A stretch of DNA of 64,000 nt from Methanococcoides methylutens MM1 (GTDB lineage Archaea > Halobacteriota > Methanosarcinia > Methanosarcinales > Methanosarcinaceae): positions 310,001 through 374,000 of the forward strand of contig NZ_CP009518.1 of the NCBI RefSeq assembly GCF_000970325.1. The letters are read 5' to 3'. Positions 1-64,000 of the stretch are shown in pieces. Below the pieces are notes generated by a model. It was not told the origin of the DNA. It saw only the letters and a program-made list of their open reading frames with translations, and did no database searches. The translations under genes were made by a program, and so were the position numbers. Positions within the stretch are counted from its first letter, which is position 1. Every line of letters starts with the position of its first letter.

Positions 1-146
1 GAGGAAAGGTCTGGAGCTGCGAGGACTGTGTAATAGTTCATCAGAAGGATGTAGTGGAAAAGATCCTTAATGAGCTCTCAGGCGAAGGCTCCATGGAAGA
101 AAAACTGAAAAAAGCATGGACTAAGGTTGTGGAGCCTCTTCTATGA
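1..146 (+). CDS. cobD: C-terminal end of a CobD-like L-threonine-phosphate decarboxylase (partial)
   Basis: Only the last 47 codons are present, read in the frame that ends at TGA 144-146. The fragment carries a CxxC pair (WSCEDCV) followed by VHQKDVVEKIL. This resembles the end of the cysteine-rich small domain that Methanosarcina CobD proteins carry after the PLP-dependent decarboxylase fold, which makes the aminopropanol phosphate arm of cobamides. The stop overlaps the start of cbiB (ATGA), so the two are translationally linked. The assignment rests on the CxxC tail and the operon context. The catalytic domain lies outside the window, so another protein with this small domain is possible. 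Confidence 0.5.
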   Translation, partial: GKVWSCEDCVIVHQKDVVEKILNELSGEGSMEEKLKKAWTKVVEPLL

Positions 147-1138
147 TCGAACTGTTCCTGGCAGACACCGATCACCTGATCTCTGTGCTTCTGCTTGCAA
201 CTGCATTTGACCTGTTAATAGGGGAACCGCCAACAGCCCTGCATCCGGTAGTGTGGATAGGCAATCTAATAGCTTTCTTCAAAAGATCAGCTCCTGCTAC
301 TCACAGGAAGCTCTACGGTGTGCTGTTCGCCCTTGTTGTAATACTGTTCGCAGCATCCATTGCCGTTGCTGTACTTTTCATAGCGAACCTGCCGTTCCTG
401 CCGGGCTTTGTAGTACTTCTCATTGAAGCATATTTCCTCAAGTCCACATTTGCCATACGCCGCCTTATTGAGGCCGGTATGGAGGTCAATGCCGAGCTTG
501 TAAAGGGCGACCTGCCTTCTGCACGTCAGAAGCTGTCCATGTACGTCAGCAGGGACACTTCACAGTTAAGCGAAGGCCAGGTGTCTTCATCCGTGATAGA
601 GACCTGCTCGGAGAACTTTGTGGACGGCATATTGAGCCCGCTATTCTATTATGCGATCCTTGGACCATACGGTCTCATAGGTGCATACATCTTCAAGGCA
701 GTAAGTACCCTTGATTCAATGGTTGGATACATGGATGAGAAACACAGGGACCTCGGTTACTTCTCAGCAAAGACCGATGATGTGCTCAACTGGGTTCCTG
801 CACGTATCTGTGTTGTTTACATTACCATTGGATCCGTGCTTGCGGGAATGATCTCAAAAGGAAAGAAGCTCGACCACGGTGGTGCTATCAAATGTGCTAC
901 CAGTGATTGTCGTTCCTGTTCATCCCCGAATTCCGGTTACCCAATGGCTTCTGTGGCCGGTGTGCTTGGGGTACGTCTGGAAAAACCGAACACCTATGTT
1001 ATCGGCAAGGATTTTTCCATGCCTGTGGCAGATGACATAAAACAGGCATCTGTGGTAATTGCTGCAGCCTCTATGCTTGCGGTATTTTCGTTTGCAGTGT
1101 TAATCTATATAATATCAGCTATAATCAACTACATCTAA
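143..1138 (+). CDS. cbiB: Adenosylcobinamide-phosphate synthase CbiB
   Basis: This integral membrane enzyme joins adenosylcobyric acid to aminopropanol phosphate to give adenosylcobinamide phosphate. The 331-residue protein shows the family's opening (FDLLIGEPPTALHPVVWIGN, residues ~22-41), several hydrophobic segments, and the conserved SSSVIETCSENFVDG region near residues 147-161. It also has YKAV-like FKAVSTLDSMVGY and the late SPNSGYPMA motif near residue 260. Length is normal for the family. The start ATG overlaps the stop of the upstream cobD-like gene and cobZ follows 22 bases later, so it sits in a compact cobamide operon. Identification is firm. Confidence 0.93.
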   Translation: MIELFLADTDHLISVLLLATAFDLLIGEPPTALHPVVWIGNLIAFFKRSAPATHRKLYGVLFALVVILFAASIAVAVLFIANLPFLPGFVVLLIEAYFLKSTFAIRRLIEAGMEVNAELVKGDLPSARQKLSMYVSRDTSQLSEGQVSSSVIETCSENFVDGILSPLFYYAILGPYGLIGAYIFKAVSTLDSMVGYMDEKHRDLGYFSAKTDDVLNWVPARICVVYITIGSVLAGMISKGKKLDHGGAIKCATSDCRSCSSPNSGYPMASVAGVLGVRLEKPNTYVIGKDFSMPVADDIKQASVVIAAASMLAVFSFAVLIYIISAIINYI

Positions 1139-1160
1139 TCATACCCAATAAGTGATCATT

Positions 1161-1745
1161 ATGAAACTTTCAGATATAGACTCTCAGGACCTGAAGAAGG
1201 ACCAGCCAAAAGAGCTGGAAGGTGAGATCACCTCCGATATCATCGATATACTGGAGGAGGAAGGTATAACCGTGGATATGCTTGTGGATACTGCTCTTGA
1301 GCTCTATGCTCCGCATCCCGGTCTGGAGACCAGGGAAATCGCAGAAGGGCGTTTCAGGAGAGAACTGGAAATAGCTGTATCTGATGCGAACCTGTGCCTT
1401 CTGATTTATTCCGGTATACTTCTGGAAAGGGAGGGTGAGAAAGGTAAGCTTCCAAATATCAGCAGGAGCTCATACGAGAAAGACCTGACATTTATCATTG
1501 CAGATGAGGTAATCGGAATGAGCATTGCCAAGTATATCAGTGGTGACAAGGGCATGTTCGAGTTTGTTCGTTTTGACAAACAGAAACCTGGAATTCTCTC
1601 AAAGCTAGGTCCGTTCATGGATGACATAATAGGTGGTCTTATCGGCGGAGTTTCAGCTAACATGTACACCAGGGGTATGGCAGATGCAGCGGAAGCTGAG
1701 AAAAAACGTAAAGCTAAAGACGTAAGTGATGTGATCGCAGCATGA
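1161..1745 (+). CDS. cobZ: Alpha-ribazole phosphatase CobZ (PgpA-like fold)
   Basis: CobZ removes phosphate from alpha-ribazole-5'-phosphate (or the adenosylcobalamin-phosphate product) late in cobamide synthesis. It is the archaeal non-orthologous replacement of bacterial CobC, known from Methanosarcina. The 194-residue protein is a phosphatidylglycerophosphatase A relative: it has an LxDxALELYAPHPGLETREIAE region near residues 40-65 and a glycine-rich DDIIGGLIGG segment near 155. I chose ATG 1161 rather than the in-frame GTG at 1152, because that GTGATC is itself the ribosome-binding site. The stop overlaps cobS (ATGA). A lipid phosphatase role is the alternative, but the operon argues for cobamide synthesis. 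Confidence 0.85.
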   Translation: MKLSDIDSQDLKKDQPKELEGEITSDIIDILEEEGITVDMLVDTALELYAPHPGLETREIAEGRFRRELEIAVSDANLCLLIYSGILLEREGEKGKLPNISRSSYEKDLTFIIADEVIGMSIAKYISGDKGMFEFVRFDKQKPGILSKLGPFMDDIIGGLIGGVSANMYTRGMADAAEAEKKRKAKDVSDVIAA

Positions 1746-2557
1746 ACAACTTTTTCCTTGCTCTTAAGACAAGTTTCGGCTTTCTTTCCACAATTCCTGT
1801 TGGAATCACCATGGAAGGTCTGGATGAGCTTGTAAAGCGCAGTTATCTACAGACATTCGCAGGTGTGGTCCTCGGTATTATGATCGGGGTCTTTGCATAT
1901 ATCACTGAAACCGTGTTGCCGGACCAGATCAGTGCGGTCCTTATCATGGCCTTCATTTACTACCTGACCGGTCTGAACCATCTTGACGGCCTGGCCGATT
2001 TCGGCGATGGTGCCACAGCACACGGCTCTCTGGAAAAGAAGATCAAAGCGCTCAAGGATGTGGCCCTTGGTATCGGGGGTGTGGGTTATGCAGTTCTTAC
2101 ACTGCTTGCACTCTATGCATCTATTTCTGCACTTCAGGCTGAAGCTATTTTCTTCTCCGACAATGCTGCTTTCATACTTGCAGTTTCACTGCTTGTGGCA
2201 GAGATCGGTGCCAAACAGGCAATGCTTACAATTGCTGCATTCGGCAAACCTATTCATGAGGGACTTGGTTCCATGGTTATTAACAGCACTACCTTCCCTA
2301 GGTATGTGGTATCTTTCATAGTTGGTGCTGTAGCAAGTGTGCTGGCTTTCGGTTCTATCGGTGTTATCGGATACATATCTTCTATTGTTACTGCATTTGT
2401 TATATTGAATGTTTCAAACCGCCATTTCAAAGGTGTGAATGGGGATTGTGTTGGAACTTCCAATGAAATAGCACGTGTGATCGTGCTGATAGTAATTACT
2501 CTTGTGATAATCGCTTCCAATAACGGCTATGGAGGACTGGTTTGGACGCTGTTATAA
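1742..2557 (+). CDS. cobS: Adenosylcobinamide-GDP ribazoletransferase CobS
   Basis: CobS is a membrane enzyme that joins adenosylcobinamide-GDP with alpha-ribazole (phosphate), closing the lower loop of cobamides. The 271-residue protein has the family signature GLNHLDGLADFGDGA near residues 77-91, whose acidic residues bind Mg2+, a downstream GxGGVGYAVL stretch, about six hydrophobic segments and the late CVGTSNE motif near 235. Its start overlaps the cobZ stop and its end overlaps cobY by 16 bases, so translation of cobZ-cobS-cobY is coupled. Confidence 0.93.
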   Translation: MNNFFLALKTSFGFLSTIPVGITMEGLDELVKRSYLQTFAGVVLGIMIGVFAYITETVLPDQISAVLIMAFIYYLTGLNHLDGLADFGDGATAHGSLEKKIKALKDVALGIGGVGYAVLTLLALYASISALQAEAIFFSDNAAFILAVSLLVAEIGAKQAMLTIAAFGKPIHEGLGSMVINSTTFPRYVVSFIVGAVASVLAFGSIGVIGYISSIVTAFVILNVSNRHFKGVNGDCVGTSNEIARVIVLIVITLVIIASNNGYGGLVWTLL

Positions 2558-3150
2558 TGGCAGGTGGGCAGGGGCTTCGACTTGGCATGGGTGAGAAACC
2601 ATGCGTCGAACTTCTTGGAAAGCCTCTCATAAGTTATGTGATCGATTCGCTGGAAAAAGCATCTCATATTGATCGAATACTTGTAGCTGTATCCCCTTCA
2701 ACACCCGATACTGAAGATTTTGTAAATGAAGGGTATGGTGAACATGTACAGGTTGTCAATACTGCAGGTGACAACTATGTGGGAGATATGGTCTATGCGG
2801 TGGAGAGCTCCGGCATAGATGAGCCTGTGATGATAATAATGTCCGACCTTCCTCTTGTGACGCCGGAACTTCTTGATTCTATCATAGATGCATACGAGGT
2901 CTGTGATAAGTCTTCAATGTCAGTGTTCATCCCTCTCTCTCTTTGCAGTGAGGTTGGTATCAGGCCGGATACGGTCTTCAACTGGAGTGGGCAGCTGATC
3001 GTTCCTGCGGGGATCAATATCCTTGATGGAAAATATATCAATGAAGAGCAGGAATATCATAATTATCTGCTGGAAGATCCTGAGATCGCTCTGAACATAA
3101 ATACTGCAGAGGATCTGAAGCGGTGCGAAAATATTCTTAAAAAAAGATGA
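2542..3150 (+). CDS. cobY: Adenosylcobinamide-phosphate guanylyltransferase CobY (TTG start)
   Basis: CobY activates adenosylcobinamide phosphate with GTP to give adenosylcobinamide-GDP, the substrate of CobS. It is the archaeal replacement of the bacterial bifunctional CobU. The 202-residue protein has the nucleotidyltransferase signature AGGQGLRLGMGEKP at residues 7-20 and a metal-binding SDLPLVTP near residue 97. Translation must begin at TTG 2542 to include the conserved MDAVIMAGG. A GGAGG lies six bases upstream (2531-2535), inside the end of cobS. The weak start and the 16-base overlap suggest output tied to cobS translation. Confidence 0.92.
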   Translation: MDAVIMAGGQGLRLGMGEKPCVELLGKPLISYVIDSLEKASHIDRILVAVSPSTPDTEDFVNEGYGEHVQVVNTAGDNYVGDMVYAVESSGIDEPVMIIMSDLPLVTPELLDSIIDAYEVCDKSSMSVFIPLSLCSEVGIRPDTVFNWSGQLIVPAGINILDGKYINEEQEYHNYLLEDPEIALNINTAEDLKRCENILKKR

Positions 3151-3182
3151 TTCCATTTCTCTGATATTTGTGGGGATTAAAT

Positions 3183-3551
3183 ATGGTAGAATATGCAACT
3201 GTGGGCGATAAAAAATATTCCATGCAAACTGTAAGGCTGGTAACCGGTGACCCGGCAATTGGTGTTGATCTTCACAATATTCCGGAAGAACAACTCCTCC
3301 TTTGTGAGGCAATAGATGATCCGTATCTTCTCCCGTTCCTGCTGGAAAAGTTCTATATGATGGAGATCAAGGATGCAGAGCAGTTCAGGTTATGCCTTAT
3401 AAGGGTACAGGTGGATTCGGATATGCGTCTTAATGAGGATATCCAGAAGCATCAGCACAGGGGATATGTTGCCCGGACCATAGAGAAACTAATGTTCCGT
3501 GACATTTTCCTGGAGATAATAAAGGAAGAAGAAATTGGTGTGGATGGTTGA
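3183..3551 (+). CDS. Hypothetical protein downstream of the cobamide operon
   Basis: I do not recognise this family. The 122-residue product is soluble, acidic overall, with mixed helix/strand predicted by eye and a HQHRGY segment near residue 93. No signal peptide or membrane segment is visible. I chose ATG 3183 over the in-frame TTG 3168, since GTGGGG precedes the ATG at a normal distance. It begins 32 bases after cobY on the same strand and could be the last gene of that operon, though no cobamide role can be read from the sequence. Confidence 0.7.
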   Translation: MVEYATVGDKKYSMQTVRLVTGDPAIGVDLHNIPEEQLLLCEAIDDPYLLPFLLEKFYMMEIKDAEQFRLCLIRVQVDSDMRLNEDIQKHQHRGYVARTIEKLMFRDIFLEIIKEEEIGVDG

Positions 3552-3744
3552 TCCATGATGTAATCTATCATTGGATAAATCATTTTTTATATCATAACAA
3601 GGCATAGAAGAATAGATAACGCAGATGCGTAATGGGCACTTGGCTATGTGAGTAGGGAGCAAATGTATCCATTATGTCTGCAAGGATCTCATGATTCTAT
3701 TTTAAAAAAATCTACATGATCTAAGTATATTATCAGGTGTAAAG

Positions 3745-4476
3745 ATGGCTGACGAAGTAGCTCAAGAAAGGGTTAGCACGGGAATTCGTGGATTGGATGA
3801 AATGTTACATGGCGGATTTTTCAAAGGGACTGCCAATGTGGTCTCTGGTAAATCCGGTACCGGTAAGACTATCTTCGGAACCCAGTTCCTGCTGGAAGGT
3901 ATCAACAAAGGCGAGACAGTGATGTGTATCATCACATCCGAGGAATCCAAGTCAATTGTGCGTGAAATGCAATCCTCTTTCGGATGGGATCTCGATGGAA
4001 TGGTCGCAGAAGGCAAGCTTGTATTTGTAGACATCACAGACCCAAGCCTTCGTCTCCAGAAGAGTGTGGAGATAGCTCCTACAGAGCTTATCAAGAGCTT
4101 CAAGAAACTTGTGGAGAGCAAGATCGAGGAAGTCAAACCAGATCGTGTCTTCATTGATTCCATTGAAGCAATGTTCCTTGCAATTGAGTCCAACTACAAG
4201 CTGCGTACCTTGATCGACGATATCTTCGGCATCTTCAGGAGGCGCAATGTCACAGCTCTTGTGACAGTGGGTGTTATGTTCGATCTGGATGAGATGGTCG
4301 AATATGGTGCAGATTCTGTGGTCAAACTGGGCCGTGAGATCATTGGAAGCAACCTGCAGCGTACTATCTATGTGATGAAGCTCAGGGGATCCAGCACCAT
4401 CAACGAGGTAAGGGTGCTCAACATCTCTGACGCTGGTATGGCTGTACTTGCACAGTCCCCATACCTTGAGAAATAA
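3745..4476 (+). CDS. Single-domain KaiC/RadA-like ATPase
   Basis: This is a RecA-superfamily ATPase of the archaeal KaiC-like group, 243 residues with one ATPase domain. The N terminus ISTGIRGLDEMLHGGF form (VSTGIRGLDEMLHGGF, ~10-25) is the usual entry to the fold. Walker A is GKSGTGKT near residues 36-43 and Walker B is RVFIDSIE near 139. Such proteins are common in euryarchaea and have been tied to signalling or motility, but no function is assigned for this type. It stands alone: 190 bases of promoter region precede it and a strong terminator follows. Confidence 0.8.
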   Translation: MADEVAQERVSTGIRGLDEMLHGGFFKGTANVVSGKSGTGKTIFGTQFLLEGINKGETVMCIITSEESKSIVREMQSSFGWDLDGMVAEGKLVFVDITDPSLRLQKSVEIAPTELIKSFKKLVESKIEEVKPDRVFIDSIEAMFLAIESNYKLRTLIDDIFGIFRRRNVTALVTVGVMFDLDEMVEYGADSVVKLGREIIGSNLQRTIYVMKLRGSSTINEVRVLNISDAGMAVLAQSPYLEK

Positions 4477-4490
4477 CTGAACTAATTACT

Positions 4491-4521
4491 AAAGGCACCT
4501 TGTGAGGTGTCTTTCTTTTTT
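4491..4521 (+). terminator. Intrinsic-type terminator after the KaiC-like gene
   Basis: A ten-pair stem (AAAGGCACCT with AGGTGTCTTT, one G-T pair) around loop TGTG begins 15 bases after the stop. It runs into a pyrimidine/T tract (4512-4521). The next gene converges from the opposite strand. Confidence 0.75.
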
Positions 4522-4610
4522 ACTTTATTTTGCTTGATGTCTGAAGTGTTTATGTCAAGTTCCGGCATCAAAATTTAATATTCTGCTCACCCTGTAGAGA
4601 GCATTGCTAT

Positions 4611-5294
4611 TCACAAAAGGTACCAGTCCATGTCATTGGTGGAGTGGTCTTCATGAACTCCCACGGTACGCTGCGAGACGTTAAGAATATTGGTTATGGC
4701 ATCTGAGAAGTCCTGAAGGTACTGTCGCTGGCTTAGGCTTCCATATTTAAAGCGCTTGTTCGGGTTTGCTATCTCTTCCATTGTCTTCCTGTCGGGGACG
4801 ATGGTAACATCGATGCCTGATATCTCAACTGCCTTTTCCATGGCTGTCCTGAAATCACCAATGCAATATGCGATGCGATGTTTGTAATTGTCGCGTGTTC
4901 TCTCAAGGTATTTTGCAAGCCTTTCGCTTTCCATCTTGATAAAATCGCGTTTTATCTTAGCTACATTGCATTTTCCCATCATGAACTTGTAGTCCGTGAA
5001 CGGATACTCTGTATCTATTTCACGCGGCGTGATCCCGCAGGTTCCAAATACCACTACGTGAACGTCCTCAGGTTCAAGTATGCCGAAGATAATGCGGTCA
5101 TACATCTTATGTGAGGGGCTGGTATGGTATGGTTTCCTCATGGCACAGGGTACAAAAATGCAAAAGTCATTTACAGGTGGTTGATACTCGGTTAGCACCC
5201 ACTCATTGGCACGTATCATGTCTGGGTGGTATATCAGTCGTTCTGTGTCCAGTGGCTCATTTGAACGTTCATTTTCAGGAATTATTGTTGTCAA
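4611..5294 (-). CDS. DUF5591 protein, related to archaeosine synthase
   Basis: The 227-residue protein carries motifs that I associate with the DUF5591 domain found in archaeosine synthase ArcS and its relatives: FVPCAMRKPYHTSPSH near residues 47-62 and a later FGTCGITPREIDTEYPFT stretch near 83-100. In ArcS this region works in the step that converts preQ0 at tRNA position 15 to archaeosine. A stand-alone copy may act in that pathway or on another substrate. The frame offers no ATG; TTG 5294 is the best start, about 21 bases from a TATA-like run at 5308-5322 that is shared with the divergent regulator, so it may be nearly leaderless. Confidence 0.6.
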   Translation of the reverse strand: MTTIIPENERSNEPLDTERLIYHPDMIRANEWVLTEYQPPVNDFCIFVPCAMRKPYHTSPSHKMYDRIIFGILEPEDVHVVVFGTCGITPREIDTEYPFTDYKFMMGKCNVAKIKRDFIKMESERLAKYLERTRDNYKHRIAYCIGDFRTAMEKAVEISGIDVTIVPDRKTMEEIANPNKRFKYGSLSQRQYLQDFSDAITNILNVSQRTVGVHEDHSTNDMDWYLL

Positions 5295-5407
5295 GGTTTG
5301 AGGGATTCTGACAAACTATATATATAATTAACGACGTGATGATTATGGTTTTGCATAAACTATACAACAGTGATTCGGAAGTTTCATGAAATTACAAGTG
5401 GTGAATA

Positions 5408-5782
5408 ATGACAGCGACAATCCGTGAAATGCTAAGGGCAAACTGTGAATGCGAAGATGTGGCAAAGTGTGTACTTGGCCTGAAAGCTCTGGATATGGAT
5501 GCATACAAGTGCTTACTTTCTAACGGTCCCATGACTGCCGAAAACCTCGGAGAGCATCTTAACAGGGAACGCAGTACTGCATACCGTTCATTGCAGAACC
5601 TTATCTCATGCGGTCTCGTCTATCGTGAGACAAAGACCATCGATATTGGAGGATACTTCTATGAGTATGTTGCCATTGATCCTGTAAGGGTCAAGGAAAT
5701 GCTCAAAGACAGCATAGAAGAGTGGTACACAAAGGTCACAGGTCTTGTTGAGAATATTGACAAAGAGCTCCTCGGGGAGTAA
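5408..5782 (+). CDS. TrmB-like winged-helix transcriptional regulator
   Basis: This 124-residue protein is a winged-helix DNA-binding protein. The segment LGLKALDMDAYKCLLSNG followed by ENLGEHLNRERSTAYRSLQNL (residues ~25-65) is the TrmB/MarR-like helix-turn-helix. The C-terminal half (YFYEYVAIDP onward) ends in a helix that may dimerise. There is no sugar-binding domain, unlike full-length TrmB. GGTGA lies six bases before the ATG. It is divergent from the DUF5591 gene across a 113-base promoter region. Its target is not evident. Confidence 0.75.
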   Translation: MTATIREMLRANCECEDVAKCVLGLKALDMDAYKCLLSNGPMTAENLGEHLNRERSTAYRSLQNLISCGLVYRETKTIDIGGYFYEYVAIDPVRVKEMLKDSIEEWYTKVTGLVENIDKELLGE

Positions 5783-5938
5783 CTTTCTCTTCTTAATGGT
5801 TATTTTATTTTAGAAAAGATCCATCTCTTGAAGAGGATTCTTTATAGTTTTAATTTAAATTATGTCCCTATCATCCTGTATGTCGGATGGTGGTAAACTG
5901 CTTTTTTGAAAAAAATTGAATGATTATGAGTTGTGATC

Positions 5939-7114
5939 TCATAATCCGTCAACAAATGTACCAATCCTGTCAAGAGCTTCCTTGATATCTTCCCTTGATG
6001 CTGCATAGGCACAGCGAAGGTATCCTGCTCCGGTATCTCCGAAGATGTCTCCCGGAATGGTGACGACGTTCTGCTCATGGAGCAACCTTTCTGCAAATTC
6101 GTCAGATGTCAGTCCTGTGCTCTTGATGGATGGGAATGCATAGAATGCTCCCCTCGGGTTGAAGCAGTCCAGTCCAAGGTCGTTCAGCCCGCCGACGATG
6201 AGCTTCCTGCGACGGTCGTATTCACGTACCATTTTCCCGACCTCTTCCTCACCGTTGCGGAGTGCTTCGATAGCTCCAACCTGTGCTGTTATTGGAGCAC
6301 AGAGCATTGAATACTGGTGAATTAGCATCATGGAATTGATGATCTCAGGTGCTGCCATTGCATATGCCATCCTGAAGCCGGTCATGGAGTATGCCTTTGA
6401 GAATCCATTCAGCATAATGGTCCTATCACGCATTCCTTCCAGGGCTGAAAAGCATGTATGTGTTCCTTCATAGGTAAGCCTCTCATATACATCGTCTGAT
6501 ATCATCATTATATCGTGCTCGACGATGACGTCTGCAATGGCTTCCAGCTCGTCCTTTCCGATTGTGGCACCGGTAGGGTTATTTGGATAGTTTATGATCA
6601 CTGCTTTTGTCTTGTTTGTAATGGCAGCTTCGATCTCTGCTGCTGTGATCTTGAAGTCATTCTCCCCTCTTGCACCAATTGTCACAGGAACTCCGCCTGC
6701 AAATATTACGGATGGTACATAGGCAACATATGATGGCTGGACCACAATGATCTCGTCGCCTGGGTTTGTGATGGCCCTTATTGCAAGGTCGAGTGCTTCA
6801 CTAACGCCGGTTGTGACAAGAATCTCCTCTTCGGGATCGTAATATACTCCGTGTCTCTTCACATATGATCTTGAGATCTCTTCACGGAGCTCCATTAGTC
6901 CATAGTTGGACGTATATGAGGTCTCTCCGTGTTCGATAGAGTGTATGCACGCCTCGCGGATATGCCATGGTGTAACATAATCAGGTTCTCCAACTCCAAG
7001 GGAGATGACATCCTCACTTCCTGACGCCATGTCGAAGAACTTTCGGATACCTGATGGCGGTACTTTTTGCATACTGTTCGATATAAACCGGGAGGGGTTG
7101 CATTGTGTTCTCAA
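5939..7114 (-). CDS. PLP-dependent aminotransferase, class I/II
   Basis: This 391-residue fold-type I aminotransferase probably acts on aspartate, aromatic or branched amino acids. Visible motifs are LGVGEPDYVTPWHI (substrate arm, ~39-52), the YPNNPTGA cofactor motif near 176, SDDVYE near 207 (Asp pairs with PLP), and the PLP lysine in NGFSKAYSMTGFRMAY near residue 240. The start is TTG 7114, placed eight bases after a GGAGG. An Lrp-family regulator lies 51 bases upstream on the same strand, suggesting a co-transcribed pair in which the regulator may sense the amino acid involved. Confidence 0.88.
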   Translation of the reverse strand: MRTQCNPSRFISNSMQKVPPSGIRKFFDMASGSEDVISLGVGEPDYVTPWHIREACIHSIEHGETSYTSNYGLMELREEISRSYVKRHGVYYDPEEEILVTTGVSEALDLAIRAITNPGDEIIVVQPSYVAYVPSVIFAGGVPVTIGARGENDFKITAAEIEAAITNKTKAVIINYPNNPTGATIGKDELEAIADVIVEHDIMMISDDVYERLTYEGTHTCFSALEGMRDRTIMLNGFSKAYSMTGFRMAYAMAAPEIINSMMLIHQYSMLCAPITAQVGAIEALRNGEEEVGKMVREYDRRRKLIVGGLNDLGLDCFNPRGAFYAFPSIKSTGLTSDEFAERLLHEQNVVTIPGDIFGDTGAGYLRCAYAASREDIKEALDRIGTFVDGL

Positions 7115-7165
7115 GATATATGCCTCCTTTTTAGAATGGGGAAAGCAGTGGTTAAGAAAAACAAA

Positions 7166-7657
7166 TTATGGGGAGACTGCAAGTCTCTTGACCTGGTCTG
7201 GTTCGTCCAGGATCAGCCCATTTTCTTTGTAGGTCTTCAGAACAAAGTGTGTGGCAGTGCTCTGGACCTGATCCAGGGTCGCTATCTTCTCCGCTACGAA
7301 AAAGGCGACCTGTTTCATGGAATTGCCGCGCACTGTTATAGAAATGTCATGTTCTCCGGAAAGCAGCCTTACTGAGCGCACTTCCGGGAACTTATAGAGC
7401 CTCTCGGCAATTGCCTGGTATCCCAGTTTCCTTTCCAGCTGAACCTTAAGCTCAATGATGGCATACACGTAGTTCTCGCCTGCAAGTTCCCAGTCGATGA
7501 CCGTCTTGTACTGGCGAATGATCTTCGCTTTCTCAAGATATTCGATCTTCTGGTTGACTTCCTCAACGGTCATACCGGTGAGTGCTGCGATCTCTTCTGG
7601 TACGATCCTTGCATCTTCTTCAAGGATCTCCAGTATGTTGCGTGTTTGCTCATCCAT
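7166..7657 (-). CDS. Lrp/AsnC-family transcriptional regulator
   Basis: The 163-residue protein has the Lrp layout. The N-terminal helix-turn-helix (ILEILEEDARIVPEEIAALTG onward, ~7-50) ends in a VxxKIEYLEKAKIIRQYKTVID strand. A RAM ligand-binding domain follows (~65-140), with the SGEHDISITVRG core. It precedes the aminotransferase gene on the same strand, so regulation of that enzyme or of itself by an amino acid is likely. The ligand is not readable from sequence. Confidence 0.85.
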   Translation of the reverse strand: MDEQTRNILEILEEDARIVPEEIAALTGMTVEEVNQKIEYLEKAKIIRQYKTVIDWELAGENYVYAIIELKVQLERKLGYQAIAERLYKFPEVRSVRLLSGEHDISITVRGNSMKQVAFFVAEKIATLDQVQSTATHFVLKTYKENGLILDEPDQVKRLAVSP

Positions 7658-7700
7658 ACCTGAAACGTCCCGGGATTAAAAAAGATGATCAAGTAAATAT

Positions 7701-8078
7701 TTACTCGATCAGTACAGCGTTGACCACACCATCCTGTCCAGGACGGCTTGTGACGACAGCATTGCCGATTGCGGTCTTGATAACTGCACCTTTTGTGATG
7801 GTGTTACGCCTGACGTAGTGCTCGTTTGCAGTGTTGTCAACAACGGTCTCGATAGCTGAGATGACTGTCTTACCATCGGATGGGTTTGTGACGTTTGCAA
7901 TGTTTGCCTGAAGGAGCCTTACTTTCCTGTTTCCGCCACGTGTTGCGATGTTCTTCCTCTTTACGTCAGCAACGTGTGTTTCTGCAGGCTCACGTCCAAG
8001 CTCATGTTTCCTCTTACCACGTGATGATTTGATCTTTGCTCCTGTGTATTTCCTTTTAGATCTTCCCTGAAATTGCAT
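7701..8078 (-). CDS. rps8e: Small ribosomal subunit protein eS8
   Basis: The 125-residue basic protein begins [17 protein letters not shown] and contains the family's GRxPAETH and the [10 protein letters not shown] core near residues 49-58, then DPS-like TNPSDG and the TKGAVIKT stretch. It is a component of the archaeal 30S subunit with a eukaryotic counterpart. GAGGAC precedes the ATG, and a TATA box (GATTATATAT) lies about 45 bases upstream. It is transcribed alone, divergent from rnz. Confidence 0.95.
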
Positions 8079-8120
8079 AATTTGTCCTCTTATTTATTAT
8101 TAGTAGAATGAATCTCTAGC

Positions 8121-8130
8121 ATATATAATC
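8121..8130 (-). promoter_or_regulatory. TATA box of rps8e
   Basis: GATTATATAT on the minus strand lies 43-52 bases before the rps8e start, with GAGGAC near the ATG. The 179-base gap to rnz (8079-8257) holds both divergent promoters and nothing else I can name. Confidence 0.6.
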
Positions 8131-8257
8131 GGTTAATGGACTTCCTTTACTAATAGGATTCTATATGAACTTTTCGAGCCGCTAACCTTTGCCCTGTATT
8201 TCTCGGAAGTGCAAATGTGATAAGTGATAAATAATTCTAATGTATAATAATTAATAC

Positions 8258-9175
8258 ATGCTTCTTGTAACATTTTTAGGGACCGGCGGGTCTTTGCCTA
8301 CAAAGAACCGCAATCCATCAGCCATTATGGTTAACAGGGATGGCGAACTTATCATGTTCGACTGCGGCGAAGGTGCCCAGCAGCAGATGATGAGAGCAAA
8401 GACCGGCATGATGAACCTCTCTTCGATATTCATCACTCACTTCCATGCAGACCATATCCTGGGGATACCGGGTCTTGTGCAGACCATGTCCTTCCAGGGC
8501 AGGACCGAACCTCTCACCATATACGGTCCTGAGTGGGTGGAAGAATTCGTAAAGTTGCTATCAGCCCTTGGTTACTACAAGCTGAAGTTCGAAATAAGGG
8601 CTGCTAAGATGGAGCGCGGGGATGTTGTCCGAATGGACGGTTATTCCGTTGTTGCCCTTCAGACACAGCATAATGTACGCAGTATAGGTTATGCACTGGT
8701 GGAGGATCCACGCCCGGGAAGGTTCGACCGCAAAAAAGCTGTGGAACTCGGAGTTCCGGTGGGTCCTTTATTCTCGAAACTTCACAAAGGTGAGGATGTG
8801 GAAGTTGATGGCAGGACCATAAGGTCAGAGGACGTGGTGGGTGAATCACGGCCCGGAAGGACCATCATCTACACTGGTGATACAAGACCTTGCAAGGATG
8901 TCCTGGAAGCAAGCGAGAACGCTGACCTTCTTATACATGATGGCACACTTGCAGACGAAAAGCTGGAATGGGCAAAAGAGGCAATGCACTCCACAGCAGG
9001 GGAGGCTGCAGCACTGGCAAGGAAAGCCGGTGTAAAAAAGCTGGTGCTCACGCATATCAGTTCAAGGTATTCGGATGACGTAACTCCTCTTATGAATGAT
9101 GCAAAAGCAATATTCGAGGATGTGATCATCGCAGAAGACCTCATGTCCATCGAGGTTCCCTTTAGGGATGAATAA
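8258..9175 (+). CDS. rnz: Ribonuclease Z
   Basis: RNase Z cuts the 3' trailer from tRNA precursors and is a zinc-dependent metallo-beta-lactamase-fold nuclease. The 305-residue protein has the N-terminal FLGTGGSLPT, DCGEGAQQQ near 47, the metal-binding ITHFHADHILGIPGL near residues 62-76, the later YTGDTRPC near 207 and the C-terminal LTHISSRYS near residue 270. Length matches the short archaeal form. The tRNA-Lys genes in this window lack an encoded CCA, so they would need this enzyme plus a CCA-adding enzyme. Confidence 0.95.
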   Translation: MLLVTFLGTGGSLPTKNRNPSAIMVNRDGELIMFDCGEGAQQQMMRAKTGMMNLSSIFITHFHADHILGIPGLVQTMSFQGRTEPLTIYGPEWVEEFVKLLSALGYYKLKFEIRAAKMERGDVVRMDGYSVVALQTQHNVRSIGYALVEDPRPGRFDRKKAVELGVPVGPLFSKLHKGEDVEVDGRTIRSEDVVGESRPGRTIIYTGDTRPCKDVLEASENADLLIHDGTLADEKLEWAKEAMHSTAGEAAALARKAGVKKLVLTHISSRYSDDVTPLMNDAKAIFEDVIIAEDLMSIEVPFRDE

Positions 9176-9230
9176 AGCTTCATTCCTTTCATTTTCTTTA
9201 TTGCATAACTTTTTTAAGTTCAGGCAGCCA

Positions 9231-9250
9231 AACTATTAATTGTAATAGTT
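9231..9250. promoter_or_regulatory. Perfect inverted repeat just before the RBS of the 9260 gene
   Basis: AACTATTA and TAATAGTT are separated by ATTG (9239-9242). The repeat sits directly before GGTGGTG and ATG 9260. It could be a small 5' hairpin next to the ribosome-binding site or a repressor site. Confidence 0.5.
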
Positions 9251-9259
9251 GGTGGTGCA

Positions 9260-10006
9260 ATGTTACATGAGCAACGTACTGGTAAGTCTGGAACTCTTGA
9301 TGGAAAGCATGTCATTGATCCCTATCACATAAGTGAGTTCAATGATGTGATCATGAAAATAGCTTCCCTGAAGGATAAGGATGCACAAATATCCCGTGGA
9401 ATCGACAAGATGACAGCAAAGGTCTGCAACACTGCGATACGGCTTGCACAGGAGGATCATGAGATTCCGTTGAACCGTATCGACCAGGCCATAGCAATGA
9501 ACTTTGCAAGGTCTGAACAGGTTGAGCATGACATCAACAGGATTATCTCTGAAAAACTGAACCTCGGCCAGATGTTCAGATACCCTGAAACTTTCCATTA
9601 TGACCAGACAAGGAAGAAAGACCTGGTCCCACGTGAGGTTCCCGCTGATAAGAAGATCGGCATCAACATAAATTATGCAATGGAGGCACTCTATGCACAG
9701 GAGAACTCCGGGGAAATGTGGCACATTATTATCAACCACGAATGGTTCGAACTCAGTACAAACTCCGTCTTTGAGCTAGTGCCCGAGATGCTCCCACCAG
9801 ATTCTGAATATGTTAGTAGAGTAGGGGTTATGAACATCCTGAGTTTGTTTGATATGGATGCAATTCACAGGGAGTGGTCCGGGCCTGTTGACCTTTTTGA
9901 CCCTGGTTGTGTCGCTACGTTAATGGGACATGTTGTTTCAGAACTGGAGGTTCCGGATGAGGGTGGCATCGTTCACAATTATAATATCGAATGGCTTGAT
10001 GTATAA
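9260..10006 (+). CDS. Hypothetical protein, unknown family
   Basis: I do not recognise this 248-residue soluble protein. The N-terminal two thirds is rich in charged helices (DVIMKIASLKDKDAQISRG, residues ~31-49; MTAKVCNTAIRLAQ). The C-terminal third contains several tryptophans and an EWSGPVDLFDPGC stretch. No membrane segment, nucleotide-binding loop or cysteine cluster is visible. GGTGGTG lies close before the ATG, preceded by an inverted repeat. It is flanked by unrelated housekeeping genes, so context gives no clue. Confidence 0.75.
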   Translation: MLHEQRTGKSGTLDGKHVIDPYHISEFNDVIMKIASLKDKDAQISRGIDKMTAKVCNTAIRLAQEDHEIPLNRIDQAIAMNFARSEQVEHDINRIISEKLNLGQMFRYPETFHYDQTRKKDLVPREVPADKKIGININYAMEALYAQENSGEMWHIIINHEWFELSTNSVFELVPEMLPPDSEYVSRVGVMNILSLFDMDAIHREWSGPVDLFDPGCVATLMGHVVSELEVPDEGGIVHNYNIEWLDV

Positions 10007-10081
10007 TCGGAGGATGTTAAATTCTGTAATTTAGGGTGTTAAATGAAAGAAGAAACAGGAAAGACGAACGTCTTTCTATTT

Positions 10082-10351
10082 TCAGAGTATGGTCCAGTCA
10101 AGTTCGTTATCTTCCTCATCATAGAGGTGAACTTCCATGGACATCTCTTCTATTCCGTAAGCTAACTCTTTTATACCGATGTAGAGTGAATCTCCAATAG
10201 CAACATTGAATCCTTCTGCTTTCACCTTTGCAAAGTACACCCTGCCGCCGGAATCGATATCCTCGACTGTAACTCCTTTCCACTGCTTCAGGTTATCAAT
10301 TATGTTCACTACTCTGCATTCGAACCTGTCATTTTCATTGATGGTGGTCAT
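10082..10351 (-). CDS. Small hypothetical protein
   Basis: This 89-residue acidic protein is not recognised. It looks all-beta: FECRVVNIIDNLKQWKGVTV, then VYFAKVKAEGFNVAIGDSLY, then a DEEDNELDW end. This is reminiscent of small OB- or SH3-like folds, but that is only an impression. I prefer ATG 10351 to the in-frame GTG 10366, because AGGTGA spans the GTG. It lies just upstream of the AAA ATPase gene's 3' end on the same strand. Confidence 0.6.
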   Translation of the reverse strand: MTTINENDRFECRVVNIIDNLKQWKGVTVEDIDSGGRVYFAKVKAEGFNVAIGDSLYIGIKELAYGIEEMSMEVHLYDEEDNELDWTIL

Positions 10352-10390
10352 AATATCACATTTCACCTATTAGGATTAAGCTTCGGTTTT

Positions 10391-11389
10391 TCATATATAA
10401 AGTCTATTCAGTGTGCCGGTGTCTTCTTTTTTCACCAGTCTGGATATTGCATTCTCAAAGAGTTCCTGCCCTACCTCTTCCCTGTCATCTACTATCGCCT
10501 GGTGGAGTGCGTTCTTGAGCACTTTTTCCACGATATCTCTTCCTGAGAGTCCCGCTGTGAGCTTTGCGAGTTTTTGAAGGTCAACATCTTCTGCAGGGAG
10601 TGGAAACGTGCTGATGTTCTGTTCGATTATCCTGTGGCGGTCCTTCTCATCAGGTAATATGAACTCAATTTCTTCTTCAAAACGGCTTCTTACAGCAGCG
10701 TCAAGGCTGTCAACCCGGTTGGTAGCTCCGATTGTGCAGACTCCCTGGCGCTCCACGATACCGTCCATCTCGGTAAGGAGTGCATTCACGATCTCTGCAA
10801 CATCTCCTCTGAGCTCCTGGAATCTCCTGTCAAGGGCGATGGCATCCAGCTCATCAATGAAGATTATGCATGGCTGCATCTCTTCAGCTTTGTCATAAAG
10901 CTGGTGGATCTGGCGTGCGCCCTCTCCTACGAATTCTCCAATGAGCTGAGTGGCCTTTATGGGTAGAAGCGGTACTTCTGTCTTATTTGCAAGGGCCTTT
11001 GCAAGCATCGTCTTTCCGGTCCCCGATGGTCCGAAGAACAGCACATTGCGTGGTGCCCATTTGCCAAACCTTTCCGGTTCTTCAAGGAATCGTTCGATCA
11101 GCTTGCATTTGCGACGTGCATTAGTCTGCCCGATGACGTCCTCAAATGTAATGCCTGTGGAGGATTCAGCTGCAATGGGGGCCTTTTCATCCTCATTGAC
11201 GATTATGATCGTTTCTATTCCGATGACTGACTCCGGTGGTTCTACGTCGATAACTTTGTAGGCAAAGTCAGGATACATCCTGTGGTCGAAAAGATACTCG
11301 CCTTTGCGAGCCACGAATCCCTTCCACTGCTTTCTTGCATACTGCTCGAAGATCTCAGGGTCCTCTACCTCAGGATACTCGTCAAGCAT
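10391..11389 (-). CDS. AAA-family ATPase with unknown N-terminal domain
   Basis: The 332-residue protein has one classic AAA module: Walker A GPSGTGKT near residue 119, Walker [13 protein letters not shown] near 173, second-region-of-homology GATNRVDSLDAAVRSR near 221, and the AAA lid. It is closest in style to FtsH/PAN-type AAA domains but lacks a coiled coil, OB domain or protease. The first ~85 residues are a separate domain (QYARKQWKGFVARKG). ATG 11389 is the first standard start, but protein-like codons continue upstream to 11506 with no ATG, GTG or TTG, so the true protein is probably longer. The substrate is unknown. Confidence 0.75.
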   Translation of the reverse strand: MLDEYPEVEDPEIFEQYARKQWKGFVARKGEYLFDHRMYPDFAYKVIDVEPPESVIGIETIIIVNEDEKAPIAAESSTGITFEDVIGQTNARRKCKLIERFLEEPERFGKWAPRNVLFFGPSGTGKTMLAKALANKTEVPLLPIKATQLIGEFVGEGARQIHQLYDKAEEMQPCIIFIDELDAIALDRRFQELRGDVAEIVNALLTEMDGIVERQGVCTIGATNRVDSLDAAVRSRFEEEIEFILPDEKDRHRIIEQNISTFPLPAEDVDLQKLAKLTAGLSGRDIVEKVLKNALHQAIVDDREEVGQELFENAISRLVKKEDTGTLNRLYI

Positions 11390-11506
11390 GCTGCTAAGTG
11401 GATATCCTTTCGGTTTTAGTATGACTATATCTGCGGTGGAATCCGATGGATCTATATTTTCTTCCCGGTTTCGCTTTTGGTTTGTCTTCTGGGCATATCT
11501 GACTAT
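11390..11506 (-). other. Probable 5' coding extension of the AAA ATPase, without standard start codon
   Basis: In frame with ATG 11389, 39 further codons look coding (VRYAQKTNQK..., then ADIVILKPKGYPLSSM) and end at TGA 11516-11518. The only start-like codon near the beginning is ATA 11506, five bases after GAGTTG, a near match to GAGGTG. An ATG at 11519 is out of frame by one. A frameshift, sequencing error or ATA initiation could explain this. Confidence 0.5.
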
Positions 11507-11860
11507 TTTATCAACTCATTTTCGTCTTACAACTGGATATTTGCAGATGATCTGATTTAATATATTTCCTGTGAGGTATCTCCATGAAAAGTTCATGTTG
11601 ATCTATTGTGGAGGCTATATATTCTCTTAGAAAGACCACTAATTACATTTCGGTATATGACCTTAACGGGATAATTATTATATATTGACTCATGACATAT
11701 CTTAAGAAGAAGTTATAGTCCTGAAAAATATATTTTACTCTGTACCGCTCTGTGTACATGATGTTGTTTGTCAGTGACTTGTCCTTTGTGGACAAGAGCT
11801 TACATGGTGCTCTAAAAAAAGTAAATTTGTCTATATGGCATCTATGAAAAAGTGATAATT
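11507..11860. promoter_or_regulatory. Divergent promoter region with leader hairpins before the response regulator
   Basis: No gene is visible here. For the plus strand there is a TATA-like AAATATATTTT (11725-11735). About 45 bases further lies a perfect seven-pair hairpin (CTTGTCC 11778-11784 with GGACAAG 11790-11796), then AGAGC/GCTCT (11795-11813). A leader of roughly 100 bases is therefore structured. For the minus strand, AATATATTAA near 11560-11570 may drive the AAA gene. Confidence 0.5.
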
Positions 11861-12232
11861 ATGAGTAATATCCTGGTGGTGGAAGATAATCCCATGAATA
11901 TGGAATTGACTGTGATCCTGCTGGAATCATGGGGGTATAATGTGGGGCAGGCAGAAGATGGGGCTCAGGCCCTTGACGAGGTAAGAAAGGGCAATTATGA
12001 TCTCATTCTTCTGGATATGCAGCTTCCACGTATGGATGGGCTTGAGGTTCTGGAGCACCTGATGGACGATCCGGAAACCGCTGATATACCTGTAGTGGCC
12101 CTGACAGCCCATTCAATGACTGGTGATGGCCGAAAATATCTGGATGCCGGATGTACGGGATACATTTCCAAACCTATCAATGTTCCCCGTTTCAGGGAAC
12201 AGATAGATGAATACATGAATGCTTCTGTTTAA
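11861..12232 (+). CDS. Single-domain response regulator (CheY-like receiver)
   Basis: The 123-residue protein is a stand-alone receiver. It has acidic pocket residues E8/D9, the phosphoacceptor Asp52 in LILLDMQLPRMDG, a threonine/serine position in ALTAHSMTG near 88 and Lys in SKPIN near 108. It has no output domain, so it acts through partner proteins. I chose ATG 11861, since the in-frame GTG 11852 is part of the GTGAT ribosome-binding site. A receiver-PAS-kinase gene follows 26 bases later and is the likely phosphodonor. Confidence 0.88.
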   Translation: MSNILVVEDNPMNMELTVILLESWGYNVGQAEDGAQALDEVRKGNYDLILLDMQLPRMDGLEVLEHLMDDPETADIPVVALTAHSMTGDGRKYLDAGCTGYISKPINVPRFREQIDEYMNASV

Positions 12233-12258
12233 TAATTATTTTATTTCGGGTGTGAAAA

Positions 12259-13737
12259 ATGAATGGTGGTACACTTCCAAAGATACTCATTGTTGATGAC
12301 GAACCTCTGAATGTAGAACTGATGGAGGTCTATCTTTCCGGGGATTATGATGTTGTCTGTGCTTATGGTGGTGCAGAAGGACTTGAAAAGGTAAAGACTG
12401 AGGATATAGATCTTGTACTTCTGGATGTAATGATGCCGGATGTAAGTGGGTTTGATGTTTGTAAAGCACTGAAAAGTGATCCTCTTTACCAGTTCATTCC
12501 TGTTGTCATGGTTACTGCCCTTTCCGGAAAGGATGACAAGATCATGAGCATTGAAGCAGGGGCGGATGATTTTCTTTCAAAACCCGTTGACAGGCTTGAA
12601 CTGGAAACGAGAGTAAAGTCTCTCATAAAGATAAAACAATTGCATAACAGCCTTGTAGCGGAGCGTGATCAGGCACAGAACTACCTTGATGTTGCAGGTG
12701 CTATCCTTCTGGCGCTGGATAATGACCAGAATGTAACCCTCGTTAACAGGAAAGGCTGTGAGGTCCTTGGCAGAAATGAGGTGGATATCATTGGAAAGAA
12801 TTGGTTTGATTCCTTCCTTCCGGAAAAGGATCTGGAATCTACAAAAACTATGTTTTCCAGCATTCTCAAAGGTGACCTTGGTACATTCGAATACTGTGAA
12901 AATCCCATCATTACTGCTGATGGTGAAGAGAGGCTGATAAGCTGGCATAATTCCCTTCTTACAGATAAGAATGGGAATCCAACAGGTGTTCTTACCTCCG
13001 GTGAGGATATCACGGAACGCACAAGGACAGAGATCGCGCTGAAAGAATATGCAGAAGAGCTTGAGCATTCTAATGAACTGAAGGATCTCTTCATCGATAT
13101 AATCAGGCATGACCTGATGAATCCGGCAGGTGCTGTAAAAGGGTTTACTGATGTTCTTATAAAAAGGGGCAAACTTCAGGAAGATGATCTTCGTATGCTC
13201 CAGTCAATAAAGCGTACTAATGATAAGCTGATCACCATGATAAGCAGTGCAGCAACTTTTGCAAAGGTTGAGTCTGTTTCTGAAGTTCGATTGAAGCCCA
13301 TGGACTTGGCTGAGGTTCTGGGGAATGTTGTACAAACCCTTGAACCACAACTGGAAGAGAATTCTATCGAATTAAAAATGGAAGTTGATGGCTCATTTTC
13401 TGTACTTGCAGACCCTATGATCGAACAGGTCTTTGTGAACCTCGTATCAAATGCAATAAAATATAGCCCTCAGGGAACCCTTGTTAGTGTTGGAATAGAC
13501 GACCTTGGAAATGAATGGAAGGTCAGGGTCATTGACCAGGGCTTTGGTATCCTTGATGAGGACAAAGAACTTGTCTTTGAACGTTTCAAGAGACTGGATA
13601 AAGGGAATATCAAAGGTACAGGACTTGGTCTTGCTATTGTGAAGAGGATCGTGGAGCTTCACGAGGGTAAGGTTGGTGTTGCTGATAATCCGGAAGGTCA
13701 GGGCAGCATGTTCTGGGTAACCCTGAAAAAGCCATAA
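12259..13737 (+). CDS. Receiver-PAS-histidine kinase hybrid
   Basis: This 492-residue cytoplasmic sensor kinase is built from an N-terminal receiver (residues ~8-125, Asp56 in LVLLDVMMPD), a PAS domain (~140-255), a HisKA domain with the phosphoacceptor His284 in DIIRHDLMNPAG, and a HATPase module. The HATPase has the N box VFVNLVSNAIKYS, G1 DQGFGI and G2 GTGLGLAIV. It has no membrane segment, so it senses an internal signal or receives phosphate through its receiver. It probably forms a phosphorelay with the single-domain receiver encoded just upstream. The signal is not known. Confidence 0.88.
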   Translation: MNGGTLPKILIVDDEPLNVELMEVYLSGDYDVVCAYGGAEGLEKVKTEDIDLVLLDVMMPDVSGFDVCKALKSDPLYQFIPVVMVTALSGKDDKIMSIEAGADDFLSKPVDRLELETRVKSLIKIKQLHNSLVAERDQAQNYLDVAGAILLALDNDQNVTLVNRKGCEVLGRNEVDIIGKNWFDSFLPEKDLESTKTMFSSILKGDLGTFEYCENPIITADGEERLISWHNSLLTDKNGNPTGVLTSGEDITERTRTEIALKEYAEELEHSNELKDLFIDIIRHDLMNPAGAVKGFTDVLIKRGKLQEDDLRMLQSIKRTNDKLITMISSAATFAKVESVSEVRLKPMDLAEVLGNVVQTLEPQLEENSIELKMEVDGSFSVLADPMIEQVFVNLVSNAIKYSPQGTLVSVGIDDLGNEWKVRVIDQGFGILDEDKELVFERFKRLDKGNIKGTGLGLAIVKRIVELHEGKVGVADNPEGQGSMFWVTLKKP

Positions 13738-13860
13738 CTGTTATCCCTACTTACTTTCCTTCTTTTTCCATTGATTCGATTTTATTCCCTGGATATTTTC
13801 TCTTTTATCTTCAAAGTATCCTTTTTGTACGGTATTATTTGCCGGTTCCAATAACTTTAA

Positions 13861-13872
13861 GATACATGTATC
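13861..13872. promoter_or_regulatory. Perfect 12-base palindrome upstream of thi4
   Basis: GATACATGTATC lies about 40 bases before ATG 13912, near where the transcript of thi4 would begin. It may be a repressor site. I see no TPP riboswitch core in the 174-base gap 13738-13911. Confidence 0.4.
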
Positions 13873-13911
13873 CAATGACCACTTGGATTTTAATTATCAT
13901 GAGGCAGTAAT

Positions 13912-14688
13912 ATGAAACTCGATGAGGTCACAATTTCAAGAGCGATAATAGATGAGTTCTCTAAAGTATTCCTTGATTATACGGAAGTAGATGTGGCGCT
14001 TGTAGGCGGTGGGCCTGCAAACCTGGTCGCTGCAAAGTATCTTGCAGAGGCAGGGTTAAAAACAGTCATCTATGAGAAGAAATTGTCTGTCGGTGGAGGT
14101 ATGTGGGCTGGTGGAATGATGTTCCCTCGTATCGTTGTTCAGGAAGAAGCACGTCATATCCTGGATGATTTTGGTATTGATTATCATGAGTATGAAGAAG
14201 GTTACTACATAGCCAATTCCGTTGAGTCCGTTGGTAAGCTCATAAGTGCTGCAACAAGTGCAGGAACAGAGATATTCAATCTTGTAAACGTTGAAGATGT
14301 CATGATCAGGGACAATGATGAGGTATGTGGACTTGTTATCAACTGGACCGCTGTGGAGATTGGCAGACTTCATGTTGATCCGCTGGCAATACGTGCAAAA
14401 GTTGTTGTTGATGGTACCGGCCATGAGGCAGCCGTTTGTAACACCGTGCAGCGCAAGGTTCCTGGTGCAAAGCTGGGTGAACTTGGTGTAGTAGGTGAGA
14501 AGCCAATGTGGGCAGACGTCGGAGAGCGCATGCTTGTTGAGACAACCAGGGAAGTTTATCCAAATCTCTATGTTGATGGTATGGCAGCTAATGCCGTGGC
14601 TGGTGCTCCACGTATGGGTCCGGTATTTGGTGGAATGCTTATCTCGGGTAAACAGGTTGCCGATCTTATCATTGAAAGGCTGAAATAA
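13912..14688 (+). CDS. thi4: Thi4-family thiazole synthase (sulfide-dependent type)
   Basis: This 258-residue FAD/NAD-binding enzyme makes the ADP-thiazole precursor of thiamine from NAD and glycine. It shows the dinucleotide fold VALVGGGPANLVAAKYL (~28-44), GGGMWAGGMMFPRIVVQ (~61-77) and the late ANAVAGAPRMGPVFGGML. At the position where yeast Thi4 has its sacrificial cysteine, this protein reads RLHVDPL, with His. Known archaeal Thi4 proteins with His use free sulfide and are catalytic rather than suicidal. Older annotations call this family ribose-1,5-bisphosphate isomerase. ThiL is encoded 16 kb away in this window. Confidence 0.9.
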   Translation: MKLDEVTISRAIIDEFSKVFLDYTEVDVALVGGGPANLVAAKYLAEAGLKTVIYEKKLSVGGGMWAGGMMFPRIVVQEEARHILDDFGIDYHEYEEGYYIANSVESVGKLISAATSAGTEIFNLVNVEDVMIRDNDEVCGLVINWTAVEIGRLHVDPLAIRAKVVVDGTGHEAAVCNTVQRKVPGAKLGELGVVGEKPMWADVGERMLVETTREVYPNLYVDGMAANAVAGAPRMGPVFGGMLISGKQVADLIIERLK

Positions 14689-14743
14689 ACCTCAATGTCC
14701 GTATTTGAGCCAAAAAGTTTATCTAACAAAAGTACTAGTATAA

Positions 14744-14763
14744 GGTGCTTCGTCTGAAGCACC
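14744..14763 (+). promoter_or_regulatory. Perfect hairpin in the tRNA-His leader
   Basis: GGTGCTTC and GAAGCACC (eight pairs, loop GTCT) end 11 bases before tRNA-His and are followed by CTATTTT. A TATA-like GTTTATCT at 14717-14724 would place the transcript start at about 14745, so the hairpin could be the very 5' end of the pre-tRNA. Alternatively it terminates thi4. Confidence 0.55.
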
Positions 14764-14774
14764 CTATTTTCCGT

Positions 14775-14849
<75 letters not shown>

Positions 14850-14889
14850 TTCCTTTTACAATTCATCACTTTCTGTTCTAAAAATTCAT

Positions 14890-14997
14890 TGACCTCAGGT
14901 CATGCTAAATACTCATTTCTGTATCTTTTCATCTGCTTTCAATTCTATGTATATGCTACATTTTGAAGAACTGAATACAGATTGTGACCACTGGTCA
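14890..14997. repeat. Two TGACC-N3-GGTCA palindromes in a gene-free stretch
   Basis: TGACCTCAGGTCA (14890-14902) and TGACCACTGGTCA (14985-14997) share the pattern TGACCnnnGGTCA and are 95 bases apart. The gene-free region 14850-15056 between tRNA-His and the convergent DUF356 gene holds nothing else I can name. They may be protein-binding sites or chance. Confidence 0.4.
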
Positions 14998-15056
14998 ATA
15001 AGGCTGAGTGAATAAAAAGTAAAAAAAGAAAAAATACGGCTTATATCAGGCCGCGC

Positions 15057-15404
15057 TCATAGTTCGAATGCCCTGTCAAACTCAGGGTATAGTTCGGAAC
15101 TATCTGCAAGTTCCTCGAAAGCATCATGTCTTGGACTTACTATTACAACATGTGCAGGAGGGTGGATCTTCCTTAACTTACTGATCGCAGCACCTGCATT
15201 GGTGTCAAGTTCCACAAGAGCTGCAGAATTGCATTTTGCTTTTAGGGGTACCCCTGAAACGCTTACAAGAAGCTGGTCAGCATAAGATGGTTCGATCCTT
15301 TTCGGATTAGATCCGAATTTCATACTCCCATAGTGTTCTAGATCGTGCAAAGCTATTTTAATTTTGTTCGGGTCCTCTGCCCGAATCACCGCAAAAGATT
15401 TCAT
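15057..15404 (-). CDS. DUF356-type hypothetical protein
   Basis: This 115-residue protein resembles the small DUF356 family of methanogens: MKSFAVIRAEDPNKIKIALH at the start, AALVELDTNAGAAISKL in the middle, and a conserved HPPAHVVIVSPRHDAF near the end. Its function is unknown; the fold looks like a small alpha/beta domain. I chose ATG 15404, preceded by GTGGGGA, over ATG 15419. It is transcribed alone, with a TTTTATTAAAC TATA-like element upstream. Confidence 0.6.
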   Translation of the reverse strand: MKSFAVIRAEDPNKIKIALHDLEHYGSMKFGSNPKRIEPSYADQLLVSVSGVPLKAKCNSAALVELDTNAGAAISKLRKIHPPAHVVIVSPRHDAFEELADSSELYPEFDRAFEL

Positions 15405-15504
15405 TTTTTGTCCCCACATAAACTTGATTGAAGTTTAATAAAATGAATACAGTCATCCAGATATATCAACCTTTGGATATTGTTCTTTATTTTCGAAAGT
15501 CGAA

Positions 15505-15530
15505 ATTAAAAAATAAAGCTGGCTTTATTT
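15505..15530 (-). terminator. Terminator of proC
   Basis: AAATAAAGC (15511-15519) and GCTTTATTT (15522-15530) form a nine-pair stem at the proC stop. On the minus strand it runs into TTTTTTAATTT. Confidence 0.7.
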
Positions 15531-16334
15531 ACCCAGCTCTTTTGACCTTTCGGAAGACGCAATTACTGCATTCATGAAAGCAGCTCTTACTCCGCTTTCT
15601 TCAAGTGTATGTATTCCACGAATGGTGGTTCCTGCGGGGGATGTTACCATATCCTTAAGCTCTCCTGGGTGCATTCCTGTCTCAAGGACCATCTTTGCTG
15701 CACCAAGGACTGTCTGTGCGGCAAGTGTGATCGCGCTTGCACGGTCAAGTCCTTCATGGACCGCACCATCTGCCATTGCCTCGATAATAGGGAATATGTA
15801 TGCAGGGCCACTGCCTGAGAGGCCGGTGACTGCATCCATGAGCTTTTCAGGGACCTGGATCGCACTTCCAAGGGACCTGAAGATCGCAAGGGAGACTTCT
15901 GCATCCTCTGCGGTAGCATTGGTACCTGTGCAGATAGCTGATGCAGCTTCGGCGACCGTTGCAGCAATATTTGGCATTACCCTTATGACCCTTGCATCGC
16001 TGTTGAGCTCGTCCTCAATAGCTGCGACAGGTACTCCTGCTGCAATTGATATTACGAGTTTGTCGGATGTGATGTCATCCTTGATCTGTGCGAGTATGTC
16101 CTTAAGTATCTGAGGTTTAATTGCAAGAACAACAATATCGGAGTTCGCTATGGTATTGGCATTTTCGGTGGAAACGTTGATACCAAGTTCCTTGTTAAGT
16201 CTCTCAAGAGCAGGTTCGTAGACATCGCTTGCATAGATGCTGATGTCGCTGTGTGCTCCAAGAATTCCCCTGATTAGGGACTCTCCCATTTTACCTGTGC
16301 CTATGAATCCGATCTTCCTGTCTGTAAGATGCAT
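15525..16334 (-). CDS. proC: Pyrroline-5-carboxylate reductase
   Basis: ProC performs the last step of proline synthesis, reducing pyrroline-5-carboxylate with NAD(P)H. The 269-residue protein has the Rossmann start KIGFIGTGKMGESLIRG, then VVLAIKPQ, the signature MPNIAA and the catalytic-domain GLSGSGPAYIF near residue 166. The C-terminal helical dimer domain includes SPAGTTIRGIHTLE. Length is normal. It is a single-gene unit ending in a strong hairpin terminator. ProA and ProB are not in this window. Confidence 0.95.
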   Translation of the reverse strand: MHLTDRKIGFIGTGKMGESLIRGILGAHSDISIYASDVYEPALERLNKELGINVSTENANTIANSDIVVLAIKPQILKDILAQIKDDITSDKLVISIAAGVPVAAIEDELNSDARVIRVMPNIAATVAEAASAICTGTNATAEDAEVSLAIFRSLGSAIQVPEKLMDAVTGLSGSGPAYIFPIIEAMADGAVHEGLDRASAITLAAQTVLGAAKMVLETGMHPGELKDMVTSPAGTTIRGIHTLEESGVRAAFMNAVIASSERSKELGK

Positions 16335-16381
16335 GTTTTTTCCTTTTCCTTTATGGATATTAATGATTTAAACCGGGTCGA

Positions 16382-16413
16382 TAAAAAAAGAAGGATCATT
16401 TACTGAATGATCC
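16382..16413 (-). terminator. Terminator of the aMBF1 gene
   Basis: GGATCATT (16393-16400) and AATGATCC (16406-16413) form an eight-pair stem. On the minus strand it is followed by TTCTTTTTTTAT. Confidence 0.75.
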
Positions 16414-16424
16414 GTTTCGTCCTC

Positions 16425-16919
16425 TTATTTTCTCTTGATCGTTACGATATCGCCGAGTGTGGTACCCTTGTTAAGGCGGTCAGCACTCCAGTCTCCTTCG
16501 CCAACGCGTTCTGTAAGTTGAATGTTCAGCGCTTTTTCGATCTTCTTCCTTACAGAATCTTCGGGTACGATCTCTCCACGTTCGATCTTCTTGATCAGTG
16601 ATGCCTTCTCCTTTATCTTTGTGGCAAGCACTTCCTGTGTCCACCCACGTTTTTCACGGGCATCATGTATGATCTTCTCGTATTCATCGACAAGTTCGTC
16701 GCTAAGTTCTGCGAAAGGATCACGTCTCTGACCTGTTCTTTTTGGAACATTTCTTTTTGTTTGAGGTGACACAGGTGATATTTTCCTGGAAACAGGTGAA
16801 CGGGCTTTTACTGCCGTTCCATATTGTGCGCATTTGCTGCACACCTTAAGCTGGCTTCCATCAATTGTGACTTCTATTGCCTGTCCTCTGATCTCTGTGC
16901 CACATATTTCGCATTGCAT
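16425..16919 (-). CDS. Archaeal multiprotein-bridging factor 1 (aMBF1)
   Basis: The 164-residue protein has an N-terminal zinc ribbon (MQCEICGTE and CSKCAQYG), a basic linker (~45-70) and a C-terminal Cro/XRE helix-turn-helix (HDAREKRGWTQEVLATKIKE, ~88-107, then IKKIERGEIVPE). This is the archaeal aMBF1 layout. Members have been linked to the ribosome or to transcription, and the role remains unsettled. It is divergent from PAN across an 83-base shared promoter that contains CTATATATCG (16968-16977). Confidence 0.9.
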   Translation of the reverse strand: MQCEICGTEIRGQAIEVTIDGSQLKVCSKCAQYGTAVKARSPVSRKISPVSPQTKRNVPKRTGQRRDPFAELSDELVDEYEKIIHDAREKRGWTQEVLATKIKEKASLIKKIERGEIVPEDSVRKKIEKALNIQLTERVGEGDWSADRLNKGTTLGDIVTIKRK

Positions 16920-17002
16920 CTGGTATCATCTCTTGAAGTGTCTTTGCATTGCTCTTTACGAAAGGGCTATATATCGTTTCTACTTAAATATTATTCGGAA
17001 CT

Positions 17003-18286
17003 ATGAGCGAAACAATAGATGAAGAACCAGGAAATAACAATTATGGTTTCCATGGTATTGTCAATAATTCCGGTGAATACACCACCGGTAGCGATGAGGA
17101 CTTCTCTAAGTATCTTCTGGACCGTATGAAACAGCTTGAATCCCGCAACACTATGCTCAAAGAGCAATGTGGGCAGATCGAGTCTGAAAAGCGTTTCATG
17201 GAATCCCAGAAGCTCAAGTATGAGCGCGAGTCGCAGAGGCTGCAGTCAGAGCTGGACCGATTAAAATCCGTGCCTCTGGTAGTTGCGAACGTAGTTGATG
17301 TTTTTGATGACGGCAGGGTCCTGATAAGAAGCAGTACCGGCCCCCAATTCCTTGTAAAGGCCTCCCCGGAACTCGATGAAGATCTTCTAATTCCCGGTTC
17401 AAGGGTTGCCCTTAACCAGCAGACACTGGCGGTCGTTGATGTCATCCCGGTATCCGATGAGCCTGTGATCTCAGCTATGGAGGTAATCGAGTCCCAGGAA
17501 GTGGACTATTCCCAGATAGGCGGTCTTGATGACCAGATTCGTGAAGTCAGTGAATCCGTGGAGTTGCCGCTCACAAGACCAGAGTCCTTTGTGCGCATAG
17601 GTATCTCTCCTCCAAAGGGCGTTATGCTCTATGGTCCACCAGGAACGGGAAAGACTCTGCTTGCAAAGGCTGTTGCGCACAGGACGAATGCCACTTTCAT
17701 AAGGGTGGTTGGTTCCGAACTTGTCCAGAAGTATATCGGAGATGGTGCAAAACTTGTCCGCGATATATTCGAGATGGCAAGAAAGAAGGCACCTTCGATC
17801 ATATTCATCGATGAGCTGGATGCTATCGCAGCCACAAGATTAAATGATACCAACGGCGCCGACCGTGAGGTACAGCGAACCCTGATGCAGTTGCTTGCCG
17901 AGATGGATGGTTTTGATAACAGGGGCGATATTCGCATAATAGCCGCAACCAACCGTCCGGATGTCCTTGATCCTGCGATCATCCGCCCGGGAAGGTTTGA
18001 CCGTGTGATAGAGATCCCGCTTCCTGACCAGACTGGCCGTGAGAGCATATTCTACATTCATACTGACCGTCTCTCCATTGATGGCGATGTTGATCTTGCA
18101 AAGCTGGCAAAGCTCACCGAAGGTGCAAGCGGTGCGGATATCGGTGCTATTGTAATGGAGGCAGGTATGTTCGCTGTTCGCCAGAACAACGACAGCATCA
18201 GCATGTCCAATCTGGTTGAGGCAGTGGACAAGGTAATCTCAGCACCGGATATCATAAATGACCCGTCGCTCCAGATGTTCTCATAA
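17003..18286 (+). CDS. pan: Proteasome-activating nucleotidase PAN
   Basis: PAN is the hexameric AAA ATPase that unfolds proteins and feeds them to the archaeal 20S proteasome. The 427-residue protein has a coiled coil (~35-88), an OB domain (~90-150), Walker A GPPGTGKT near 212, Walker [14 protein letters not shown] near 262, the arginine-finger region [11 protein letters not shown] near 330 and the lid. It ends QMFS, so the usual C-terminal HbYX (hydrophobic-Tyr-any) docking motif is replaced by Met-Phe-Ser. The gene is preceded by a short leader with TTAAATATTA. Confidence 0.93.
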
Positions 18287-18303
18287 AAATTCATATCGGT
18301 CGT

Positions 18304-18894
18304 GTGAGTTTGGTCTTTCATATCAAACCGGAGATAAGGATCCTTGGTATCGATGATTCTGCACTGATACGTGATAACATACTCATAGTCGGAGCTTTCT
18401 TCCGGGGTGGGCAGTGGCTTGACGGCGTAATGCGGTCAGAGATCACCCGGGATGGTATGGATGCTACGGATCGAATAATTGATATGGTGACCTCCAGCAA
18501 GCATTACGGCCAGATAAGGATCATCATGCTGGATGGTGTCACTTACGGTGGTTTCAATCCGGTGGATATTGTAAGGCTCAATGAGGATACCGGAATTCCG
18601 GTTATCGTTCTCATGCGTGAGTTCCCGGACTTTGAAAAAATAAAGACGGCACTGCATCATCTGCCTGAGGCCGATAAACGGATGGAGATGATGCTGCGCG
18701 CAGGGCGCATCATTGAAACAATATCAAAAGACAGTTCAAATCCTGTTTTCATTCAGTGTGCAGGGATAGAGGTCTGTCTTGCATGCGATATAGTTCGTCT
18801 GTCCTCCACAAGGGGAAACATTCCCGAACCGTTGCGAGTTGCCCATTTGATCGCCACTGGTATCGTTTGTGGTGAGTCGAGGGGAAAGGCCTGA
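18304..18894 (+). CDS. DUF99 family protein
   Basis: This 196-residue protein matches the archaeal DUF99 (UPF0215) family: HIKPEIRILGIDDSAL at the start, IIMLDGVTYGGFNPVD near residue 75, and IPVIVLMREFPD near 98. Members are distantly related to endonuclease V-like RNase H folds, but their function is unproven. The start is GTG 18304, 17 bases after PAN, so the two may be co-transcribed. The gene ends three bases from the convergent phosphohexomutase gene. Confidence 0.85.
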   Translation: MSLVFHIKPEIRILGIDDSALIRDNILIVGAFFRGGQWLDGVMRSEITRDGMDATDRIIDMVTSSKHYGQIRIIMLDGVTYGGFNPVDIVRLNEDTGIPVIVLMREFPDFEKIKTALHHLPEADKRMEMMLRAGRIIETISKDSSNPVFIQCAGIEVCLACDIVRLSSTRGNIPEPLRVAHLIATGIVCGESRGKA

Positions 18895-18897
18895 TGA

Positions 18898-20241
18898 TCA
18901 GGCCTTGAATTTCTCTACCAGCTCCACACCTTCGTTCATGAGCTGTTCAGCTCTCTCTTTTGTCTTTGTTTCTGCGAATATGCGGATTATGGGTTCTGTT
19001 CCTGATGGCCTGATGAGAAGCCAGCCGTCCTCATGCCAGATCTTGACTCCGTCGGTAGTGTCGACCTCGTGCTCTCCGCCCGTGACGTTTTCCTTGATGC
19101 TCTCCATGGCTTCCTTAAGGTTGCTGCAGTGGACCTTTGTCTTTGAGTTGAAATATTCAGGAACGCTTTTCACAAGGGATGAGAGCGTTTTTCCTGAGGC
19201 CATGATCTCAAGCAGCTTTGCAGCTGCCATGGCGCCGTCGCGGCAGTACTGGTGCTCAGGGAAAATAAGTCCGCCATTACCTTCTCCTCCGAAGACAGCT
19301 CCTGTTTCCATCATCTTTCTTGCCACATTTATTGAACCGACGGCTGTCCAGTGAAGCTCTACTTCTGCTTCCTCGGCAACGTCCAGCATTCTCTGGGAAG
19401 AACTTACCGGTGTGACGATAGGACCTTTGTTATCTTCAAGGATGTACTTTGCCATCATGGAAAGGAGTACGTCCTCATCGATGAAGTCCCCGTTCTCGTC
19501 GAAGAAAACTGCCCTGTCAGCATCTCCGTCCTGTGCGACGCCCATGTCTGCACCTCTGCTCTTCACGATGTCTGCAAGCTCTGTCAGGACATCAGGCGTT
19601 GGTTCAGGGTTCCTCCATGGGAATGTACCGTCGATCTGTGCATTGAGTGTTATGACCTCACAACCAAGTCTCCTGAGCAGGAATGGTAGTGTAAGAGAGC
19701 CGGCACCACAGCCTGTATCCACAACTACCTTGAATTTCTTCTCTCTTATGTTCTCAGCTTCCACTGAGTTGATGATGCCGTTGATGTAGTACTCGTTAGC
19801 ATTGCTGTCCTTGTGGAAGTTGCCTGTCCTCTCCCAGCTTGCAGTGGAGAACTCCTTTGACATGTAGATTTTCTCGACGGCCTTCTCTCCTTCGCGTGAG
19901 AACTCACTTCCATCTCCGGCAACCAGTTTTATTCCGTTGTACTCTCTTGGGTTGTGGGATGCGGTAACTCCTATGCCCGCGTCAGCATGGTCCCTGACAT
20001 AGTACTGTATTGCAGGTATTGGTGCCGTCCCGATGTCTATAACTGTCACTCCTGTGGAAAGTGCTCCTGCGATGGCTGCAGATTTAAGCATCTCTCCGGA
20101 AATTCTTGTATCACGTCCGATAGCGATAATGCCTTTAGATCCCATGTATGTCCCAAGGCTTTTTGCAACATCTATTGCAAGCTGCGGTGTGATGTATTCA
20201 TTGGCAATGCCCCTTACTCCATTTGTACCAAAAAACGCCAT
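18898..20241 (-). CDS. glmM: Phosphoglucosamine/phosphomannomutase
   Basis: This alpha-D-phosphohexomutase moves phosphate between C6 and C1 of glucosamine or mannose for nucleotide-sugar synthesis. The 447-residue protein begins MAFFGTNGVRGIANE and has the phosphoserine loop TASHNPREYNGIK near 90, the Mg2+ loop DGDADRAVF near 238, sugar-binding GGEGNGGLIFPE near 318 and phosphate-binding RPSGTEPIIRI near 410. I chose ATG 20241, which follows GAGGAG, over ATG 20271. Archaeal members are often bifunctional, so the exact sugar is uncertain. Confidence 0.9.
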   Translation of the reverse strand: MAFFGTNGVRGIANEYITPQLAIDVAKSLGTYMGSKGIIAIGRDTRISGEMLKSAAIAGALSTGVTVIDIGTAPIPAIQYYVRDHADAGIGVTASHNPREYNGIKLVAGDGSEFSREGEKAVEKIYMSKEFSTASWERTGNFHKDSNANEYYINGIINSVEAENIREKKFKVVVDTGCGAGSLTLPFLLRRLGCEVITLNAQIDGTFPWRNPEPTPDVLTELADIVKSRGADMGVAQDGDADRAVFFDENGDFIDEDVLLSMMAKYILEDNKGPIVTPVSSSQRMLDVAEEAEVELHWTAVGSINVARKMMETGAVFGGEGNGGLIFPEHQYCRDGAMAAAKLLEIMASGKTLSSLVKSVPEYFNSKTKVHCSNLKEAMESIKENVTGGEHEVDTTDGVKIWHEDGWLLIRPSGTEPIIRIFAETKTKERAEQLMNEGVELVEKFKA

Positions 20242-20330
20242 TTGATATCTCCTCTTTACAATTGTTTGCATATGGGTTCTGACACTATTTTATATTTTTG
20301 AAGTATGACTTTTGACCAAGTTTAAATTAT

Positions 20331-20645
20331 ATGAGTTCCAATCTATGCCCCATGATGATGCGTGACAAAGGGAAACTGGTTATCTGGCCGGCAAACCTGG
20401 ACAGGTCAAGGTCCAGAAGAGATGGCAGGATCATCTCCAGAAAAAGTTCTGTGGAGAATCCGGAGCTAAGAGAGATCTCAAAGGCCGCTGAAAAGCTGAA
20501 CCTGCATCCTGAAGTAGAAGCTGATAAGAAATATCCTCGCTCCTGGTGGGAAGCAAGTGGTCGTGTCCTTGTGGATAACGAGGAACCAAAGACCATGGTT
20601 GCGAGAAAGCTCGCAAAAGCAATTAAAGAAGCACGTGGCGGATAA
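20331..20645 (+). CDS. srp19: Signal recognition particle 19 kDa protein
   Basis: SRP19 binds helices 6 and 8 of 7S RNA and lets SRP54 assemble. The 104-residue protein contains the family core KLVIWPANLDRSRSRRDGR near residues 15-31, a KYPRSWWEASGRVLV stretch near 68 and a basic C terminus. ATG 20331 is used here. A downstream ATG at 20358, starting MRDKGKL, is equally possible, because no clear ribosome-binding site precedes either. A TTTTATATTTTT box (20288-20299) lies upstream. Confidence 0.9.
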   Translation: MSSNLCPMMMRDKGKLVIWPANLDRSRSRRDGRIISRKSSVENPELREISKAAEKLNLHPEVEADKKYPRSWWEASGRVLVDNEEPKTMVARKLAKAIKEARGG

Positions 20646-20773
20646 TGGCTGGGGCTATTATTCTTCCATTACTTATTCTAAAATATATAACTCTTAAAGA
20701 AAGTATTCTGGGCCCATAACGGACTTTAGTTATTTCAAAAAAGCAATTCAGAAATATAAATGTGTGAATTAGG

Positions 20774-20947
20774 TTATGGCCAGAGGCCAAAACCTGCACT
20801 TAATGCGAGAATAACAATTCCACAGAGTGCTCCGAAGACCATAACTGTCTTTGGCTGCAGGTGAATAGCTCTTTTATCCGCATCGTAGTATCTCATAAGG
20901 CCTGCGGATGACATGAGTCCGCTTCCGCCAGATTTTTGTTTAGCCAT
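20774..20947 (-). CDS. secG: Preprotein translocase subunit Sec61-beta (SecG)
   Basis: This 57-residue protein begins MAKQKSGGSGLMSSAGLMRY, then YDADKRAIHLQPK, and ends with one hydrophobic helix (VMVFGALCGIVILALSAGF). This is the archaeal Sec61-beta layout: a short cytoplasmic tail and a single C-terminal membrane anchor that packs on SecY. It is short and easily missed. GGAGAG lies six bases before the ATG. It lies 62 bases downstream of mtnA on the same strand. Confidence 0.93.
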   Translation of the reverse strand: MAKQKSGGSGLMSSAGLMRYYDADKRAIHLQPKTVMVFGALCGIVILALSAGFGLWP

Positions 20948-21009
20948 ATTCTCTCCGATTGTCTTTCAGATTTTTAAGCTTTGTGGCTGTAATTCTATCA
21001 TTTGTTTCA

Positions 21010-22029
21010 TTACATCATTACTTCATCCAGCAGGAAAGGTGGCTGGAAAATTCCTTTTTCAGTAACTATTGCCGTGATATTTTCCATCGGGGTAGCATCG
21101 AATGCCGGGTTGTAGACTCTGACGTTTGCAGGCGCGATCTGCTGGCCAGCCATGTAGCGAAGTTCATCTGGATCTCTTTCTTCTATCTTCACAGTCTCTT
21201 CCCAGCCGTTAGGATCAAATGTGGAGATAGGCGCTGCAACAAAGAATGGGATCTCATGTTCCCTTGCAAGCACTGAATGGGTGTAGGTTCCGATCTTGTT
21301 GAAGACAACATCCTGTGTGATCCTGTCAGCACCCACGATGACCTTGTCCACCATACCGTTCTTCATCACGTGACCGGACATTGAATCTGTGATAAGTGTG
21401 ACTGGTATATTATCCTGCATGAGTTCCCATGTGGTGATACGGCTTCCCTGGTTCAGGGGACGTGTTTCACAGGCAATGACCTCTATATCTTTTCCTTTTT
21501 CCACCGCTGACCTGATGACTCCAAGTGCTGTGCCCCAGTCAACGCATGCCATCCTGCCGGCATTGCAGTGTGTAATGACCCTGTCACCGTCCTCAAGTAG
21601 CCTGTGGCCATGTTTTCCGATAGACTTGTTGATCTTCACATCCTCGTCTGCGATCCTTATTGCCTCGGATATCACAATGTCCTTAATGCTGTCAAGGTCA
21701 TAGGCATCCTCTGTTGCCTTAAGCACCCTGTTCACAGCCCATGCAAGGTTCACTGCAGTTGGTCTTGTTGCCTTGAGAGTGTCACCGGCAACCTTCAGGT
21801 CCTTGAGCAGCATCTCCATGGACGTTGCGCTGCTTAAGGTTACTGCAAGTGCCATTCCGAAACCTCCGGCTGCAGCTAGTGCAGGAGCACCCCTGACCCT
21901 CAGTGATCTTATTGCTTCGCAGATGGAGGCTAGGTTGTCGCATTCAATGATCTTGAGCTCTACTGGCAGGTACGTCTGGTCTACCAATACGATATTCTTG
22001 GATTCATCGTTCCAGTCTATTGTCCTCAT
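21010..22029 (-). CDS. mtnA: Methylthioribose-1-phosphate isomerase family (MtnA)
   Basis: The 339-residue protein is an MtnA/eIF2B-like sugar-phosphate isomerase. It shows IRSLRVRGAPALAAAGGFG near residue 44, TRPTAVNLAWAVNR near 90, the catalytic cysteine in THCNAGRMACVDWGT near 155, ETRPLNQGSRITTWEL near 190, and GADRI (Asp) near 236. MtnA converts 5-methylthioribose-1-phosphate to the ribulose form in methionine salvage; methanogen members may also act on 5-deoxyribose-1-phosphate. I chose ATG 22029, since the GTG at 22038 overlaps a GTGG ribosome-binding site. Confidence 0.9.
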   Translation of the reverse strand: MRTIDWNDESKNIVLVDQTYLPVELKIIECDNLASICEAIRSLRVRGAPALAAAGGFGMALAVTLSSATSMEMLLKDLKVAGDTLKATRPTAVNLAWAVNRVLKATEDAYDLDSIKDIVISEAIRIADEDVKINKSIGKHGHRLLEDGDRVITHCNAGRMACVDWGTALGVIRSAVEKGKDIEVIACETRPLNQGSRITTWELMQDNIPVTLITDSMSGHVMKNGMVDKVIVGADRITQDVVFNKIGTYTHSVLAREHEIPFFVAAPISTFDPNGWEETVKIEERDPDELRYMAGQQIAPANVRVYNPAFDATPMENITAIVTEKGIFQPPFLLDEVMM

Positions 22030-22152
22030 GTGAACCACTTAGTGAGTTCTAATGGCAGTTCCACATAAAAAAGTATTCAATCTGTTCAACCGTCAACGTG
22101 ATAGTTCGATCATCAGATGAGTGGTCAGTATTTTGTCATCGTTCTGAAATTC

Positions 22153-22163
22153 TTTTTATATGG
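22153..22163 (+). promoter_or_regulatory. TATA box fixing a leaderless start for the HD gene
   Basis: TTTTTATATGG is centred about 28 bases before ATG 22186, so the transcript should start at or near that ATG. This argues against an earlier in-frame start. Confidence 0.6.
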
Positions 22164-22185
22164 TGTCTTCTCATATTGTTGTGTA

Positions 22186-24036
22186 ATGACAAAACCCAGG
22201 GTGATCCATGACCCTGTTCACGGAACGATCATACTTTCCGAACTTGAACAGCTTCTGATCGATACTCCACAGTTCCAGAGACTTCGTGGCATACAGCAAC
22301 TAGGTCTTGCAGACGTTGTATTTCCCGGCGCCAATCACACACGTTTCGAGCACAGTGTTGGCACCATGCACACAGCGTCCCTTTTAGGTAACTATCTTGA
22401 ACTTGATGATGAGTCAATATTGAAATTGAGGCTGGCAGGCCTGCTTCATGACGTCGGGCACTCTGCCTTCTCACATGCTGTGGAAAGTGTACTCAAAAGG
22501 GATCCTGCGATCCGTCCGAAGATCAACGGGAAAAGTTTCCTTAAACATGAGGCTTTCACAAGGCATATTGTTTCAGATGTCCTGCCGGAAAATTCTGTTA
22601 TTTCCAGATTTGTAATTGATGAGATTGGCAGTGATCCTTATGAGTTCTTTTCTGAGATCTCAAAGATCGCTACAGGTGATCTGTCTGTTGAACGTCCTTA
22701 TCTTTCTCAATTGATGTCAGGGGATATCGATGCGGACAGGATCGATTTCCTTCTCAGGGATTCGTATCACACAGGCATATCCCTTGGTCTTATCGATCTT
22801 GACCAGATCATACAATGCCTCTCCATAAGAGGTGACAATGTGGTACTTGGCGACCCTGACGCCGGAAGCTTTGATGAGGAGCTTACTCTTGCAGCTGCAG
22901 AATCCATGCTCATTGCCCGTTCCCATCATTACACTGCTATCATACATCACCCGCGAACCCAGTCTGTCAGGGTGATGCTCCTGAATGCCCTTGAAAGTAC
23001 TCTCTCAGGTCTGAGGGTTAATCTCGGGGACGATGAAGTAGCTGGGATGGTGGCAGATTTCTTTACAAAATACAACGATGCTGACCTGCTCGACCTCATC
23101 AACAGGAACGGGGATGATGCTGCAAGACAACTGCTGAACAATATCCGTGATGGTACGATATATGTTCCGGTTGCAAGGTTCAACCAGAAGACCCTTTCTC
23201 CTGGAACAAGGATGGCCCTTTCCACCATCGCACACAATGGTGTGGCAACAAAGATGCTGGAGGATGGGCTGGAGAAGGAATTCGGGGATGTGCTTGTGGA
23301 CCTGAGCATTGCAACAGGTGTCCCAAAAAGTGCCCGTGTGATGGCAGGAGGTCATGAGAACTTCTTCTATGATGAATCAGCTCTTGCCAACGGATTGGTT
23401 CGTGCCATATCAAGGCAGATGTCCCTGACGGCTTTCGCTCATCCTGATGCAGTGATGGATTCAGAGCTTGCTTCTGCACAGGAGAAGATGCGTGATATTG
23501 TTGATGACCTCTCTCCGAGATTGCTGAATTACATAAGGGGTGACCAGTATCTTCCAATTGAAGGTCTCATCCTTCTTCTTTATTCTGTACATAAACTATT
23601 CGAGGTTGAAGGGGATGGCTATATCTCTATTCCGCGAATCAGGAACATTACCTGGCTATATCGGAATGTGCTCTTCTTTAAGGAGGACAGCAGGTTAAAA
23701 TACCTGTTCGACTATGATTTCCACACAAGATACGGTTTCCCTTACAGCAACAAGGTCTACGAGGACATCCAGTTGCTGGTCGCCATGGGTATCGTGGATG
23801 AGGATCTGCGCTACTATGAGTCTGAAGGTCGTTTCAGGCAGCGTTATGAGTATGTGTTCACAGATGCTGGTGTAGCGTATGCAGCTTCCATAGTGGATTC
23901 CTATGGGCGTGAGTTCGGGATGATAACCGATCATCTTTCAATGAACAAACATTCAATACCTCGTGATATTGTAACAATTCCTCTGGCAAGATACCAAAGG
24001 GACAGGAAAAAAGGAACATCAGGTGCAAACAGATGA
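22186..24036 (+). CDS. HD-domain phosphohydrolase (SAMHD1/dNTPase-like)
   Basis: The 616-residue protein begins MTKPRVIHDPVHGTI, typical of the SAMHD1/YwfO branch of HD hydrolases. Metal ligands are visible in ANHTRFEHSVGTMHTA (~47-62) and GLLHDVGHSAFSHAVE (~85-100), with the later Asp in SGDIDADRIDFLLRDS near 180. Relatives hydrolyse dNTPs or dGTP, but this larger form could have another nucleotide substrate. The C-terminal ~250 residues are an extra helical region. Its stop overlaps trmI (ATGA), so the two are made together, although no shared pathway is obvious. Confidence 0.82.
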   Translation: MTKPRVIHDPVHGTIILSELEQLLIDTPQFQRLRGIQQLGLADVVFPGANHTRFEHSVGTMHTASLLGNYLELDDESILKLRLAGLLHDVGHSAFSHAVESVLKRDPAIRPKINGKSFLKHEAFTRHIVSDVLPENSVISRFVIDEIGSDPYEFFSEISKIATGDLSVERPYLSQLMSGDIDADRIDFLLRDSYHTGISLGLIDLDQIIQCLSIRGDNVVLGDPDAGSFDEELTLAAAESMLIARSHHYTAIIHHPRTQSVRVMLLNALESTLSGLRVNLGDDEVAGMVADFFTKYNDADLLDLINRNGDDAARQLLNNIRDGTIYVPVARFNQKTLSPGTRMALSTIAHNGVATKMLEDGLEKEFGDVLVDLSIATGVPKSARVMAGGHENFFYDESALANGLVRAISRQMSLTAFAHPDAVMDSELASAQEKMRDIVDDLSPRLLNYIRGDQYLPIEGLILLLYSVHKLFEVEGDGYISIPRIRNITWLYRNVLFFKEDSRLKYLFDYDFHTRYGFPYSNKVYEDIQLLVAMGIVDEDLRYYESEGRFRQRYEYVFTDAGVAYAASIVDSYGREFGMITDHLSMNKHSIPRDIVTIPLARYQRDRKKGTSGANR

Positions 24037-24785
24037 AGTTAGGTGAAGTAGTGCTGTTAAAGACCAGCCATAGAGGAAAGATCAGGGAATTCATAACATC
24101 GGTATCTGATGATAAGTTCCACACAGACTTTGGTATGATCGAGATGTCAGAACTTCTGGAAAAAGAGCCCGGGGACAAAGTGGTTTCCCACATGGGTCAG
24201 GAGTTTGTTATCCAGCTTCCAAGGATGCCGGATTTCTTCAGGCATGCAAAGCGCACCGGTGCTCCCATCATGCCCAAGGATATCGGTATGATACTTGGAT
24301 ATACTGGCATCAACAGGAATGATGTTGTTCTTGATGCCGGAACGGGTTCAGGTATCCTTGCCATGTACCTTGGTTCCATTGCAAAGAGGGTTCTCAGTTT
24401 TGAGATCAGGGAGGACTTCGTTGATGTGGCCCGTGAGAACATCCGTCGCGCAGGGCTGGAGAATGTGGAGGTCCGCTGCGGTAACATCGTTGATGAGGTC
24501 AAAGGACTTGACGAGAAGTTCAATGCGGTAGTACTTGACACAATGGATACTCCTTCAGTTGTACCTCATATCCCTTCAATACTGACTCCTGGTGGCTTCC
24601 TTGTAACTTATTCTCCTTTCCTTGAGCAGACCGGTCAGATAAGAAAAGCAATAGATGAGGCAGGTTTCTTTGAAGTAAGGACAATCGAGTGTATCGAGCG
24701 TGCAATGTCCTTCTCTGACCGCGGCACACGCCCGTCCACTTCCCGCGTAGGTCATACTGGCTATATTACCATTGCAAGATTGTAA
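24033..24785 (+). CDS. trmI: tRNA (adenine-57/58-N1)-methyltransferase TrmI
   Basis: TrmI places m1A in the T loop of tRNAs, and archaeal enzymes modify positions 57 and 58. The 250-residue protein has the N-terminal beta domain (~1-70), the substrate motif RRTG-like AKRTGAPIMPKDIG near 73, SAM-binding DAGTGSGILAMYLG near residues 101-114, an acidic FEIREDFVDVA near 125 and a C-terminal VGHTGYITIARL. Length is standard. It starts inside the stop codon of the HD gene and ends convergent with radB. Confidence 0.93.
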   Translation: MKLGEVVLLKTSHRGKIREFITSVSDDKFHTDFGMIEMSELLEKEPGDKVVSHMGQEFVIQLPRMPDFFRHAKRTGAPIMPKDIGMILGYTGINRNDVVLDAGTGSGILAMYLGSIAKRVLSFEIREDFVDVARENIRRAGLENVEVRCGNIVDEVKGLDEKFNAVVLDTMDTPSVVPHIPSILTPGGFLVTYSPFLEQTGQIRKAIDEAGFFEVRTIECIERAMSFSDRGTRPSTSRVGHTGYITIARL

Positions 24786-24790
24786 TTGCG

Positions 24791-24820
24791 TAAAAAGAAA
24801 AGATATGTGATAGCACATAT
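24791..24820 (-). terminator. Terminator of radB
   Basis: ATATGTG (24803-24809) and CACATAT (24814-24820) form a seven-pair stem with loop ATAG. On the minus strand it is followed by CTTTTCTTTTTA. It lies between the convergent trmI and radB genes. Confidence 0.65.
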
Positions 24821-24859
24821 GGTATGCACGTAATCGAAAGCTAGATTGTAAAAAGGAAT

Positions 24860-25528
24860 TTATCTGACGCCGTCTGCGGTTATGGTGAACTCGCAGGTGG
24901 CACCTTCAGGTCTGGAGCGGTGTTTCCAGAGCTTTGCACGGCGTCTGCCTGTGCCTGTTCTTTCAAGCTGGACTATTGTTTTGGATATGTGCTCAAGTCC
25001 GCTTCCACCTATGGGTTTGAGCGTGTTGGTGCTGATGTCTGAGTAGACCTGGTTGGTTATTACAACCACGATCCCTCTTTTGCGTGCAAGGCTGTGAAGG
25101 AACCCGATCTGGTTCGAAAGCTCTCTTCTGGTCCTGATGCTCGAATCGTCATCGTCAAGTTCGAAACGGTAGTATGCGGTTGCAGAGTCCAGCACGATAA
25201 GGCCTACGTTCTCTGTGCTTATCTTCTCGGTTTCCCTTACTGCCGAATACTGTTCTTCGAATGTATGCGGCTCGAAGATTATTATATCCTGTGCGATCTC
25301 TTTGGCATTCTCTCCGGCAATTTGCCTGAACCTGTCGGCTGAGATCCCTTCCGTATCGATGAAGATCGCCTTCTTTCCTTTCTTCACGCATTCAACAGCA
25401 AGCTGGAGGCATATGTTCGTTTTCCCGCTGCCCGCTTCTCCGAATATCTGGGTTACTACACCTGATTCGAATCCGCCTCCCAGAAGTTCATCTATGGGAT
25501 GGCAGCCTGATGCTAGCTGTTTGTTTAT
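24860..25528 (-). CDS. radB: DNA repair and recombination protein RadB (non-standard start)
   Basis: RadB is the euryarchaeal RecA/RadA paralogue that helps homologous recombination. The full 222-residue product reads NKQLASGCHPIDELLGGGF, Walker A GEAGSGKT near residue 32, CVKKGKKAIFIDTEG near 47, Walker B GLIVLDSATAYYRF near 105, and the L2-like SNQIGFLH region. Starting at the first standard codon (GTG 25387) would remove Walker A, so the real start must lie upstream. There, only ATA 25528 (six bases after GAGGTG) or GTG 25537 followed by TAG is available. The family call is firm; the start is open. Confidence 0.85.
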   Translation of the reverse strand: MNKQLASGCHPIDELLGGGFESGVVTQIFGEAGSGKTNICLQLAVECVKKGKKAIFIDTEGISADRFRQIAGENAKEIAQDIIIFEPHTFEEQYSAVRETEKISTENVGLIVLDSATAYYRFELDDDDSSIRTRRELSNQIGFLHSLARKRGIVVVITNQVYSDISTNTLKPIGGSGLEHISKTIVQLERTGTGRRRAKLWKHRSRPEGATCEFTITADGVR

Positions 25529-25862
25529 TTTCTACACCTCTGCTCGTGGAATGTATCTGGTATTATGGAATTTATGATATACATCTTTTGGCAAAGAGAT
25601 TTTTTCTAACTTATTTTTCTTCTGGACTTACACTGGTAACAAAGTTGAATACATTTATCTCATTATTATAATGATGAATACATTTGTTTGTTACCACGTT
25701 TGTTATCAGCAATGTTACATTGGTATCCAATTGTAGGTGTAAAAAGCATTATTAACTGAGAACTCCATACTATTGGTTTACTCGTATAGAGGTCTTTCCC
25801 GCATTATAATATGGCTACTGAATGCGATTATTATTTTTTCAGTTGCTGAGGGGATTTGTGTG
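25529..25862. promoter_or_regulatory. Control region of the redoxin-nrdD-nrdG operon
   Basis: This 334-base stretch holds no gene I can support. It contains a perfect inverted pair TGGTAACAAA (25634-25643) / TTTGTTACCA (25687-25696), a third copy TTTGTTATCA (25699-25708), a direct repeat TGAATACATTT (25645-25655 and 25675-25685), and a central palindrome CATTATTATAATG (25661-25673). ATTATAATAT at 25803-25812 is a likely TATA box. The layout suggests a cooperative operator for the ribonucleotide reductase genes. Confidence 0.6.
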
Positions 25863-26159
25863 ATGGGTCTCTTGATTATGTTTAAAGATCAAACGGATGG
25901 AAGAACTATGCCTGGTGTAATTATCTATACAACGGAAACATGCCCGAAATGTGTGCAGCTGAAGAAGGTACTCAAAGCGAAAGATGTGACTTTCACTGAG
26001 GCTGACATGTCAACTCCTGAATCATTGACAGAGTTGCGTGTCAATGGAGTATTCACTGTTACAGCTCCGGTGTTACAGATAGAAGATGACTTCCTGACAT
26101 ATGACGAGCTCTTTAACAGCGAGGGCGTGAACCTCGATTCATTAAAGGATATATTATGA
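25863..26159 (+). CDS. Glutaredoxin-like protein linked to NrdD
   Basis: This is a small redoxin with the fold start GVIIYTTETCPKCVQLKKVL and CPKC active site near residues 24-27, then VTAPVLQIEDDFL with the cis-proline that follows the active site. It lies 10 bases before nrdD and probably supplies electrons to it; a class III reductase that uses a redoxin instead of formate is known from Methanosarcina. I chose ATG 25863 (GAGGGG nine bases upstream). ATG 25908, starting MPGVIIYTT, is a good alternative and would give a minimal redoxin. The earlier in-frame hydrophobic stretch is most likely untranslated leader. Confidence 0.8.
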   Translation: MGLLIMFKDQTDGRTMPGVIIYTTETCPKCVQLKKVLKAKDVTFTEADMSTPESLTELRVNGVFTVTAPVLQIEDDFLTYDELFNSEGVNLDSLKDIL

Positions 26160-26169
26160 AGGTGGTCAT

Positions 26170-28557
26170 TTGACATCTAATACAAAGCTGATCGATGATC
26201 CCGAAGGGGAAATAGAAGTGGGTACAAAGGAAAAGACGCAGGATGCAGGCAATATGGAAGATGGGATGATGCCTCTTACTGAACCACAGTCAATGCAGCA
26301 GACACTTGATGGCCAGTTTATCTCAACAATGCCAAAGGTCAGGACGACCGATGGGCATATGGTGAACTGGGATCGCAATATTGTGGTCAACCAGTTGCTC
26401 AAGGAAACTACACTTAGCGAGTGGTACCACGGAATTGATTCCATTACTAAAGAGGAAGCTCATGAGATTGCCAGGGAGACCGAGAAACGTGTCCGCAGCA
26501 TGAACATCAAGTTCCTCTCAGGTCCGCTTATCAGGGAACTTGTAAATATGATCCTGCTGGAGCGCGGCCATCTTGAATGGCGTAATATCTCAACAAGGGT
26601 AGGTTCTCCTGTTTTCGATGCATGTGAGATCGACCAGGGTTCAGGCTTTGAGGCCAATGAGAATGCCAATTTGCAGGAAAATGCTGAGACCTCCCACAAG
26701 AAGAAAGCTGACAAGATCTCTAAGGAACAGTACCTGCTGTTGCTCCCGCCAAAGGTAGCAGACCTTCACCTCAACGGTGACCTTCACATTCATGACCTTG
26801 AGTACTTCGGTACCCGCGCTTTCTGTCAGGACTGGGACCTGAGGTATTTCTTCTACTACGGACTGATGCCTGACGGTTCAGGCGCAAAGGCAAGCGTTGC
26901 AGGCCCTTCCATGAAAGCAGAGGTCGCAATGCTCCACGCCGTCAAGGCCCTCGGAAGCGCCCAGACCAACTTTGCAGGTGGACAGGGATTCTACAACTTC
27001 CTTACTTTCTGTGCTCCATACTTTGAAGGCAAGTCTTACAAGGAGATAGAGCAGCTCATGCAGATGTTCGTCTATGAGATGACACAGATGATGGTGGCCC
27101 GTGGTGGTCAGCTCGTGTTCTCCTCAGTGCAGCTCTCTCCAGGTGTCCCGAAGATGTGGAAGGACAAACCTGTGGTCTACAGGGGTCGTGTCTGGGACGG
27201 TACCGACGGTACTGACAGGCGTGTCTACGGTGACTATGAGCGTGAGGTAAGGCTTGGATTCCAGGCACTCATGAACGTCATGCTTGAGGGCGACTACTGG
27301 GGTAAACCATTCAACTTCCCGAAACCGGAGATCTCCATTGAGCCTGATTTCATGGTAGAGGATGAGATGTTCAACCGTGCACATCCGGACCTCCCAACAT
27401 ATGATGAGCTTTATGATCTCACTTTTGAACTTACAGCAAAATACGGAACTCCTTACTTTGACAACCAGCTTCCTGAATACAGGGGAGCAGGCGAGGGAAT
27501 CTCCTGTTACCAGTGCTGCGCATACCAGTTCTCAGCAACTCCTGAAGAGGATGCTGAGTTCGAGGACAAGATGTACTTTAAGGATGGTAAGCACTTCTCC
27601 ATGGGTTCCTGGCAGGTAGTTTCACTGAACTGCCCTAGGGCTGGATATGAGGCAGACGGGGATGACCAGAAACTGTTCGCTCACCTGAAACACCTCATGG
27701 ATGAGGCAATGGATGTGTTCAGTACAAAGGTCAAATGGATGACACCTATCATTGAGAATGGAAGGATGCCATTTGCAACACAGCAGCCAAAGGACCCGGT
27801 AACCGGTAAGAAAGGCGCAATTGCTGTGGATATCGATTCCCTTGTGTTCACCATCGGTGTTGTAGGTCTTAATGAGATGGTCCAGTATCACACAGGATCA
27901 CAGATGCATGAGTCAAAGGCAGCTTTCAAGGTTGGTATCCGTGCCATGACCGAGATGGAGATGTACGGAAGGGAGCTTTCCCAGAAGTACGGTATGGAGA
28001 TCGCTCTTGCAAGAACACCTGCAGAGACCACAGGCCAGAGGTTCGCAGTTTCCGATATGCTCCACGAGGAATACCGTGAAAAGGTCCTTTCCGTTGTAAA
28101 AGGCGATGTAAAGGCAGCAGTTGAGGGCATCAAGAACACTCACGACCTGCCGGTATACTACACCAATGGTACTCACGTACCACCTGGGGCAGATGTTTCC
28201 CTGATAGACAGGATCAACATCGAGCATGTGTTCTTCCCTATCGTTGACGGTGGAGATATCATGCACATCTGGATGGGTGAGGGTTCACCTGATGCAAAGG
28301 GCTTGAAGGAGTTTGCAATGAACATTGCAAGGAACACCCAGGTAGGATACTTTGCTTTCACCAAGGACATGACGGTCTGTATGGATGATTTCCACATGAT
28401 GTCAGGCCTTAAGGATGCCTGTGAGAACTGTGGTTCAGATCATGTTGAACAGCTCTCAAGGGTCACCGGATACATTCAGGCTGTAGGTGGCTGGAATGCT
28501 GCAAAGAAGCAGGAGCTGGAAGATCGTAAGCGCTACGCTTCAGCTGACATGATCTGA
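26170..28557 (+). CDS. nrdD: Anaerobic (class III) ribonucleotide reductase NrdD, long form
   Basis: This glycyl-radical enzyme reduces ribonucleoside triphosphates for DNA synthesis. The 795-residue protein has an ATP-cone-like N-terminal region (VRTTDGHMVNWDRNIVVNQL, ~57-76), the ten-stranded barrel with GISCYQCCAYQFS near 440 carrying the thiyl cysteine region, a C-terminal CENCG zinc site and the radical loop RVTGYIQAVGGWN (Gly of RVTGY). The start is TTG 26170, preceded by AGGTGGTC. It is co-transcribed with a redoxin and the activase NrdG. A second, shorter NrdD is encoded at 39968-41776. Confidence 0.95.
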   Translation: MTSNTKLIDDPEGEIEVGTKEKTQDAGNMEDGMMPLTEPQSMQQTLDGQFISTMPKVRTTDGHMVNWDRNIVVNQLLKETTLSEWYHGIDSITKEEAHEIARETEKRVRSMNIKFLSGPLIRELVNMILLERGHLEWRNISTRVGSPVFDACEIDQGSGFEANENANLQENAETSHKKKADKISKEQYLLLLPPKVADLHLNGDLHIHDLEYFGTRAFCQDWDLRYFFYYGLMPDGSGAKASVAGPSMKAEVAMLHAVKALGSAQTNFAGGQGFYNFLTFCAPYFEGKSYKEIEQLMQMFVYEMTQMMVARGGQLVFSSVQLSPGVPKMWKDKPVVYRGRVWDGTDGTDRRVYGDYEREVRLGFQALMNVMLEGDYWGKPFNFPKPEISIEPDFMVEDEMFNRAHPDLPTYDELYDLTFELTAKYGTPYFDNQLPEYRGAGEGISCYQCCAYQFSATPEEDAEFEDKMYFKDGKHFSMGSWQVVSLNCPRAGYEADGDDQKLFAHLKHLMDEAMDVFSTKVKWMTPIIENGRMPFATQQPKDPVTGKKGAIAVDIDSLVFTIGVVGLNEMVQYHTGSQMHESKAAFKVGIRAMTEMEMYGRELSQKYGMEIALARTPAETTGQRFAVSDMLHEEYREKVLSVVKGDVKAAVEGIKNTHDLPVYYTNGTHVPPGADVSLIDRINIEHVFFPIVDGGDIMHIWMGEGSPDAKGLKEFAMNIARNTQVGYFAFTKDMTVCMDDFHMMSGLKDACENCGSDHVEQLSRVTGYIQAVGGWNAAKKQELEDRKRYASADMI

Positions 28558-28579
28558 TATATCGGATGTCTGGTATCTG

Positions 28580-29359
28580 ATGAAAGTGAACTTTGGGGAG
28601 ATCATCCCCATTTCTACTGTTGACTGGCACGGAAAAGCGTCAGTCGTCCTTTTTTTACGTAATTGTCCTTACAGGTGTCCATATTGCCAGAACTATGAGA
28701 TCCTCACAGGTTCTGATATGCTTGAAGCAAAGGAGCTTGAAGCAAAGATCGATTCATCTTCCCTGTTTGTGAGCAGTGTTGTTTTCTCAGGCGGTGAACC
28801 TCTTGTGCAAAAGAAAGCCGTGATGCACCTTGCTGCCTATGCAAAGAAGAAAAAGCTGCTTGTGGGCATTCATACGAACGGATACTATCCGGAAGTTGTG
28901 GAGGAACTGATCGATGGCAGTCTTGTGGACAAGTTCTTCATTGACGTCAAGGCTCCTCTGGACGATCCTGATATGTACGGTAAAGCCATCGGGTATGGTG
29001 ATGATCCGGTTGTTCCTGACCCTTCAGAGGTCGTTGAGAAAGTAAATCGGACAATAGCCATTGTCACGGACAGGAAGATGGAATATGAATTGCGTACCAC
29101 TGCAATACGTGGTTTTGTAGGTGATCCGGATGATATTGCAGCGATAGCAAGTTCCATTGTGCCGTATGTTTCGGTCTCGGATGCTCCGTATGTTATCCAG
29201 CAGGGACTGCCAGCTCATTCAATGAGGGAGGATCTGCGTGATATCGTGCCTTTCTCCCGTGAGGAAATGCTGGAACTTGCCGGACGTGCTCACGAGTTTG
29301 TCGACAATGTATGGATCAGGACAAAAGAAGGTGGCAACGAGCAGGTTAACTTCGAATGA
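28580..29359 (+). CDS. nrdG: Anaerobic ribonucleotide reductase activating protein NrdG
   Basis: NrdG is a radical-SAM enzyme that installs the glycyl radical on NrdD. The 259-residue protein has the cluster motif CPYRCPYC (CxxxCxxC) near residues 29-36, FSGGEPLVQ near 69 and GIHTNGYYP near 95, as in the archaeal/pyruvate-formate-lyase-activase-like type. It is longer than bacterial NrdG. It lies 22 bases after nrdD. It may also serve the second NrdD, which has no activase gene beside it. Confidence 0.92.
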   Translation: MKVNFGEIIPISTVDWHGKASVVLFLRNCPYRCPYCQNYEILTGSDMLEAKELEAKIDSSSLFVSSVVFSGGEPLVQKKAVMHLAAYAKKKKLLVGIHTNGYYPEVVEELIDGSLVDKFFIDVKAPLDDPDMYGKAIGYGDDPVVPDPSEVVEKVNRTIAIVTDRKMEYELRTTAIRGFVGDPDDIAAIASSIVPYVSVSDAPYVIQQGLPAHSMREDLRDIVPFSREEMLELAGRAHEFVDNVWIRTKEGGNEQVNFE

Positions 29360-29432
29360 ATCTGAAGTTTAAGTAATTCTTTTATATGTTCGCCGTATAG
29401 CTCTATTTATACAGTTGTAAGGAGCTATCAAC

Positions 29433-30308
29433 ATGAAGCGAACATATCCATTACTATTTATTTTCCTGCTAACCTGCGTTATTGCGGCAGGATGCCTCTC
29501 ATCGGACACTAATACGCAGTATGCACCGCAGGAAGAGAGCTTTTCCTTTGGGAACGATATGGCCAAAATGGCCCTTGATGATGAATGGGATGTTGCCCGT
29601 GACAGTCCGTCCAGTGTGGCAGACAGTGGTGAATCCTCAGGCAGCAGCATAACTCGTAAGGTGATCACCACTTCTGATGTTTCCCTTGAGGTAAATGATG
29701 CTCAGGAAGCCATTGATTCGATTGCTGCTATTGCTTTCGAATATGATGGTTATGTTTCTTCTTCATCTGTCTATGATACCTACTATGGTGACGGTGAGAG
29801 CATGGCTGGATATGTTACCATCCGTATTCCGGCTGCTGATCACGACATCGTGATCAACGATATTGAAGCTCTCGGAAAGGTGACCTCAAAGAGCACCAGT
29901 GGAGTCGATGTGACCGAGGAGTACATCGATGTGGAGGCACGTCTGTCAAATCTGGAAAAACAGGAACAGCGCCTTCAGGAGATCCTTGAAATGGCCACAA
30001 CCGTTGAAGAGGTCCTCGAGGTTGAGAAGGAACTTGGACGTGTTCGCGGTGAGATCGAAAGCCTTACGGGACGTCTCAATTACCTTAATGACAGGATCGA
30101 CTTCTCCACAATAACAGTAAGTGTCTCTGAGCCCCGCAACATAACCCACTCATGGGGACTTCGTGATGCACTGTCCGATTCGGTACGTGGTTTCATCGGC
30201 AGTGTCAATGGAATCATAGTTTTCATCGGAGTTGCTCTTCCAATTGTGATATTCCTGACAGTTGTTGGAAGTGTAGTTATATTCGTTAAGAGAAGGGTGT
30301 GGAGATAA
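29433..30308 (+). CDS. DUF4349 membrane lipoprotein
   Basis: The 291-residue protein starts with a lipoprotein signal (lipobox IAAGC, Cys21). It has an external domain typical of DUF4349 (ITTSDVSLEVNDAQEAID, then YVTIRIPAADHD), a coiled coil (~165-215) and a C-terminal membrane helix (~255-280) followed by KRRVWR. It is thus held at both ends on the outer face of the cell membrane. The family's function is unknown. TTTTATATG upstream and AGGAG nine bases before the ATG define its promoter and ribosome-binding site. Confidence 0.85.
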   Translation: MKRTYPLLFIFLLTCVIAAGCLSSDTNTQYAPQEESFSFGNDMAKMALDDEWDVARDSPSSVADSGESSGSSITRKVITTSDVSLEVNDAQEAIDSIAAIAFEYDGYVSSSSVYDTYYGDGESMAGYVTIRIPAADHDIVINDIEALGKVTSKSTSGVDVTEEYIDVEARLSNLEKQEQRLQEILEMATTVEEVLEVEKELGRVRGEIESLTGRLNYLNDRIDFSTITVSVSEPRNITHSWGLRDALSDSVRGFIGSVNGIIVFIGVALPIVIFLTVVGSVVIFVKRRVWR

Positions 30309-30368
30309 CTCCCTTTCCCTGCTTTTTTACCGCATTGATATTAAATATTAAAACGATATGGTACTTTT

Positions 30369-31364
30369 ATGGACAGGTCTGATCTTATTTCCAGTATAGC
30401 TGAACGTGAACTTGTTTCCAGACTATGCGGTATCTTCAGTCAGGATGAATGTGGTTCCATTATGGCAGGTGCAGGAAAGGATGACTGTGCTGTCCTTGAT
30501 GTTTCGGAGGATGAATGTCTTGTCATTACCACGGACATGCTGCACCGGATGACCGATTTTCCTGACATCATGACTCCCTGGCAGATCGGCTGGATGTCCG
30601 CTGCTGTGAACCTGAGTGATGTGGCTTCCATGGGTGCAAAACCTGTGGGTTTCCTTTCCGCTTTCGGTGTCACGGAAGATATGCAGCTTGGTGAGGCCGA
30701 GGATATTTCCCGTGGTATGGATGCCTGTGCAAAGTTCTGTGATACGTCTGTGATCGGCGGGGACATCGATCTCCACGACGAGCTTACAATAACAGGAACC
30801 GCCCTCGGGATGGTAAAGAAAGAACATCTTCTGAGAAGGACCGGGGCAAAACCAGGAGACCTTGTCTGTGTTACAGGAAATACAGGCTCAGCGGGCGCCG
30901 CACTGCTGGCCATCCAGCACGATCTTGATGTTAGTGATGAACTGCTTAATACATTGCTTGAACCTGTACCGCGCACGGACGAGGGCCAGAAGCTTGCAGC
31001 TACCGATGCGGTCACTTCCATGATGGATACAAGCGATGGTCTTGCGATGTCTCTCTATGATCTCATGGACGCCAATGGAACCGGTTTCAGGATATATGAA
31101 GACAAAATTCCGATAGACGATGAGGTCCGCTCTCTTGTCGGTGATGATGATGCGCTGGAACTTGCACTTTACACAGGTGGGGATTTTGAATTGCTTTTCA
31201 CGGTCTCACCTTCGATGCTGGAAGCCGCAAAATCCGTTTGTTATTTAAATGTTGTAGGCGAAGTTATTGATGACACTTTAATAACTATGATAAACAGAGG
31301 GGATACAGAAGTTTCGATATATCGAAAAGGTTATGTGCATTTAGGAAGATTTGATAACATATAA
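30369..31364 (+). CDS. thiL: Thiamine-monophosphate kinase
   Basis: ThiL phosphorylates thiamine monophosphate to the active diphosphate. The 331-residue protein has the AIR-synthase-like fold: GKDDCAVLDV near 36, the metal-binding TTDMLHRMTDF near 55, AAVNLSDVASMGAKPVGFL near 79, GGDIDLHDELTITGTALG near 125 and MDTSDGLAMSL near 219. Length is normal. It has its own short promoter region with TTAAATATTAAAA. The thiazole synthase Thi4 is also encoded in this window. Confidence 0.93.
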   Translation: MDRSDLISSIAERELVSRLCGIFSQDECGSIMAGAGKDDCAVLDVSEDECLVITTDMLHRMTDFPDIMTPWQIGWMSAAVNLSDVASMGAKPVGFLSAFGVTEDMQLGEAEDISRGMDACAKFCDTSVIGGDIDLHDELTITGTALGMVKKEHLLRRTGAKPGDLVCVTGNTGSAGAALLAIQHDLDVSDELLNTLLEPVPRTDEGQKLAATDAVTSMMDTSDGLAMSLYDLMDANGTGFRIYEDKIPIDDEVRSLVGDDDALELALYTGGDFELLFTVSPSMLEAAKSVCYLNVVGEVIDDTLITMINRGDTEVSIYRKGYVHLGRFDNI

Positions 31365-31390
31365 TCATATAATATTCGGAGAACTAAACT

Positions 31391-34300
31391 ATGAATAAAG
31401 GTTTAAAATTATTATTAATGAGTTTGCTCATCGTTGGGATGGGCTGTGGGGTGGCGATGGCCGCAGACCCTATATTATCTGATAGTAGCGTAATGCCAGA
31501 TGGTGGGGATACAACAGATAATTTTGTATTCCGGGTCAACTTCTCAGATGCAGATAATGATCCTGCTGTTTATGTGAAATTGATACTTGGAGGCAATGAG
31601 TACACCTTATCAGAAGATGACTCTGGTGATACTAATACTTCAAATGGCAAATTCTTTTCAATCGATGTCGGTACTTTAGCTGAAGGCGATTACAATTATA
31701 ATTTCTCAGCTTTTTCTAATGGTACTGGGATATCTGATCAACTTCCTGATGTATTATCAGTTGCAGGTGTGAATAACCCTCCTGAATTGACCAATGAGAA
31801 GATTTTCCCATCTGATTCAGGAACACCTTCTACAGAGTTTTCCTTCAATATTACTTATTCAGATACTGAAAATGAAGCTCCTTCTTATGTGAAAATTGAA
31901 CTTGATGGGACACTTCATGACATGGAGCGTGTTAATCCTACAGATACTAATTATGCGGGCGGAGTTGAATATTTCTACAATGCTGATACAACTTTCGAAG
32001 AAGGTAGCTATGACTACGAATTTGTTACTGAAAATGGAAATTCCTCTGAGGTAAGGAGTAATCTATTCTCATTCTCATCAACAGTAGCAGATCACGAACC
32101 TAAACTTACTGATATTGAAGTAGAAGGAATACCTGATAATTCCGTAGGATCAACTTTTTTCTTCAATGTAACGTATACTGATCAGGAAAACACGGAGCCT
32201 ACCTACATATATGTCAACATTGACGGTGAAAACAAAACAATGTCAAAGGTAGATGACTCTGATGATACCTACTCTGGTAGTGGTGTTGATTACTCTTACA
32301 ACACTACACTTTCAGAAACCAAAGAATATACGTATTATTTCCTGACTTCTGATGGTGCTTTTGATGTTGATACAGATGAAGCCACTTTGGAAGTCCAGTC
32401 AAAGACTTTCTATTCAGGTGACCGTATCTGGGAAGAAGGAATCCAGTCTGATGAAGAATACACCTGGAATTTCTTGAGTTATTCAGGATTCTATTATGAC
32501 CTTGACACAGGCGAAGGTTCCGAATCCATGACCATCAAAGACATTGATCGAAAGATCAATGATGGTGACCTTGAATATGAAACAACCGTTATTCCGACAG
32601 GATTTGAATACAATGGCTGGAATGAATACGAGGTCATAGGTTTCATGGCCGAGAAGTATTTTGCCGGCTACCCCGAAAATGCATTTGGTGACAACAATGA
32701 TGCTGTGAGCATGATGTCCAGAGGTCAGCTTTCGAAGGTCTTGATCGATAATGATGACAAGGAATCTATTTTTTCAGGTGCAGGACTTGTACTTGAGGAT
32801 GGATATGTTCTAAATGTTGTAGAGGTAGACATCAACGGTGACAGTGTATACGGTATATTGTCAAAGGATGGAGATGAGGTTGATGAGTTTATCCTTTCTT
32901 CAGGTGATACATACATCTATGAGAAAGACCTTGGTTCTGTTGATGATGTTCCTATAATTGCCGTTAACTTCGATGAGATCTTTAGTGGTGTTGAAACAAA
33001 TGCCGTTTTCATAGAGGGTATCTTCCAGATCTCAGATGAATATGTTGAGATCGAATCAGGTGATGAATTCGGAGCAATGGAAATTGATACAGTTACTTCT
33101 AAGAGGATCGAGATGTCAAATGAAAGAGATATCTCACTTGGTGAAGGGGATATTGTCGACATTATGGGCAAATTAAAGTTCATTGTTGCAGATGATGACA
33201 CCTTAAGGTTTGCACCATTCGTTGATATGACCGATCCAGGTACTTACGAACTAAGAGGTACTGTTGTAGAGGATGCAGGTTTCAACTGGACACCTTTGAA
33301 TTTCGAAGGTTTCTACTACAACATTGATGAAGGTATAGGTACTGAAACCCTTGAAGTCCTAACTCTTGATGGTAATAAGATCGATGAGGGTGATCTTGTC
33401 TATACCACCACTCCTGAGTCAGTCTCCTTTGAATACAATGGGTGGGAGGACTACGAGGTCATTGGTTTCATGGCGGAGAAGTATTTTGCCGGTTATCCTG
33501 AAGATGCATTCAACACCAATACCGATGCTGTCAGCCTTATGTCCAGAGGTCAGCTCTCACAGGTCCTTATTGATGAAGATGATAAGAAATCCGTGTTTGG
33601 TGGTACCTCACTTATTCTGGAAGAAGGTTATGCACTGGACATCATTGAGGTCGACATAAACGGTGACAAGGTCTTTGTAGAACTCACAAAGGACGGCGAT
33701 GAAGTAGATTCCACAGTTCTGTCTTCCGGAACCCCATATGTTTATGAAAGGGATCTGGGGGATGTTGATGATGTACCTATAATTGTCATCAATTTCGACG
33801 AGATATTCAGTGGTAGGGAATCCACAGCTGTTTTTATCAGAGGTATCTTCCAGATATCTGAAGATTATCTTGAGATAGAGGCTGGCGATGACTTTGATGA
33901 AATGACAGTATCTTCCATTACTTCAAACTATATCGAAATGGAAAATGAAGATTCCATATCACTTTCAGAGGGTGACGAGATAGAGGTCATGGGTGAGATC
34001 ATGTTCAAGGTCGCTGATGACGACGATGTTGTCCGCTACTATCCATTTGTTGAAGTAACCGTTGAACCGGATGAGGCGCTTGATGTTGAGGTCGACCCTG
34101 AGGTGACTGTTGAAGGCGATGAGGTCGTCATAACTGTAACATCACGTGGTTCCCTCATCAGTGATGCAACCGTCAAGGCAGGAAGTCTTACTCTTGGTAC
34201 CACAGACGATGAAGGTATAGTGGAATACGAGTTCTCCTCTGATGGCACTTATGAGATAACTGCTGAAAAGGACGGCTATGCTACAGGAACTGCTGAAGTT

Positions 34301-35026
34301 GAGGTAATCTCACCTGACGACCTGAGCAGGAAGATGAGCATCGAAGTCACTCCGGAGGTCATCTATGAGGGTAACCTTGTGACATTTACCATCGTAAAGG
34401 CCATTGGCGGAGATCCAATGGAGGATGTCAGGATTTCCCTTGATGGCAAGACCATCGGCCAGACCGGAAGTGACGGTGTTGTGACCGATGTTATTACTGA
34501 GCCAGGAATGCACAAGATCGTTGCTGAGAAGTCCGGTTTCCTTGATGCCGAACTGAACATCGAGGTCATTGAAATGCAGGCAAAATTCGAGTTCAGTGAG
34601 CTTGTACTTGATCCTATCGAGGTAAAGTCTGGAAAGGATGTGGCGATCACATTGAATGCTGTCAACAATGGTAATGCAGAGGGCAGCTACACAGTTGAAT
34701 TGAAGGTCAACGACAATGTGACCGATTTCCAGGAGATTACTCTCGGTGTGAACGAGACCACTGAGGTAACCTTCGACTACACTGCAGGTGAACCTGGAAG
34801 CTATCTTGTGAAGGTTGGTGGAATGACTGCAACCCTCGAAGTAGTTGAGGGGGTAAGTACAATCGTTTATCTGCTTGGAGGTATAGCAGTTGCAGTTCTT
34901 GGTGGTGCAGCATATCTTTTCACCGCAGGTGGCTGGACAATTGAGACTGCAGGTCCAAAGGCAAGTGAGGCAATGGCTGCACTTTCTGAGAGGATATCCA
35001 ACCTGCTTTCAAGAGGAAAAGAATAA
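31391..35026 (+). CDS. Large S-layer-family surface protein, two S-layer domains
   Basis: The 1211-residue exported protein has a signal peptide (cut near AMA-ADP, ~24) and three Ig-like repeats of ~100 residues (~25-335), each with an FxxNxTYxDxEN-type strand. Two Methanosarcinales S-layer (DUF1608) domains follow (~337-615 and ~616-890). Both share EVIGFMAEKYFAGYPE and MSRGQLS. Two carboxypeptidase-like/Ig modules and a CARDB-like module come next (~895-1150), then a membrane helix (~1156-1176) and a short cytoplasmic tail. It is strongly acidic, like surface proteins exposed to salt. Whether it is the main S-layer protein or a minor adhesin cannot be decided. GGAG precedes the ATG. Confidence 0.88.
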   Translation: MNKGLKLLLMSLLIVGMGCGVAMAADPILSDSSVMPDGGDTTDNFVFRVNFSDADNDPAVYVKLILGGNEYTLSEDDSGDTNTSNGKFFSIDVGTLAEGDYNYNFSAFSNGTGISDQLPDVLSVAGVNNPPELTNEKIFPSDSGTPSTEFSFNITYSDTENEAPSYVKIELDGTLHDMERVNPTDTNYAGGVEYFYNADTTFEEGSYDYEFVTENGNSSEVRSNLFSFSSTVADHEPKLTDIEVEGIPDNSVGSTFFFNVTYTDQENTEPTYIYVNIDGENKTMSKVDDSDDTYSGSGVDYSYNTTLSETKEYTYYFLTSDGAFDVDTDEATLEVQSKTFYSGDRIWEEGIQSDEEYTWNFLSYSGFYYDLDTGEGSESMTIKDIDRKINDGDLEYETTVIPTGFEYNGWNEYEVIGFMAEKYFAGYPENAFGDNNDAVSMMSRGQLSKVLIDNDDKESIFSGAGLVLEDGYVLNVVEVDINGDSVYGILSKDGDEVDEFILSSGDTYIYEKDLGSVDDVPIIAVNFDEIFSGVETNAVFIEGIFQISDEYVEIESGDEFGAMEIDTVTSKRIEMSNERDISLGEGDIVDIMGKLKFIVADDDTLRFAPFVDMTDPGTYELRGTVVEDAGFNWTPLNFEGFYYNIDEGIGTETLEVLTLDGNKIDEGDLVYTTTPESVSFEYNGWEDYEVIGFMAEKYFAGYPEDAFNTNTDAVSLMSRGQLSQVLIDEDDKKSVFGGTSLILEEGYALDIIEVDINGDKVFVELTKDGDEVDSTVLSSGTPYVYERDLGDVDDVPIIVINFDEIFSGRESTAVFIRGIFQISEDYLEIEAGDDFDEMTVSSITSNYIEMENEDSISLSEGDEIEVMGEIMFKVADDDDVVRYYPFVEVTVEPDEALDVEVDPEVTVEGDEVVITVTSRGSLISDATVKAGSLTLGTTDDEGIVEYEFSSDGTYEITAEKDGYATGTAEVEVISPDDLSRKMSIEVTPEVIYEGNLVTFTIVKAIGGDPMEDVRISLDGKTIGQTGSDGVVTDVITEPGMHKIVAEKSGFLDAELNIEVIEMQAKFEFSELVLDPIEVKSGKDVAITLNAVNNGNAEGSYTVELKVNDNVTDFQEITLGVNETTEVTFDYTAGEPGSYLVKVGGMTATLEVVEGVSTIVYLLGGIAVAVLGGAAYLFTAGGWTIETAGPKASEAMAALSERISNLLSRGKE
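32402..34060 (+). repeat. Tandem S-layer domain duplication inside the surface protein gene
   Basis: Two units (about 32402-33238 and 33239-34060) encode matching S-layer domains with long stretches of near-identical codons, for example around GGTCATAGGTTTCATGGC-like segments and the MSRGQLS motif. This is the internal pair typical of Methanosarcina S-layer proteins. Confidence 0.8.
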
Positions 35027-35247
35027 TCGAAAGTGAACTAATGGCCGGGCCTTTTAGTCCGGTAAGCTGCTGGCAGTATATGGTCGGCAGCCTCTCTTTT
35101 CTTTTTAACTATCACTAATTCCTGTTTATTTTTTTGGATTTTGATCAATTCATGGATCAATTGCTCTGGTCTTGCAGGAATAGAGCTATTGCTGGTTCAA
35201 TAATTGAATATGGCAAAATACGGGAGAGTAAAAAAGTTAAAGATCTT

Positions 35248-35775
35248 TCATTCGATCTTACGTGCTACCGTTTCAATTGCCTCGACAAGGCTGTTCTTTG
35301 GCATTATCGTTGCAACAGGTATGCGGATTATCTTTTCAACGGTGGAGCTGACGATCGGTGCACAAACAAGTGCTTTGGCACCTTCCCTTTCGGCACGGAC
35401 GGCGGCTATGATGGCCTCTTCCATTGATGTGGCGGAGTACTCCCTGATCGTGCAAAGGGTGCCGGAGATCTTTCTCTTTGTTTCGTTGATGTTATCCAGT
35501 ACGGGGCGTGCAGCGATGACGGCAATGAACTCTCCTTTTTCTGAGCCTTCTATCGTCCGGATGGTCTTCACTATCTGACGAAGTGTCCTCATGTTCGGTT
35601 CCCTGTTACCTGACATCAACTTATACAGTGTGCTTGGGGGAATATTTGCATATTCTGAGAACTCTATAGCTGTGAGCTCAAGATCCTCTTTTATGACTTT
35701 TAAAAGTGTATTCTGAAATGCCTCATCTGATTCAAAAGCAGCATCAATCACTTTATTTGCAACACTTATGTTCAT
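35248..35775 (-). CDS. Helix-turn-helix regulator with possible ligand-binding domain
   Basis: The ~175-residue protein has an XRE-type helix-turn-helix (EFSEYANIPPSTLYKLMSGN, ~40-60) and a C-terminal alpha/beta domain (FIAVIAARPVLDNI, then EGAKALVCAPIVSSTVEKI) that may bind a small molecule. It is divergent from the ABC importer and is its likely regulator. The start is uncertain: ATG 35775 sits one base after GGAGGA, too close for normal initiation. ATA 35769 is seven bases from GGAGG, and TTG 35793 lies before it. Confidence 0.75.
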   Translation of the reverse strand: MNISVANKVIDAAFESDEAFQNTLLKVIKEDLELTAIEFSEYANIPPSTLYKLMSGNREPNMRTLRQIVKTIRTIEGSEKGEFIAVIAARPVLDNINETKRKISGTLCTIREYSATSMEEAIIAAVRAEREGAKALVCAPIVSSTVEKIIRIPVATIMPKNSLVEAIETVARKIE

Positions 35776-35932
35776 TCCTCCAATACAATCCAATTTCCAT
35801 TTAGGATATCTTTTCCTTCGTATTAATACTTTTAGGACATAATGATGGGATATGTGGTAAGACTTAAATAGTTCATTTTGACGAAATATTATGTTACTAA
35901 GAGTTACAATATAATTTACCAGGAGGTTTTAT

Positions 35933-36928
35933 ATGAAAATCACAACAATTGCATTTATTTCTATCATGCTGGTTGCAGCTGTCTTCCTTTCAGGATGTAC
36001 TTCTGCACCTGAGGAAGATGCCGCGATCACAGAGATCAATATTGGCTACCAGCCAAGCACACACCAGATCGCCCATATGACAGCCATGGAGAAAGGCTGG
36101 TGGGCAGAGGACCTTGCACCATTTGGTGTTGAGGCTGTGAACGAGTTCGAGTTCCCAACAGGTGCTCCTGAGATGCAGGCAATGCTCGCAGGCGAGCTAG
36201 ATGTTGCTTACGTCGGTGCTGCTCCTGTTATATCTGCACTGGCTACTGGTCTGGATGCTAAGATCGTTGCAGCAGTCAACACACAGGGTTCCGATCTTGT
36301 ACTTAGACCTGAAGTTCCTTATGAAAGTCCTGAAGATCTTAAAGGATTAACCATTGCAACCTTCCCTCCGGGAACTATTCAGGATACACTGTTCAGGGAC
36401 TGGCTTATTGAAAACGGCATTGATCCTGTTAATGATCTCGAAATAAAGGCTATGGGACCGGGACCTGCTAAAGCAGCTATTGCAGCAGGTCAGGTAGATG
36501 GTGTATTCCTGCCACATCCTTCCCCAACTTTCATTGAAGCAGAAGGAAATGGCCGTACTGTTCTTGCATCAGGTGAGATCATGCCGGATCACCCATGCTG
36601 TGTACTGGTTGTAAGCGGTGACCTTATCAGGAACAATCCTGAAATGGTCGAACAGATCATTATGACCCATATAAAGGCTATAGAATACGATTCTGCAAAC
36701 CTTGAAGAAGCTTCGGAAACATACGGTACCAAGCTTACCGCTGATCAGGAGATTGTCCTTGAATCCCTTGAGGATTGGGATGGTGTCTGGTCTGCAGATC
36801 CACGTCCGCTTGTAGATTCAACAGTTGAATATGCAAATATACAGTACGAACTTGGGTTCATTAATGAAGAACTTACAGCAGAAGATATCTTTGATGTAAG
36901 TTTCTATGAAGCTGTATCTGAAGAGTAA
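35933..36928 (+). CDS. ABC transporter substrate-binding lipoprotein (SsuA/TauA/NMT1-like)
   Basis: The 331-residue protein has a lipoprotein signal with lipobox FLSGC (Cys22). A periplasmic-binding-type fold of the NMT1/SsuA/TauA group follows: INIGYQPSTHQIAHMTAMEKGWW, short GELDVAYVGAAPVISALATG near 92, and GQVDGVFLPHPSP near 190. Relatives bind sulfonates, taurine, nitrate or thiamine precursors, and the ligand here is unknown. AGGAGGT lies six bases before the ATG. A permease and an ATPase follow, and a regulator is divergent. Confidence 0.9.
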   Translation: MKITTIAFISIMLVAAVFLSGCTSAPEEDAAITEINIGYQPSTHQIAHMTAMEKGWWAEDLAPFGVEAVNEFEFPTGAPEMQAMLAGELDVAYVGAAPVISALATGLDAKIVAAVNTQGSDLVLRPEVPYESPEDLKGLTIATFPPGTIQDTLFRDWLIENGIDPVNDLEIKAMGPGPAKAAIAAGQVDGVFLPHPSPTFIEAEGNGRTVLASGEIMPDHPCCVLVVSGDLIRNNPEMVEQIIMTHIKAIEYDSANLEEASETYGTKLTADQEIVLESLEDWDGVWSADPRPLVDSTVEYANIQYELGFINEELTAEDIFDVSFYEAVSEE

Positions 36929-36962
36929 ATAGAAACATACATTAATGAAAAGAGTAATATTG

Positions 36963-36999
36963 CCGGACCTGAGGGTTAATCCCCTCAGTCATCCGGAGG
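36963..36999 (+). promoter_or_regulatory. Intercistronic hairpin overlapping the permease RBS
   Basis: CCGGA (36963-36967) pairs with TCCGG (36992-36996), and inside it CTGAGGG (36969-36975) pairs with CCCTCAG (36982-36988). The GGAGG of the permease (36995-36999) shares two bases with the outer stem. It may reduce permease translation or protect the upstream message, giving more binding protein than permease. Confidence 0.6.
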
Positions 37000-37003
37000 C
37001 AAC

Positions 37004-37792
37004 ATGAGTAAAAACAGCACAAAAAGAATCTCAGGCAGGGGTATAGAACTACTTTCTCTTGCTAGTACTATCATTGTGTGGCAACTGGTGGCTGACTATA
37101 TTGTTGCTAATAAATTCAAGCTTCCGAGTTTTACTGATGTTCTTTTCGCTTTTTTTAAGACCATTGAGACCGGCGCACTGTTTACTGATCTTGCTATAAG
37201 CCTGTTACACTTTGGAATTGGTATCGGTTCAGCTTTAGTTATTGGAATCCCCATAGGTGTATCAATGGGCTGGTTCAAGACCGCGAACCGTGCTTTTGAT
37301 CCTATTATTGAGATCATAAGGCCTATTCCGCCTCTTGCATGGATCCCATTTGCCATAATATGGTTCGGGCTTACGCATATCTCTGCAGGATTTGTGGTTT
37401 TTGTAGGTGCTGTTTTCCCGATAATAATCAATACTTTTGATGGTTTCAAAAGTGTACCCAAGGTCTATGTGGAAGCTGCCAAGGTTCTTGGTTGTATGTC
37501 CAGCAGGTCCCTTATCCGCCACGTTGCTTTCCCTTCAGCCCTTCCTTCCATCGCAGCTGGTATCCGCATAGCAATGGGAGTTGGATGGATGTGCCTCGTA
37601 GCTGCTGAAATGTTCGGAGTGAGCAGCAGTGGTCTTGGTTACAAGATCTGGTGGCACTATTACCTGCACCAGATGGACTTTGTACTTGTCTATATGCTGA
37701 TCCTCGGATTCCTTGGTCTTCTGATAGACAGGATATTCAGGTGGTATGTAGATGGTCGCCTCCTCAAATGGCGTGAAGGGGTTGTGATATAA
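37004..37792 (+). CDS. ABC transporter permease (SsuC/TauC-like)
   Basis: This 262-residue membrane protein has about six helices and the permease loop EAAKVLGCMSSRSLIRHVAFPSA-like segment (EAAKVLG near residue 158, FPSALPSIAAGIRIAMG near 176-192) that contacts the ATPase. It matches the sulfonate/nitrate/taurine group. The stop overlaps the ATPase start by one base (TAATG). Its ribosome-binding site sits in the stem of an intercistronic hairpin. Confidence 0.9.
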   Translation: MSKNSTKRISGRGIELLSLASTIIVWQLVADYIVANKFKLPSFTDVLFAFFKTIETGALFTDLAISLLHFGIGIGSALVIGIPIGVSMGWFKTANRAFDPIIEIIRPIPPLAWIPFAIIWFGLTHISAGFVVFVGAVFPIIINTFDGFKSVPKVYVEAAKVLGCMSSRSLIRHVAFPSALPSIAAGIRIAMGVGWMCLVAAEMFGVSSSGLGYKIWWHYYLHQMDFVLVYMLILGFLGLLIDRIFRWYVDGRLLKWREGVVI

Positions 37793-38550
37793 TGGGTGAA
37801 GTAAAAGTATCCGGTGTTTCGCTGGAATTCGAAAAGGAAAATGGTGAATCCACCCTCGCACTGGATAATGTAAGCCTTGAGATCAAGGACAAGGAATTCG
37901 TCTGTTTCATCGGTCCCTCAGGGTGTGGAAAGACAACTCTTCTGAGGACCATTGCCGGTCTTGAGTTCCCGGATTCCGGAGAGATAACTCTTGACGGGGA
38001 AAAGATCACTGTCCCTGATTCCAAGAGGGGTATGGTATTCCAGGAATATTCACTGTTTCCATGGAGAACGGTTATCCAGAACATAACATTTGGTCTCCAG
38101 ATGAAGGGCTTAAGCAAAAGTGAATCTCTTGAGAAAGGGGAAAAATATCTGAAGCTCGTTGGTCTTGAGCAGTTCAGGAACAGTTATCCGTATGAGCTCT
38201 CAGGTGGAATGCGTCAGAGAGTTGCTATTGCACGTGCTCTTGCAAATGAGCCCAAGGTGCTTCTCATGGACGAACCTTTCGGTGCGCTGGATGCACAGAC
38301 AAGGAACACATTGCAGAACGAACTTCTGGATGTGTGGGCAAAGGACCAGATCACGATCATATTTGTCACCCACAGCGTGGATGAAGCAGTTTTCCTTGCG
38401 GACAAGATCGTTGTAATGACCGCAAGGCCCGGAAAGATCAAAAAGGTCATGAATGTGGAGCTTCCAAGGCCCCGTGACAGGACAAGCTCTGAAGCCAATG
38501 AACTACGTCACAAACTGCTCAGGATGCTTGCAGAGGAAAGGCGGGATTGA
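37792..38550 (+). CDS. ABC transporter ATPase (SsuB/TauB-like)
   Basis: The 252-residue ATPase powers the importer. Walker A is GPSGCGKTTLL near residue 42, Q loop VFQEYSLFPW near 82, signature LSGGMRQRVAIARAL near 134, Walker B VLLMDEPFGALDA near 156 and switch His in FVTHSVDEA near 190. This is the sulfonate/taurine/nitrate clade by motif style. It is the last gene of the operon and its stop lies inside a strong terminator hairpin. Confidence 0.92.
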   Translation: MGEVKVSGVSLEFEKENGESTLALDNVSLEIKDKEFVCFIGPSGCGKTTLLRTIAGLEFPDSGEITLDGEKITVPDSKRGMVFQEYSLFPWRTVIQNITFGLQMKGLSKSESLEKGEKYLKLVGLEQFRNSYPYELSGGMRQRVAIARALANEPKVLLMDEPFGALDAQTRNTLQNELLDVWAKDQITIIFVTHSVDEAVFLADKIVVMTARPGKIKKVMNVELPRPRDRTSSEANELRHKLLRMLAEERRD

Positions 38551-38565
38551 TCCCGCAAATATTTT
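38541..38565 (+). terminator. Terminator of the ABC importer operon
   Basis: GCGGGA (38541-38546) and TCCCGC (38551-38556) enclose loop TTGA, which contains the stop codon. AAATATTTTT follows. Confidence 0.7.
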
Positions 38566-38652
38566 TGATCAATTTATAGCTTAAATACTTAAACTGTATT
38601 TTGTTAAATTCCATTTGACCGGACATTCGATGATCAATAGCTTTATCAAACT

Positions 38653-39087
38653 TTACATATCGGAACGGACAATGAGCTTTGTACCGGATTCTATTTCTTT
38701 TATGTCAACCTTTCCGACAAGCTCAAGCGCTTTTTCCGCTTTTGCAAAAGATACCTTACAGCCGGGTCGGATGGACATCTGATTGCCACATATTGCATGG
38801 CCTGCGACCTCTACATTGTCAAGCATTGTAAGGTTGTGGCCAACATCAACATTCCCTCTGATCTCACAGCGTGTGCTGATAAGTGCATCACCTGCTTTGA
38901 CACTTCCTTTTACGAGAGATGCTTTACCAAGTTCAAGCGAACCGGTTACCTCAAGGTCCTTCCAGAAGTTTGCACCTGAACCTATGATCATGTTCCCATC
39001 GATCCTGACACTCTCTTCAAAGAATGCTTTCCTGCGAACAATGTATGTATTTGTTTCCGGGTGATATTTGATAAATCTCTTATCCAT
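38653..39087 (-). CDS. Bactofilin-like polymer-forming protein
   Basis: The 144-residue protein looks like a right-handed beta-helix of the bactofilin type: short repeating strands with periodic Gly/Val/Leu (FFEESVRIDGNMIIGSGANF, then DLEVTGSLELGKASLVKGSV, then TRCEIRGNVDVGHNL). It has no signal peptide or membrane helix. Bacterial bactofilins form cytoskeletal filaments, and archaeal relatives are uncharacterised. It stands alone, convergent with the ABC operon. Confidence 0.65.
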   Translation of the reverse strand: MDKRFIKYHPETNTYIVRRKAFFEESVRIDGNMIIGSGANFWKDLEVTGSLELGKASLVKGSVKAGDALISTRCEIRGNVDVGHNLTMLDNVEVAGHAICGNQMSIRPGCKVSFAKAEKALELVGKVDIKEIESGTKLIVRSDM

Positions 39088-39194
39088 TTTTGTTCCACAT
39101 CCATGGCCTTAAACGCGGATTGGTACTTTCCTTCAATATAATTGCTATCGGTGCCGTATTAATCTTTCTTTTTCAGACTCTCTTTTACTCTGTC

Positions 39195-39941
39195 TTACTT
39201 TCTCTTATTTATCAGATCGTTCTTCAAAGATCCAAGTGTTATCAGTGAAAGTGCGGTGGCTGTGATGTCACCTTCTCCTTTTCCCCATGAACCATTTGTA
39301 TTCTGCTTTCTAAGCAGCCATTCTCCTGATGCTTCAAGCTTTTCATTGAATCCTGCAATGGATAATGCCTGGATCACGAGGTTGCTTGTGGATATGAACT
39401 TCCATCCTCCGTCCTCGTTCCTTTCAGAGAATATCCATGCGGCACGTTCATTGATGAAATCTGAATAAACATTGGTTTGAACGAGGTCACTTTGTTTTAT
39501 CAGGGCAGTTATGATAAGAGAGGTGGTTCCCACATGTTCCCATTTCTCGCCATAGTTCTCAACAATCCACCTGCAGCCATTCGGCTCGTGAACATTCATA
39601 TCTGCCAGTGCTATCAGTGCGTAGGTGGTGTCATAAACATCATTAACCCAGGACCCGTTGTCCTGTTGCCTGGAGGCCAGCCAATGCAGGCTCTCCTCGA
39701 TGTCAAAGTTATTATCAATATTTGATGTAATTTCCAATGCTGCAAGGGTTGAACAGGCTCTTGCGGTTTCCCTTATGGAACCTTCCCAGTTATCTTCGCT
39801 CCTGAGCTGTACCAGTCGGGAAGAATAGTCATTTTCAACATTCCAGATCCTGCATGCAGTAATGAGGCGTGCAAGTTCCTTTGTACCGGATGCATCCTGC
39901 ACCTCTGTCCATGCAAATGCCCTTTTTATTGCATCTTCCAT
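39195..39941 (-). CDS. Terpene-cyclase/prenyltransferase-fold repeat protein
   Basis: The 248-residue protein is built from alpha-alpha toroid repeats with QW-like motifs: RQQDNGSWVNDVYDTTYALI near 91-110, EDGGWKFISTSNLVIQAL near 175, and TNGSWGKGEGDITATALSL near 215. The catalytic DxDD of squalene-hopene cyclases is not visible, so it is probably not an active cyclase. It may bind a lipid or polypeptide. It follows the second nrdD by 26 bases on the same strand and is probably co-transcribed, an odd pairing. Confidence 0.7.
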   Translation of the reverse strand: MEDAIKRAFAWTEVQDASGTKELARLITACRIWNVENDYSSRLVQLRSEDNWEGSIRETARACSTLAALEITSNIDNNFDIEESLHWLASRQQDNGSWVNDVYDTTYALIALADMNVHEPNGCRWIVENYGEKWEHVGTTSLIITALIKQSDLVQTNVYSDFINERAAWIFSERNEDGGWKFISTSNLVIQALSIAGFNEKLEASGEWLLRKQNTNGSWGKGEGDITATALSLITLGSLKNDLINKRK

Positions 39942-39967
39942 GCGATAGATGATGCAGGCATCTTTAT

Positions 39968-41776
39968 TTAGTGTTTTTCATGGAGGTTGTAGCGGTGCCT
40001 TTCCTCATACTCTTTCTGTTTTCCGGGGTTCCACTGCTTCACGTGTCCGAAATAGCCTGTGACCCTTGAAACGTGGTCAATTGCAGGCTTATTGCAGATG
40101 GGACATTTAAGGTTCATTCCACGCGAGACGTGTCTGTTCTCGCAGACCGAAAAGTCGGGGGAGAAGCAGAAGTAAGCAAGGTCCGTCCCGGCAAGTTTCT
40201 GTATCAGCTCGCTCATTCCTTCCGGGTCCGGGAAACTTTCTCCCATCCAGATATGACTGATTGTGCCTCCGGTAAAATATGGATGAAAAGCTGCTTCGAT
40301 ATTTATTTTTTCTGCAAGGGATATACTTGAGCTGTAGGGCACATGCGTGGAATTTGTGTAGTAAGCATCACGATCAGTTCCCTGAACATGTGCTTTATCA
40401 CCGAACCGGGATCGGTCAAGCATCGCCAGCCTGTGTGCGGTGCTCTCTGCAGGTGTCTGTTCGAACGTGTACTCGATCCCGTCCTCTCTTGAGTATGTCT
40501 CTATCCTTGCAAGCATGTGGCGTATGATCTTCATACCCAGTTCATGCTGTTCTATCATGCTTTCCCCTTTTAGGTTGAGCAGGCATTCATTAAGGCCTAC
40601 AACTCCGAAGGTCAGGTGCCTCGAATCAAAATCAAAATAAGGCAGGTCATTTTCAGTTCTCTGCAGCAGCCAGGGAAGTATCTTCCACTCATAAAGGGAC
40701 TTCCTGACGATCTCCTGTCCTTCGAGCAGGGCTTTCCTTGTTATCTCAAGGATCTCATCCAGTCGATCAAAGAAACCGTCGATATCTCCGGTTTCAAGTG
40801 CAATTCCGGGGAGGTTAACCGTAACTATCTTGTTTGAACCACTTCCCATGCCGCCAGCTGTCCACACGCCTCCTGAATGTCTGGCAAGAAGGCGACAACA
40901 CATGGCCTGAACAGTATTTTCTTCAAGGTAATCTGTGGTCAGGTTCAGGAAGTACGGGGCCCCTGTGGAAGATGTGGCGTACATTGTTTTTTTCCACAGT
41001 GGATCTTCAAGGTCAAGGTCTTTTGTTATGGCAGTGGTTATCAGTGGAAATGTGAATGGAAGGCCGTCAGCATCTCCACTTGCTGCAATTTCCATAAAGG
41101 CATTGTAGATGGCACGTGCTTCCTCTTCAAACTCCGAGTATGTCCTGTCAATGAACTTCCCGTCATAGACCGCGTATTCATTTTTAAGGGACGAAGGGCA
41201 GTTGATACGAAGTCCGATGTTGGTGAATGCACTCTGTGCACCGATACGGTTGGACTGGTTCATCTGGAACATGAATCCCTGTACTATCCGGAGCAATTGT
41301 TCCTCATCGATGTCCGAATAGTGAAGATGTGGTGCAAGCAGCCAGTTGAACATATCAATAGCCTGTGCTCCTGCGAAGAACTGCTGTGAATGAAGCATGA
41401 AGGACATGGCATGGAACATGGCGGCATTGAACTGTTTGGCAGGGGCGCTTCTGGAATCCGGGAACTTAAGTCCGTCCATGAGGAAGATCCTTCCATCGAT
41501 ACCATTGCAGTATGGCTTGAAAGGTTCGCTCAGGTCATGTATGTGGATGATGCCCTTGATGTGGGCATTTGCAACCTCCTTGGAGTACAGTTTCTCAAGT
41601 GCATATCTCTTCTTGAGTTGTGATGCAATATGCATATCGATGACCGATGGGCTAAGTCGTGTGTTTGCGTTCTCCCTGAGCAGCCAGTTCCTGTCATACA
41701 GGACATCGTCTATCAGTTCACCAGTGTTTTCAAAATCAAGACGATTGATCTCGTCGTTGCCTGTGCTCCCACCCAT
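39968..41776 (-). CDS. nrdD: Second anaerobic ribonucleotide reductase, short form
   Basis: This is a 602-residue class III reductase without an N-terminal ATP cone, unlike the 795-residue enzyme encoded at 26170. It shows the cysteine region VQAMCCRLLARHSGG near 288, a four-cysteine zinc site (CFSPDFSVC, then CPIC) and the radical loop RVTGYFGHVKQWN. No redoxin or activase gene is adjacent. I chose ATG 41776: a TATA box (41801-41810) lies 29 bases upstream, so the message is probably leaderless, ruling out TTG 41797. Confidence 0.9.
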   Translation of the reverse strand: MGGSTGNDEINRLDFENTGELIDDVLYDRNWLLRENANTRLSPSVIDMHIASQLKKRYALEKLYSKEVANAHIKGIIHIHDLSEPFKPYCNGIDGRIFLMDGLKFPDSRSAPAKQFNAAMFHAMSFMLHSQQFFAGAQAIDMFNWLLAPHLHYSDIDEEQLLRIVQGFMFQMNQSNRIGAQSAFTNIGLRINCPSSLKNEYAVYDGKFIDRTYSEFEEEARAIYNAFMEIAASGDADGLPFTFPLITTAITKDLDLEDPLWKKTMYATSSTGAPYFLNLTTDYLEENTVQAMCCRLLARHSGGVWTAGGMGSGSNKIVTVNLPGIALETGDIDGFFDRLDEILEITRKALLEGQEIVRKSLYEWKILPWLLQRTENDLPYFDFDSRHLTFGVVGLNECLLNLKGESMIEQHELGMKIIRHMLARIETYSREDGIEYTFEQTPAESTAHRLAMLDRSRFGDKAHVQGTDRDAYYTNSTHVPYSSSISLAEKINIEAAFHPYFTGGTISHIWMGESFPDPEGMSELIQKLAGTDLAYFCFSPDFSVCENRHVSRGMNLKCPICNKPAIDHVSRVTGYFGHVKQWNPGKQKEYEERHRYNLHEKH

Positions 41777-41800
41777 GACTAAATGTCTGGAAGTCAAGCT

Positions 41801-41810
41801 TTATATATTT
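41801..41810 (-). promoter_or_regulatory. TATA box of the second nrdD
   Basis: AAATATATAA on the minus strand is centred 29 bases before ATG 41776, which is the spacing of a leaderless archaeal gene. Confidence 0.65.
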
Positions 41811-41873
41811 ATTTAAATAGCCTGAATGATTAAGTCCCAATGTGGGTGGGCAATATATCCTAAAAAGAGATTC

Positions 41874-41924
41874 GAAAGGCATGCCAAAAAGTGACCGAAC
41901 TTGAATCTTTTAGCAATGCCTTTC
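41874..41924 (-). terminator. Long inverted repeat after the Mrp/ApbC gene
   Basis: GAAAGGCAT (41874-41882) and ATGCCTTTC (41916-41924) form a nine-pair stem with a 33-base loop. On the minus strand CTCTTTTT follows a few bases later, so it could end the apbC transcript. Confidence 0.45.
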
Positions 41925-41939
41925 CTGAGATCACTAATA

Positions 41940-42776
41940 TTATTTTACGAACTCTTCCACAGCATCGACGATCTCATTGAAGACCTTGTACCATTCGGAA
42001 TTTCCTTTGATATCTTCATGGACCTTTCCACTGTCGCTGGTTGCTGCAACATCTGTTTCGATAGGCAATGTACCCAGCACTTTGACACCAAAGTCCTCTG
42101 CTGCCTTTGATACTCCTCCTGAGCCAAACACATGGATCATCTCATCACAGTGTGGGCAGATGATTCCGCTCATGTTCTCTACCATTCCGATAACAGGAAC
42201 TTCGATCATGTTTGCGAAGTTGAGTGATTTCCTGACGCTTGTAAGTGCAACGTCCTGTGGGGTTGTGACAACAACGGCACCGTCAAGGTTTCCGATGAGC
42301 TGTGCAATGCTCAGTGGTTCATCTCCTGTTCCAGGAGGCAAGTCGATGATAAGGTAGTCAAGTGTTCCCCAGTCAACCTCTTCCAGAAACTGCTTGATAG
42401 CGCTCATCTTTGCAGGACCTCTCCAGATGATCGGTGAATCATCGCTGTCGAGAAGTAGACCTACGGACATCACTTTCAGGTTATCGTTGACCGGAACCGG
42501 AACGATCCCGTTTTCCCCGACGACCGGTCTCTGGCCTTCCACACCGAACATTGTAGGGATGGTCGGACCGTGTATGTCGCTGTCAAGAAGACCGACCTTG
42601 TAACCGCGGTCTGCAAGGGTTGCAGCAAGATTAGCGGAGACTGTGCTTTTTCCCACACCGCCTTTTCCGCTCATGACCATGATCTTGTTCTTTATCCCTC
42701 TGAGATTGGATACGAGCTTTGGCTCCTCTGGCTTTGCGCTAAGCAGACTTTCAGGTGATTGAATATTGGATGACAT
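41940..42776 (-). CDS. apbC: Mrp/ApbC/NBP35-type iron-sulfur carrier ATPase
   Basis: This 278-residue ParA-like P-loop protein binds and transfers [4Fe-4S] clusters. It has the deviant Walker A SGKGGVGKSTVSANLA near residues 36-51, the DSDIHGPTIPTMFG switch near 66, IIDLPPGTGDEPL near 143 and the cluster-binding CPHC pair near residue 208. It lacks the N-terminal ferredoxin-like domain of some relatives. A DUF134 gene lies 38 bases upstream on the same strand, a common pairing in archaea. Confidence 0.92.
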   Translation of the reverse strand: MSSNIQSPESLLSAKPEEPKLVSNLRGIKNKIMVMSGKGGVGKSTVSANLAATLADRGYKVGLLDSDIHGPTIPTMFGVEGQRPVVGENGIVPVPVNDNLKVMSVGLLLDSDDSPIIWRGPAKMSAIKQFLEEVDWGTLDYLIIDLPPGTGDEPLSIAQLIGNLDGAVVVTTPQDVALTSVRKSLNFANMIEVPVIGMVENMSGIICPHCDEMIHVFGSGGVSKAAEDFGVKVLGTLPIETDVAATSDSGKVHEDIKGNSEWYKVFNEIVDAVEEFVK

Positions 42777-42814
42777 TTTACATCTCCTTTTATTATTTTT
42801 GAACTACCAGGGAA

Positions 42815-43138
42815 TCAGTTCGATTCATTCTGGTCTTTGATGCTGACATAGTTCCCGCCTTTGATCTCTATTGCTTTGCCTGTGGTCAATGCAAAGGCTA
42901 TCTTCTTTCTTGCACTCTTAAGATCTTCCCAGAATGCACGCCTTGAGATTCCCATTTGTGTTGCTGCTTCCTGTTGCTGGAGTCCTTCATAGTCCACAAG
43001 TCTTAATGCTTCCAGCTCTTCCACTGCAACGGAGATCACCTCAAGCTCCGAAAGTGCAACTCCTCGTGGCTTAAAATAGAATCCCTCAGGGTTACATTTG
43101 ACCCTTCTGGGGCTTTTAGGTCTTCCTCTGCATGTCAT
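42815..43138 (-). CDS. DUF134 (UPF0251) DNA-binding protein
   Basis: The 107-residue protein matches DUF134: [13 protein letters not shown] at the start, an extended [20 protein letters not shown] region, then a helix-turn-helix of sigma-70 region 4 type ([20 protein letters not shown], ~49-68). I chose ATG 43138 (GAGGAT seven bases upstream) rather than ATG 43156. It precedes the Mrp/ApbC gene and may regulate it. Confidence 0.85.
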
Positions 43139-43344
43139 AGCATCGTATCCTCTCATATTTTAGCATGTATATAAGTAATTCCCACAACCCTTTTATATTT
43201 ATTCACATTTGCTCTATATCATCTGTTTATACATTATTTCGGTCTATGCTTTCATAAAGAATGGGTCAAAGAATTCCGATAAGCAAAAGGCTATTATGTA
43301 TTTTCATAGTTACTATATTAGAACTCATTGAGGAGATACTGTAT

Positions 43345-44457
43345 ATGGATAAGGACATGCTGATGTGGGACGAGACCATTTTCAGGGATGGTAGTGTTCT
43401 TGAACTGGACCATCTTCCTGATCATTTCTCCCATCGTGACTCGCAGGTGCAATCCCTTATGTACAGTCTGCGCCCCGCACTTCGGGGAATGCGGCCTGTC
43501 AACAGCCTCCTTAGCGGTCCGCCAGGTACCGGAAAGACGACCACGGTCATGAAAGTGTTCGAGGAGATGAAAAAACATACGCAAGATGTCGTCTTCGTAA
43601 AGGTTAACTGCCAGATGGACTCCACAAAGTTCGCTGTTATTGCAAGGGTCTACAAGGCACTTTTCAAAGTATCCCCTCCTGCATCCGGTGTTGCATTCAG
43701 GAAACTTTTCGAAAAGGTCATGAACTTCCTGATCGAGAACGAGAAGACCCTGGTGTTGTGTCTTGATGATATCAATTATCTTTATCACGAAGGAAATGCC
43801 GATGACGTCATGTATTCCATGCTCAGGGCCCATGAACAGTTCCCCGGTGCAAGGGTGGGTGTTATCGCCATCGTCAGTGATACGGGGAAGCTCTACCAGT
43901 TCGACCCCAAGGTGAATTCGGTGTTCCTTCCTGAAGAGGTTGCCTTCCCGAGATATGAATATGATGAACTTCAGGATATCCTTGGCAGGAGGATCGACCT
44001 TGCGTTCTATCCGAATGTCGTATCAGATGAGGTAAAAGATTCTATTGTGGAATATGTTGATATGACAGGTGACCTTCGTGTTGGCATTGACCTGCTTAAA
44101 CGTTCCGGCCTTAATGCTGAAAGAAGGTCTAGCAGGACAATATCCGTTGACGACGTGGAGGATGCATACGAAAAATCCCGTTTGCTGCATCTTGGAAGGA
44201 GTATCATGTCCCTTACATCTGATGAGAGGGCCCTTCTGGGGCTTATTGCAAAGCAAAAGGAGTGTCAGACCGGTGATCTTTACAAGCTCTTCCATGAATT
44301 GACAGGTCTTGGGTATACTCGCTTCTATGATATGGTCAACAAGCTCAACGATGCACGTTATGTGACCACTGATTTTTCCGGCAAGGGTACGCGTGGTCGT
44401 ACAAGGATCGTAAAGCCAAGATATCATCCGGAAGATATTCTCAAATGTCTTGAATGA
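43345..44457 (+). CDS. cdc6: Orc1/Cdc6-family replication initiation protein
   Basis: The 370-residue protein is an archaeal Orc1/Cdc6: AAA module with Walker A GPPGTGKT near 58, Walker B VLCLDDINYLY near 137, sensor-1 region IAIVSDTGKL, and a C-terminal winged helix (~290-370). It binds origins or assists helicase loading; Methanosarcina species carry several paralogues. I chose ATG 43345 (GGAGA upstream); the earlier in-frame hydrophobic stretch from 43261 looks untranslated. I saw no ORB-like repeats in 43139-43344, so nothing marks an origin here. Confidence 0.88.
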   Translation: MDKDMLMWDETIFRDGSVLELDHLPDHFSHRDSQVQSLMYSLRPALRGMRPVNSLLSGPPGTGKTTTVMKVFEEMKKHTQDVVFVKVNCQMDSTKFAVIARVYKALFKVSPPASGVAFRKLFEKVMNFLIENEKTLVLCLDDINYLYHEGNADDVMYSMLRAHEQFPGARVGVIAIVSDTGKLYQFDPKVNSVFLPEEVAFPRYEYDELQDILGRRIDLAFYPNVVSDEVKDSIVEYVDMTGDLRVGIDLLKRSGLNAERRSSRTISVDDVEDAYEKSRLLHLGRSIMSLTSDERALLGLIAKQKECQTGDLYKLFHELTGLGYTRFYDMVNKLNDARYVTTDFSGKGTRGRTRIVKPRYHPEDILKCLE

Positions 44458-44471
44458 TCATGGGGGCAATG

Positions 44472-45035
44472 ATGGAAACAAGGACTAAAGTATGGCTTAC
44501 TGAGGATGGGAAGCACATAATCGGTGCTGGAAAAGTAAACCTTCTTAAAGTAATTGACGAAGAACGTTCTTTAAGCAAAGCATGCAAAAAACTTGGTATC
44601 TCCTACAAGCACGCATGGCTCATCCTGAAAAAGATGAACGAACGAGTTGATCACGAGGTCGTTTACACTGTCAGGGGTGGAAAGGATCAGGGTACTTTCC
44701 TGACCGAATACGGTAAGCAACTGATCGACGAATATGAAGCAAGCCGGACCTACATTGATGAAACGGTTGGTGATGATACATCATGGGAGAACATCTCTTT
44801 CAAACTGTCTGCCCGCAACAAACTGCTTGGCAGGGTTGTTAAAGTCGAGAAAGGGGATATTGTTTCCAAGGTAAAGATCGAGGTCGACCCTGCAATCCTT
44901 ACATCCATTGTAACTGCAGAAGCGGTTGATCGCCTTGATGTAAAAGAGGGCGATGAACTGTTTGCCATCATCAAATCCACTGAGGTCATGCTTGCAAAAC
45001 CGTCCCGTATGCCTGAGGAAAGTGGGGATGAATAA
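44472..45035 (+). CDS. modE: ModE-like molybdate-responsive regulator
   Basis: The ~187-residue protein has a LysR/ModE-type N-terminal helix-turn-helix (LLKVIDEERSLSKACKKLGI, then YKHAWLILKKMN, ~20-55) and a C-terminal Mop/TOBE domain (SARNKLLGRVVKVEKGDIVS, then VDRLDVKEGDELFAIIKSTE) that binds molybdate or tungstate. It probably controls metal transport or molybdo/tungsto-enzyme genes elsewhere. ATGs at 44454, 44469 and 44472 are possible; the last is five bases from GGGGG. It overlaps or abuts cdc6 and is followed directly by xth. Confidence 0.85.
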   Translation: METRTKVWLTEDGKHIIGAGKVNLLKVIDEERSLSKACKKLGISYKHAWLILKKMNERVDHEVVYTVRGGKDQGTFLTEYGKQLIDEYEASRTYIDETVGDDTSWENISFKLSARNKLLGRVVKVEKGDIVSKVKIEVDPAILTSIVTAEAVDRLDVKEGDELFAIIKSTEVMLAKPSRMPEESGDE

Positions 45036-45815
45036 ATGAGCTCTATTAGTATTCTTTCATGGAACGTCAATGGCCTGAGGTCAATGGTGAAGAAAGGTTT
45101 TCTGGAATGGGTGGCTGAAGCACAGCCTGATATTCTCTGCCTTCAGGAGACCAAGGCACAGGAAAGGCAGCTTCCCACAAAACTTCGACACATCGATAGT
45201 TATATTCCATATTTCTTTTCAGCCGAACGTAAAGGTTACAGTGGTGTTGCGGTCTATACGAAGACCCAGCCTGTGAACGTTGAGTACGGGCTCGGTGAGA
45301 AGCGCTTTGACGTGGAGGGGAGGACGCTCATCGCAGAATATGAGGATTTCGTTCTTTTCAACATATATTTCCCCAATGGGAAGGCCTCTGATGAGAGGCT
45401 TCAGTATAAGATGGACTTTTATGATGCTTTCACGGAACGTGCAGATGGCTTCAAAGATGAAGGTAAGAACGTCATTGTATGCGGGGATGTCAACACTGCT
45501 CACAAAGAGATCGATCTTGCACGACCCAAACAGAATGAGAAATCATCCGGATTCCTGCCTATGGAAAGGGAATGGATCGACAAATTCCTTGATCACGGAT
45601 ACATTGATACTTTGCGGATGTTCAATCAGGAGCCAGGCCAGTATAGCTGGTGGGACCTGAAGACACGTGCGAGGGATCGTAATGTTGGCTGGAGGATAGA
45701 CTACTTCTTTGCAAGTGAAAGTCTCAGGAACAGGATAAGTTCAGCTTACATATTGCCGGATGTAATGGGTTCTGATCACTGTCCCATAGGACTTGATCTG
45801 GAGATTGATCAGTAA
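45036..45815 (+). CDS. xth: Exodeoxyribonuclease III / AP endonuclease
   Basis: This 259-residue enzyme cuts DNA at abasic sites in base-excision repair. It shows the exonuclease III motifs SWNVNGLRS (~8-16), LQETKAQ near 36, [12 protein letters not shown] near 108, CGDVNTAH near 148 and [11 protein letters not shown] near the end. The ATG follows the modE stop directly, so cdc6-modE-xth are probably one transcript. A bidirectional terminator follows about 100 bases downstream. Confidence 0.95.
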
Positions 45816-45917
45816 TTTGATCTTTTTCATTTTTTGAATAGCTGGCGAGAAATCCATAGCTATTGCTATTCTAATCTGAGCCAGTTTTCAGAACGTATAT
45901 TCAAAAAAAGAATTGAA

Positions 45918-45934
45918 GGGCACAGGATGTGCCC
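45918..45934. terminator. Shared terminator between xth and the thermosome gene
   Basis: GGGCACA (45918-45924) and TGTGCCC (45928-45934) form a seven-pair stem with loop GGA. T-rich runs follow on both strands (ATGTTTTTGTTATTTT on plus; TTCAATTCTTTTTTT on minus). It can stop both convergent transcripts. Confidence 0.7.
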
Positions 45935-45960
45935 ATGTTTTTGTTATTTTATTTTCAGAT

Positions 45961-47607
<1,647 letters not shown>

Positions 47608-47939
47608 TTATTTTAACCTCCTATATTAAACATAGATCAATATAACTGCCTGTGTCTCAGGCCGTTTTTACATGTTTGTGGTTCTATATAAAGTTAACTG
47701 ATTTTTTGTTTTTTGAGCCTTCAGGTACAGGTACCTTTCGAGCATGTATCTGGTTCAATAAATCCTGTTAAATGCAAAGATATGATCGTCTATGACCGAT
47801 ATTTCATAGAGCTTAAAAAAATCTAAAAAAAGATAGTTGGTCTCTATTATATATTCAAGAAATAATTCAAGAGATCTTTTTTGTTAAGGACTGTAAACTT
47901 TGTCATTACAGTCCTGAAAAAGGAACGCCGGTTGTCAGA
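47608..47939. promoter_or_regulatory. Gene-free region upstream of the thermosome: promoters and strong hairpins
   Basis: For the thermosome the region holds CTTTATATAG (47684-47693, minus). Further out is a perfect ten-pair inverted repeat AGGACTGTAA/TTACAGTCCT (47887-47896 and 47906-47915). A TATA-like ATTATATATTC (47847-47857) lies about 30 bases before this hairpin on the plus strand. A second hairpin TTGTCAG/CTGACAA (47932-47950) lies at the end of the neighbouring small gene. A plus-strand small RNA or paired terminators are both possible. Confidence 0.5.
47684..47693 (-). promoter_or_regulatory. TATA box of the thermosome gene
   Basis: CTTTATATAG on the minus strand would start transcription about 53 bases before the ATG. 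GGAGGT precedes the start codon. Confidence 0.65.
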
Positions 47940-48113
47940 TCAGCTGACAATGGCTTTTGGTGATCTCTTAAAGAAACGCCTCTTGGATCCGTTGGATGCG
48001 TATCTCTGTGCAGGACCTGGGTGTGCCTTTGCTCCAAAAGCTTTCTCCACTTTGATTGTCCTTCCTTTTCTTCCTTTGACCTTTACCCATTCAATGCTTC
48101 CTGTTTTGCCCAT
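47940..48113 (-). CDS. Small basic protein, DUF5350-like
   Basis: This 57-residue, very basic protein reads [20 protein letters not shown], then [20 protein letters not shown], then [17 protein letters not shown] associate it with the small archaeal DUF5350 family; its composition suggests RNA or ribosome binding, which is unproven. The ATG follows GAGAGGACTGATA. A TATA-like CAAATATAAT lies upstream near 48181-48190. The stop codon lies in the stem of a hairpin followed by a T run, which probably ends the message. Confidence 0.8.
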
Positions 48114-48355
48114 TATCAGTCCTCTCTGTGATTTTGTTAATTTTATTTACGGTTTTAAGGCCCGTATTAGCCTCTGATATATTATATTTGTAATTGGCAC
48201 AAGTTCTCGAACTTTGTGACCTGGTAAATACAATGTTATAGGTTCCCTTTAGATGTAATGTTTATAGTTAAAGTTTACGGAACTCAGGAACATTACAATG
48301 TTCGAAAATAGGCCTTTTCGGCTCAGTAAATTAAGCATATTGTAATTAAATAAAC

Positions 48356-48364
48356 AAATATATC
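48356..48364 (+). promoter_or_regulatory. TATA box of nurA (leaderless)
   Basis: AAATATATC is centred 29 bases before ATG 48389, so nurA is probably leaderless. The rest of the gap 48114-48388 shows nothing further. Confidence 0.6.
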
Positions 48365-48388
48365 TATGTTCCTGTACATCTGTTCCCT

Positions 48389-49681
48389 ATGACCCTTGAG
48401 CCGGTTCACATAAAGGCAATTTCCAGCATGGTAGCCCGTATCGACAGCATGTCCGAGGACGAGGATCCGGAGAAGGCACCTGAGATATTTGAACTCCTAA
48501 GTGAGCTGGAATACGATGGAAAGGTAGTCCTTAAGGCACTGGGGAAGCTTTTCCGCGGCAAGGTTGACATTGATCGTATGTCACTTGCGAAAGACCCTTT
48601 TGAGAAGACATATTCCTGTGACAGTGGCAGTACCAATCCCATATCCTTCAACAGCGGTCTCTATATAGACCTCTGCCATTGCAGTATTGCTTCAACTCCG
48701 ACAGACATCGACATGCATTCAAAGTGGACCATGGTTATGTCATCGTACTCTCCATCCACTGCAATGGTCATCGATACCACCGGAGGATGGGAGCAATTCG
48801 ATGGAAACGAAGGTCGTGCCTCCATTGTGAGGATCAGGCCCGGACTGCTTAAGAAAAGGGTTGATCGGATGGTGCACAACATTGCACTGTACCTTTCGGA
48901 ATCCGAGCACATTTTGTGGCTAATGGACAAATTCGATGAAGACAGTTTTTTCATAATGGATGGTCCCATTTATCCAAAACAGCTGATGTACTGGATGGTC
49001 GTGGAATCCGACGATGTGCAGATCAGGGATGATGAGAACGCAAAACAGATCCTGCAGAACTATGTGGACATCATGGACCATCACATTGGGAACAGAAGAC
49101 CTCTCATTGGGTTTGTGAAGAACCCGGAGGACATGCAGATAATGATAACCCTTCGGAAGAAGTATGGTATGTCAGACCTCCCCTGGCTGAGGGATTCTCA
49201 GTTCTTCAAGAACGTGCTCTCACCCGGTACGGAGGACAGCCGGGAAAAGGGTGCTTCCGAAGGTAAAAGCAGTCGTTGGATCACATATACCAACTGGTTC
49301 CTGCAGCCAAACCAGTTCTACGAGAACATGATGGACAGTACTTCCCTGGTGCTGGCTCCTGAGATGGAGCTGAAGCACAGGTTCCCGAAAGAGGACTATG
49401 CTATTACATTCTTCATGGTGTTCGTTCCTTCTCTTGACGTTCTTTTCAAGGTAGAGGCACCCTACGGGATAACCAAGGACGAGCAGATGAGGGACCTGAT
49501 GACGAGGAAGGTCCTGCACGATATTGCAGTAAACGGCATTCCAATGACACTTTCAAAGGCGGATTCGCTTGCGAAGATAAGGATCGTGGAAAAAAAGCTG
49601 ATCAAAGGTATGTTCAAGGATCAGAAGATCGATACAATTTATAATGATGTGAGATGGGGTGAATCAACAGATGATCAATGA
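48389..49681 (+). CDS. nurA: NurA-type 5'-3' nuclease
   Basis: NurA works with HerA (and Mre11-Rad50) to resect DNA ends before recombination. The 430-residue protein has the NurA catalytic opening YSCDSGSTNPISF near residue 75 with its metal-binding Asp, acidic IDTTGGWEQF near 129, FIMDGPIYPKQ near 189 and a C-terminal FKVEAPYGITKDE near 354. Archaeal NurA proteins are usually shorter, so this is a large version. It overlaps herA by 11 bases. Confidence 0.85.
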   Translation: MTLEPVHIKAISSMVARIDSMSEDEDPEKAPEIFELLSELEYDGKVVLKALGKLFRGKVDIDRMSLAKDPFEKTYSCDSGSTNPISFNSGLYIDLCHCSIASTPTDIDMHSKWTMVMSSYSPSTAMVIDTTGGWEQFDGNEGRASIVRIRPGLLKKRVDRMVHNIALYLSESEHILWLMDKFDEDSFFIMDGPIYPKQLMYWMVVESDDVQIRDDENAKQILQNYVDIMDHHIGNRRPLIGFVKNPEDMQIMITLRKKYGMSDLPWLRDSQFFKNVLSPGTEDSREKGASEGKSSRWITYTNWFLQPNQFYENMMDSTSLVLAPEMELKHRFPKEDYAITFFMVFVPSLDVLFKVEAPYGITKDEQMRDLMTRKVLHDIAVNGIPMTLSKADSLAKIRIVEKKLIKGMFKDQKIDTIYNDVRWGESTDDQ

Positions 49682-51503
49682 TACAGATATATTGGCATAT
49701 GCATCAGGAAGTTCCCTTGACGAAGAGAAACAGCTGTCAACGGAAAATGGTAAGTCTCTGGATGGAACTGTTTTCGAAGAGTATGATACCGGGTTTACGG
49801 CTGATATGGTAACCGGTGATGTGAACAATGCCTTTGGTATCATAACAACAGGTTTTGAGCCGCTGGAGGTCACGGAGTCGGGCTCGAAGATCGCCGGATA
49901 CATCACCACGGAGCACAGATCACAGGTGCGCCTGGGTACATATGTGATAGTGCCATATGAGGACGAGCATCTCTTTGCCCGCATCTGGAAGCTCCAGTAC
50001 CAGCAGCAGTTCGAGGTGGATGATGCCACTGAGATCCACTCACGTAGGATGCTCAGAAGCAATACCACCGCTGAGCTTGATTACAAGTACCTTGCCTACC
50101 TGGATCCCATTTGCATCCTGTATGAGCAGGAGCCAGGGAATGCTGATTCATTAATGCGTCGTATGGCAGACCGCATCCCACGACCGAACACCCCGATACT
50201 GCCGGTGACCGAGAAACTGAAGATTCAGACCGGCTTGAACATTCCTCGCGAAGGTATCTTCCTTGGGCACCTGAGCGTGGGAGGTGAACTTGTACATACC
50301 CATGCATCACCTCCGACAGTGCCATACTACCTGAGGAACGATTACTCAATGGGTGATCCGCTGATATTCCGTCATATGCTTGTATGTGGAAGTACCGGTA
50401 CGGGCAAGACCTTCCTTACAAAGAACATCCTGCGCCAGTTCATGAGCGAAGAGAACAGGTACCAGGTGCGTGATAATGGTGAAGGTGTGAAAAAGAACAG
50501 GATGCCATGCCTTGTGATAATGGACCCTCAGGATGAATATTCCCAACTTCTGGAGGACAACCCTGAACTTGTTTCTTCCGATGAGCATAATATGAACTCT
50601 GAGAGTGTCATGTTTGGCGGTGTTCCTTCCACCAAGACCTTTGTGGCAAAGGTGGATGGTCACAATTACAATGGCAGGTCCCGTGCCGAGCAGGCCGAAT
50701 TTACGATCCCCTTCGAGATGGTCAGGAACAATTCCTGGCTGATCGCTGCAGCAGGACTGACCGAATTGCAGGGAATTGCCCTGGAACTCCTGCTTGAGGA
50801 TTACTTCAGGAGGCCCGGCACGCATACGTACAACGGCTTTATCGAACACATCGATGATGCAGGCGTGAGGGGGACCTATGTTGACAACGGGAAGGTGCAT
50901 GAATCATCCTATGACGGTATCGTAAGGAAGGTGAAGAACCAGGCCTTCAGGCGTGTCTTCGACCAGCCGGCAACTCCTATCACCGAGATGCTTGCGGATA
51001 TCTTCAAAGCGGGACAGGTCTGCGTATTCCCCACTGAGTACATCTCGAACAGCAGGATACGTGATCTCATAACACTTACACTCATGACCATTGTAGTGGA
51101 CAACAAACTGAGCACTTCAGGTGCTGCACTGGTCAAGGAAACACCGATCATCCTTGTGCTGGATGAGGCACACAGGTACCTTGCGAAAGGTTCCGGAGAG
51201 CACTCGAAACGTATCATTTCCAAGTTCGCGGATGCAGCCCGTCAGGGACGTAAGGAAGGCCTGGGACTGTTCCTGATAACACAGGATCCTCAGGATATCG
51301 ATGAGACTGTGTTCAAGCAGGTCAACAGCCGTGTGATACTGAACCTTTCCAACGATGCCGCAATAAGTGCCATGAAGGTCAAAAAGGAGTACGAAAAGCG
51401 TATTCCTTACCTCAAGAAAGGTCAAATGATCATCCAGAGTCCTGATAACAGTGATGTCGTGGAGATCACAGGGCTTTCAAAGTGCGTTGTAAAGCATATC
51501 TGA
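49671..51503 (+). CDS. herA: HerA bipolar DNA translocase/helicase
   Basis: HerA is a hexameric FtsK/VirB4-like ATPase that drives NurA along DNA during end resection. The 610-residue protein has an N-terminal HAS-barrel-like domain (~45-130), Walker A CGSTGTGKTFLTK near residue 242, VIMDPQDEYSQ near 283, Walker B ILVLDEAHRYLAKG near 498, and a sensor-like LGLFLITQDPQDID near 534. I chose ATG 49671 because GTG 49659 lies in the GGGTGA ribosome-binding site. Coupling to nurA by overlap fits the complex. Confidence 0.92.
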   Translation: MINDTDILAYASGSSLDEEKQLSTENGKSLDGTVFEEYDTGFTADMVTGDVNNAFGIITTGFEPLEVTESGSKIAGYITTEHRSQVRLGTYVIVPYEDEHLFARIWKLQYQQQFEVDDATEIHSRRMLRSNTTAELDYKYLAYLDPICILYEQEPGNADSLMRRMADRIPRPNTPILPVTEKLKIQTGLNIPREGIFLGHLSVGGELVHTHASPPTVPYYLRNDYSMGDPLIFRHMLVCGSTGTGKTFLTKNILRQFMSEENRYQVRDNGEGVKKNRMPCLVIMDPQDEYSQLLEDNPELVSSDEHNMNSESVMFGGVPSTKTFVAKVDGHNYNGRSRAEQAEFTIPFEMVRNNSWLIAAAGLTELQGIALELLLEDYFRRPGTHTYNGFIEHIDDAGVRGTYVDNGKVHESSYDGIVRKVKNQAFRRVFDQPATPITEMLADIFKAGQVCVFPTEYISNSRIRDLITLTLMTIVVDNKLSTSGAALVKETPIILVLDEAHRYLAKGSGEHSKRIISKFADAARQGRKEGLGLFLITQDPQDIDETVFKQVNSRVILNLSNDAAISAMKVKKEYEKRIPYLKKGQMIIQSPDNSDVVEITGLSKCVVKHI

Positions 51504-51521
51504 GAGGTTTTCTAACCTCTC
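51502..51521 (+). terminator. Hairpin at the end of herA
   Basis: GAGAGGTT (51502-51509) and AACCTCTC (51514-51521) with loop TTCT begin within the stop codon. There is only a weak T run after it, so it may protect the 3' end or separate herA from the tRNA promoter (TATA at 51531-51540). Confidence 0.5.
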
Positions 51522-51544
51522 TTGCGATACGTATATATAGGGCT

Positions 51545-51654
51545 AATACGTATGGGAGCAACTACTCACATATGCGTTGGGCCGGTAGCTTAGTCAGGCA
51601 GAGCGATGGACTCTTAATCCATCGGCCGAGGGTTCAAATCCCTTCCGGCCCGCT
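51545..51654 (+). repeat. 110-base direct repeat containing tRNA-Lys, copy 1
   Basis: This unit (34 bases of leader, the tRNA and two trailing bases) matches 53216-53325 at all but one position (G at 51576, T at 53247). TATA boxes lie at the same distance (about 44 bases) before both tRNAs but outside the exact repeat. Confidence 0.9.
51579..51652 (+). tRNA. tRNA-Lys (anticodon CTT), copy 1
   Basis: The acceptor GGGCCGG pairs with CCGGCCC, the discriminator is G, the anticodon loop is CTCTTAA (CTT), and the T arm is GAGGG-TTCAAAT-CCCTT-like. CCA is not encoded; a CTTTTT run follows directly and should end transcription. GTATATATAG at 51531-51540 is the promoter. Confidence 0.95.
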
Positions 51655-51819
51655 TTTTGTGATCACTGATTTTTTCATATTCTAAAGTACTTAGCTGGCA
51701 GTTTTCAGTTTCTATCGTTGTTGATTTCAGGATCTCCACTTTTGACATACAAATAGTTTTTATCGGGTGCTGCACATCATATATCAAAATAATATTTTCC
51801 ACAAAATTTAGTTTCGAAT

Positions 51820-53151
51820 GTGGTGAAATTTGTGACAGGAGCAAAACTTATCCCGATAACGAAAGCGTGCATTTTCACATGTGTTCTCTTCCTCGTATTT
51901 TCAGCAGGCATCGCAAGTGGGGAAATAGAGCAATCCGGTGATGAGGGATGGGTGCAGATATTTTTCGAAGAATTCAATGATAATGTCGGTGGCTATTCTG
52001 TTCAGCAGACCTCTGACGGAGGCTATGTAATTACAGGCTACTACAAAAGCTGGCCTGAATCCTTTGTGAATGAATCCGATTACGAAGATCAGGTTGTGGA
52101 AGGTGCCTGCCTGATCAAGACCCATTCTAATGGCACTCTCCATTGGTTCAGGATCTTCGATGCAGACTATGATACCTTTCCGAATGTGGCCAGGTCCGTT
52201 CAGCAAACCTCTGACGGTGGCTACATCATAACCGGATCTTATGTGGATGATAACCTTGATGTCTGGCTCATCAAGACCGATGCTGAAGGGACAAAAGAAT
52301 GGGATAAGACCTTCGGAGGTTCCGGCAAACAGGTCGGCTATGATGTCAGGCAGACCTCGGATGGTGGGTACATTGTCACCGGTACCACTTCTTATGGGCA
52401 AAATATCTATCTTCTCAAGACCGATACTGATGGCAATGAAGAATGGGAGAAAATATTCGGTGGCTCAAAATTTGCAAGTGGGCGATCTGTTCTTCAGACC
52501 TCGGATGGCGGTTATATTTTAACCGGAGACAACTGGCTTATCAAAACAGATCCTGAAGGTAATGAAGAGTGGAACACAACAAGTTTTGGAGGACGTTCCA
52601 TCTGCCATGCTCAGGACGGTGGCTATGTTATAGCTGTCGACAGTTATGATGTAGAGATCGTCAAGATCGATCATACCGGTAATGAAGAATGGACTCGTAC
52701 ATTTGATGATTTTGGCTCAGGGAGTTGCAACGATGTTCAGGGAACGTCTGATGGGGGCTATATCCTAACCGGCAGTTATTATGCAGGCTAGGACAGGATC
52801 GATGCTTATCTCATTAAGACCGATGCACAAGGAAATAAAGAGTGGGATCGATCGTTTGGGGAAGTTGGTGAAGATCGGGGCTTCTCTGTTCTGCAGACCT
52901 CAGACGGGGGTTACGTTCTCACCGGTACCACATACTCTTACGGAGAAGATGCCTTCCTGATCAAGACCGATGCTGATGGCAACACCGGTGAAGATAGGAT
53001 GACTCCTCCGTCAAGGAGTGTGTCCCGCATGATAGATGTTGCTTCATCTATCGGTTTCATAGTGATGTATCTGTTTGCTCTGTTGCAGATTTTTGCCATC
53101 CCACTTATTATACTTCTTATACTTGTTTATCTGTGGAAAAGGCATAAATGA
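51820..53151 (+). CDS. Secreted seven-repeat (beta-propeller-like) membrane-anchored protein with in-frame TAG
   Basis: The reading frame gives 443 residues if TAG at codon 324 is read through. There is a signal peptide (~12-33) and then seven repeats built on QTSDGGYxxTG...LIKTDxxGNEEW (motifs near residues 63, 129, 178, 226, 264, 308 and 359). A linker, a hydrophobic membrane helix (~405-438) and a KRHK tail follow. TAG falls in a loop of repeat 6; the frame stays open with matching repeat 7 and the anchor for 119 more codons. Methanosarcinaceae decode UAG as pyrrolysine, so a full product is likely. The start is GTG 51820 (or GTG 51832 after GGTGA). Cell-surface binding role inferred; a fresh pseudogene is the alternative. 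Confidence 0.8.
52789..52791 (+). other. In-frame TAG, candidate pyrrolysine codon
   Basis: GGC-TAG-GAC interrupts repeat 6 (GSYYAG, then DRIDAYLIKTD). The downstream frame is intact to TGA 53149-53151 and carries the same repeat consensus, and no other gene in the window uses TAG as stop. Confidence 0.7.
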
Positions 53152-53215
53152 ACCGCTATGGTGCAGATTTTGGAGTCTTGAAGTTTCTCTTCTTCCGAAA
53201 TCTATATATCATGAA

Positions 53216-53325
53216 AATACGTATGGGAGCAACTACTCACATATGCTTTGGGCCGGTAGCTTAGTCAGGCAGAGCGATGGACTCTTAATCCATCGGCCGA
53301 GGGTTCAAATCCCTTCCGGCCCGCT
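53216..53325 (+). repeat. 110-base direct repeat containing tRNA-Lys, copy 2
   Basis: This is the second copy of the unit at 51545-51654, with one mismatch. The two copies flank the 1.3-kb surface-protein gene. Confidence 0.9.
53250..53323 (+). tRNA. tRNA-Lys (anticodon CTT), copy 2
   Basis: It is identical in all 74 bases to the copy at 51579. CTATATATC (53202-53210) is the promoter. Here the tRNA is followed by CTACAAAT, so the T-run terminator of copy 1 was not carried along. Confidence 0.95.
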
Positions 53326-53449
53326 ACAAATCCACATCCTTTTCTGAATGTTTATCTAGCTGTAGTGCTTATGATGTCTTAATAGCGTATTGATATTACA
53401 TGCCATTGTATGATATTACATACTGCTTTCCATCTTCAAGGTGAGAACA

Positions 53450-53629
53450 ATGCCAAAAGTAAGTGTTGATATTCCACAGGAACTTCTTGACGACCTTAAT
53501 GCACATGTAGGAAATGACAGGAAGTTCGTCAGCCAGTCCGATGCCATAAGAACTGCCATCCGCAAGATGCTTGACATGATGGATGATATCGACCGGAGGC
53601 ATGGAAGGCTGGATCAGGAAAGGCCCTGA
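53450..53629 (+). CDS. Small ribbon-helix-helix protein
   Basis: The 59-residue protein begins MPKVSVDIPQELLDDLNAHV (the RHH beta strand and first helix) and continues FVSQSDAIRTAIRKMLDMMD, the second helix. This is the CopG/NikR-type DNA-binding unit without a ligand domain. GGTGA lies before ATG 53450, so the in-frame GTG 53441 is part of the ribosome-binding site. Its target is unknown; there is no toxin-like partner beside it. Confidence 0.8.
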   Translation: MPKVSVDIPQELLDDLNAHVGNDRKFVSQSDAIRTAIRKMLDMMDDIDRRHGRLDQERP

Positions 53630-53734
53630 TGGGCTTATCATATACTTCATTCAGGTCCGAATAGACAGGAATAGAAGATAATATGTAGATATTTGAAAAT
53701 TAAAAAATCGTAAAAATAAGTATGAAAAGGCTCA

Positions 53735-54508
53735 TCATAGACTTTTAAGGAATTCCAGACTCTCCTTTCCTTCTTCCAGATTGCTCATCTCGGTAACAAG
53801 TCTTCCTTTGTAACCGGATAATCCTTTTTTCACAGCTTCCCAGTTGACAGAACCTCTGCCTGCAGGAAGATGCTCATCTCTTTTGCCCATGTTGTCATGC
53901 AGATGTACGTGGATGATCCTGTCACTGCACTTTTCAAGGAATTCTTCCAGATGACCTGTAGTGTTCGCATGTCCAACATCCAGAGTCATTCCAACGTTGT
54001 CACGGTCTACCTCATCCAGTATCCTGAGTATCTCATCAGGCTCCCTCCCAAAGATCATCGGGAAATCGGGCATATTCTCCACAGCAATGGAGATCCCGTG
54101 TTCATCAGCAGTATCACAGAGTTCCTGAACGGAGCGAACATTTGTATCCCATGCACGTTCAGGTACCTTCTTACCGTATGGTGAGAGGTATCCCGGATGT
54201 ACCACTGCGACCTCTACAAGTCCGGATGCCAGTGAAATATAGTTCTTCATCTGCCTGAGCACTTCCCTATGTATCCCGGGATTAAGGCCAGCCATGTTCA
54301 TGTCCGAAAAGGGCAGGTGCATGGTGAGCACAAGGTTGGTGGTCTCGAGTACTTCCCTTATTTTTGGAATGCTCTCTTCAGTTAGGCACTGGGTACCTTC
54401 CTGCACCATCTCCCATCCTGTGAAACCAATGTCCTCAAGTTTGTAGACCCAGGAGAAAGGCTCCTCAAGGACTGCATTTGATGAGAAACTTATCTTGCTG
54501 ACGTCCAT
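53735..54508 (-). CDS. TIM-barrel sugar isomerase/AP-endonuclease-2-like protein
   Basis: This 257-residue xylose-isomerase-like TIM barrel has metal-ligand motifs TMHLPFSDMN near 62, VVHPGYLSP near 100, AVENMPDFP near 142, MTLDVGHANTTG near 173 and IHVHLHDNMGKRDEHLPAG near 198. This could be a sugar phosphate isomerase/epimerase or an endonuclease IV-like enzyme; the short length and motif spacing favour the isomerase group. It lies upstream of nothing else on its strand and downstream of the UPF0201 gene. Confidence 0.78.
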   Translation of the reverse strand: MDVSKISFSSNAVLEEPFSWVYKLEDIGFTGWEMVQEGTQCLTEESIPKIREVLETTNLVLTMHLPFSDMNMAGLNPGIHREVLRQMKNYISLASGLVEVAVVHPGYLSPYGKKVPERAWDTNVRSVQELCDTADEHGISIAVENMPDFPMIFGREPDEILRILDEVDRDNVGMTLDVGHANTTGHLEEFLEKCSDRIIHVHLHDNMGKRDEHLPAGRGSVNWEAVKKGLSGYKGRLVTEMSNLEEGKESLEFLKSL

Positions 54509-54535
54509 GTTCTCTATTTCCTGTGTTTCGAATTT

Positions 54536-54979
54536 TCAAAGTTCCGGTATATCAGCCTCAAAGAGGGCAACCCCATCTTCGGTAGGTGGTGTAAGCCACT
54601 CGATCAGTATCTCCATAGCCTCTGCATTATCTGCTTCGATGTCAACGTTTATGGAACCAAGGGGCTCTTCAATAGCAGGGGCAAAGTTCAGTCTTCCTTT
54701 TGTTGCGACCTGCTTGTTAATGAGGAAATGTGTCCTGGTGGGATGTTTGTAACTTCCGGCTACCAGTCTGGTGCGGGCAGTATCTATGATCTCTTCTTTC
54801 CTGATAAGGTCGTGAATATCCCTGAGACTTTCAATATCCCCGGTTCCCTCGATGAATTTTCCTTCATCGGTTGTGACCGTTTCCAGTTCGATCAGCGGGA
54901 ACATTTTAAGGACTGCATCTTCAACTTTTTTCTCATCTTCTGTAGGATTGATGATGGTAGTTACTTTTACTTCGATCAT
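54536..54979 (-). CDS. UPF0201 RNA-binding-like protein
   Basis: The 147-residue protein resembles the archaeal UPF0201/COG1325 family, distantly like a ribosomal L5 fold: MIEVKVTTIINPTEDEKKVE, then SLRDIHDLIRKEEIIDTAR, then LNKQ-like FLINKQVATKGRLNFA. Relatives are described as predicted RNA-binding, exosome-associated proteins. Its start overlaps the end of the UPF0200 kinase gene (ATGA), so the pair is translationally coupled, as in many euryarchaea. Confidence 0.8.
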   Translation of the reverse strand: MIEVKVTTIINPTEDEKKVEDAVLKMFPLIELETVTTDEGKFIEGTGDIESLRDIHDLIRKEEIIDTARTRLVAGSYKHPTRTHFLINKQVATKGRLNFAPAIEEPLGSINVDIEADNAEAMEILIEWLTPPTEDGVALFEADIPEL

Positions 54980-55515
54980 GCATTCTCCAGAATTGTCTTG
55001 ATATCTTCCTTGAACTCATCGATGGTGCTGGTGTTCTCAACGGTGATATTTGCAACCTTGATGGCTTCTGCAAGACCCCATCCGAGTTCCCGTTCATCTC
55101 TGGTTTTCAATGCCTCTATGTCGGTCATATCATCGCTTCTTCCACGGCTTGAGACCCTTTCAAAACGCATTTCCAGAGGTGCATCAATGAATACCAGCGT
55201 GAAGTCCTCTCCGAAGTGGTCCTTGAAAAAAATGACTTCAGCTATTCCGCGAACCCCGTCAACGACAACGAGGTCTTTGCCCAATGCCTCTATCTTCGGT
55301 ACACAGCGTTTTGCAACGGCATCCATGCCTTCCCTGTCCCTCAGGTCGTTGGCCACTCCACCGGTGTTTGCATCTGTGGGTTCAAGTCCTCTGGCCTTTA
55401 CCTCGTCACGTATGACATCTCCCATGTTGACAACATCTATTTTCTGTTCTTTTACAACATCTGATGCCACGGATTTCCCTGCTGCCGGCATTCCTACAAA
55501 AGCTATGATCTTCAT
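54976..55515 (-). CDS. UPF0200 P-loop kinase-like protein
   Basis: The 179-residue protein is a small nucleoside/nucleotide-kinase-like P-loop protein: Walker A GMPAAGKS near residues 8-15, NMGDVIRDEVKARGLEPT near 30, VVDGVRGIAEV near 88 and DERELGWGLAEAI near 140. UPF0200 members are widespread in archaea but have no proven substrate. It is the first gene of a two-gene unit with UPF0201. Confidence 0.83.
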   Translation of the reverse strand: MKIIAFVGMPAAGKSVASDVVKEQKIDVVNMGDVIRDEVKARGLEPTDANTGGVANDLRDREGMDAVAKRCVPKIEALGKDLVVVDGVRGIAEVIFFKDHFGEDFTLVFIDAPLEMRFERVSSRGRSDDMTDIEALKTRDERELGWGLAEAIKVANITVENTSTIDEFKEDIKTILENA

Positions 55516-55664
55516 ATTTCGTGATCCTGTTGTGATTTGAGTAATGATAAATTGGAATTGTAGTTTCCATTACAAGCATTAGTGTATATTATAGGTACGG
55601 TGAACGGGATTATCAAGGTTTTGATTTTATATATCAGTATGTCTTTGAGTGAGATGAGCTTAAT

Positions 55665-56621
55665 ATGAGACTGGGCGGCGTTGATCTTACTGGTAACCTT
55701 TTGCTTGCACCCATGGCTGATGTGACGAATCTTGCCTTCAGGCTGATGTGCAAAAAGTATGGTGCGTCTCTTTCATTTACTGAAATGATAAGTTCGGATG
55801 CCATTGTACACGGGAACGAAAAATCCTTCCTTCGGGGTATGACATGTGAGGAAGAGCGTCCCTTTGGTATTCAGCTGTTCGGCCACTGTCCTGAAACCAT
55901 CACTTCTGCAGCACTTATCATTGAAGAAATGTTTGAGCCGGAGATAATTGATATCAACCTTGGATGCCCCTCTCCGACTATTACGAATGCAGGGTGTGGT
56001 TCTGCACTACTTCTCTCTCCCGATGTAGTGAGCAGCATCTTTGCTAGTCTCTGTGAGAATGTGGACACTCCGGTGACTGCAAAGATACGTATCCTTGAAA
56101 GCATGGATCAGACTCTTGATATTGCCAATCGGGTCGAGGAAGCCGGTGCATGTGCGATTACTGTCCATGGGCGTACAAGGGAACAGGGATATCAGGGGTC
56201 TGCAGACCATAGTTATGCAAAACGCATTAAAGAGGAGCTTTCGATCCCGGTCATTGCAAATGGTGATGTGAAGGACGGTGAGTCTGCTGAGAGTATTCTG
56301 GAATATACCGGTTGCGATGGTCTCATGATCGGGAGGGCAGCTATGGGGGATCCTCATGTCTTTTATCGCATCTCCAAATATCTTGAGCACGGTGAGCTCA
56401 TCGAGGTTAGCTGTGAGCGACGAAGGGATGATCTTCTTGAGTACATAAGGCTGCTGGAGAAGTTCGATCTGGTGTCACATGTGAACATGAAAGCACATTC
56501 CCAGTGGTTTACCCGTGGATTGAAGGATAGCAGGAGTGTTCGGATGGGGATGGGTAATGCAGATTCGCATAGTTCTCTTATAGAATGTATCCGGAATATG
56601 TGCAGGGATGTTCAGGCATAA
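55665..56621 (+). CDS. dus: tRNA-dihydrouridine synthase family protein
   Basis: This FMN-dependent TIM-barrel enzyme reduces uridines in tRNA. The 318-residue protein has LLAPMADVTNLAFR near residue 13, INLGCPSPTITNAGCGSALL near 91-110 with the catalytic cysteine region (GCGSALL), TVHGRTREQGYQG near 167, VIANGDVKD near 200 and MIGRAAMGDPHVF near 223. Archaea generally have one Dus type. It is a single transcription unit between divergent and por regions. Confidence 0.9.
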   Translation: MRLGGVDLTGNLLLAPMADVTNLAFRLMCKKYGASLSFTEMISSDAIVHGNEKSFLRGMTCEEERPFGIQLFGHCPETITSAALIIEEMFEPEIIDINLGCPSPTITNAGCGSALLLSPDVVSSIFASLCENVDTPVTAKIRILESMDQTLDIANRVEEAGACAITVHGRTREQGYQGSADHSYAKRIKEELSIPVIANGDVKDGESAESILEYTGCDGLMIGRAAMGDPHVFYRISKYLEHGELIEVSCERRRDDLLEYIRLLEKFDLVSHVNMKAHSQWFTRGLKDSRSVRMGMGNADSHSSLIECIRNMCRDVQA

Positions 56622-56939
56622 CTTTTGCGCATATGTGCATCAAATGAAGATGATGTCCAATGATGCTGTTTTTTTGAACCATCTGCTATTTTTCAGATTG
56701 TTTTTTTTCACCGATTTACCGAAAGACTAAATAGTAATTAGGATTGTACACAATTAAACATTGCATTTAGACTGCTATATATAATTTTAGCTGTCATTGC
56801 ATGTAGAGATCAGCTACATCCCAGAGGAAAAATCCTTGTGGCGTCAACTTCGTTTCCCTGTTGGACCTTGTCCAGGAACGAGTTTGGTGGCTGTTGTTTA
56901 TTGAACTATCATAAATTTACTGTCTTACGGAGAATACGC
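56622..56939 (+). promoter_or_regulatory. Promoter and structured leader of the por operon
   Basis: A strong TATA box CTATATATAAT (56775-56785) predicts a start near 56810 and a leader of about 130 bases. The leader contains ATGTAG/CTACAT (56801-56819) and a long imperfect hairpin at 56847-56885. No short gene is supported here. Confidence 0.6.
56847..56885 (+). promoter_or_regulatory. Long imperfect hairpin in the por leader
   Basis: AACT-CGTT-CC (56847-56858 with two single-base bulges) pairs with GGAACGAGTT (56876-56885). TGGAC/GTCCA (56863-56875, loop CTT) forms the tip. It lies 54 bases before the porC ATG and could act in attenuation or message stability. Confidence 0.5.
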
Positions 56940-57482
56940 ATGAAAGAAATACGAATACACGGTAGAGGCGGACAGGGGTCTGTTACTGCTGCTGAGCTGC
57001 TGGCTGTTGGAGCTTTTGCTGATGGCAAGTTCAGTCAGGCATTCCCTGCTTTTGGTGTGGAACGTCGTGGTGCACCTGTTCAGGCATTTACCAGGATCAG
57101 CGATGAACCGATCAGACTTAGAGCCCAGATCTATGAGCCGGACTATGTTATTGTCCAGGATCCGACACTTCTTGAAGTAGTCAGTGTCGAAAGCGGTGCA
57201 AAGGATGATGGTATTATCATCATCAACAGTGACTTTGACCCAGAACACTTCGATCTTGACACCAACGCTAAGATCATGACTGTCAACGCTACAAAGATCG
57301 CTCTGGATATTATCGGAAGGCCTATTGTAAACTCTGTTCTCTTGGGTGCTTTTGCAGGTGCTTCCGGCCTTATCGATCCGGAATCCATAAAGGAAGCTGT
57401 CAAGGAGCGTTTCCCCGGCAAAGTAGGTGAGAAGAACGCAGAGGCTATCCAGAAAGCCTACGACATGATGATGGAGGCTTAA
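56940..57482 (+). CDS. porC: Pyruvate:ferredoxin oxidoreductase gamma subunit
   Basis: The gamma subunit carries the CoA-binding domain of the enzyme that makes pyruvate from acetyl-CoA and CO2 (or the reverse). The 180-residue protein begins [20 protein letters not shown], followed by [18 protein letters not shown] and a C-terminal helix region. I chose ATG 56940 (GGAGAA upstream) because earlier in-frame codons lie in the structured leader. It is the first gene of a four-gene operon. Confidence 0.95.
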
Positions 57483-57486
57483 AATT

Positions 57487-57747
57487 ATGACAATCCCACC
57501 AGGAGGAGTCTGTGCTCCAGGTTCCACTCTTGTGAACAAGACCGGAGGATGGAGAACATTCAAACCTGTCTATGATTATGACAAATGCATCAAGTGCAAG
57601 CTCTGTGAACTCTTATGTCCGGATGCATCCATCGACCCAAGGGACGATGGTTTCTTCGAGTTCAACTATGACTTCTGCAAAGGATGCGGTATTTGTGCGA
57701 ACGAATGTCCAAAGGGCGCTATTGAAATGGTTCTGGAGGAGAAATAA
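57487..57747 (+). CDS. porD: Pyruvate:ferredoxin oxidoreductase delta subunit
   Basis: This 86-residue ferredoxin-like subunit has two [4Fe-4S] motifs, CIKCKLCELLCPD near residue 34 and CKGCGICANECPK near 65. It passes electrons between the catalytic centre and external ferredoxin. It starts four bases after porC and is followed without gap by porA. Confidence 0.95.
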   Translation: MTIPPGGVCAPGSTLVNKTGGWRTFKPVYDYDKCIKCKLCELLCPDASIDPRDDGFFEFNYDFCKGCGICANECPKGAIEMVLEEK

Positions 57748-58962
57748 ATGCGTCGCGATTATGAAAAAGAGAAGAAAGATATGGTCGTTGTTGAGGGATC
57801 GTATGCGGTTGCAAGCGCTGTAAAGGCATGCAGACCAAATGTTATCTCCGCATATCCTATCACACCACAGACCCATATTGTAGAAGAGCTTTCCCAGTTC
57901 ATTGCTGATGGGGAAATTCCAAACTGTGAATACGTCATGGTAGAGTCTGAGTTCTCCGCACTTTCCGCACTTGTAGGTTCATCCGCAGCAGGTGCAAGGA
58001 GCTATTCTGCAACAACCTCACAGGGTCTTGAACTAATGCACGAGGTCCTTTTCAATGTTTCAGGTATGAGATTACCTGTTGTAATGACCATTGCGAACAG
58101 GGCAGTCAGTGCACCTATCAACATCTGGAACGACCAGCAGGATTCCATCTCCCAGAGAGACACCGGCTGGATACAGCTCTATGCTGAGGACACACAGGAA
58201 ATTTCCGATATGACCGCACAGGCATTCAAGATCGGTGAGGATCCAGACATCCTGCTTCCGGTAATGACCTGTATGGACGGTTTCATCCTGTCCCACGTTT
58301 ACGAACCAGTCGTCCTTCTTGACGATGACCTTGTAGCAGAATACCTGCCACCATTCGAGCCTGAACTCAAGCTCGATCCGAAGAACCCAAAGACCTTCGG
58401 TGCATTCGCAGATCCAAACTCCTATACTGAGTTCAGGTACCTGCAGCAGCAGGCAATGGACAAGGCATTGAAGAAGATCGAGGATGCTGCTGATGAGTTC
58501 TATGATCTCTTTGGCAGGTACTACGGTGGTCTTATTGATACATATGAGACCGATGATGCAGACATCATCCTCATGGCAATGGGTTCAATTGTAGGTACTA
58601 TCAAGGATGTTGTTGACAAGCTCAGGGCAAAAGGTGTCAAGGTCGGCCTGCTTAAGGTAAGGTCCTTCCGTCCGTTCCCTGTCGAAGCTATCCACAATGT
58701 TATCAAGGATGCAAAGGTCGTTGTTGCACTTGATAAGAACATCTCTATCGGTCTTAATGAAGGTGCACTGTTCACAGAGACCAAGGCTACCCTGTACAAC
58801 ACAAAGATCGATGTTCCTGTGATCGGATTCATGATCGGACAGGGAGGTCGTGACATTCCTGTAGAGACCATCGAGAACATTGTCGATGAGGCAAAGAAAG
58901 TAATCGATTCAGGTATTACTGTCGAAAGTCAGTTCACTGACCTGAAGGAGGAGTTGTTATGA
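57748..58962 (+). CDS. porA: Pyruvate:ferredoxin oxidoreductase alpha subunit
   Basis: The 404-residue alpha subunit binds pyruvate and part of thiamine diphosphate. It shows [29 protein letters not shown]-type opening ([13 protein letters not shown] near 35), the [19 protein letters not shown] near 68, [11 protein letters not shown] near 90 and [10 protein letters not shown] near 324. It overlaps porB by four bases (ATGA). Length and order (gamma, delta, alpha, beta) are standard for archaeal POR. Confidence 0.95.
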
Positions 58963-59834
58963 AATCACTATTGGCACCAGGACACAGGGGATGCGCAGGT
59001 TGCTGTGACGCAATGGCTGCAAAGTTCACTCTCATGGCAGCAGGTGAGGACTGCATTGTCGTAAGTCCTACCGGATGTCTTGAAGTTATGACCACCCCAT
59101 ACCCGGAATCCTCATGGGAGATCCCATGGATCCACTCACTCTTCGAGAACAACGCAGCAGTCGCATCAGGAATTGAGGCTGCTCTCAAGGCAAAGGGAGA
59201 GATGGGCAAGACAAAGGTCATCGCAATGGGCGGTGACGGTGCAACACTCGATATCGGTATGCGTTCCGTATCCGGTGCATTCGAGCGTGGACACGATTTC
59301 ACATTCGTTTGTATTGACAACGAAGCATACATGAACACTGGTGTTCAGAGAAGTGGTGCAACACCATTTGCTGCATCAACAACAACCAGTCCTGCTGGCG
59401 AGGTATCCTTCGGTAACATCCGTCCAAAGAAGAACATGCCTGCAATCATGGCAGCACATGGTTCACCATACGTTGCAACAACTTCCATCGGATATCCAAA
59501 GGACATGATCAGGAAGGTCAAGACGGCATTAGATGTCGAAGGTCCGACCTACGTGCACTCACACGCACCATGTACAACCGGATGGGGATTTGACACATCC
59601 AAGACCGTAGAGATTGCAAAACTTGCAGTCGAGACATGCCTCTGGCCACTCTATGAGATGGAAGACGGCGAGATCACCAAGGTCAAGAAGGTCAAGAACC
59701 CTAAACCAGTAGAAGATTACCTCAAGATGCAGCGCCGTTTCAAGCACCTTTTCACAAAGGAAGGCGGAGACGAGATGGTCAAGAAGATCCAGGCGCTTGC
59801 TGATGAGAACATTGAGAAGTTCGGGTTACAGTAA
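58959..59834 (+). CDS. porB: Pyruvate:ferredoxin oxidoreductase beta subunit
   Basis: The 291-residue beta subunit holds the thiamine diphosphate pyrophosphate site and one cluster. It has [15 protein letters not shown] near residue 8 (cysteine ligands), SPTGCLEVM near 34, the TPP motif [21 protein letters not shown] near 83-103, and [16 protein letters not shown] near 111. It ends in a terminator. In methanogens POR mainly makes pyruvate for biosynthesis. Confidence 0.95.
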
Positions 59835-59868
59835 ACCCGAAACTTATTCCTTTTTTACTTTTTTTTAG
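59821..59868 (+). terminator. Terminator of the por operon
   Basis: TCGGGTT (59821-59827) and AACCCGA (59834-59840) enclose a loop with the porB stop. ATTCCTTTTTTACTTTTTTTT follows as two T runs. Confidence 0.75.
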
Positions 59869-59875
59869 TTATTTT

Positions 59876-61276
59876 TCAGTAGTTTTTGCTTTCTTCCTCA
59901 AGCCCATCGAAGTATTTCCGCGTCTCTTTTACGATGACCTTCCTCAAGGCCAGAAGGGCTATCAGATTAGGAATCACCATCAAGCCGTTAACGATGTCTG
60001 CAAGGATCCAGATGGTGTCCAGTGTCAGAAATACTCCCCCTCCTACAAGTGCAATGTAGATGATCCTGTAAGGCATGATACCCCGGACACCCACAAGGAA
60101 TTGCACACACCTTTCACCGTAGTAGTTCCAACCAAGGATGGTGGTGAATGCAAAGAACATCAGTCCTATTCCAACAATGTATGCTCCGATGCTCTCAATC
60201 CCTGTTGAAAAGGCATAGCTGTTCATGTAAGCACCTTCATATTCACTTGTCCAGGCACCTGTCATCACAAGGACGATACCTGTCATGGTACAGACAATTA
60301 TGGTGTCAAAAAATGTCCCTGTCATGGAGATTAGCCCCTGTTTTGCAGGTTCTTTTATCCGGGCTGCGGCTGCTGCGATTGGTGCGCTTCCGAGTCCTGA
60401 CTCATTTGAGAACACGCCTCTGGCAATTCCCATCTGGATCGCGAGGATCATCGTGGAACCCAGGAATCCTCCTGCTGCTGCGGTTGGTGTGAATGCGGAA
60501 CGTATGATCAATGCAATTGTTGAGGGAATGGATTCTAAATTTGTAGCTATTATTATCAGGCATCCAATCACATAGGCGATGGCCATGAAGGGAACTACCA
60601 CCAGTGCCACTTTTGATATGCTTCGGATACCTCCGATCGTTACCATGGCTACCAGAACTGTAATTACAACTGCTGTATAGATGGGAGGAACATTGAGGGT
60701 TATGGCTGCTGAATCCGCGATGGCATTGACCTGTGGGAAAATACCTATCCCAAAGAACGCAACACATATTCCGCTAAAGGCAAAGAATGTTGCAAGTGGC
60801 TTGCTATATACCTTATCCGAAAGGCCGTTGGTTATGTAATGCATGGGTCCACCAGCCATCTGTCCGTTCTCATCGATTGTCCTGTACTTCACTGCAAGCA
60901 TGCATTCTGCATATTTAGTTGCCATTCCGAAGAAAGCAGCCAGCCACATCCAGAAAAGAGCGCCAGGTCCTCCAGCTTTGATCGCAGTGGCAACTCCCAC
61001 GATGTTCCCGGTGCCGATGGTTGCTGCAAGTGCTGTGGTAAGGGCTGCAAAACTGGAGATGTCTCCTAGATTTTCCTTGTCAGAGGGGTCGGGCCGGATG
61101 ACATAACGTAATGCAAGGGGCAGCCTGAGTACCTGTATGAAACCGAGACTGAGTGTGAGATATACTCCGGTTCCCACAAGGAAGAGCAGTAGGGGTGGTC
61201 CCCAGACCAGGCTGTCAATGGCCTTGAGGAATGTGACCATCTCAGGTTCGGCAGTGAACAGGTTCAGAAAATCCAT
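59876..61276 (-). CDS. Sodium:alanine symporter (AGCS family)
   Basis: This 466-residue membrane carrier imports alanine (or glycine) with sodium. It shows about ten hydrophobic helices, the family's ALTTALAATIGTGNIVGVATA near residues 77-97, GGPGALFWMWLAAFFGMATKYAE near 103, GGPMHYI near 141 and FSNESGLGSAPIAAAAA near 287. The C-terminal tail is short and charged. AGCS carriers are known in Methanococcus. Here it may bring in alanine as nitrogen source or osmolyte; the context gives no further clue. Confidence 0.9.
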   Translation of the reverse strand: MDFLNLFTAEPEMVTFLKAIDSLVWGPPLLLFLVGTGVYLTLSLGFIQVLRLPLALRYVIRPDPSDKENLGDISSFAALTTALAATIGTGNIVGVATAIKAGGPGALFWMWLAAFFGMATKYAECMLAVKYRTIDENGQMAGGPMHYITNGLSDKVYSKPLATFFAFSGICVAFFGIGIFPQVNAIADSAAITLNVPPIYTAVVITVLVAMVTIGGIRSISKVALVVVPFMAIAYVIGCLIIIATNLESIPSTIALIIRSAFTPTAAAGGFLGSTMILAIQMGIARGVFSNESGLGSAPIAAAAARIKEPAKQGLISMTGTFFDTIIVCTMTGIVLVMTGAWTSEYEGAYMNSYAFSTGIESIGAYIVGIGLMFFAFTTILGWNYYGERCVQFLVGVRGIMPYRIIYIALVGGGVFLTLDTIWILADIVNGLMVIPNLIALLALRKVIVKETRKYFDGLEEESKNY

Positions 61277-61429
61277 GTTCTTCTCTATAAGCTCTTAAAG
61301 TATATTTATTTCAATGGTGTTTTTGTAATTCTGTTGCAGGATACTTTTCGAATGCAATTTCAATTCAATTCGGCTTCATTTCAGGAAAACGTTTTGTATT
61401 GTGCTAACAAAATACCTGTGAGGATCACA

Positions 61430-62062
61430 ATGGACAACACTGAGAACTTCGACCAGATATGGTCTATATTGAAAAAAGAATATCCTGATCCGCAACCTGA
61501 ACTGGATTACACCAATGAGTTCGAGCTTTTGATCGCAACGATCCTTTCAGCACAGTGTACAGATACACAGGTGAACAAGGTGACAGCTGAACTTTTCAGT
61601 AAGTATCCGGACGCAGGATCACTCGCGGATGCCGATATCACTGATCTGGAAAAGGAGATCTATTCTACAGGTTTCTATCGGGCAAAATCAAAGAATATCA
61701 AAAAGACTTCCCAGTTGATCATTTCTGAGTTTGCAGGTAAGGTCCCGGATACAATGGAAGATCTGACATCTCTTCCCGGGGTTGCAAGGAAAACGGCCAA
61801 CATCGTTCTTGCGAGGGGGTTTGGGAAGGTCGAAGGTATTGCAGTGGACACTCATGTAAAAAGAGTTTCCGGCAAGCTTGGTCTCACTGAGAATACCGAT
61901 CCGAAAAAGATCGAGAAGGACCTTATGAAGCTTGCAGAACAGGAAGAATGGGACGACCTTTCAATGACTCTTATCCTTCACGGACGTCGTGTATGTGATG
62001 CGAAGAAGCCAAAATGTGGTATGTGCGTGGTTGGAGATTTGTGTCCGTCAAGTATCGAATGA
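61430..62062 (+). CDS. nth: Endonuclease III (DNA glycosylase/AP lyase)
   Basis: Nth removes oxidised pyrimidines from DNA. The 210-residue protein has LLIATILSAQCTD near 28, the helix-hairpin-helix LPGVARKTANIV with the catalytic Lys near 110-121, the catalytic Asp in AVDTHVKRVS near 136, and a C-terminal [4Fe-4S] motif C-x6-C-x2-C-x5-C (CDAKKPKCGMCVVGDLC). I chose ATG 61430, preceded by GAGGATCAC, over an in-frame earlier start at 61334 whose extra residues do not look coding. Confidence 0.95.
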   Translation: MDNTENFDQIWSILKKEYPDPQPELDYTNEFELLIATILSAQCTDTQVNKVTAELFSKYPDAGSLADADITDLEKEIYSTGFYRAKSKNIKKTSQLIISEFAGKVPDTMEDLTSLPGVARKTANIVLARGFGKVEGIAVDTHVKRVSGKLGLTENTDPKKIEKDLMKLAEQEEWDDLSMTLILHGRRVCDAKKPKCGMCVVGDLCPSSIE

Positions 62063-62085
62063 GCAATATTTCGGGAGTGATTAAT

Positions 62086-62826
62086 ATGAATGTCCGTTCA
62101 AAATATTTAATGTTTGGAGTTGGTCTTGTTCTGGCATCGACTATCCTCCACCTGATACATTACCTCATATTCCATGATATGCACCACATCTCGATCTATC
62201 TTGTGGGCAGGATAGCCTTTGTACCAATGGAAGTTTTGATTGCTTCTTTGATCATCCACCACTTCCTCGAACGTATCGAGAAAAAACACCAGATGGAAAA
62301 ACTGAACATGATCATTGGGAGTTTTTTCAGTGAGGTTGGTACCAACCTTCTGACCGTGATCTCTGATGCTGATCCGGATCTTGACAGGGTTAGGGAGAAA
62401 TTTGTCATAAAGGATATATGGTCTGAAAGGGACTTCTCAGATCTTGAGAACTTCCTTAAGAACTATGATTACAAGGTCGATGCAAGAAAGATCGATCTGG
62501 TCTCATTCTCTTCGTCACTGGTCAGCAAAAGAGCGTACATGGCATCTTTGTTACAGAACCCTATAATGTTCGAGCATGAGCCATTCACCGAGCTCCTCAG
62601 GGCTGTATTCCACATGACGGAGGAATTGGATTACAGGGAAGACCTTTCAGTTCTTCCGGAGTCTGATAAGATACATCTTTCAGGTGACATTAAAAGGGTT
62701 TACAGTTTACTGGCACGCGAATGGCTGGTTTACATGCAGTATCAGAAAGTTAACTATCCGTTCCTGTTCTCACTTGCGATGAGAACGAATCCGTTCGATA
62801 AGAATGCAAGTGTGATAGTTCAGTAA
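62086..62826 (+). CDS. Hypothetical membrane protein
   Basis: I do not recognise this 246-residue protein. Two membrane helices lie near the N terminus (YLMFGVGLVLASTILHLIHY, ~6-25, and a second ~38-60). A cytoplasmic domain rich in charged helices follows (ERIEKKHQMEKLNMIIGSFF onward). The His-rich YLIFHDMHHIS segment between the helices is notable. GGAGTGATT precedes ATG 62086. It starts 23 bases after nth and may be co-transcribed. Confidence 0.75.
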   Translation: MNVRSKYLMFGVGLVLASTILHLIHYLIFHDMHHISIYLVGRIAFVPMEVLIASLIIHHFLERIEKKHQMEKLNMIIGSFFSEVGTNLLTVISDADPDLDRVREKFVIKDIWSERDFSDLENFLKNYDYKVDARKIDLVSFSSSLVSKRAYMASLLQNPIMFEHEPFTELLRAVFHMTEELDYREDLSVLPESDKIHLSGDIKRVYSLLAREWLVYMQYQKVNYPFLFSLAMRTNPFDKNASVIVQ

Positions 62827-63006
62827 CAGTTGAATGCTGTTCAGCAACATTTACTGATGACCCAATAATGGCAATCCATGAGAGTTTCCATGATCACTTC
62901 AAGGTCATTGTAAATCTCATCTATTGGGTTGAGGTTCCTTTTCTCCTCACTTTCAGTCCACTTGCCAAATACTTAAAACCAACTTCCTCCATATTCACTC
63001 TTTACA

Positions 63007-64000
63007 ATGTCCCGAATAATCCTACATGTTGATATGGACTACTTTTACGCCGCCATCGAAGAGCGTGAAGACCCTTCAATTAAGGACAAGGCCGTTGTTG
63101 TGTGCATGTATTCCAACAGAGGCGAGGAAGGAGGGGCAGTAAGCACATGCAACTACATCGCAAGGGATGCAGGTATCCATTCTGCCATGCCATGCAGGCT
63201 TGCCAAGTCCATCAAACCGGATGCTGTGTACCTGCCGGTCAGGAAAGAGTTCTATACCGAGGTCTCAAACCGGATCATGGAGATCCTGCGATCATACGCC
63301 GATGGGGATGGCGAGCTTTTTGAGAAGATAAGCATCGATGAGGCTTTCATAGAGATCACCGATGGTGCAGGTGGTGACTTTGACAGGGCGGAGCAGATCG
63401 CAGAGCGTATCAAAGCGGATGTAAAGGAGATGGAGGGACTTACCTGCTCGGTGGGTATCGGTCCCAACAAGATCATTGCCAAGATGGCATCTTCCCGTCA
63501 GAAACCGGACGGTATCACTCTTATCCGGGAAGGGGATGTAGGAGATTTCCTGAACGAGATGCCGGTCTCAAAGCTCTGGGGCATAGGGAATGTCACCGAA
63601 GATAAGCTGGCAGAGATGGGCATTGAGACTGTGAGCCAGCTCGCTGAACGTGATGTGCAGGAGTTGATCGGGGCTTTCGGAAAGACCCGCGGTACGTGGC
63701 TCAAGATGGCTGCATCGGGTATCGATGACAGTCCGGTGAAGGAGAAGACCAGCTCTGATCAGATAGGCAGGATGGCCTCGCTGACTCATGATACCCGCAA
63801 GAGCGATCTTGTGCTATCCCTGCTTGACGAGCTCATAGATGATGTGTTCTCAAAGGTGCAGTCCCGAAGTGTATCATTTCGGTCTGTTACGGTAACTGTC
63901 ATTCATTCGAACTTCAAGACTGTAACTAAAAGCCACACATTGAATCACCCGGTTGCAGACAAATCAATGCTTCGTGAGATATCTTACCAGATAATGGGCG
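63007..64000 (+). CDS. dinB: DNA polymerase IV (Y family), partial at window end
   Basis: The first 331 codons of a translesion polymerase are present. Motifs are the metal-binding ILHVDMDYFYAAIE (~5-18), the conserved NYIARDAGIHSAMPCRLAK near 53-71, and SIDEAFIEIT with catalytic acids near 111. SVGIGPNKIIAKMAS lies near 148, the thumb helix-hairpin-helix WGIGNVTEDKLAEMGI near 193, and the start of the little-finger domain is present. AAATACTTAAAA is centred 34 bases before ATG 63007, so the message has little or no leader. The end lies outside the window. Confidence 0.93.
   Translation, partial: MSRIILHVDMDYFYAAIEEREDPSIKDKAVVVCMYSNRGEEGGAVSTCNYIARDAGIHSAMPCRLAKSIKPDAVYLPVRKEFYTEVSNRIMEILRSYADGDGELFEKISIDEAFIEITDGAGGDFDRAEQIAERIKADVKEMEGLTCSVGIGPNKIIAKMASSRQKPDGITLIREGDVGDFLNEMPVSKLWGIGNVTEDKLAEMGIETVSQLAERDVQELIGAFGKTRGTWLKMAASGIDDSPVKEKTSSDQIGRMASLTHDTRKSDLVLSLLDELIDDVFSKVQSRSVSFRSVTVTVIHSNFKTVTKSHTLNHPVADKSMLREISYQIMG

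Follow-up and report, generated by a model that had tools for sequence, protein, structure and literature searches.

An in-frame TAG, most likely read as pyrrolysine, in a putatively exported repeat protein of Methanococcoides methylutens MM1

Does the TAG that interrupts a repeat-protein frame of Methanococcoides methylutens MM1 end the protein, or is it translated? The frame lies in a window of 64,000 nucleotides, the whole stretch of DNA that was analyzed (contig NZ_CP009518.1, positions 310,001 to 374,000). Its parts are as follows, with positions counted from the first letter of the window:

51820..53151, + strand: surface protein, entire frame with TAG as sense, 443 aa, GTG start (exact start uncertain)
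51820..52788, + strand: upstream part, 323 codons, with the signal/N-terminal hydrophobic helix (~11-32) and repeats 1 to most of 6
52789..52791, + strand: in-frame TAG, codon 324, predicted pyrrolysine; identical codon in G018 and G020
52792..53148, + strand: downstream part, 119 codons, with the remainder of repeat 6, repeat 7, the C-terminal membrane helix (~399-442) and the KRHK tail; evidence of purifying selection
53149..53151, + strand: TGA stop of the surface-protein frame

Translated with TAG as O, the frame yields 443 residues and contains exactly one TAG; it begins at GTG 51820 or at a nearby in-frame GTG. The initial annotation had described a TAG at codon 324 followed by 119 open codons, a seven-repeat protein whose post-TAG part finishes repeat 6 and adds repeat 7, and a sole membrane anchor encoded after the TAG. 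The translation, the other frames and the coding score bear out this description of the frame. A stop-free run of 119 codons has a chance probability of ~0.001 at this GC, the remaining two forward frames hold 6 and 7 stops across the post-TAG region, and the extension after the TAG has a coding score of 0.28 vs 0.26 for the upstream part. Seven DGGY repeat cores are present (residues 66, 132, 181, 229, 266, 311, and 362); the TAG falls in repeat 6, and repeat 7 lies entirely downstream of it. Past the TAG, the earliest in-frame start codon is that of residue 394. Repeat 7 therefore cannot belong to a gene of its own, and we rejected two adjacent genes or re-initiation on this basis. We also rejected a pseudogene or a sequencing error, given the identical TAG in three assemblies and the constraint downstream.

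The structure model of the protein (mean pLDDT 78, pTM 0.73) has an N-terminal helix at 11-32 and a C-terminal helix at 399-442, and both export and membrane anchoring by the sole C-terminal membrane helix are predicted, as had been claimed. Strands 314-321 and 327-334 flank residue 324, which places this residue in a loop, again in line with the initial annotation. The model has the four-stranded blades of a beta-propeller and matched solved propellers: the 687 PDB chains that matched at E<=0.001 included CylK and further propellers, with CylK matching by sequence profile at 3e-12 and by fold at 9e-17. We predict that the protein is exported and folds into a seven-bladed beta-propeller of delta-60/CylK-like repeats, with the C-terminal helix as anchor, the blade count of seven being taken from the seven repeats. 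Against the delta-60 repeat family TIGR02608 the protein scored 38.1 bits, under the curated cut-off of 76.5, and a contig search for relatives of the protein matched only distant bacterial repeat proteins. The propeller is presumably located at the cell surface, where it may serve in ligand binding or sensing.

Whether a TAG in such a gene calls for a special explanation depends on how the genome uses this codon. A simple codon-bias screen of ORFs, covering a sample of 816 kb (34% of the genome), found 668 coding-like ORFs, with TGA as the stop in 363, TAA in 296, and TAG in 9. At least five of the nine TAG ends are interior TAGs with a coding extension: two mtmB genes, the surface gene, a CcmF_C-like gene, and a MarR-like gene. 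Thus TAG is very rare as a stop in this 34% of the genome, as would be expected under an archaeal Pyl code. TAG also stands as a sense codon inside QRPTase (one) and GNAT (two) genes, where the domains continue across it. In alignments spanning the TAGs, the QRPTase position is Lys or Glu in relatives, the two GNAT positions are Glu and Gln, and the CcmF_C position is His, Lys, or Gln. The Lys codon AAG, the Glu codon GAG, and the Gln codon CAG are each one step from TAG. Together, the rarity of TAG as a stop and its exchange with Lys, Glu, Gln, or His codons in relatives point to a codon that has turned sense and is drifting. On this count, UAG is largely a sense codon in the genome. The surface protein had been put forward as an exceptional carrier of pyrrolysine (Pyl), which does not hold within this genome, where TAG is nearly vacated as a stop and lies inside several unrelated genes. 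UAG is probably not purely sense, given the apparent TAG stop of pylB (L046:5489-6601, - strand): readthrough would add 42 non-coding-like codons overlapping pylC, and pylB likewise ends in TAG in M. burtonii, M. mazei, and M. acetivorans (PMC2933860).

The individual TAG-containing genes differ in how widely the codon is shared. The CcmF_C-like cytochrome c biogenesis protein (L060:6429-7424, - strand; G000:C1:1666432-1667424) has TAG at codon 181, common to seven genus genomes, with His, Lys, or Gln there in others. The QRPTase/ModD-like gene (L054:3010-3801, - strand) has TAG at codon 57, a position held by Lys in nearly all relatives. A GNAT acetyltransferase gene (L057:14645-15208, + strand) has two in-frame TAGs, the second of which is present in one relative, and a MarR-family regulator (L057:13143-13580, + strand) has TAG at codon 125, 20 codons from its end. 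In an ORF of 28-codon repeats (L133:37-981, - strand), read with TAG as sense, TAG recurs in each of many copies; this ORF probably overlies a repeat-rich gene in a frame that is not coding. A third MtmB homologue (G000:C1:660852-662201, L003) is without TAG and may resemble MtqB, a tetramethylammonium methyltransferase known from Methanococcoides methylutens Q3c (PMC13044021).

Related repeat proteins occur in 45 of the 112 genomes of the family. Full-length, TAG-bearing orthologues are present in two further genomes of the genus, G018 (91% identical) and G020 (62%). The TAG is at the identical codon in all three species, in the context GSYYAG-TAG-D, and the downstream frame is intact, with no frameshifts or further stops. 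Downstream of the TAG, dN/dS is 0.22 (95% bootstrap 0.08-0.53) and 0.30 (0.16-0.53), compared with 0.45 and 0.26 upstream, and none of the bootstraps of the downstream part reached 1. By these estimates, the downstream part is under purifying selection, like the upstream part. Decay of this part in several strains, which the initial annotation had named as evidence against readthrough, was not seen; it is conserved and constrained in three species. Orthologues of two other genera (G001, G052, G054, G055, G059, and G063; 53-56%) are without TAG. The alignment at codon 324 has TAG kept in G018 and G020 and Gly in the outgroup loop, which is also of a different length.

We consider it very probable that the gene encodes an exported, anchored propeller in which UAG is translated as Pyl in ordinary competition with aRF1 and the residue is tolerated in the blade-6 loop. 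The residue inserted at codon 324 is most likely Pyl. Pyl-tRNA(CUA) would decode UAG in context-independent competition with aRF1, and readthrough would give the full-length protein with pyrrolysine in the loop of blade 6. Since UAG is largely sense in this organism, Pyl most likely arose and persists by tolerance; at codon 324 it would be a tolerated substitution, with selection keeping the folded, anchored protein and not the pyrroline ring.

It is very unlikely that Pyl itself is functionally selected, for example for amine capture or cross-linking by its electrophilic ring at the cell surface. Such selection could account for the TAG and the GGYILTGSYYAG-O-D stretch being invariant in all three species while the residues right after vary. 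However, the three species amount to only two independent, well-separated lineages (62% protein identity between the extremes), and at the dN of ~0.23 in the surface gene the average codon would often stay unchanged too; what the shared TAG shows is accordingly translation of the codon and not a specific need for Pyl. Moreover, other TAGs of the genome act as drifting Lys/Glu/Gln/His-like codons, and a search of the surface protein for a methylamine-binding or corrinoid domain found none. The earlier suggestion that the residue might be used for chemistry is not borne out, as the outgroup Gly and the difference in loop length form the pattern of a tolerated sense codon.

Translation of UAG as Pyl by ordinary competition is consistent with the decoding machinery. 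The pyl genes that the initial annotation had made a test of its reading are present as a complete set: the genome carries tRNA-Pyl(CUA), PylS, PylB, PylC, and PylD, clustered together ~55 kb upstream of the surface gene. PylS scored 688 bits against a cut-off of 550, and PylB, PylC, and PylD were also above their family cut-offs, as was the genome's one aRF1. Two mtmB genes have the canonical TAG. PYLIS (RF01982) matched only these two mtmB genes, with no match at the surface-gene TAG, and the RNA fold after that TAG is not unusually stable (z-scores -0.95 and -1.65), suggesting that a special recoding signal is not needed. The literature likewise describes PYLIS as dispensable and competition with the release factor as the likely basis of Pyl insertion (PMC9499178). 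The efficiency of Pyl insertion in the surface protein itself we infer; when a UAG was introduced into a reporter in M. acetivorans, readthrough was only 20-30% and both products formed (PMC2933860), so the 323-residue truncated product may be abundant.

Such a mixture raises the idea that UAG is a conditional switch, giving the full-length, anchored protein when Pyl is present and releasing a 323-residue, anchor-less fragment when it is absent. The position of the TAG before the sole C-terminal anchor fits this idea, as do the two reporter products and the dependence of UAG decoding on trimethylamine in Acetohalobium (PMC8211752). Nevertheless, we find a switch very unlikely: truncation inside blade 6 should leave a fragment that does not close as a propeller, neither the PYLIS search nor the fold stability after the TAG revealed a regulatory RNA element, and nothing indicates that the Pyl supply varies in this methanogen. 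If the switch were real, with Pyl plentiful during methylamine growth, genetic-code expansion would regulate what the cell displays.

The history of the locus bears on whether the TAG is simply a stop. The surface gene sits between two tRNA-Lys(CTT) copies, each within one copy of a direct repeat (93% identical):

51520..51654, + strand: left copy of the 135-nt direct repeat, containing tRNA-Lys(CTT) 51579-51653
53191..53325, + strand: right copy of the 135-nt direct repeat, containing tRNA-Lys(CTT) 53250-53324

The locus is bordered by genes for a HerA-type helicase and a ribbon-helix-helix protein. Seven genus members have a single tRNA-Lys and no surface gene, and in a sister species, G019 (L068:2135-2565), both tRNA-Lys genes are present and enclose no more of the surface gene than its last codons. 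Judged by these residual codons, the G019 remnant is a deletion scar, left when the sister species lost nearly the whole gene. The seven members without the gene, together with this scar, mark the surface gene as an accessory insertion, probably gained once together with the tRNA-Lys duplication. The neighborhood gave no clue to function, as the orthologues in two other genera stand in unrelated surroundings without consistent common neighbors.

A true stop would make the 323-residue product the protein and the rest a decaying remnant. TAG can terminate in these archaea, as in pylB, and G019 did lose the gene. However, that deletion took both sides of the TAG and is not post-TAG decay, the downstream part is constrained across three species without frameshifts or extra stops, and a stop here would interrupt blade 6 and leave the protein without its anchor; we regard this explanation as highly improbable. 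Least credible of all is insertion of a residue other than Pyl at UAG, for instance by near-cognate suppression: readthrough is deduced from conservation only, but the genome holds a complete pyl set including the CUA tRNA, and a relative, M. acetivorans, inserts Pyl at an introduced UAG codon (PMC2933860).

Codon 324 would thus be an ordinary UAG translated as Pyl, in a carrier that is unusual in its predicted export. Annotation pipelines for which every TAG ends a gene would cut short the surface protein and other proteins of the genus. The QRPTase and GNAT genes, with their changes from Lys, Glu, or Gln to TAG, are clean test cases for a stop codon drifting into sense.

Among known proteins, the surface protein has its repeat type in common, by profile and fold, with the C-terminal beta-propeller of CylK (PDB 7ron, 7fh6) and with the TIGR02608 delta-60 repeat, although its TIGR02608 score is below the cut-off. 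CylK, an alkylating enzyme of cyanobacteria, has an additional calcium-binding domain (PMC8916777), whereas the surface protein is predicted to be a lone, anchored propeller.

With MtmB, MtbB, and MttB, the surface gene would share the decoding of UAG as Pyl by the same pyl genes. Those enzymes, however, hold a conserved Pyl in the active site, and mtmB has a PYLIS, while the surface gene has no PYLIS and its outgroups lack the residue. Kivenson and co-workers reportedly described in 2025 archaea that read TAG generally as Pyl (a 'Pyl code'), with very low use of TAG as a stop and TAG inside many protein families. The genome here is alike in having few TAG stops, on the 34% sampled, and TAG inside several families.

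Beyond methylamine methyltransferases, the reviews consulted list no Pyl carriers other than Thg1 and some transposases (PMC8211752), and computational surveys have given further candidates (PMC1242214, PMC3639795). In Methanosarcina acetivorans Thg1 (tRNA-His guanylyltransferase), an in-frame UAG is read as Pyl, which is considered an outcome of neutral evolution (PMC8211752, PMC2933860). The surface protein resembles Thg1, as described there, in being a non-methyltransferase carrier, and its pattern fits the tolerated drift proposed for Thg1. The two differ in that Thg1 is intracellular and acts on tRNA, its amber being reported in one species, whereas the surface propeller is predicted to be exported and anchored and has its TAG in three species. 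On comparative evidence, namely the TAG in three species and purifying selection after it, the surface propeller would add an exported, anchored repeat protein to the few non-methyltransferase Pyl carriers named in reviews.
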